Source: a virus. Taken from it: a DNA stretch of 24,124 bases. Position 1 is the stretch's first letter, and the number at the start of each line of letters is the position of its first letter. Below, one piece after another: positions 1 to 24,124 of this stretch. The position numbers and the translations under genes are program-made. The notes beneath the pieces are model-generated. The model was given only the letters and a program-made list of their open reading frames with translations. It did no database searches and was not told the DNA's origin. The DNA lies in IMG/VR virus record IMGVR_UViG_3300005589_000103, positions 1 through 24,124 of that record, one strand, 5' to 3'.

Positions 1-3
1 CTA

Positions 4-351
4 ATGGCAATATTTCTGCTATGGTATGTATTTGACGGGAAGGCACAGGAGAAAAAGACCTACATGGTAGGGGCCTCTAACGGATGGAGCTGCCCTAAAT
101 ATATAACATCTTCCGATACGATAAAAATAGATTCTTTCATAACATCACACTTGGGAATGAAAACAAATGCCGTTGATCTTTGCAATGAAAACAAATCCTA
201 TATTTACATCGAAACTCAAAAAACAAGGGTTTATCTTGTATCGGGAATTATCAGAAAGAAAAAGAACGGAAAAGAAAAGTTCATTTCTACCATTCCGCAC
301 AAGGGCATAAAGAGAAATAATATTAAAGGGGGAAATAAGAAAAGGTATTAG
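4..351 (+). CDS. Hypothetical protein, possibly truncated by window edge
   Basis: This 115-residue reading frame begins at the first ATG in the window, but the frame is also open at codon 1-3, so the true start may lie to the left. The N-terminus has a short hydrophobic stretch (about residues 3-10) followed by an Ala-Gln at 15-16. That faintly recalls the export signals seen elsewhere in the window, but it is too short and carries an Asp, so I do not call a signal peptide. The C-terminal third is very rich in Lys and Arg. It ends 11 bases before the late promoter and is therefore probably the last gene of an upstream transcription unit. I do not recognise the family. Confidence 0.45.
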   Translation: MAIFLLWYVFDGKAQEKKTYMVGASNGWSCPKYITSSDTIKIDSFITSHLGMKTNAVDLCNENKSYIYIETQKTRVYLVSGIIRKKKNGKEKFISTIPHKGIKRNNIKGGNKKRY

Positions 352-361
352 TTATTTTAAT

Positions 362-369
362 TATATTTG
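362..369 (+). promoter_or_regulatory. Bacteroidota-type -7 element, candidate late promoter
   Basis: The octamer TATATTTG matches the TAnnTTTG -7 element used by the primary sigma factor of Bacteroidota. It lies in the AT-rich gap between the upstream gene and the terminase genes, in the right orientation. Transcription would start near 375, about 22 bases before the terminase start at 397. I see no convincing TTG-type -33 element at the expected distance. Confidence 0.5.
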
Positions 370-396
370 CATAATGGAAGATTTAATTGATTGGTA

Positions 397-897
397 ATGG
401 CAGCACCGAGAGGGAATAGTTTTTGGAAATTAAGGAGTAAACACGGAAGAGATAAGCTCTTTGCTACGCCTGAATTGATGTGGGACGCTGCATGTGAATA
501 CTTTCAATGGTGTGAAGATAATCCCTGGGAAAAGGTTGAGACAACAATCAAAGGAGAGAATATAGACATAAAGACTACGCCAACAGAGCGACCTTTTACA
601 TTGCATGGGTTGTGTTTATATTTAGATTGCAACACGAAGTATTTCAATAACTTTAAAAAGCAATTGCCTGAAGGTGATAAAGATTTTAGTTACATCATTA
701 CGCGTATAGAGGAAACAATTTATAAACAGAAGTTTGAAGGTGCAGCGGTTGGAGCGTTTAGTGCCAACATAATAGCCAGAGACCTTGGACTAGCAGACGC
801 GAAAGATCATAGAAGCGGCGATGGATCAATGTCTCCCAAGACAAACATAATAACAACACTAACACCTGATGAACTAAAAGAAGCACTCAATAAATGA
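397..897 (+). CDS. terS: Terminase small subunit-like DNA-packaging protein
   Basis: The protein has 166 residues from ATG 397; a TTG two codons earlier is a less likely start. It resembles the gp3-type DNA-packaging proteins (small terminase family) common in Bacteroidota phages. An N-terminal region rich in Trp and aromatic residues (about 8-45) is followed by a helix-turn-helix-like segment around residues 65-90 (FTLHGLCLYLDCNTKYF) and a C-terminal helix containing AFSANIIARDLGL. Small terminases bind the packaging site and load the genome onto the large subunit. The position directly ahead of the large terminase, with an ATGA overlap at 894-897, supports the call. A seven-codon frame (374-397) overlaps its start through TAATG. 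Family assignment is by resemblance and context. Confidence 0.8.
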   Translation: MAAPRGNSFWKLRSKHGRDKLFATPELMWDAACEYFQWCEDNPWEKVETTIKGENIDIKTTPTERPFTLHGLCLYLDCNTKYFNNFKKQLPEGDKDFSYIITRIEETIYKQKFEGAAVGAFSANIIARDLGLADAKDHRSGDGSMSPKTNIITTLTPDELKEALNK

Positions 898-2033
898 TTT
901 TAACAACATCATTCAATAAGATTGCAGCAATGCTTGGACGTGTAAGAATCGTTCAAGGTTCTTCAAGTGCTTCTAAAACATTTTCAATACTTCAAAAACT
1001 TATACTACAAGCAACAGAGTCAAAGGAGACTAAGCTTATATCAATAGTAACTGACACCCTGCCTAATATAGAAAAGGGTGCATATCGTGATTATAAAAAC
1101 ATTCTAGCAAGTGACAATATAGTTGACGCAGGAACAAAGAAGCCAATAGAAAGAACAATAGGCAATTGGACATTTGAGTTTTTCGCATTGGATGACGAAA
1201 CAAAAGCAAGGGGTGGACGTAGGGATATACTGTTTATAAATGAGGCTAACAGGGTTAAATGGGAAACAGCAAGACAGTTAATAATGCGTACCCGTGAAAC
1301 TGTTTATATCGACTACAATCCAGATGCTGAGTTTTGGGCGCATGAGAGATACAAAGGGAAGCCTGACACATCGTTCGAGATAGTTACATATAAAGACAAT
1401 GAAGCATGTCCTCAGTCGGCAATTGACGAGATAGAGGCGTACATGACCACTGATCCAGAATGGTATAAAGTTTATGGTCTTGGGTTAGTAGGTAATTTAT
1501 ACGCCGGCAAGGTATTCAGGGACTGGCAGGAGCTAGAGTTATTTCCAAATATAGATTTTTGGTACGGGTTAGACTTTGGATTCTCGAATGATCCGACTTC
1601 GATAGTTAAAGTTGCTAAAGAAAAAAATAGTATCTTTGTAGATGAAGTTCTTTATCAAATTGAGTTAACTAACGCTGATATTGCCAAAATGATAAAGCAA
1701 AAGGGCTATAATGGCGAGATAGTTATTTGTGATAGTGCAGAGCCCAAGAGTATTCAGGAGCTAAAACTAATGGGTATTAATGCTATACCAGCAGATAAGA
1801 AGCCGGGTAGCATAATGGAAGGAATTGACTATTTAAAGCGTCATAATGTTTTATTGACTCGGAGCAGTAGTAACGTTTGGAAAGAATATAAGCATTATAA
1901 ATGGCAAAAAGACAGAGACGGCAATTTTTTAAACAAACCTGTCGATATGTGGAATCACGGGATTGATGCTTTAAGGTATGCGTTTAGTTTGGGATTAAGG
2001 AATGAAATCAAGGAAGAATCTTTATTCATATAA
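894..2033 (+). CDS. terL: Terminase large subunit (ATPase and nuclease)
   Basis: The 379-residue protein is the packaging motor that pumps DNA into the prohead and cuts it. The ATPase half shows a Walker A-type loop GSSSASKT (22-29) and a Walker B DILFINEA (111-118) with the catalytic Glu at 117. The RNase H-like nuclease half has the expected acidic residues: Asp227 in GLDFGFSND, Asp280 in VICDSAEP and Asp358 in HGIDALRYA. The Ser-rich Walker A is typical of PBSX/Terminase_3-like enzymes. The gene overlaps the small terminase by ATGA and is followed 3 bases later by the portal gene, the standard order. The length is slightly short for the family, but both domains are complete. Confidence 0.95.
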   Translation: MILTTSFNKIAAMLGRVRIVQGSSSASKTFSILQKLILQATESKETKLISIVTDTLPNIEKGAYRDYKNILASDNIVDAGTKKPIERTIGNWTFEFFALDDETKARGGRRDILFINEANRVKWETARQLIMRTRETVYIDYNPDAEFWAHERYKGKPDTSFEIVTYKDNEACPQSAIDEIEAYMTTDPEWYKVYGLGLVGNLYAGKVFRDWQELELFPNIDFWYGLDFGFSNDPTSIVKVAKEKNSIFVDEVLYQIELTNADIAKMIKQKGYNGEIVICDSAEPKSIQELKLMGINAIPADKKPGSIMEGIDYLKRHNVLLTRSSSNVWKEYKHYKWQKDRDGNFLNKPVDMWNHGIDALRYAFSLGLRNEIKEESLFI

Positions 2034-2036
2034 ATA

Positions 2037-3350
2037 ATGGGAATAAGACAAGCGATTGCTAAATATTTACTCAAAGGCGTTGAGCCACTAGACGATAAAT
2101 ATGTTAATGCACTTTTCCGCAACATGCTAAGGGCTGGCAATATCACAGAGATACAAGACAATGCAGATTCATACATTAAAGACGGCTATCAAGGTACAGC
2201 AGATGTGTATTCGATTATCAGGCGTTATGTAACTATGTCAACGCAAGCCAAAGTAGTTTTAAGGCAAAAGACAAAATCAGGCGATATTATAGATGTGGAA
2301 GGGCATGAGCTTAATAAGTTTATGTTTAAGGTTAATCCGCAAATGACAATGGCTCAATTAAGGGAGGCATACACTGTATATCTGTTGACTACTGGTAATA
2401 GTTTCTGGTATAAGCCAGTATTAGATTCAGGATTAAATAAAGGCAAAACAAAAGAGCTGTATGTCCTACCTAGTAATGACATTGAGATAATACAGGGGGA
2501 TAACAAGCTAACTGCTCCTGTGGATGGGTATAAGCTAATTAGTTCATCTGTGAACAGCAAATTCTATCCTGAAGAGGTTCATCATGTAAAATACTTTAAC
2601 CCTTTATTTTATACCGATGAAACACTTTTCGGGCAAAGTCCGTTAAAGGCCGCTGTAGATATTTTAAGTAAACAAATACAAGCAGCTAAAACAGAGGCAA
2701 AGCAATTTGAGAACCAAGGTCCAGCATACTTTTTATATCGTGATGGGGTAGAGAGTTGGAATACAATGTCTGACCCGCAGAGGACAGAGCTTGAAAAGGA
2801 GATAAACAACCTATCAAAGAAAGGCAAGCAAGGAAGCGCGAAAGTATTAAAAGATAAGTTCGGAGTTATCAATCTTGGTATATCAACAGCAGACTTAAAA
2901 ATTATAGAGTCAACACAGGACGGCAGAAGGATATTAGCTAACGTTTATCAATTACCAGTAGCCCTATTGAACGATCCTGAAGGCTCAACGTATAACAATA
3001 TAGTGGAGGCAAGGAAAGCAGCATGGACAGATGCCTTAATCCCACACAATGATACATTTGCAACGCATCTAAATATGTTTTTGATTGATTGTGTTGATGA
3101 ATACAGAGAAGCAGGATATTTCTATGACATGGATTATTCAGGCGTTGAGGAATTGCAGTCAGGAATTAAGGAGAAAGTGGACTGGATGACCCGAGCTAAA
3201 TGGACAGCTAACGAAATAAGAGAAGCAACAGGCAAAGATAAAGTAAAAGACGACCAAATGGATCAGCCTATATTTAGCCAGTCCGATGTGCTTTTGGATG
3301 AGTTGAATTTAGATTCTAATTTAGAAGAAAAAAATAATGGGGATTATTAA
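2037..3350 (+). CDS. Phage portal protein (HK97 family)
   Basis: The 437-residue protein matches HK97-type portals, which form the dodecameric ring at the special vertex where DNA enters and the tail attaches. Supporting segments are the mid-protein FGQSPLKAAVDIL followed by a helix-rich region with FENQGPAYFLYRDG, and the later GRRILANVYQLPVALLNDPEGSTYNN, a typical portal pattern near the clip and crown helices. The acidic C-terminal tail (after about residue 410) is a common feature. It lies directly after the large terminase and before the minor head and protease genes. It overlaps the next gene by 14 bases. The start ATG 2037 sits 3 bases after the terminase stop, in keeping with the coupled gene arrangement. 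Confidence 0.93.
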   Translation: MGIRQAIAKYLLKGVEPLDDKYVNALFRNMLRAGNITEIQDNADSYIKDGYQGTADVYSIIRRYVTMSTQAKVVLRQKTKSGDIIDVEGHELNKFMFKVNPQMTMAQLREAYTVYLLTTGNSFWYKPVLDSGLNKGKTKELYVLPSNDIEIIQGDNKLTAPVDGYKLISSSVNSKFYPEEVHHVKYFNPLFYTDETLFGQSPLKAAVDILSKQIQAAKTEAKQFENQGPAYFLYRDGVESWNTMSDPQRTELEKEINNLSKKGKQGSAKVLKDKFGVINLGISTADLKIIESTQDGRRILANVYQLPVALLNDPEGSTYNNIVEARKAAWTDALIPHNDTFATHLNMFLIDCVDEYREAGYFYDMDYSGVEELQSGIKEKVDWMTRAKWTANEIREATGKDKVKDDQMDQPIFSQSDVLLDELNLDSNLEEKNNGDY

Positions 3351-3714
3351 AATGTTTAAATTTAGAGGACATAGAACGCCACCACCACCACCGGAGAAAG
3401 AGCCGATGACATTTAAGGAGGTATATTCTAGGAAGTGGAGAGACTGTAAGAGTCTTGTAATTAAGGTAAATGGTAGTCAAATGGATGAACTTTCATTCAG
3501 GATTAACAAAAGTAATTTAGAGTTGGATATAATTGGTTCGCTTGAATCATATTTTGATTATTCGGTATGGATAGGTGATAGTCATTCATTAGCAATATAT
3601 TCAACAGACATATTGATGGACATTAAAGATTTTGGTAAAAAGGAGTTGATAGATGTTAAAATTGAAGCACCAGATCAAGAAGTATTAAAGATTACATTAG
3701 TATGGGAATTATAA
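3337..3714 (+). CDS. Hypothetical protein with N-terminal polyproline
   Basis: A 125-residue protein I do not recognise. It starts inside the end of the portal gene (14-base overlap); a second in-frame ATG at 3352, just after the portal stop, is an equally possible start. Residues 14-19 include a run of five prolines, then a Lys/Arg-rich patch. The remainder alternates charged and hydrophobic residues (SFRINKSNLELDIIG, DIKDFGKKELIDVKIEA) as expected for a small beta-rich domain. No membrane segment or catalytic motif is visible. The position between portal and minor head protein suggests a head-related accessory protein, but that is inference only. Confidence 0.65.
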   Translation: MGIIKMFKFRGHRTPPPPPEKEPMTFKEVYSRKWRDCKSLVIKVNGSQMDELSFRINKSNLELDIIGSLESYFDYSVWIGDSHSLAIYSTDILMDIKDFGKKELIDVKIEAPDQEVLKITLVWEL

Positions 3715-3863
3715 ATAGAATAGGACTTTTGTTATTTACTATGATAAATGTCATAGTTTTATTAACTTTGGCTATTATAAGTCCAAGATGGTATTCAATT
3801 TATCAGGCTTATTCAACTGAAAAGGTTTTTAAGTTTTTATATGGCAAGGAAAAAGACATTTGA
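3702..3863 (+). CDS. Small single-span membrane protein
   Basis: A 53-residue frame runs from ATG 3702 to TGA 3863. It overlaps the stop of the preceding gene by 13 bases and the start of the next by 23. Residues about 5-26 (RIGLLLFTMINVIVLLTLAI) form one clear transmembrane helix, followed by a short Tyr/Lys-rich tail. The start context ATGGGAATTAT echoes that of the preceding gene. It fills an otherwise empty 126-base gap and is arranged like the other coupled small genes of the operon. Function is unknown; small membrane proteins in phages can act in superinfection exclusion, but nothing here shows that. A palindrome repeated elsewhere lies within the coding region (3741-3754). Confidence 0.5.
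   Translation: MGIINRIGLLLFTMINVIVLLTLAIISPRWYSIYQAYSTEKVFKFLYGKEKDI
3741..3754. promoter_or_regulatory. Palindrome ATGAT-N4-GTCAT, copy 1
   Basis: The sequence ATGATAAATGTCAT is an interrupted palindrome. Its arms extend to ACTATGA/TCATAGT (3738-3757). It shares the pattern ATGAY-AAAW-GTCAT with copies at 5133-5146 and 9801-9814. This copy lies inside a small coding region, 9 bases after GACTTTTG (3724-3731), which is one base away from a TAnnTTTG promoter element. The symmetry suggests a dimeric DNA-binding protein; no binder can be named. Confidence 0.4.
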
Positions 3864-4617
3864 AAGGCGAATAATAAGAACTCGGAACAGGATAGAGAAC
3901 CGAGGGGTTAAGATGGCATTTAACGCCATTAAACAACAATATAAAGCGGTCTTTGATTTAGTGGGTGTGTATTCTCCGAGTTTCATTCTGGATAACTTAA
4001 GCGTATCTAAAACACCTATCCAGGAGTTTATGAAGGATTATTACCCTTTGTTTGCGAATATAGGGTTAATGTATCGGGACAATGCTTTTAGTCAGAAGGA
4101 TGCGGAGAGTGACTTTTACGAAAGCGTGTTTATGGATAGTCTCAGACACTTTGCATTGACTGAGACGGGAGCAAGAGTTACAAGCATAACAGCAACAACT
4201 GAAAAGTATATCAGAGGAGCCATTGAGAGCGCAATGCAACAAGGAGTAGAAGAAGGTTTTGGAATAGACAAAATATCTCGTCTGATTAGAGATAACCTTA
4301 CTGATAGCTTAGGAGACATTGGCAGGAGTCGTTCTAAGATGATAGCGCAAACAGAAATGATTACAGGAAGTAACCAAGCCAGTCAAGACGGGATCGAGAG
4401 CACAGGGCTGGAGTATAGAAAGTTCTGGTCAACAAGTGGGCTAAAGAATATCAGAGACAGCCATGTATTTGCAGAGGAGAATTACCCGAAAGGAATTGCC
4501 AAAGATGAAGTGTTTAGTATGGGTAATGGCAATGTAATGAGATTTGTAGGCGACCCGAAAGGAGTTGCTGCTGAGGTTATAAATTGTAGGTGTACAACAT
4601 TGTACGAAGTTATTTGA
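3841..4617 (+). CDS. Minor head protein, SPP1 gp7 / Mu gpF-like
   Basis: The 258-residue protein belongs to the phage head morphogenesis family (SPP1 gp7, Mu F). The diagnostic C-terminal half contains RSRSKMIAQTEMITGSNQAS (about 180-199), the family's conserved A-x-TE helix. It is followed by the FWSTSGLKNIRDSH segment and ends with the Cys-rich motif VINCRCTTLYE just before the C-terminus. Family members bind the portal or DNA and are present in a few copies inside the head. The gene follows the portal block and ends 8 bases into a convergent reverse-strand gene, so transcription of the two units collides here without a visible terminator hairpin. Confidence 0.88.
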   Translation: MARKKTFERRIIRTRNRIENRGVKMAFNAIKQQYKAVFDLVGVYSPSFILDNLSVSKTPIQEFMKDYYPLFANIGLMYRDNAFSQKDAESDFYESVFMDSLRHFALTETGARVTSITATTEKYIRGAIESAMQQGVEEGFGIDKISRLIRDNLTDSLGDIGRSRSKMIAQTEMITGSNQASQDGIESTGLEYRKFWSTSGLKNIRDSHVFAEENYPKGIAKDEVFSMGNGNVMRFVGDPKGVAAEVINCRCTTLYEVI

Positions 4618-4939
4618 AATTATGAATAGGATTTATGTTGTAGAATACTCTTGTGTTATCCATTTTAGGAGGATTAGTTAGAGTTTCTTTTGCGACAAAT
4701 TTAAACTTTGCGGTTCTTGGTTTTCTAAGCAGCCATTCAAAGAACTTAGGGCGTTGAAAATAATAAACAAGCTCTTTTTCTTCGAGTAGTTGTTGGTAAA
4801 CGAAAGTATCAAGTCTAAAAGCTAATTCATCTTGAATCATTAAGTATTCAGATGTTATTTTTGCTTCATTAATAAAGTCTTTTGAAACTTTCATTGAGCA
4901 AGATATTCGCTGTTTGTCAAATGTAAATTGTTCTTTCAT
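4610..4939 (-). CDS. Unknown reverse-strand gene inside the head operon
   Basis: This 109-residue protein is encoded opposite to all surrounding head genes. It reads MKEQFTFDKQRISCSMKVSK at the N-terminus and is rich in Phe, Tyr, Lys and Glu. No transmembrane helix, helix-turn-helix or catalytic motif stands out. The middle (about 35-70) is probably helical. Its stop (4610-4612) overlaps the stop region of the convergent minor head gene. Upstream it has a 160-base leader with its own Bacteroidota-type promoter (5103-5110) and a GC-rich structured segment. That looks like an independently expressed cargo gene (a moron) or a regulator rather than a virion part. I do not recognise the family. 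Coding reality is supported by the dedicated promoter and by the absence of any competing forward gene. Confidence 0.6.
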   Translation of the reverse strand: MKEQFTFDKQRISCSMKVSKDFINEAKITSEYLMIQDELAFRLDTFVYQQLLEEKELVYYFQRPKFFEWLLRKPRTAKFKFVAKETLTNPPKMDNTRVFYNINPIHNFK

Positions 4940-4966
4940 AATACGTTCTTTAATTATTGAAATAAG

Positions 4967-4992
4967 GTTGATTGAATTAAAAACAAATCAAC
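4967..4992 (-). promoter_or_regulatory. Alternative hairpin competing with RNA closing stem
   Basis: On the minus strand GTTGATT (4992-4986) can pair perfectly with AATCAAC (4973-4967) across a 12-base T-rich loop. The 5' arm is the same stretch that forms the 3' side of the 15-bp closing stem of the structured element upstream, so the two foldings exclude each other. It ends 27 bases before the reverse gene's start codon. It is not followed by a U-run, so it is not a classical terminator. Confidence 0.4.
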
Positions 4993-5097
4993 AGGCAGGT
5001 ATCTACTCCTGCATTATCGGTATGACTGCTACCATTATCCGAAGCTACTAAGCAGTGGCTTTCAATTTTGCCGCACTGTCGATTTGTTTCGCTCGAG
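4980..5097 (-). ncRNA. Candidate structured RNA or leader, multi-hairpin
   Basis: This non-coding stretch is a GC island: 51 of 110 bases are G or C at 4991-5100, against 10 of 50 just left and 3 of 30 just right. On the minus strand GAAACAAATCGACAG (5090-5076) pairs with CTGTTGATTTGTTTT (4994-4980) in a 15-bp stem using two G-U pairs; on the plus strand those positions become A-C mismatches, so the RNA is probably minus-sense. The stem encloses three possible hairpins: CAGT-GGC/GCC-ACTG (5053-5078, competing for three closing bases), GGTA/TACC (5019-5033) and GCAGG/CCTGC (4995-5012). A U-rich run follows the stem. A minus-strand promoter element ends 6 bases upstream. It could be a riboswitch-like leader of the reverse gene or a separate small RNA. 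I recognise no known RNA family. Confidence 0.5.
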
Positions 5098-5102
5098 TAG
5101 TA

Positions 5103-5110
5103 CAAATATA
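5103..5110 (-). promoter_or_regulatory. Bacteroidota-type -7 element driving the reverse unit
   Basis: Read on the minus strand, 5110-5103 is TATATTTG, an exact match to TAnnTTTG and identical to the element at 362-369. The predicted start, about 6 bases downstream near 5097, falls just before the 5' arm of the structured RNA's closing stem. No clear TTG -33 element is seen, but the palindrome at 5133-5146 covers the -30 to -43 zone where a regulator could act. Confidence 0.5.
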
Positions 5111-5132
5111 GAATAAGATATTAATATAAAAC

Positions 5133-5146
5133 ATGATAAAAGTCAT
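5133..5146. promoter_or_regulatory. Palindrome ATGAT-N4-GTCAT, copy 2
   Basis: ATGATAAAAGTCAT, together with its left flank AAAC, matches copy 3 (9797-9814) with one substitution. It overlaps the extreme 5' end of the prohead protease gene and lies about 23 bases upstream of the minus-strand promoter element, so a bound protein could affect both directions. Both candidate protease start codons (5133 and 5145) fall in it. I think translation starts at 5145 and the palindrome is mainly non-coding. Confidence 0.45.
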
Positions 5147-5825
5147 GAAAAGAGAATTAAAGTTTTTAAACATCCCTTTTGAGGTGAAAGCAGACTCAGA
5201 CAAAGAGCTGATAATTGAAGGGCATGGAGCCGTCAAGGGTAATATTGATAGCTATAAAGATGTAATCGTTGACGGTGCATTCACTAAGACAATAGAGCAA
5301 CGCGGAGAGCGTATTGCTTTCTGTTTACAGCATGATATCCGTAACCCTATAGGAAAGATACAAGAGATCAAAGAGGACGGCAAAGGGCTGTTCCTAAAGG
5401 TTCGCATATCTGACTCAGAGGGTGATATTAAAACCAAGATTCGAGAGGGCATTTTAAAAGAAATGTCAATCGGTTATTCTACTGTTGATGCAAAGGCAGG
5501 AGAGGTAGGAGGCGAAGATGTTACTCTATTGACCGAAATTAAGCTATATGAAGTTAGCTTGGTTACTGTGGCAGCAAACGAACAGGCATTTATTGAAAGC
5601 ATGAAAGCCGATGGACAAACAAACGCTGATGTTATTTCAGATGAGTTTGACAGCTTAATAGCAATTGAAAAGAACAACGAAAAGAAATACGAAATAATGA
5701 AGTTAAAAGCACTTGTAATGAGTTTGCCGCTTGAATCTAAAGAGACACCTCTAAAGAAAGATAGCACGGATAAAGATAAGCCGCTCATAACTAAAGATGA
5801 ACTTAATAATATTTTAAACTGGTAA
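5145..5825 (+). CDS. HK97-type prohead protease (S78 family)
   Basis: The protein trims the capsid protein delta domain and scaffold during head maturation. From ATG 5145 it has 226 residues; an in-frame ATG at 5133 adds four. The family signature is clear: the catalytic His in AFCLQHDIRNPIGK (His63), the catalytic Ser in ILKEMSIGYS (Ser108) and the downstream TEIKLYEVSLVTVAANEQA segment that closes the active site. The N-terminal MKRELKFLNIPFEVK is typical of these enzymes. The C-terminal 60 residues, rich in Lys and Glu, are probably a scaffold-like tail removed on maturation. The gene ends 3 bases before the capsid gene. It follows a reverse-strand interruption, so it probably depends on read-through or on a local start near the palindrome at its 5' end. 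Confidence 0.93.
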   Translation: MKRELKFLNIPFEVKADSDKELIIEGHGAVKGNIDSYKDVIVDGAFTKTIEQRGERIAFCLQHDIRNPIGKIQEIKEDGKGLFLKVRISDSEGDIKTKIREGILKEMSIGYSTVDAKAGEVGGEDVTLLTEIKLYEVSLVTVAANEQAFIESMKADGQTNADVISDEFDSLIAIEKNNEKKYEIMKLKALVMSLPLESKETPLKKDSTDKDKPLITKDELNNILNW

Positions 5826-5828
5826 ATA

Positions 5829-7055
5829 ATGGAAAAGAAAGATTTAGAAGTTGCTTTGGCAGATCACAAAGAAGCCATTGATAAACTTATTGAAGAAAAA
5901 GCTAATGCTAAATCAGCAGAGGTTAAAACAGAGCTTGAAGGTAAGCTTGAAAAAATGGAAGCTGAGAAAGGCGTGATGCAAGAGCAATTGGATAAGATTG
6001 CAACCGATCTTAAAAAAGCTAATTTGGCTATTGAGAAAAAAGACGAAGATATGTCTTTTGATGAATCAATTGCTCAGTTGGTTAAGTCTGACAAGTATAA
6101 ACAAGCCGTTAAGGATGGTTTCCCAAAAGGGAACAATATTTTTGAGGTTAAAGTAGATACTTCGATTATCACAGGCGATGTGAACAGAACACAGCAGCGA
6201 TATGCAATCAATTTTGCACCTGAGAATCAAATGGCTTTCTTGCCTTATTTGGTTAACGGGATGATCGGGCAAGACAGAAACCGAGTACTTTGGGTAGACG
6301 GTGCGTATACTTCGAATGTAGGTTATGTGACAGAAGGAACAGGACAGGCAACCGCTGACACTGGTACTGCTGTTGAGAAATATCGCGAAATGGCTAAAAT
6401 TTCGGCTAAACTTCCTATTACAGAAGAGATGCTGGAAGACGCCAATTATATTGCTTCTGCTTTCCGTGCTAAAATGGTTGAGAAAGCTACATTGTTTGTG
6501 GACGGTGAATCTTATGACGGCGATGGATCGGATGGTGTTAATCCGAAGCATATATACGGTATTAAAGGCCATGCAACAGCATATAGTGCTGCTACTACTG
6601 GAAGCGCTGCGTCTATTGAAAAAGCCAATATTGGCGACTTAGTGGATGACATGATCCTTCAAGCAGAGAAATCAAACTTTAGAGGTTCAAACATTTTATG
6701 GATGAACCCAACCGACTTTAACCGATTTAAGTATGCAAAAGCAACCGATGGTCAATATTTATTTGTTAAAGATGTAAACGGAAGTTATTCAATTTCAGGA
6801 TTAACAGTTATTCGTTCAAACCGTGTTACCGCTGGTGACATGTTGCTTGCAGACACTTCGAAGCTTCAGTACTGGACTAAACGTTCAGCAGAGGTTAAGT
6901 TTAGCCAAATGAATGCTTCTGACTTTATTAACGATGCTTGGACAGCAGTAATGTTTGTTCGCTCACAGGTAGTTGTTGAAACACCTGATAAGTTATCATT
7001 GATTTTTGTTGATGATATTACTGCTGCTATCGCTTCGCTAGACTCAGGTGTTTAA
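5829..7055 (+). CDS. Major capsid protein (HK97 fold)
   Basis: The 408-residue protein is the shell subunit. Residues 1 to about 75 are a charged, coiled-coil delta domain (Lys/Glu-rich, no Pro) that acts as an internal scaffold and should be cut by the preceding protease. The rest carries HK97-type capsid features: GYVTEGTGQATADTGTAVEK and KISAKLPITEEMLEDA (the E-loop to spine-helix transition), FVDGESYDGDGSDG, NILWMNPTDFNRFK, and the C-terminal SQVVVETPDKLSLIFV strand. Length and gene order (protease then capsid) fit the family. The gene has only a weak start context, like its neighbours. Confidence 0.93.
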   Translation: MEKKDLEVALADHKEAIDKLIEEKANAKSAEVKTELEGKLEKMEAEKGVMQEQLDKIATDLKKANLAIEKKDEDMSFDESIAQLVKSDKYKQAVKDGFPKGNNIFEVKVDTSIITGDVNRTQQRYAINFAPENQMAFLPYLVNGMIGQDRNRVLWVDGAYTSNVGYVTEGTGQATADTGTAVEKYREMAKISAKLPITEEMLEDANYIASAFRAKMVEKATLFVDGESYDGDGSDGVNPKHIYGIKGHATAYSAATTGSAASIEKANIGDLVDDMILQAEKSNFRGSNILWMNPTDFNRFKYAKATDGQYLFVKDVNGSYSISGLTVIRSNRVTAGDMLLADTSKLQYWTKRSAEVKFSQMNASDFINDAWTAVMFVRSQVVVETPDKLSLIFVDDITAAIASLDSGV

Positions 7056-7073
7056 TTTTTAATTGCAAGTAAA

Positions 7074-7529
7074 ATGAAAAAATTAGTTTTTTTAATTTCA
7101 ATGATTTTGGTTAGTGTTGTGTTAATGGCACAGACTACACCAACAGAAGTAGACACCGATGCTAAGATTTCTAAACAATACTATAAGTATGTTTGGGGAA
7201 CTACAGCAGACACTTTAACAAATGCTGATACTTTGGAATTCGTATTCCGAGTACAAGGAACGCAAACACAGGATATAAATATAAATTTATACAGTGACTT
7301 TGTTTCTGGAACAGCAGGCGGAACACTTATTACTTATCGTTCTCCAGATGGAGCTAATTACGTAAGTACAGGTGATACTATCACGGTGGCAAGTTTAACA
7401 GCTGATGGATTAGATACAGAAGAAATAGCATTGGGTGACTATATGAACCCATACTTAAAACTTATCTACATCCAGACAGGGACAGCCGTTACAATACCTA
7501 GAGCCTACGCTTATAGTAAGAAAAATTAG
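7074..7529 (+). CDS. Signal-peptide protein between capsid and connector genes
   Basis: A 151-residue protein with a clear type I signal peptide: two N-terminal Lys, a hydrophobic core (residues 4-18), then A19-Q20 as the likely cleavage point. The mature part is Thr/Asp-rich with alternating polar and hydrophobic residues (DTLTNADTLEFVFRVQG, DININLYSDFVSG) as in small beta-sandwich domains. The place in the operon is where decoration or head-fibre proteins are often found, yet virion proteins assemble in the cytoplasm and normally carry no export signal. Gln as the first mature residue follows the pattern of exported Bacteroidota proteins. It starts 18 bases after the capsid stop. The last base of its stop codon begins a tRNA-like hairpin. 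Function unknown. Confidence 0.8.
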   Translation: MKKLVFLISMILVSVVLMAQTTPTEVDTDAKISKQYYKYVWGTTADTLTNADTLEFVFRVQGTQTQDININLYSDFVSGTAGGTLITYRSPDGANYVSTGDTITVASLTADGLDTEEIALGDYMNPYLKLIYIQTGTAVTIPRAYAYSKKN

Positions 7530-7567
7530 CGTATATGGTGAAAGGGTGGTTCGATTCCACCCTACGC
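7529..7567 (+). ncRNA. tRNA acceptor/T-arm-like mini-structure
   Basis: GGGTGG (7544-7549) and CCACCC (7557-7562) form a 6-bp stem around the seven-base loop TTCGATT, the canonical T-loop of tRNAs. TACGC (7563-7567) follows directly and pairs with GCGTA (7529-7533), like an acceptor stem stacked on the T-arm. Only 10 bases lie between the 5' acceptor strand and the T-arm, so D-arm and anticodon arm are absent; no CCA follows (the sequence continues CACAAG). It is either a tRNA-like regulatory fold, a remnant of a tRNA 3' end (for example an old attachment site), or chance. A 13-codon frame (7535-7576) also crosses it. Confidence 0.4.
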
Positions 7568-7586
7568 ACAAGTTAATATTTAAGTT

Positions 7587-7760
7587 ATGGAAGAATTTAA
7601 AGTAATTAAAGACTATTGCGGAGTAAAGAAAGGTAGTAAGCAAAAAAGCAAAGACCCTTTTACCGTAAGGCACATGCTAAAGGAAGGCTATTGGGAAAAG
7701 ATAGAGCCAATTAAGCGCAAAAAGAAAATTGAACCTATAGGAAAACGTTCGAAAAAATAA
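7587..7760 (+). CDS. Small basic hypothetical protein
   Basis: A 57-residue frame, ATG 7587 to TAA 7760, fills the gap between the signal-peptide gene and the connector gene, with only 3 bases to the latter. It begins MEEFKVIKDYCGVKKGSKQK and has a very Lys-rich C-terminus (KRKKKIEPIGKRSKK). The central KDPFTVRHMLKEGYWEKIEP resembles the short proteins that often accompany head-tail connector genes in siphoviruses, where they act as head accessory factors, but I cannot assign a family. No Cys cluster or membrane segment is present. Confidence 0.65.
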   Translation: MEEFKVIKDYCGVKKGSKQKSKDPFTVRHMLKEGYWEKIEPIKRKKKIEPIGKRSKK

Positions 7761-7763
7761 GCT

Positions 7764-8288
7764 ATGCAAATAAGATATTCATTAGTGACAGGAAGCGAGC
7801 CAGTAACACAAGCTGAGGTTAAGTCATGGCTAAAGGTTGATTTTTCAGATGAAGATACTTTAATCACTTCATTAATTAAGCAGGTTAGAGAACTAGCAGA
7901 AGAGGCTAGTGGATTATCTTTAATTGCAAAGACTATTGAATATTTCGAAGAGGACTCTGAAATCTTAAGCGATTGGATCAAGTTACCATATCCTGCACAT
8001 GATGAAATAACGGAAGTCATTGTTGATGGTTCTGAGGTTGCTGATTATTTAGAAACTGGACTTAATCAGAAGCTAATTAAAATAGCCAGCTTTGATACAT
8101 CTGGAATTGCGGACCAAGGGCTAAAGGTTACCTATACAACAGTAGGCACTTGTCCTGAAGGTGTTAAATTAGCGATGTTAAAAAGCATAGCTGAGACTTA
8201 CGAGAAGAGAGGTAATACTTTCGAGGGCGGACTGGTTAAGCTTGCTGATAACTTCTATAATTATTTGAGCCAATTTAAAAGCTATTAA
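7764..8288 (+). CDS. Head-tail connector, gp6-like
   Basis: The 174-residue protein fits the HK97 gp6/SPP1 gp15 connector (adaptor) family, whose ring docks under the portal. The N-terminal part VTQAEVKSWLKVDFSDEDTLITSLIKQVRELAEEASG is the characteristic start of these proteins. It is followed by a beta-rich middle (KLPYPAHDEITEVIVDG, GLKVTYTTVG) and a final helix (PEGVKLAMLKSIAETYEKRG). Family members are usually 95-200 residues. It lies after the capsid and before head closure, as in other siphoviruses. It ends 1 base before the next small gene. Confidence 0.88.
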   Translation: MQIRYSLVTGSEPVTQAEVKSWLKVDFSDEDTLITSLIKQVRELAEEASGLSLIAKTIEYFEEDSEILSDWIKLPYPAHDEITEVIVDGSEVADYLETGLNQKLIKIASFDTSGIADQGLKVTYTTVGTCPEGVKLAMLKSIAETYEKRGNTFEGGLVKLADNFYNYLSQFKSY

Positions 8289-8289
8289 G

Positions 8290-8427
8290 ATGCGTGAACA
8301 CGTAAAAAGAACGGATCCAGGATCAGAAAGAGTACGTACTTCGAGAATGCGAGTACTGAAGTTTGTTTCCATAGTAATCGCGATTTCATTTGTACTGAGT
8401 TATCTTATTAAATTAATATTTTACTAA
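8290..8427 (+). CDS. Small single-span membrane protein
   Basis: A 45-residue frame, ATG 8290 to TAA 8427. The N-terminal 22 residues are strongly basic (MREHVKRTDPGSERVRTSRM); residues about 23-44 are a hydrophobic transmembrane helix. It starts 1 base after the connector stop and its stop overlaps the next start as TAATG. Tight packing on both sides supports a translated gene. Function unknown; the charge pattern predicts the N-terminus on the cytoplasmic side. Confidence 0.55.
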   Translation: MREHVKRTDPGSERVRTSRMRVLKFVSIVIAISFVLSYLIKLIFY

Positions 8428-8510
8428 TGGGAGAACTATTAATTAAGATAAAGGAGCTGGTACATGATTTGTTTGATCTTGATATTGCAAATAGAGAACA
8501 TAGGCCATAA
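8427..8510 (+). CDS. Tiny coupled ORF of 27 residues
   Basis: ATG 8427 overlaps the previous stop and TAA 8510 overlaps the next start, both as TAATG. The peptide starts MGELLIKIKELVHDLFDLDI and should form one amphipathic helix. It may be a real microprotein or mainly a device that carries ribosomes to the head-closure gene. Without it, the gap between the two flanking genes would be 82 bases, unlike the rest of this operon. Confidence 0.45.
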   Translation: MGELLIKIKELVHDLFDLDIANREHRP

Positions 8511-8839
8511 TGGAAATAGGTAAACTAAATAGAAGGATGACAATAACAAGCTACGGAGCCAATACTCCAACTGCTACAGGCGGCTATACGAAAGGTGCTT
8601 CAAGCGATACTGAAACGTGGTGCGGGGCAAAACCTTTGAGTCAATCAGAAAGTCTATTAAACGGGCTTGCATTAGGTCAGCGCGGGTATGAGTTTACATT
8701 TAGATACGAAAAAGGAAATGAAGTGTCACAACAAACTGTATTGACATATGAAAGCAGATCGTTCAGGGTAATAACCATTTTGGAGATTGACGAAAATAAA
8801 AGAGTAGTTAAAGTGTTGGCAAACGAAAGGACTGACTAA
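8510..8839 (+). CDS. Head closure / head-tail joining protein
   Basis: The 109-residue protein resembles SPP1 gp16-like head-closure proteins (phage head-tail joining family). The opening IGKLNRRMTITSYG, the central TWCGAKPLSQSES, the RGYEFTFRYEKG segment and the closing SRSFRVITILEIDENKRVVKVLANE follow the family's small beta-barrel pattern. It forms the ring that closes the filled head and receives the tail. Its start overlaps the previous stop and its stop overlaps the next start, both TAATG, so the connector genes are translationally coupled. Confidence 0.85.
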   Translation: MEIGKLNRRMTITSYGANTPTATGGYTKGASSDTETWCGAKPLSQSESLLNGLALGQRGYEFTFRYEKGNEVSQQTVLTYESRSFRVITILEIDENKRVVKVLANERTD

Positions 8840-9369
8840 TGGGAGTAAAACTTAATGTCGATACAGCAAGTCAGAAACAATTATCGTCCAAGTTTAGACT
8901 AATGGGAACGCTATACCCAGAAGAGGTGTTTAGGGCTATTGTTGAGATTTTATTCGACATTAAATTAATTGCACAAAAGAAAATAAAATCAGATAAGCAT
9001 ATTGTGACGTCTAGGCTTAGAAATTCTTTTTTTGTTAAAACGCCAAGGCAAATATTTGCAAAAAGATCATCAAATAGTAGATCTTATACTTATCCGGGGG
9101 GTAAAGATAAAAGAAACCCAAAAATATTTCACGAGGGCGGCAGTGGGGATAGGGGTTTGAATACTACCCTGCATGGTGCAGAGGGTGCGGTTGGGACAAA
9201 TGTAATTTACGGAGAAAAGATAGAGAAGTTGGACTCATTCCTAGGGCATGCAGTAAATAGTGTAGATTATAATAAAAGATTTAATCAAGCGGCTAAACGA
9301 GTAGAAAAGAAACTGACCAAGAAAGGGGTTAGTATTATTAAAAATATAGCGAGAGGACTATTTAGATGA
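8839..9369 (+). CDS. HK97 gp10-like tail component
   Basis: A 176-residue protein in the position of the HK97 gp10-like family, between head closure and tail terminator. The N-terminal half has the expected helical FRAIVEILFDIKLIAQKKI followed by a region with conserved Arg/Ser (VTSRLRNSFFVKT). The middle holds Gly- and Ser-rich loops around HEGGSGDRGLNTTLHG. The YGEKIEKLDSFLGHA segment resembles the family's YA-x-x-x-E motif, and the C-terminal helix is strongly basic. These proteins act at the head-tail interface and are needed for tail completion. It overlaps its neighbours by TAATG and ATGA. Confidence 0.75.
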   Translation: MGVKLNVDTASQKQLSSKFRLMGTLYPEEVFRAIVEILFDIKLIAQKKIKSDKHIVTSRLRNSFFVKTPRQIFAKRSSNSRSYTYPGGKDKRNPKIFHEGGSGDRGLNTTLHGAEGAVGTNVIYGEKIEKLDSFLGHAVNSVDYNKRFNQAAKRVEKKLTKKGVSIIKNIARGLFR

Positions 9370-9773
9370 GAGATTGCAGAACAGAATTAATAACAGCATT
9401 AAAAACAGCCATTGACGCAAAATCGACAGGCTTAACTTTCTATACGAAGGTTCCCAAAGGTGTCACCTATCCGTTTATTCATGTCACGGAAATAATAGAC
9501 TCTGAGAACGGAAGTAAGCAGCAATTTATGTACTCTTACGATGTGTCAATTGAATTAGTATATAAAGACTTGACAGACAAGACCGCGATGTGGTCTAATA
9601 TCGATAAGGTAAAGCAAATAATAACTAATGTAACGCCATTTGCGATAGGTGGAGGCTTCAATATAATGGCAGCCACATTAATAGACACTTCGGAAACAGA
9701 AGATTTGCTAAACAGTCAGGAAGTTGATGTGGCTATAATAAGAGTTAATTTCGAAATAGAAGATCAGAATTAA
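9366..9773 (+). CDS. Tail terminator / completion protein (DUF3168-like)
   Basis: The 135-residue protein resembles DUF3168-type tail terminators, which cap the tube and join it to the head. The start MRDCRTELITALKTAI is the usual N-terminal helix. It is followed by VPKGVTYPFIHVTE, a strand with the family's typical Pro-Phe/Tyr-hydrophobic pattern, then YSYDVSIELVYKD and a helix NIDKVKQIITNVT. The last strand IIRVNFEIED closes the domain. The position directly before the tail tube gene agrees. It ends 12 bases before an internal promoter element. Confidence 0.85.
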   Translation: MRDCRTELITALKTAIDAKSTGLTFYTKVPKGVTYPFIHVTEIIDSENGSKQQFMYSYDVSIELVYKDLTDKTAMWSNIDKVKQIITNVTPFAIGGGFNIMAATLIDTSETEDLLNSQEVDVAIIRVNFEIEDQN

Positions 9774-9785
9774 GTTAAAATATTG

Positions 9786-9793
9786 TAAATTTG
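9786..9793 (+). promoter_or_regulatory. Bacteroidota-type -7 element before the tail genes
   Basis: TAAATTTG matches TAnnTTTG in the only sizeable gap (9774-9838) of the tail region. Transcription would start near 9799-9800, right at the left edge of a perfect ATGAC/GTCAT palindrome, and about 40 bases before the tail tube start. A separate promoter makes sense for the tube gene, whose product is needed in many copies. No clear -33 TTG is visible. Confidence 0.55.
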
Positions 9794-9800
9794 TAGAAAC

Positions 9801-9814
9801 ATGACAAAAGTCAT
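9801..9814. promoter_or_regulatory. Palindrome ATGAC-N4-GTCAT, copy 3 (operator-like)
   Basis: ATGACAAAAGTCAT has perfect 5-base arms. With its left flank AAAC it matches the site at 5133 except for one base. It begins 7 bases after the -7 element, so a bound dimer would sit on the transcription start, a typical place for a repressor. This is the most promoter-linked of the three copies. Confidence 0.5.
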
Positions 9815-9838
9815 AGAATAATAATTAAATTTTAAAAG

Positions 9839-10276
9839 ATGGCAACAACTAACAAGGTAGGAACAGCAGTTCTAACAACTATTGACGGTAGCGAGCTAGT
9901 AGGGGAATTGAGTTCATCCCTTGCAACTGCGGTTAATTTAATCGAAGTGAGTTCGAAAGCAAGCGGGAGAGCATCTAATTTTGAGTATGGACGTATCGCG
10001 GACACTCTTTCAATTAGCTCAATTGCCACAACGGACGGGACAGCAACCGAGGAAACTTGGAAGATTTTACATGATGCTATTGTCGCAGGTACAAAGGTGG
10101 CCGTAGTGATTACAGAATATGATGCACCCGGAGGTACCGCAGTAATAGGTGCTGTAAATATCGCAGGAAGTGCATTAATCGGAAACTTAACAGAAGATAT
10201 TCCAGACAATGACAGAATGACTTATTCGTGTGACTTAACATTTGATGGTGCAATTACAAAAACAGTTAATGCGTAA
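9839..10276 (+). CDS. Major tail (tube) protein
   Basis: The 145-residue protein fits siphophage major tail proteins. It is small, acidic, rich in Thr/Ser/Ala/Gly, with a beta-rich pattern (VGTAVLTTIDGSELVGELSS, NFEYGRIADTLSISSIATTD, KVAVVITEYD, YSCDLTFDGAITK) and the DRMTYSCDLTFDG ending typical of tube subunits. It stacks in hexameric rings around the tape measure. It follows a dedicated promoter and palindrome and precedes the frameshifted chaperone pair, the standard order. Its last 8 bases overlap the chaperone gene. Confidence 0.85.
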   Translation: MATTNKVGTAVLTTIDGSELVGELSSSLATAVNLIEVSSKASGRASNFEYGRIADTLSISSIATTDGTATEETWKILHDAIVAGTKVAVVITEYDAPGGTAVIGAVNIAGSALIGNLTEDIPDNDRMTYSCDLTFDGAITKTVNA

Positions 10277-10655
10277 CGGAACGATTGAAATAAAACTACC
10301 CTATCCTATACGGTGGGGTTTTATACGCTTTTATATTAAGCGCAAGATTGGTTTTTCATTCGACCAAAGAAGTTTGTTTCAGTTGCTTCAAAATAACAAT
10401 ATTGATTTACCTCAGCATTCGAAATGGTTAAAAGAGACTAGTCAGGCAGTAATAGTATTAGAGACGTTATACGCAGGGGCACAAAGCTACTGCATAGAAC
10501 GTAGGGTAAGAGATAATTTTACTAAAAAAGGCTTATCACTTGCCATGTCAGAAGCAGGAGAAGAAGTCACTAGTAAAATTGTAGATTGTTACATGAAGTC
10601 TGAGAAGCTTGGATATAAAAAGATGCCGGGTAAAAAAAAAGTGGTGAGGCGTTAA
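10269..10655 (+). CDS. Tail assembly chaperone, G-type product
   Basis: From ATG 10269 the product has 128 residues; upstream in-frame starts (10242, 10245) lie inside the tail tube gene and are less likely. It is the shorter of the paired tail chaperones that hold the tape measure before tube polymerisation. No family motif is diagnostic; the call rests on position between tube and tape measure and on the slippery A-run near its end, from which a -1 shift enters the next frame. The C-terminus (KKMPGKKKVVRR) is strongly basic and is made only by non-shifting ribosomes. Confidence 0.8.
   Translation: MRNGTIEIKLPYPIRWGFIRFYIKRKIGFSFDQRSLFQLLQNNNIDLPQHSKWLKETSQAVIVLETLYAGAQSYCIERRVRDNFTKKGLSLAMSEAGEEVTSKIVDCYMKSEKLGYKKMPGKKKVVRR
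10632..10640 (+). other. Slippery A9 run, programmed -1 frameshift site
   Basis: Nine consecutive A residues, read in the zero frame as AAA AAA AAA, form an A AAA AAA type slippery heptamer, five codons before the stop at 10653-10655. A -1 slip enters a frame that is open to 10951 and has no ATG near its beginning. AAAAAGT (10636-10642) can also pair with ACTTTTT (10655-10661), a possible but AT-rich hairpin. The arrangement is that of lambda G/GT and many siphophages. Confidence 0.8.
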
Positions 10656-10951
10656 CTTTTTCTGACTTGTATAATTTAGCCCTTGGTGAATTAGGGTTGG
10701 GTGTTGATGAGTTTTGGAGGTTGACAAGTGGGGAATTAAGCGCAAAGATAAGAGGCTTTGTAGTTTTAAGGGATTTAGCAAGCGCAAACCATAGAAATTT
10801 ATTTACGCTAATGGCAAATATCAATCGAAAGAAAGGGGTAGCAGCAGAAAAGCCAAAGGATTTGTGGCCGTTAGATATTGACTGCGTGGAAACAATGGAC
10901 ATGGACGACAGGCTAGAGTTTTATAAGAAAATCGGTAAAAATAAAAAGTAA
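10640..10951 (+). CDS. Tail chaperone T domain, made by -1 frameshift
   Basis: This frame encodes about 103 residues and lacks a good start codon: the first possible one is a TTG at 10667, and the frame is open back to the slippery run. After the shift the protein continues SGEALTFSDLYNLALGELG, then VDEFWRLTSGELSAKIRGF. The latter is the typical 'xDEFWRLTxxEL' helix of the T part in tail chaperones. The expected GT fusion is about 227 residues (124 from G, 103 from T). The T part recruits the tape measure, and the G part binds tube subunits. The stop overlaps the tape measure start as TAATG. Independent initiation at TTG cannot be excluded. Confidence 0.82.
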   Translation, partial: SGEALTFSDLYNLALGELGLGVDEFWRLTSGELSAKIRGFVVLRDLASANHRNLFTLMANINRKKGVAAEKPKDLWPLDIDCVETMDMDDRLEFYKKIGKNKK

Positions 10952-12660
10952 TGGGTAAGCTATCAGATTTATTTGTAAAACTCAGACTAGACAACAAGCA
11001 GTACAATTCTGAATTAAAAGAGTCTGGGAAAAAGACTTCAACCTTTGGTAAAGGGATTTCAAAGATAGGCGGTTTAATTGCGGGTGCTTTTGCTGTTGGT
11101 CAGATCGTTTCTTTCGGCAAAGAATTATTAGAGCTTGGTGGCGTTGCGGAAGGTGTTAGGGCTGCATTCAACCGCATTGGGGATGACAAGCTTTTAAATG
11201 ACATGAAGCTTGCGGTGGCAGGTACTGTTTCTGAGTTGGAATTAATGAAACGTGCTGTAATGGCGCACAATTTTAAGATACCAGTAGAGCAGCTTGCAAC
11301 GTTGTTTAAATTTGCCACTAAGAGAGCGCAAGAGACAGGCGAATCTGTAGATTATTTAGTTAACTCAATAGTATTGGGTATCGGCAGGAAGTCTCCATTG
11401 ATACTAGATAATTTAGGCATATCTGCAGTTGAATTGCGCCAAAAACTAGAAGGGGTTGGCCATGCTGGGTCTACCGTTGGAGATGTAGCAAAAGCAGTAG
11501 GAGAGATTGCTGCTGAGTCAATGGCAGAGAGTGGTGAGATTATAGATACTAATGCTATTAAGGTTGCAGCATTAAAGGCTCAATGGGAAGACTTCAAACT
11601 GGCATTAGCGGAAGACCCAGTTATTAGCGACAAGGCTAGTAATTTCCTAGATGCGACAAAAGTAGAGCTGACCGTATTGACGAGTGATTTAAATATATTC
11701 AGAAAGGCATGGCTCATTGCATTCGGAGATATAGAGAAAGCTGCGTCAGATATTAATAAACTAAATAGTGAACGTAAAAAATCAACAAAACACATAGACG
11801 AAGAGTCCGAGGCGTATAGAAACCAGATAGCAGCAGAGCAGGACGCAGCACTAGAAAAGAGAAACCATGTAAAAACAATAAACGAATTAAGAGCCGAAAC
11901 CGAAGCATTAATTAAATCAATAGGTGACTACGGTGTTAATCAAGAAGCTGAGATACAAAAGACACTTAGGCAAATACAAGCCAACAAGGATTTAATAAAA
12001 GAATTAACGACATTAAAAAGGACACAAGACGCTGCTGTTCCTGATAAGATAAAAGGCAAAGGCACACCATCATTTGAAAATGTAGTAGCAGAGGAGGGTG
12101 GGCTTCAAGATATGTCTGGCTTTATTGAGAGACAGAAAGCGTCGGCATTAGCAACGCAAAATGAAATAAATGACGCTATATTGGCGCAGGAGCAAGCTTT
12201 CGTGGATGACATGAATGGCATGATGGCTGCAGGAATGGCTGATTTTATATCTGTATTTGCAGAGGGTATAGGTAGACTTGCAAGCGGTGATATTGGCTTT
12301 GACCAGTTCTTTCAGGCTATATTGGGTCAAATAGGCGGTTTCCTTATTCAGTTCGGATCAATGCTAATATCATACGGTATTGCTGAATCTGCTTTTATGA
12401 AAGCATGGAATCCGGGAGTAAAAATTGCTGCTGGTGCTGCACTTGTTGCAATAGGTGGAGCAATATCTGGATTAGCATCTAAAGGGCCACAAGGGTATTC
12501 AGGCGCAGGAGGTGGAACACAGGTAACGTCAAGAGCCGTGACAGGAGGACAAGGCGTGAACGATCAAGACAATGGACAGCAATTAGTGGCAGTATTAAAA
12601 GGCGATGATCTTTATATATCAAACGAAAGAAACACTTTTAAGAGAGGAGTAATCGGGTAA
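10951..12660 (+). CDS. Tail tape measure protein
   Basis: The 569-residue protein sets tail length. The opening LFVKLRLDNKQYNSELKESGKKTSTFGKGIS is a common tape measure N-terminus. Residues about 60-200 are helical (AEGVRAAFNRIGDD, a TMP family region), and residues about 270-370 are a long charged coiled coil. The C-terminal part has hydrophobic segments (ILGQIGGFLIQFGSMLISYG and AAGAALVAIGGAISGLA) that may enter the host membrane, followed by a Gly-rich tail. At roughly 1.5 A per residue this suggests a tail of about 85 nm, short for a siphovirus. No lytic or peptidase domain is apparent. TAATG overlaps join it to both neighbours. Confidence 0.9.
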   Translation: MGKLSDLFVKLRLDNKQYNSELKESGKKTSTFGKGISKIGGLIAGAFAVGQIVSFGKELLELGGVAEGVRAAFNRIGDDKLLNDMKLAVAGTVSELELMKRAVMAHNFKIPVEQLATLFKFATKRAQETGESVDYLVNSIVLGIGRKSPLILDNLGISAVELRQKLEGVGHAGSTVGDVAKAVGEIAAESMAESGEIIDTNAIKVAALKAQWEDFKLALAEDPVISDKASNFLDATKVELTVLTSDLNIFRKAWLIAFGDIEKAASDINKLNSERKKSTKHIDEESEAYRNQIAAEQDAALEKRNHVKTINELRAETEALIKSIGDYGVNQEAEIQKTLRQIQANKDLIKELTTLKRTQDAAVPDKIKGKGTPSFENVVAEEGGLQDMSGFIERQKASALATQNEINDAILAQEQAFVDDMNGMMAAGMADFISVFAEGIGRLASGDIGFDQFFQAILGQIGGFLIQFGSMLISYGIAESAFMKAWNPGVKIAAGAALVAIGGAISGLASKGPQGYSGAGGGTQVTSRAVTGGQGVNDQDNGQQLVAVLKGDDLYISNERNTFKRGVIG

Positions 12661-14945
12661 TGGCATACGGACTTAAATATTGGAACGAATTTAAAAGTTA
12701 CTATGATGACACTATCAGGATAGAGATTCTTGGTAATGGCTTTTCTGGCTCGTCTACAGAAATAAAAACATCTGAAACGCCTTTAGTAATATCTTATCCT
12801 GGAAGCGACGAAACGCCATACAATCCAATAGTAGGTAGTCAAGCTAAAATACAAATGTTATCAGAGGTTGATTTTCAGTTTATAGAGCTGCATGATTCAG
12901 ATGCAAGGGCGCACCGTGTAGATATTTATAAAAACTCAGTCCTAGATTGGCGTGGTTGGGTATTGCCTGATTTATTCTCAGAGCCTTATGTCGCACCTCC
13001 GTATATAGTTGAAATAACAGCAAGGTGCGGTCTGGGTGAACTGAAAGAGACAATAATTCCAGCAACAATGACAGAATACACATTGTCTCCACTTTCTATT
13101 GAAACAACCGACCAACCAAGGCTATTAACGATACTATCTAACGCACTCGGAACAATAGATACCGAGTTAGATTTAAACGATGCTATAAACGTATATTCTA
13201 ATGAAACGGACAATACAGACGACAGTCCACTATATGAAACAACTATAAAGCTTTCAGCATACGAAGGCAAAACGCTTTACGATGCTATATCTGACCAGAT
13301 GCTAACCTTTGGTGCTAGACTATATCAGATGGGTGCTGAGTGGTGGATCGTTAGAATAAAAGAAACGACAGCAGATTTAACGGTAAGGAAGTGGAATTAT
13401 ACGACGACAGGCTATAAAACAAATACAGTAAGCACAACTAAAAATACTTCTTTCTTAATTGGAAGACCAGTAGCCAGTCAGATTTTAACAAACTCACCAC
13501 AACTAGACCTTAATCCGGGATGGAAAGAATTTAATTGGGTTCAGGACTTGGGCAGGAAAGATAGTTTCCTTTTAAATAGCGATTTTTCTAAGTGGAAAGA
13601 TAATGGAGACCCAGAAGATTGGGATCTGTCAACATCAGGAATAGCTGAACGAATACAAGGTCAGGATTTCCCATATGCAGAAATAACAACGCAAAACACA
13701 TTGGCAGCAAGGCAGTACATATCGCAAACAATCGAAGGTTGCAAGATGTACCCGATTGTCAGTCTTGATGATAGGAAATTATTATTTAATTTTGAGTTTG
13801 GTGTTTGGAGAAAAGATAAAGTACCTGATTATTCTGAAAATGCAGTAGTAAGTCAGCAGGCTATAATATGTGAATTTAAGTTTGTTGGCGATAGTGGCAC
13901 CTTTTATTTAAAACAAAATCAGAACGGAAACGGAAATAGCTTGGTATGGAATACAGTACAGCAGACTGTTCAAATAACAGTATTTGGAACAGGAAAGGAA
14001 GGTGTATTAACATTTGACGAAGGAACTTTCACTGCTGACACATTCCCTGGCAACGGTACTTTTTTTGTAAAAATATACAATGCACTTTCTCCATTATCAG
14101 CAAGTGATAAATTCATAACAACAGCCTTTAAAAACATATCTGTAAGGCTACTAAATGGAGATGGTGAGGACTTTAGAAACGAAGAAATAACAAACATATT
14201 AATAAACCAAAGTAACATTTACAAGCCGTCAGACATAAACGTTGTTGGTGGTGATTTGCCGAATGAATACCCAGATGATCTGAATAAATTATTAACATGG
14301 GATAACGGATATAGAAATAGGGATGGTGAAGCCACTGAGGAATGGCACGAGAGAGGATCGGCAATAGACAAACCATTGCTGCAGTTGATGGGTGATGATT
14401 ATAAAGGTATATTTTCGAAGCCACAATTTAAACTATCAGTTCCTATATTGTCTCAGGATATACAGTTCGATAGTACTATTGTTGATTATCAGATATTACC
14501 TAAAGAGTATATTTGTATAAGTGCTGATTTGGATTATAGGTCTGCAATATTCTCTGGAACTTTTGTTGAATTTGCTGCATGGGATGGTACTGCATGGATT
14601 CTAGAGACTGGATTCTGGAATGATGAAGGAATATGGATAGATGAGGATACTTGGAGAGATGGAGACTCGGACGTAATAGAATATACCCTTGAAAGTCCAA
14701 TTTATTCAGCTGGATCAAAAGTGCAGATTTCAGAATCAGGAATAGGGGACACTGTAGAAACATTCCCAAGCATAGGGTCAATAAGTGACGGTAATATTGC
14801 ACCAATACCATCAGTGCCTCACGTGTTGGCTGTTGGTTCTGTTTGGTTTAAAATACCAGTAGATTTTTCAGGAATAGCGCAAACGTCATTTGATGTGACG
14901 ATAAGCGGAATATTAAAAAGAGTAATAATAAACTTAAATATATAA
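12660..14945 (+). CDS. Large distal tail / tail-tip protein
   Basis: The 761-residue protein directly follows the tape measure, the place of distal tail (Dit) and hub proteins. The N-terminal 150 residues (YYDDTIRIEILGNGFSGSST, ETPLVISYPGSDETPYNPIVGS, VDIYKNSVLDWRGWVLPDLF) match a pattern I associate with tail proteins of Bacteroidota phages, with a beta-sandwich that could form the ring at the tube end. The middle (about 300-500) looks like a carbohydrate-binding-type beta domain (FLLNSDFSKWKDNGDPEDWD resembles the start of such a module). The C-terminal part has repeated Trp/Asp motifs (TAWILETGFWNDEGIWIDED). No enzyme motif or signal peptide is seen. Confidence 0.65.
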   Translation: MAYGLKYWNEFKSYYDDTIRIEILGNGFSGSSTEIKTSETPLVISYPGSDETPYNPIVGSQAKIQMLSEVDFQFIELHDSDARAHRVDIYKNSVLDWRGWVLPDLFSEPYVAPPYIVEITARCGLGELKETIIPATMTEYTLSPLSIETTDQPRLLTILSNALGTIDTELDLNDAINVYSNETDNTDDSPLYETTIKLSAYEGKTLYDAISDQMLTFGARLYQMGAEWWIVRIKETTADLTVRKWNYTTTGYKTNTVSTTKNTSFLIGRPVASQILTNSPQLDLNPGWKEFNWVQDLGRKDSFLLNSDFSKWKDNGDPEDWDLSTSGIAERIQGQDFPYAEITTQNTLAARQYISQTIEGCKMYPIVSLDDRKLLFNFEFGVWRKDKVPDYSENAVVSQQAIICEFKFVGDSGTFYLKQNQNGNGNSLVWNTVQQTVQITVFGTGKEGVLTFDEGTFTADTFPGNGTFFVKIYNALSPLSASDKFITTAFKNISVRLLNGDGEDFRNEEITNILINQSNIYKPSDINVVGGDLPNEYPDDLNKLLTWDNGYRNRDGEATEEWHERGSAIDKPLLQLMGDDYKGIFSKPQFKLSVPILSQDIQFDSTIVDYQILPKEYICISADLDYRSAIFSGTFVEFAAWDGTAWILETGFWNDEGIWIDEDTWRDGDSDVIEYTLESPIYSAGSKVQISESGIGDTVETFPSIGSISDGNIAPIPSVPHVLAVGSVWFKIPVDFSGIAQTSFDVTISGILKRVIINLNI

Positions 14946-14946
14946 A

Positions 14947-15585
14947 ATGGCATTTACAGAAATAGACGATGGTGATAGCGGATTAAGCGCAAGAACAGAG
15001 CTAAACTCTATAATTACATATTTGAATGCTTTAGGTTTTCAAATACAGTTCAGCGCAGATAATGCAACATGGCATTACCCTTGGGCTAGTGGTGATTTAT
15101 ATATGAGACTATCAGGTGACTTTGGTGCTACTTGGTCGGACGGTATTTATTTAGCCTATTCCGCAAGCGGCGCAAGCGGTTGGACTTCTGCTGTATGGGA
15201 TGACACAACTGGTAATCTTGAATTTTACAAAGATGCCGTTTTAGACTACACTGTTAATTTAGATGGAAGATATGCGTTAGAGTTACCACAGACATTATTC
15301 GAAATGACATTACCAGCATCTACCACTGTTGCTGGACGCATATCTGGAGCAACACTTCCACTTGGTTGGTCTATTGCGGCTTCAGGAACAGATTTAATAG
15401 TAACGCATGGAGAAGCAAGAAGAGTTGCACAAGTTTCTATCTTTGCCGTAACAGGGACGGAGGAGCAGCAGCTCTTTAACACAGCAGCCTATAATGGTAT
15501 AATAACAACTGATGAAGACACCTTGAAAATTCAAAGTTTGGCTACAATAAATAAAGTTATAAAAGTATATATGATATTCGTATGA
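14947..15585 (+). CDS. Putative tail-tip or fibre-associated protein
   Basis: A 212-residue protein, rich in Ala, Ser, Thr and aromatic residues, without a signal peptide. The first half has repeating short motifs (ISADNATWHYP-like, SGDLYMRLSGDFGATWSDG, AVWDDTTGNLEFYKDAV) such as occur in phage fibre shafts and in Bacteroidota tail-tip proteins. The second half reads like a small beta domain (TLPLGWSIAASGTDLIVTHG). It begins 1 base after the distal tail gene and its end overlaps the following fibre gene by ATGA. Location suggests a baseplate or fibre component; the family is not recognised. Confidence 0.55.
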   Translation: MAFTEIDDGDSGLSARTELNSIITYLNALGFQIQFSADNATWHYPWASGDLYMRLSGDFGATWSDGIYLAYSASGASGWTSAVWDDTTGNLEFYKDAVLDYTVNLDGRYALELPQTLFEMTLPASTTVAGRISGATLPLGWSIAASGTDLIVTHGEARRVAQVSIFAVTGTEEQQLFNTAAYNGIITTDEDTLKIQSLATINKVIKVYMIFV

Positions 15586-18500
15586 GAAAATTATTAATTA
15601 TATTATTTGTTTTATTTTCATTTGTTGGATATTCGCAAATCCAAGACAGCCTGCAAGATGAGTATTACAGGGAAATAGACTGGAAGTTTTACCCTGCGGA
15701 TGTTGTGATATTGACAGACTCAACTTACGAATTTGCAGCAGAACCTTTTGACTATAACGACCCCGGAGCAATTGAACGAAAGATAGGAAATTACGTTGTT
15801 GACTTTATTGGTCATAGATATTTAGTAATTGATTCAACATCTACGACAATATCAGTTTGGGACCAGTACGAAACAGGACAAGCACCTCAGACAAATCAGA
15901 TAGCAAGATGCTATAAATCAGTAGGGGGTGGAGTCGCTGAATATGTTGGTTCGGTTGATTACTCTACACTGGATTTGTCTGCACGCTGGAAGATTAACGG
16001 CGCAGATAATGAGTTGCTTTGGCGGCAACTCGGACAGCCATTTGATTCAATAACATTTAACCCAGACGTAATACCAATTCCTACAACTGAATATACTATT
16101 TATGCCGACACTGCAAACCTTACATTAACCGTCAACTTGCCGAACGGAATAAGGATGCAAGTAAATCAGGAGTCATTGACTACTGTTTACAACAATACTG
16201 CCGATACGCTAAAGGATGGTAGGGTAATTGGTGTTGATGGGATTGCTAACGATTTAGTAGCAGTTAGGTACGTGTCAAAAACAGAACGTCATGACTTTTT
16301 CGGAGTTACAACAGCAGATATACCACCATATACTAAGGGATTAATAGTTTCAATAGAAGGAAAAGTCAATGATATAAACACAGGCACATTAACTCTAGGC
16401 GCTATTTATGTTGATTCATTAGGATATTTTACAAATGAAAATCCACAGTTTCCATATTACGACTATCCGGTTGGGTTATGTATAAAAACAGGCGTAACTG
16501 ATGGAATAATTCAATGGCGTAGTGATGGAGTAAACTACAGGAACTCTATAACGCATTATTTTGATGGCGCGATTAGGGAAACATTTGATTTTAGAACCTA
16601 CTCAGACGGCATTAATTCTTACGGCATTCTGTCCAATCCGAACGGCTCAGACAAGTTAACGCTTGTTTATAGTGACGGATGGTATGACTTCCAAGTTCCA
16701 GACACGATACAGTTAATTTCAGGAACAGCAACAACGCCACAGATTCAATACGCTTACATTGATGCAGCAACACGAACACTACAAGTAAGCTCAGGCGGTT
16801 ATCCAATTATAGAGCATTCCAAGGTGGCGACATTAATCATAGCAGATGCCGTATCTACTCAAGACTACGGCGCCTTGAGAAATCAGAATATTAACGATCA
16901 CTTTAAATCAGATGACGATAACGGTCACGTTTTGCATATGGCAGAACGAATAAGAGTAATGAATGCAGAATGGGAAAGCGGAACGGCTGCTAGCCTACTA
17001 GGCACACCCACTAACGTTTATATTGACGTTACAGGTGGCAAGGTTTGGCAAATGCACTTGCAAACATTCCCTACTATTGAGATGTCGTCTGGTGACGGTA
17101 TTAATATAGTAAATGACCCGGTGTCACCATATCGAAATACAACTAATCTAAACGACATAACCGTTTATTCAGATGGTAGTAATTGGAATAATGAGTGGGG
17201 TAATATTGTTATTTGGGGAGTTTGCAATAAGACAGGTGAGATTAGCCATTTAATGTGCAATCTTCCTAGTGATGGATATTTACAGGAAGATGCAGCAGTT
17301 GAAGACCCTGACAATTTTACTAATTACACTATCCCAAGAGACTTTAGAGGAGTTGGTTTTTTGATTGGACGTTTTACAATCAGAAGATCAGGGGGCAACT
17401 TCACTTATAATTCAGGCACTGGATATTTAGATTTGAGAGGATATATGCCTAACAATACGGTGGGTGGTGGCACAGGAAGTTCTGGAATTACGGACTACAC
17501 ACAACTTGATGATACACCATCCAGTCTTATTGCATTAGCATTTCAGAGAGCAAGCGCGGACGGCACTGCATTAGAAAACGTATTGGCCGGGGATGTTCTT
17601 TTAACGGAATTTGACTCAGCAGGTTTCAGTGTTGATTATTCACAAGTAAACAACACCCCAACCATAGGTGACGGATTAGTAACCATACAAGGCTCAGCAG
17701 TCGAGAACTCACCTGAGACATTTACTCTAAACCAAACGACTCCTAAAACAATTACTATTAATCAGGCAGATGTTAAACAGGCAGCACTTGACACAATCAC
17801 TTTAGCATCTCACGGATTCGTAGTTGGTGATGTGATAGATTACAACGCAAAGGCTATTGCGAACAATCCAGACAATGCCAACGTAATAGGAATAGTTTAT
17901 GAGGTAATTGACGTTAATACTTTTACATATCAGCATTCAGGATTATACGATAAAGGTTCTTGGGTAGTTGGTATGAATTACTTTCTATCCACTTCGGTAG
18001 CAGGGGAAACAGCAGACACTACACAGCTTTATGAGGTTGGAGATGTTTATTTGTTTATTGGCACAGGCGTTGATGGTGGATTGCAGCTTGAAATTGATGT
18101 GGGATTTTTGATTGAGGAACAAACATCTGGAGCAGATACAATAATAGGAGGGTATGGAATAAATGTAAATTACGCGGCCTCTGCTGCAACTATTGCAGTT
18201 GATACTTCTACGATAGCGACTACAGAGCGAGTTGATACTATTGGACTAGAAGAAGTTGTCGCTGTTAATAATTATAGCCCCATAGGAATAGAACTTGGTA
18301 GTGAGTCAGACGGAGCTGATGGAGATATAAGGGTGAATGTTGGCACTGATGTTGATAAAGATGGTATAACAATAGCAAGGCGCAAGGGATTGGCAAATTA
18401 TCAGACTAATCTATTCCACGAAGGTGGGTCATTAGCTAAATTTGTAATCGAAAACAGGTCCCTAAGTAGTGACAATATAGGCTCAATAACGAATAGGATT

Positions 18501-18992
18501 GGCAACACAAGCAATATTAACACGTATTTTGCAATTGAAAATTTAGACAGCACTAGATTGTTAACTGTCGATTATTGGGGCAATGCTGATTTTTCAGGAA
18601 CAGTATCGGGCGATGACGCTGTGCTCGATGCGGAGTATGTAACCAAAGGGCAAGCAGACTCTTTATATACAGGAAGCTCAGATTCAAGGCAAACACTAAC
18701 AAGCGGTGCAGCTATTACTTTTGATTATGACTTGGGTAATGATGCTGAATTAGTGCTTGCTACAAACGCTACTATTACATTTCAAGACGTACCAGATTTT
18801 GGTAATGGAGACATTGAGTTAAGACAAGATGCAACAGGTAGCAGAACTTTAGCCTTTGCTGAGAATATAACAGGCGTTACGTCGATAGATGAGGGTATAG
18901 TTAGTAATATCCAACCAGACGCAAGTACATATACAATTATTCATTACAAGAGACGCGACGAAATTTTATATGTAACAATAGAATGGAGATAA
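15582..18992 (+). CDS. Large fibre-like protein with signal peptide
   Basis: A 1136-residue protein, the largest in the window. Residues 1-18 are a signal peptide (MRKLLIILFVLFSFVGYS) with Gln19 as expected first mature residue. The rest is Asp/Asn/Thr/Gly-rich and beta-repetitive, as in tail fibres. Segments include TDYTQLDDTPSS (about 640), a DTITLASHGFVVGDVIDYNA module of the type found in phage structural proteins, and repeated short 'GxG' turns. The C-terminal TLTSGAAITFDYDLGNDAELVLATNATITF with the following 60 residues resembles a beta-helical tip domain common in phage fibres and exposed adhesins. It probably forms the host-recognition fibre. The export signal conflicts with cytoplasmic assembly and is shared by the next three genes. 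No protease or glycosidase motif is seen. Confidence 0.7.
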   Translation: MRKLLIILFVLFSFVGYSQIQDSLQDEYYREIDWKFYPADVVILTDSTYEFAAEPFDYNDPGAIERKIGNYVVDFIGHRYLVIDSTSTTISVWDQYETGQAPQTNQIARCYKSVGGGVAEYVGSVDYSTLDLSARWKINGADNELLWRQLGQPFDSITFNPDVIPIPTTEYTIYADTANLTLTVNLPNGIRMQVNQESLTTVYNNTADTLKDGRVIGVDGIANDLVAVRYVSKTERHDFFGVTTADIPPYTKGLIVSIEGKVNDINTGTLTLGAIYVDSLGYFTNENPQFPYYDYPVGLCIKTGVTDGIIQWRSDGVNYRNSITHYFDGAIRETFDFRTYSDGINSYGILSNPNGSDKLTLVYSDGWYDFQVPDTIQLISGTATTPQIQYAYIDAATRTLQVSSGGYPIIEHSKVATLIIADAVSTQDYGALRNQNINDHFKSDDDNGHVLHMAERIRVMNAEWESGTAASLLGTPTNVYIDVTGGKVWQMHLQTFPTIEMSSGDGINIVNDPVSPYRNTTNLNDITVYSDGSNWNNEWGNIVIWGVCNKTGEISHLMCNLPSDGYLQEDAAVEDPDNFTNYTIPRDFRGVGFLIGRFTIRRSGGNFTYNSGTGYLDLRGYMPNNTVGGGTGSSGITDYTQLDDTPSSLIALAFQRASADGTALENVLAGDVLLTEFDSAGFSVDYSQVNNTPTIGDGLVTIQGSAVENSPETFTLNQTTPKTITINQADVKQAALDTITLASHGFVVGDVIDYNAKAIANNPDNANVIGIVYEVIDVNTFTYQHSGLYDKGSWVVGMNYFLSTSVAGETADTTQLYEVGDVYLFIGTGVDGGLQLEIDVGFLIEEQTSGADTIIGGYGINVNYAASAATIAVDTSTIATTERVDTIGLEEVVAVNNYSPIGIELGSESDGADGDIRVNVGTDVDKDGITIARRKGLANYQTNLFHEGGSLAKFVIENRSLSSDNIGSITNRIGNTSNINTYFAIENLDSTRLLTVDYWGNADFSGTVSGDDAVLDAEYVTKGQADSLYTGSSDSRQTLTSGAAITFDYDLGNDAELVLATNATITFQDVPDFGNGDIELRQDATGSRTLAFAENITGVTSIDEGIVSNIQPDASTYTIIHYKRRDEILYVTIEWR

Positions 18993-18994
18993 TT

Positions 18995-19795
18995 ATGAGA
19001 AGAATTATAACGATATTATTAGTTTTTTGTTCGCTTATTTCGGTAGGACAATTCAGACTCCCTACTGTCAACTTGCGCAATGGACTAGTAATGTACATGA
19101 AGTTTGAAGAAACAATCGGAACAACTGCATTTGATGAAACTAAAAACTCCAATGACGGAACAATAAACGGGGCGACAATTAACCAAACAGGTAAAATCGG
19201 CAAATGCTATAGCTATAACGGCACTAGTAATAGTATAGCAATAGGCAATATTGGTATATCTTATCCTTTCTGTGTCAGCTCCTGGGTAAAGCACAATGGT
19301 ACTACATCAAATAGCAATATATTTTCGGCATCATCTGGAACAGATGCATTCTATCACTCCGTTTATTTAGACTACAATGGAGGAGTCAACGATAATATAG
19401 TTATTAGGAGTTATGACGGAACTGTTAGAGATAATGCGTATCAATATAATTTCACCTCAGGTGAATGGCTTCACATAGTTGCGGTGTGGGAGTCAGCAAT
19501 TTCAAGAAAATTATATTTTAATGGAGCTTTAGTTGCAACAGGGACTATATCTGTGTCTGGGATAGGTCTTGAAAATGTGACCATCGGGGTAAGCGCGGAT
19601 AATACTCCAACTAATTATTTTGGAGGATATATTGACGATACTTCAGTGTACTACAGAGCGTTGTCATTAATAGGAGTAAAGCAATTATACAATTCAGGAA
19701 ACGGTTTATTGTACGTTTACGAAAACTACTTAAACGATGGAGACTTTGAAAAATTTAATAACTACGCAAAAGAATATTTTGCATTAAATAAATAA
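18995..19795 (+). CDS. LamG/concanavalin-like adhesin with signal peptide
   Basis: From ATG 18995 the protein has 266 residues and starts with a signal peptide (MRRIITILLVFCSLISVG, then Gln19). An ATG at 18983, inside the previous gene, adds four residues and weakens the signal, so 18995 is preferred. The mature part matches the LamG-like jelly-roll fold: NGLVMYMKFEETIGTTAFDE at the beginning, SSWVKHNG, GEWLHIVAVWESAISRKLYF and the YFGGYIDDTSVYYRALS ending are the standard strands of this family (Laminin_G_3). Such domains bind glycans. It overlaps the preceding fibre gene's frame end and probably serves host attachment. Confidence 0.8.
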   Translation: MRRIITILLVFCSLISVGQFRLPTVNLRNGLVMYMKFEETIGTTAFDETKNSNDGTINGATINQTGKIGKCYSYNGTSNSIAIGNIGISYPFCVSSWVKHNGTTSNSNIFSASSGTDAFYHSVYLDYNGGVNDNIVIRSYDGTVRDNAYQYNFTSGEWLHIVAVWESAISRKLYFNGALVATGTISVSGIGLENVTIGVSADNTPTNYFGGYIDDTSVYYRALSLIGVKQLYNSGNGLLYVYENYLNDGDFEKFNNYAKEYFALNK

Positions 19796-19797
19796 GC

Positions 19798-20301
19798 ATG
19801 AAAAGATTAATTATATTACTATTCGTTCTGGCTTCTGTTTACGGACAGGCTCAGATTGTTATCCCTAAAGATACTATCAAAATAAATATGAGCCCTATTA
19901 TCTTGGATTTAGGAAGCTATAATATTAGATATTTAGGGGATGTTGTGAATGACTCCATAATGATGCAAACAACTGCTTACCCACCTTTTGTTAAACTCGA
20001 ATTAGTTGATAATATATTCAAGTCTAAATCATACAAGAGAGATACTGTAATTGCCGGGATAAATTACCATCCACTAAAGAAACCTATCTTTAAGTTGTGG
20101 CGATCTGGGAAAATAACAATTTGCCAAAAGGTTTTAAGATCAACAAAAGGATTAGCAGACAAGCCAAAGGACATACAAAAATGGCTTTACTTGGATAAAG
20201 CGTACAAGCTAAAAGCCAGTCCAGATGCGTTATGGACTTATCCTGCAGTTGTAAAATTAGATGAAGTTTCAATAATACCACAAAAAGATACAATCAAATG
20301 A
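19798..20301 (+). CDS. Hypothetical secreted protein in fibre block
   Basis: A 167-residue protein with signal peptide MKRLIILLFVLASVYGQA and likely cleavage before Gln19. The mature part begins IVIPKDTIKINMSPIILDLG and contains YPPFVKLELVDNIFK and several Lys-rich strands; no family is recognised. It begins 2 bases after the LamG gene and ends in an ATGA overlap with the S74 fibre gene, so it is translated with them. It might be a chaperone or small subunit for the exported fibre proteins; this is inference from position only. Confidence 0.65.
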   Translation: MKRLIILLFVLASVYGQAQIVIPKDTIKINMSPIILDLGSYNIRYLGDVVNDSIMMQTTAYPPFVKLELVDNIFKSKSYKRDTVIAGINYHPLKKPIFKLWRSGKITICQKVLRSTKGLADKPKDIQKWLYLDKAYKLKASPDALWTYPAVVKLDEVSIIPQKDTIK

Positions 20302-21740
20302 AAATACTAACAATCATATTAATATTTCTATCTGTTGCAACTTACGGACAGAAAAAAGGACGGGCTATTTCGGCAGCTAAAATAGATGTGGGGAGGGTTT
20401 CAATTGTGGATTACGACCCTGTGGTTGATTCACTTGAAGTTGTAGAAGATGGGGTTTCGTTTAAGACCGAGATCAAAACGTATAAAATAGATACTGTCTA
20501 TATTAGCACAGGTGACACGCTCGTTATTGATGAAGAAGGCAGGGTATGGAAAGTTGGGCTGCCGTCTACTGCACCTCAAACGCTGTCTTGGAACGGAGGA
20601 AACGGTCAGATAACTATAAGCGGTGGAAATACAATTGATATTGATGGTAGGTATGGTCAATTGGGTGCGAGTAATACATGGACAGGTGCACAGTCGATTA
20701 GCTCATCAACTTCACAATTGTACTTCAAAGACGGTGCGGCATTCAATGGGCAGATAATAGGAACGTCTGTGGGGTTATTAGTAGATGCGAATACAGCTCA
20801 GTTAACACTCAGGGGAGATACAAAATCAATATACATTAGTAGCTCAGGCGTCAGAGCCGACCTAGACGCAGGAACTTCAGCAAATGTAGTTTATATTCAA
20901 TCTGATGGTGAATTGACTTTTGGGGCTGCTGTGGGTGGTCTTTGGGCTGATGGGGGTACGACTACCTATCTAACTGCAACAGGTGATAATGTGAGGATAG
21001 GGAGTGCAACGGCAACAACATATAAGTTCCAAGTTGACGGCACTTCATTGTTTACCAACGATATGCGAATAACAAATTCAATACCAACCCTGTATTTGGA
21101 TGACACAGATGGTTCTGATGATGATTTTTCGATAACGAATGGGAGTAGTTCTTTTGCTATATTTAATGAAACTGACAATGAGCCAGCAATAACTATCGAT
21201 GGGGCTGCGAATAATAAGATTTATTTTGGCACTTACGGAACAGGCACGCATACAGGGACAGCCGCCTATAATTTAGAAGTAACTTCAGCAGGGATTGTTA
21301 TCGAAACAACCGCAGGTTCAGACTTCCGCATGAAAAAGAATTTCAGAACATTGCACAGTTCGCTAAGCAAAATACTTGCATTAAATACTTATGCTTTTGA
21401 TTGGATTCCGAACGAACAATTACCTAAGAAAGCTCAGGATGCTGCTTTTGATATTAAGGTCAATCAAGACTACAAAGCTAGAGAAAGCTCAGGGGTAATA
21501 GCTCAGGAGATTCAAAACATAATCCCTGAAGCCGTAAAACAATATAATAATGGGTATTATTCAGTAGATTATGACGCGATAATCCCACATCTTATAGAAG
21601 CAATAAAAGAACAGCAAAAACAAATAGACAAACTGGAAGATAGATTAATCCTACTGGAGCGAGCCGAAAAACCAAAAGGCAAATATCCTTGCTCAAATAC
21701 TATAATGTATGAATTAAAGCAGTTAATCAATGAAAAATAG
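20298..21740 (+). CDS. Fibre protein with S74 self-cleaving chaperone and signal peptide
   Basis: A 480-residue protein. Residues 1-17 are a signal peptide (MKILTIILIFLSVATYG) with Gln18 next. Residues about 90-335 are short beta repeats (NTWTGAQSISSSTSQLYFKD, DLDAGTSANVVYIQSDGELT) typical of a trimeric fibre shaft. The C-terminal 140 residues are a peptidase S74 intramolecular chaperone: SDFRMKKNF with the cleavage Ser341, GVIAQEIQNIIPEAV, YSVDYDAIIPHLIEAIKEQQ, and a final coiled coil. In known members the domain guides trimer folding and then cuts itself off. A signal peptide on an S74 fibre is unusual. A 21-codon frame starts in its last 11 bases. Confidence 0.85.
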   Translation: MKILTIILIFLSVATYGQKKGRAISAAKIDVGRVSIVDYDPVVDSLEVVEDGVSFKTEIKTYKIDTVYISTGDTLVIDEEGRVWKVGLPSTAPQTLSWNGGNGQITISGGNTIDIDGRYGQLGASNTWTGAQSISSSTSQLYFKDGAAFNGQIIGTSVGLLVDANTAQLTLRGDTKSIYISSSGVRADLDAGTSANVVYIQSDGELTFGAAVGGLWADGGTTTYLTATGDNVRIGSATATTYKFQVDGTSLFTNDMRITNSIPTLYLDDTDGSDDDFSITNGSSSFAIFNETDNEPAITIDGAANNKIYFGTYGTGTHTGTAAYNLEVTSAGIVIETTAGSDFRMKKNFRTLHSSLSKILALNTYAFDWIPNEQLPKKAQDAAFDIKVNQDYKARESSGVIAQEIQNIIPEAVKQYNNGYYSVDYDAIIPHLIEAIKEQQKQIDKLEDRLILLERAEKPKGKYPCSNTIMYELKQLINEK

Positions 21741-21795
21741 AAAATCATTATTAAGGAAGCTAATAGACTGGCTCACTCGAAATATACCCAAGTAA
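21730..21795 (+). CDS. Tiny cationic amphipathic peptide
   Basis: A 21-residue frame begins at ATG 21730, inside the end of the S74 gene, and stops at 21795. The peptide starts MKNRKSLLRKLIDWLTRN and ends IPK; it has six or more Lys/Arg and one Asp, with Leu, Ile and Trp spaced for an amphipathic helix. Such peptides can be membrane-active. It sits just ahead of the lysis genes. The frame could be chance; the overlapping start suits the coupled style of the operon. Confidence 0.3.
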   Translation: MKNRKSLLRKLIDWLTRNIPK

Positions 21796-21845
21796 TGTGT
21801 TTTTTTTATAAAATAATTTTTAACTTTACATAAAAAAGTAATATT

Positions 21846-21932
21846 ATGGCGATTAGACCTACAAAACCGAAATTACCCACAAAAGAAACAGAACCAACGA
21901 CAAAAAAGCCAACAGTTCCAAAAAAGAAATGA
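21846..21932 (+). CDS. Tiny Pro/Lys/Thr-rich peptide
   Basis: A 28-residue frame, ATG 21846 to TGA 21932, overlapping the next gene by ATGA. It consists almost only of Pro, Lys, Thr and Glu (it starts MAIRPTKPKLPTKETEPTTK) and should be disordered. Similar low-complexity Pro/Lys-rich small proteins occur near lysis genes of some Bacteroidota phages, but I cannot name a family. The 50 bases before it are very AT-rich and hold no clear promoter. Confidence 0.45.
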   Translation: MAIRPTKPKLPTKETEPTTKKPTVPKKK

Positions 21933-22282
21933 TAACTGCAAAAAATATATTTGGACTAATACTAGTATTACTCGTAGCTGCATACATGATTTTTGCTGAT
22001 GTTGATTCTGATATTTGGGGTAGTTTTTATTTTTGCGTTTGGAATCTTATTTGCCTTTGGTTTGGTCATTTATTATTAAAGTCATATCGTGACAAGATAC
22101 TATCAATTGTTATTAAGATAATAATGGGCGTATCTATATTGAAATTGTTTTTAAATGTATATTCATTTTTTGACATTGATATTTTTAATAAAATAAATAG
22201 ATCACATGAGGCAGGCGGAGTTGTGGTTGGATGTATTTTAATCTTTTTAATTTATAGTAATGGGCGACTGGTTAAAAGATAG
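21929..22282 (+). CDS. Multi-span membrane protein, holin candidate
   Basis: A 117-residue protein with about four hydrophobic segments (residues 7-23, 29-50, 57-80, 94-109) separated by short charged loops (KSYRDK, KINRSHEAGG). No family is recognised. It lies at the beginning of the lysis block, two genes before the endolysin, which fits a holin or antiholin. It overlaps the following membrane protein by 23 bases. It could also be an unrelated small membrane protein. Confidence 0.65.
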   Translation: MITAKNIFGLILVLLVAAYMIFADVDSDIWGSFYFCVWNLICLWFGHLLLKSYRDKILSIVIKIIMGVSILKLFLNVYSFFDIDIFNKINRSHEAGGVVVGCILIFLIYSNGRLVKR

Positions 22283-22538
22283 ACCGTTTATGGCATGGCT
22301 GCTAAATCTATTATCAGCCGTTCTAATTGTTTTTATTGGATTTTGGGCTTATGGGTTCAGGGATTCAAATAGTGCTGATGAAGCAAGGATAAAGCGACTT
22401 GAGGATCAAAAAGCAGAGATAACATCAGTTGATAAGCATTATGAATTAATACAAGAACAATTAGACAAAAAGGCAGACAAAAGCTTAGTGGAAAGTATGG
22501 ATAGTAAACTTGATTTAATACTTCAAAGATTAAAATGA
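22260..22538 (+). CDS. Single-span membrane protein with coiled coil, holin or spanin candidate
   Basis: A 92-residue protein with one membrane helix (AWLLNLLSAVLIVFIGFWAY, about residues 12-31) followed by a charged coiled coil (about 42-90, ending DSKLDLILQRLK). The short N-terminus (MGDWLKDRPFM) and the long soluble helical tail resemble both small holin-type proteins and inner-membrane spanins. It starts within the preceding gene and overlaps the endolysin start by ATGA, so it is very likely part of the lysis cassette. No lipobox partner (outer-membrane spanin) was identified. Confidence 0.7.
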   Translation: MGDWLKDRPFMAWLLNLLSAVLIVFIGFWAYGFRDSNSADEARIKRLEDQKAEITSVDKHYELIQEQLDKKADKSLVESMDSKLDLILQRLK

Positions 22539-22924
22539 CACTTAGAGAACAGCAATCAGTCTTTGCATTAAACTTTGCAAAATTAGTAATCTTTGCTAAT
22601 GAAAATGGCTATGAGATAACGCACGGAGAAGGTTGGCGCACACACGATCAACAAGTATTATATTTCGAAGGATATACAATAATTAAGGTAGGAAGTACAT
22701 TGAAGTTAGCAAAGTGTACCACGCGCTCTAAAACGATGTTCAGCAAGCACCTTAAAAAGCTAGCACACGACATTAATCTATTTTATAAAGGTAGGCTTCT
22801 AGGTAGTGCAAAAAAAGACAGGGAACACTGGAAAATACTTGCCGATTATTGGCGAGCCTTACATCCTGAGAATGAATCAGGTTATGATTGGGGCTGGGAT
22901 TTAGGACATTTTCAAATGAATTAA
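22535..22924 (+). CDS. M15-type peptidoglycan peptidase (endolysin)
   Basis: The 129-residue protein matches phage M15 (D-Ala-D-Ala or L-Ala-D-Glu type) peptidases. The start LREQQSVFALNFAKLVIFAN and GEGWRTHDQQ are characteristic. Zinc ligands are visible as His72 in SKHLKKLAHDI, Asp79 in the same motif, and His125 in the C-terminal DLGHFQ. The enzyme cuts peptide cross-links or stems in the wall to release virions. It has no signal peptide, so it needs a holin; two membrane proteins directly upstream are candidates. It overlaps the upstream gene by ATGA and is followed with no gap by a small basic gene. Confidence 0.88.
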   Translation: MTLREQQSVFALNFAKLVIFANENGYEITHGEGWRTHDQQVLYFEGYTIIKVGSTLKLAKCTTRSKTMFSKHLKKLAHDINLFYKGRLLGSAKKDREHWKILADYWRALHPENESGYDWGWDLGHFQMN

Positions 22925-23056
22925 ATGAACGCAGCCATAAAGATATTGAAATTCGCGTGGACAAATAGAAGCTGGATAATCCCAGCAGTTCAAACGACAT
23001 ATACATTTTACAAACGGTGGAGAATTCATCGAAAAATAAAACTTAAAAATAAATAG
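22925..23056 (+). CDS. Small basic Trp-rich protein
   Basis: A 43-residue frame starts at the base after the endolysin stop and ends 2 bases before the next gene. It reads MNAAIKILKFAWTNRSWIIP at the start and has a Lys/Arg-rich end (KRWRIHRKIKLKNK). It has one moderately hydrophobic stretch and high positive charge, so it may touch the membrane. Function unknown. Perfect packing between its neighbours is the main support. Confidence 0.5.
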   Translation: MNAAIKILKFAWTNRSWIIPAVQTTYTFYKRWRIHRKIKLKNK

Positions 23057-23058
23057 TT

Positions 23059-23325
23059 ATGGAAGAAAAAAAAGGCATTGAAGTAATTGAGAAAGATATT
23101 GACATCTTAATATCGGTAACAGCCAAAGTTCTAAAGGCATTAGACGACGGTAAGATTTCAGTGGGTGAGGGTTTCGGATTGGCTATGGAATTACCTAAAG
23201 TGTGGAAAGGTATTAAGAATTCTAAGGAGCTAATTGCTGAGATTAAAGATTTAGACCCAGAAGAATCTAAGTTAGTTATTGAAAAGATTTATAACGCATA
23301 CGAAGAGTTGGTAAAAGAGGAGTAG
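23059..23325 (+). CDS. Small helical hypothetical protein, end of late operon
   Basis: An 88-residue acidic protein, probably all-helical (VIEKDIDILISVTAKVLKAL, ESKLVIEKIYNAYEELVKEE). It has no membrane segment or known motif. It is the last gene before the strong terminator at 23355, so it belongs to the lysis and late transcript. I do not recognise the family; similar short acidic proteins follow endolysins in several phages of this host group, by my recollection. Confidence 0.7.
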   Translation: MEEKKGIEVIEKDIDILISVTAKVLKALDDGKISVGEGFGLAMELPKVWKGIKNSKELIAEIKDLDPEESKLVIEKIYNAYEELVKEE

Positions 23326-23354
23326 TTCTCATAAGTTTTGTTTAGTTAGTTTGG

Positions 23355-23384
23355 TCCCCCGGTTGTTGATCCGGGGGATTTTTT
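23355..23384 (+). terminator. Strong intrinsic terminator of the late operon
   Basis: TCCCCCGG (23355-23362) pairs with CCGGGGGA (23371-23378) in a perfect 8-bp stem with loop TTGTTGAT, followed at once by six Ts (23379-23384). It stands 30 bases after the last forward gene. The T-run serves only the plus strand; the reverse gene at 23421 has no such run in its direction. Confidence 0.92.
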
Positions 23385-23420
23385 ATGAAGATATACCAAT
23401 TAGATTAAGTGTAAGAAAAA

Positions 23421-23621
23421 TCAATCATACATCCAATCTGGTGCATTTTCTATTTTTCGCTGATGCTTTACTTTTATTTCTGGCCAATCTCGATGTAATT
23501 TCTCCTTTATAGCTTGACGTATGAATTGGGAAACGTTCACTTTTTTAGACTTCAAAATTTTCAAACTATTAGCCTGTATTGGTGAAATCATAATTACTTG
23601 ACGTTCTGTGAATTGCTTCAT
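23421..23621 (-). CDS. Ribbon-helix-helix DNA-binding protein
   Basis: A 66-residue protein with the Arc/MetJ/CopG layout: a short strand (ERQVIMISPIQANSL, about 6-20), a helix (LKILKSKK), a turn, and a second helix (VSQFIRQAIKEKLHRDW, about 30-46). Such proteins bind DNA as dimers and often act as antitoxins or phage regulators. No toxin gene is adjacent. It is a formal candidate for the binder of the ATGAY-N4-GTCAT palindromes. Upstream, the minus strand has TATTGTTTG (23666-23658), one base longer than the promoter consensus. Function beyond DNA binding is unknown. Confidence 0.65.
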   Translation of the reverse strand: MKQFTERQVIMISPIQANSLKILKSKKVNVSQFIRQAIKEKLHRDWPEIKVKHQRKIENAPDWMYD

Positions 23622-23671
23622 TTTATTGCAATAAAAGGTTTATTTAGCACTACGTTACAAACAATAAAAAA

Positions 23672-23905
23672 TTATTCGCACACAATTTGCGCCCACTTTT
23701 CTTTATTGCGCCTCCATATATTTTCAAGTCGCTTCATTTCTTTTTGGAACGGAGCAAATTGTTCCCCCTCCATTTTTCCGATGGTCTTTTCACAGTAGGC
23801 ATAATTTATAGCTCTCATTTTACGCCAATCTCCCATACAATCTCTGCATATTTTTCTGTTGTCTGGTTGCGGAATACTATCGCCGCATCGAATACATTTT
23901 GCCAT
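23672..23905 (-). CDS. Small zinc-ribbon protein
   Basis: A 77-residue protein whose N-terminal 25 residues hold two CxxC pairs: CIRC at 4-7 and CRDC at 20-23, a likely Zn-binding ribbon. The rest is a charged helical segment (YCEKTIGKMEGEQFAPFQKE, RLENIWRRNKEKWAQIV). It is encoded upstream of the ribbon-helix-helix gene on the same strand with a 50-base gap, perhaps in one transcript. The minus strand upstream has TAGCTTTTG (23933-23925), near the promoter consensus. Function unknown; similar small ribbon proteins are common in mobile elements. Confidence 0.65.
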   Translation of the reverse strand: MAKCIRCGDSIPQPDNRKICRDCMGDWRKMRAINYAYCEKTIGKMEGEQFAPFQKEMKRLENIWRRNKEKWAQIVCE

Positions 23906-24124
23906 AATTTTTAAAAGTTTATAACAAAAGCTATATTTAAAAGCCTTTGTTGGTTTATATTTTCAATCTAACTTTCTCGGTGTCGGCTTCAAAACATAGC
24001 CGAGCCGTTAGCGTGCAGTTTGCTCGTTATTGAGGTAGTTTGTACACAGTAGGTTGGTACATCGCCCACTTGGGGCGTTAGGCTCTTTGCAATACTCGCA
24101 AACCGTACCCTTCGGCACGCTAAC
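23906..24124. repeat. Non-coding GC-rich region with inverted repeats at right edge
   Basis: No gene is seen here. The last 124 bases have 65 G/C, well above the AT-rich phage genes. GTTAGCGTGC (24007-24016) is mirrored perfectly by GCACGCTAAC (24115-24124) at the window end; inside, GTTTGC (24018-24023) is mirrored by GCAAAC (24098-24103). Local hairpins are TCGGCT/AGCCGA (23983-24003), CGCCC/GGGCG (24063-24077) and TTTGC/GCAAA (24086-24102). GAGCC (24002-24006) also mirrors GGCTC (24081-24085), and GCCGTTAGCG is similar to GGCGTTAGGC. This might be a host intergenic repeat, an attachment region or an attC-like folded site; the sequence stops before this can be decided. Confidence 0.5.

Follow-up and report, generated by a model that had tools for sequence, protein, structure and literature searches.

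Assembly of tailed phages is taught as a cytoplasmic process. In Bacteroidetes species, Gln occupies position +1 in on average 71% of the predicted signal peptidase I (SPI) substrates, a Q rule described for cellular proteins (Bochtler 2018, PMC5837995). Gln-rule signal-peptide proteins are also encoded by phages of Porphyromonas gingivalis (Matrishin 2023, PMC10367356); the available part of that report treats them as functionally uncharacterised proteins that may alter the outer membrane of the host and ties them neither to fibres nor to mass spectrometry (MS) of virions. The use of the Gln rule by phages is already known, while its use by virion fibres supported by MS seems to be undescribed, and the non-subscription literature searched contained no description of tailed Bacteroidota phages with signal peptides on their virion fibres. 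For targets of DGRs, the absence of a signal peptide has even served as support for a phage protein rather than a surface-displayed bacterial protein (PMC6199706).

We analysed a stretch of 24,124 nt, referred to as the window, of DNA from an uncultured tailed virus, the host of which probably belongs to the Bacteroidota. Among the matches listed for TerL, the best are mostly to phages of Bacteroides, Parabacteroides and Flavobacterium (~38-40%), and relatives lie in one Calditrichia MAG and one Actinomycetota MAG. According to the original prediction, four fibre-region proteins and one head-region protein begin with signal peptides and have Gln as first mature residue. This was upheld by a rule-based caller considering a positive n-region, a hydrophobic core and the -3/-1 rule and ignoring the +1 residue, which detects a type I signal peptide at the N-terminus of 5/5 proteins, with a small-residue cleavage site exposing Gln; rejection of the signals by prediction, the outcome named beforehand as speaking against them, did not occur with this caller. 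The signals share the anatomy of the cellular Q-rule substrates, i.e. a Lys/Arg n-region, a hydrophobic core, a small residue at -1 and Gln at +1, whereas the substrates in the window are probable tailed-phage virion fibres. The features are as follows, with genes named by their first nucleotide and cleavage sites marked by ^:

5829..7055, + strand: HK97-type major capsid protein (Pfam PF05065, E 1e-18), the context of 7074.
7074..7529, + strand: head-region protein of 151 aa, directly 3' of the major capsid gene; MKKLVFLISMILVSVVLMA^QTT, signal nt 7074-7130, mature start Gln20; candidate capsid decoration protein.
12660..14945, + strand: tail-tip protein (phrog_23570), signal-less, a cytoplasmic tail part.
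14947..15585, + strand: last signal-less tail-region protein, adjoining the signal-bearing cassette on its 5' side; candidate cytoplasmic docking partner.
15582..18992, + strand: large fibre protein of 1136 aa; MRKLLIILFVLFSFVGYS^QIQ, signal nt 15582-15635, mature start Gln19.
18995..19795, + strand: LamG/concanavalin-A-like lectin-domain fibre protein of 266 aa (Pfam PF13385, E 9e-19); MRRIITILLVFCSLISVG^QFR, signal nt 18995-19048, mature start Gln19. An alternative start at 18983 adds MEII.
19798..20301, + strand: small fibre-cassette protein of 167 aa without a known domain; MKRLIILLFVLASVYGQA^QIV, signal nt 19798-19851, mature start Gln19, or VYG^QAQ, signal to nt 19845, mature start Gln17, Gln being +1 in both.
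20298..21740, + strand: fibre protein of 480 aa with a C-terminal S74 intramolecular chaperone (Pfam PF13884, E 4e-12; PHROG tail fibre families); MKILTIILIFLSVATYG^QKK, signal nt 20298-20348, mature start Gln18. The caller scores SVA^TYG slightly above the Gln site.

The Gln-rule export signals on these five proteins are real and not due to chance. Gln is the first polar residue to follow the hydrophobic core in 5/5 window proteins, compared to a background frequency of 8.9% (p = 6e-6, binomial), and the same holds for 15 of 24 non-redundant virion-region proteins (p 1e-10), the others mostly having N or P first and Gln at a later cleavage site. Although the calls were made with a home-made caller, it is extremely improbable that the signals represent chance or a prediction artefact: the p-value is reached by the window alone, the same caller finds a signal in 0/19 of the other, non-cassette virion proteins labelled by MS in the Cellulophaga phages phi10:1, phi19:1 and phi18:3, and of the proteins listed from the virion regions of phi4:1, phi14:2, phi38:1 and phi12:1 only one, a small membrane-anchored protein adjoining the endolysin gene, has a signal. 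Within the window, the caller finds no signal in the tail-tip, tape-measure, portal and capsid proteins. A lipobox with Cys at +1, as in SPII-processed lipoproteins, is present in 0/5 proteins, and export by the type IX secretion system (T9SS) was rejected because no T9SS C-terminal sorting-domain model of NCBIfam or Pfam matched. The products of 3702 and 21929 are membrane-protein-like and lack the Gln. ORF 4-351 was rejected as a sixth case, since comparison with L004:4110 shows it to be only the 3' end of a gene that starts upstream and encodes a hydrophobic protein, probably a transmembrane one.

The head-region gene 7074 is not a lone case, as 14 contigs have a signal-bearing gene immediately 3' of the capsid gene; of these, L003 was placed through homology of the product and not through a capsid match. 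Across the family of 14 divergent proteins, the mean column identity is 37% and invariance is limited to Met1, A19 and Q20, A^Q being found in 14/14; invariance of A19-Q20 at this level of identity implies selection for cleavage and, together with the p-value for the window, bears out the earlier statement that five cases are hard to explain by chance. Known capsid decoration proteins are encoded in the head module, as is 7074, but they are not known to carry an export signal. The 7074 protein was modelled as a beta-sandwich (AF2, pLDDT 70), for which Foldseek returned weak matches to the phage capsid chains 3j4u_H and 8cjz_A. Position next to the capsid gene, small size and this moderate-confidence model make it a candidate capsid decoration protein. 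The structural similarity to decoration (cement) jellyroll proteins, such as that of BPP-1 (3j4u), is weak (E 4e-3) and is also common to carbohydrate-binding modules. Searching the phage collection by tblastn with the major capsid protein and with 7074 gave zero matches.

The four other signal-bearing genes form a cassette between the tail-tip and the lysis genes, in which 15582, 18995 and 20298 are assigned as tail fibres by gene position and fibre domains and 19798 by position only. Residues ~150-315 of 15582 comprise a tail-fibre domain of a wide family, common to signal-bearing fibres of L012 and L016 and to signal-less fibres elsewhere; 15582 also matches the tail fibre of Roseobacter phage CRP-6, which is signal-less. 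Homologues of the tail-tip protein 12660 lie 5' of signal-bearing fibres in L012, L016, L107 and L111, and a small signal-less protein in the position of 14947 is also present in L012 and L016. Ordinary tail fibres with an S74 chaperone or the common fibre domain share their C-terminal domains and, partly, their gene position with the window fibres but have other, signal-less N-termini. We find the signal to be a property of the whole cassette with all-or-none linkage. In a search with one fibre domain, signal-bearing homologues have a signal-bearing neighbour in 30/33 loci, the other three ending at a contig edge, whereas signal-bearing neighbours are absent for 27/28 signal-less fibres; these loci are mostly from related phages, making the p-values optimistic. 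A second search of the cassette linkage resulted in a similar pattern. Retention of the signals across deeply diverged homologues, their presence on whole cassettes and the location of the genes, between tail-tip and lysis genes here and behind related tail-tip genes elsewhere, render it very improbable that the cassettes are recently captured host genes for secreted adhesins carrying inconsequential leftover signals, even though bacteria also have S74 or LamG proteins with signal peptides. In a forced alignment, 19798 and the small signal-bearing partner in L058, L061 and L074 reach only ~22%, so that homology is not claimed, and the AF2 model of the 15582 N-terminus was discarded (pLDDT 34).

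Among cultured Cellulophaga phages, three families have members with signal-bearing fibre cassettes, namely phi10:1 and phi19:1 (Assiduviridae), phi18:3 (Pachyviridae) and Ingeline (Duneviridae). As in the window, these consist of consecutive fibre genes with signal peptides, nearly all following the Gln rule, whereas sequence homology to the window fibres is undetectable and a signal-bearing gene behind the capsid gene was not seen in phi10:1 and phi19:1. Neither the records of these phages nor PMC8776804 mention signal peptides. In the public records of phi10:1, phi19:1 and phi18:3, 9/10 signal-bearing cassette proteins carry an MS/MS-based virion annotation, which was made for phages with fibres that are not sequence homologues of those in the window; other Gln-rule proteins of the MS-surveyed phi10:1, phi19:1, phi18:3 and phi14:2 are virion-labelled in 0/7 cases (p 4e-4). 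Large exported fibres may simply co-purify with virions, but the difference between these counts argues that general co-purification of exported proteins is not the cause. Among the options raised by the original prediction, the MS/MS annotation best supports exported fibres attaching outside the inner membrane and disfavours surface proteins acting on the host only. A related explanation assumes that, before lysis, the host surface is the main target of the exported proteins, which would mask or degrade receptor or capsule or exclude other phages, with copies also reaching virions. This would fit signals targeting the envelope, several proteins being lectin-like or annotated as pectate lyase, and the proposal that Gln-rule proteins of P. 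gingivalis phages modify the host surface (PMC10367356). We consider it unlikely in view of the virion annotation, the homologous domains in ordinary signal-less tail fibres and the signal on a head-region gene.

The five window proteins are very probably virion components passing through Sec and trimmed by SPI, and the MS annotation of the similarly tagged Cellulophaga fibres suggests that some tailed phages probably export their fibres, which then join the particle on the outer side of the inner membrane. This is consistent with a model of two-compartment assembly, which we regard as reasonably likely and for which we infer export, cleavage and the place and time of docking: a cytoplasmic core would be completed outside the inner membrane by Sec-exported, cleaved fibres and head decoration. 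According to this model, the peripheral virion parts encoded by the five genes, i.e. the head decoration and the distal fibre set, would be made as Sec pre-proteins, carried across the inner membrane by the host translocon and cut by SPI at A/G/S^Q, the new N-terminal Gln probably being cyclised as in other Gln-rule proteins. Capsid, tail tube and tail tip, all signal-less, would be built in the cytoplasm. The two sets would come together beyond the inner membrane, in the simplest case when cytoplasm and periplasm mix upon lysis; there, the head would receive the decoration protein, and the fibres would dock on the tail tip or neck. Alternatively, the hydrophobic N-termini could be retained inside the virion as anchors or assembly elements, leaving the export pathway unused. 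Virions of tailed phages do normally assemble in the cytoplasm, and fibre N-terminal regions normally dock on the tail, but a conserved A/G/S^Q right behind the core is most simply explained by cleavage and related fibres with other N-termini carry no signal, making retention quite unlikely.

Among the isolates covered, the four Cellulophaga phages named above have cassettes, whereas Gln-rule fibre or structural genes are absent in FPSV-S2, phi18:1, B124-14, 11b, BT12, PM682P4 and BO1 and in the part of the structural region covered for phi12:1, phi4:1, phi14:2, phi38:1, FCL-2 and P12024L, showing the trait to be patchy and not universal. Within the same host species, and even on the same strain #18, phi18:3 has the trait and phi18:1 does not; it is therefore not a host by-product. 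It is conceivable, with a chance somewhat below even, that Bacteroidota tailed phages have a general and exchangeable strategy, in which bare cytoplasmic particles receive Sec-exported, pyroglutamate-capped fibres and head decoration outside, the cassette moving between different phage families.

If many Bacteroidota phages export their fibres, the criterion of signal absence (PMC6199706) misclassifies genes. Exported fibres would also mean that virions could gain infectivity only outside the inner membrane, and work on fibre function in Bacteroidota phages would have to account for the signal. The existing Cellulophaga phages allow direct testing of fibre export. Export would further make envelope modifications possible, i.e. 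pyroGlu and perhaps glycans. The O-glycosylation sequon D[ST][AILMVT] is depleted in the Cellulophaga fibres and enriched in the signal-bearing proteins of the window (25 vs 12), an excess that D[NG][AILMVT] matches there.

All five proteins for which the original prediction had proposed export signals, encoded by the head-region gene 7074 and the adjacent fibre genes 15582, 18995, 19798 and 20298 (named by start position), carry a predicted N-terminal signal peptide of the classical short type with Gln at +1, each with at least one Lys/Arg, a strongly hydrophobic core and a small residue at -1, and none of the remaining structural-module genes of the window encodes such a Gln-type signal peptide. 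Gln is the first polar residue behind the core in 5/5 proteins at a background share of 8.9% (p = 6e-6), and in 15 of 24 proteins of a non-redundant set drawn from relatives and analogues (p = 1e-10). ORF 4-351, considered as a sixth signal-bearing case, was rejected. The Gln rule of signal peptidase I substrates is established for Bacteroidetes (PMC5837995), and a study on P. gingivalis phages notes it for five genes of unknown function (PMC10367356). In the openly accessible literature we found no report of the rule in tailed-phage virion fibres; a DGR study counted the lack of a signal peptide in favour of a phage origin (PMC6199706).

The record is a 24,124-bp linear virus contig, showing 100% identity to IMGVR_3300027828_000067 (35,920 bp) where the two overlap. 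Its terminase resembles, among the best matches listed from cultured phages, mostly those of Bacteroides, Parabacteroides and Flavobacterium phages (38-40% identity). The gene order is of siphovirus type, functions being assigned partly by position and general knowledge:

391/894, terminase
2037, portal
3841, MuF-like protein
5133, protease
5829, HK97 capsid
7074, signal-bearing head-region gene between capsid and connectors
after 7074 and before the tape measure, connectors
10951, tape measure
12660, tail tip
14947, gene between tail tip and signal-bearing cassette
15582, 18995, 19798, 20298, signal-bearing genes after 14947
21929-22924, membrane/lysis genes after 20298

The same kind of signal is found on the fibre cassettes of the Cellulophaga phages phi10:1 (gp091-gp095), phi19:1 (gp101-gp102) and phi18:3 (gp085-gp087), in which 9/10 proteins are annotated from experimental virion MS/MS, evidence taken from the record annotation and concerning cassettes not homologous to that of the window. 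Of the other Gln-rule proteins in the MS-surveyed phages 0/7 are labelled as virion proteins (p 4e-4), a comparison somewhat weakened by most non-cassette proteins being small, and the signal occurs in 0/19 other MS-labelled virion proteins. Matching signal-bearing fibre genes are present in phi19:3, phi13:2, phi46:3 and Ingeline, phi19:3 gp090 being an exception with a signal lacking Gln. In gp093-type proteins the first 100 residues, including the signal, are common to phages of two families while the remainder can vary, as would be expected for a docking module.

The fibre domain related to 15582 occurs in two settings. Where it carries a signal its neighbours follow the Gln rule too in 30/33 loci, the other three lying at a contig edge, and where it lacks one 27/28 have no Gln-rule neighbour; these counts take in related contigs, and the loci divided in the same way with a second query. 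The signal is absent from a Roseobacter phage fibre with the same domain, phi10:1 gp092 shares a stretch with a signal-less phi4:1 virion protein, and of two phages infecting the same Cellulophaga strain phi18:3 has the signal and phi18:1 does not. The signal thus follows the assembly strategy of the phage lineage, and neither the fibre domain nor the host. In a small survey 13 isolates lacked the trait in the parts read, and it is thus frequent in certain lineages only.

Relatives of 7074 stand behind the capsid gene in 14 contigs (the window included, L003 counted by homology), with identity to the window protein down to 18-29%. The Ala-Gln cleavage pair is kept in 14/14, Met1, Ala19 and Gln20 being the only invariant columns, so that selection in this family, judged from the alignment, appears strongest on the predicted cleavage site. 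Seven contigs (L009, L012, L014, L016, L017, L022, L024) lack a 7074-type gene, which marks its product as optional, a trait of decoration proteins. The AF2 model consists of the signal helix and an eight-strand beta-sandwich (pLDDT 70); among its weak PDB matches are 3j4u_H from the BPP-1 capsid (jellyroll, E 4e-3), the Carin1 capsid chain 8cjz_A and carbohydrate-binding modules. Contigs L020 and L021, with close relatives of the window capsid gene and a Gln-rule gene directly behind, lie in MAGs that are assigned to Calditrichia and Actinomycetota, perhaps through misbinning. L006:9029-11804 holds two more signal-bearing genes between the post-capsid and connector genes, one following the Gln rule with fibre-like repeats. 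The capsid precursors of three relatives (L010:9824-11221, L015:7310-8683 and L023:2279-3658) carry at the N-terminus an additional hydrophobic helix, which is conserved and precedes the scaffold-like region, as if they were membrane-anchored during head assembly; capsid proteins with signal peptides are reported for P. gingivalis phages.

As signals are found on outermost parts only and on whole cassettes, export followed by joining is the simplest model. Sec would export the fibres and the candidate decoration protein, signal peptidase I would cut them, and the core particle, built in the cytoplasm, would meet them beyond the inner membrane, with lysis as the likeliest moment; export, cleavage, cyclisation and docking time are what we infer for these parts. 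A search for T9SS sorting domains found none, so the expected stop is the periplasm, not the medium. Candidate docking partners are the signal-less proteins preceding the cassette, i.e. 14947 in the window, 18872 in L012 and 5386 in L057. The motif D[ST][AILMVT], the Bacteroidota O-glycosylation sequon, is about twofold enriched in the signal-bearing proteins of the window (7074-7529, 15582-21740) and not in its other virion proteins, a control motif being enriched in the same proteins too.

Related signals occur at further positions. Near 6000 in L080, L087, L096 and L101, signal-bearing fibre genes lie in the head-tail connector region, not behind the tail tip, which suggests neck fibres. 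In a small protein of phage FCL-2 (L157:25364-25807), encoded far from the tail genes, fibre-like sequence comes after a possible Gln-rule signal (TYS^Q), and Croceibacter phage P2559S (L158:12432-12935) encodes a signal-peptide protein without Gln (CNA^A) between head and tail genes. The crAss-like phage phi14:2 (L040:9-1278) has two Gln-rule proteins, one annotated as an OmpA-domain membrane protein, which are candidates for host envelope modification.
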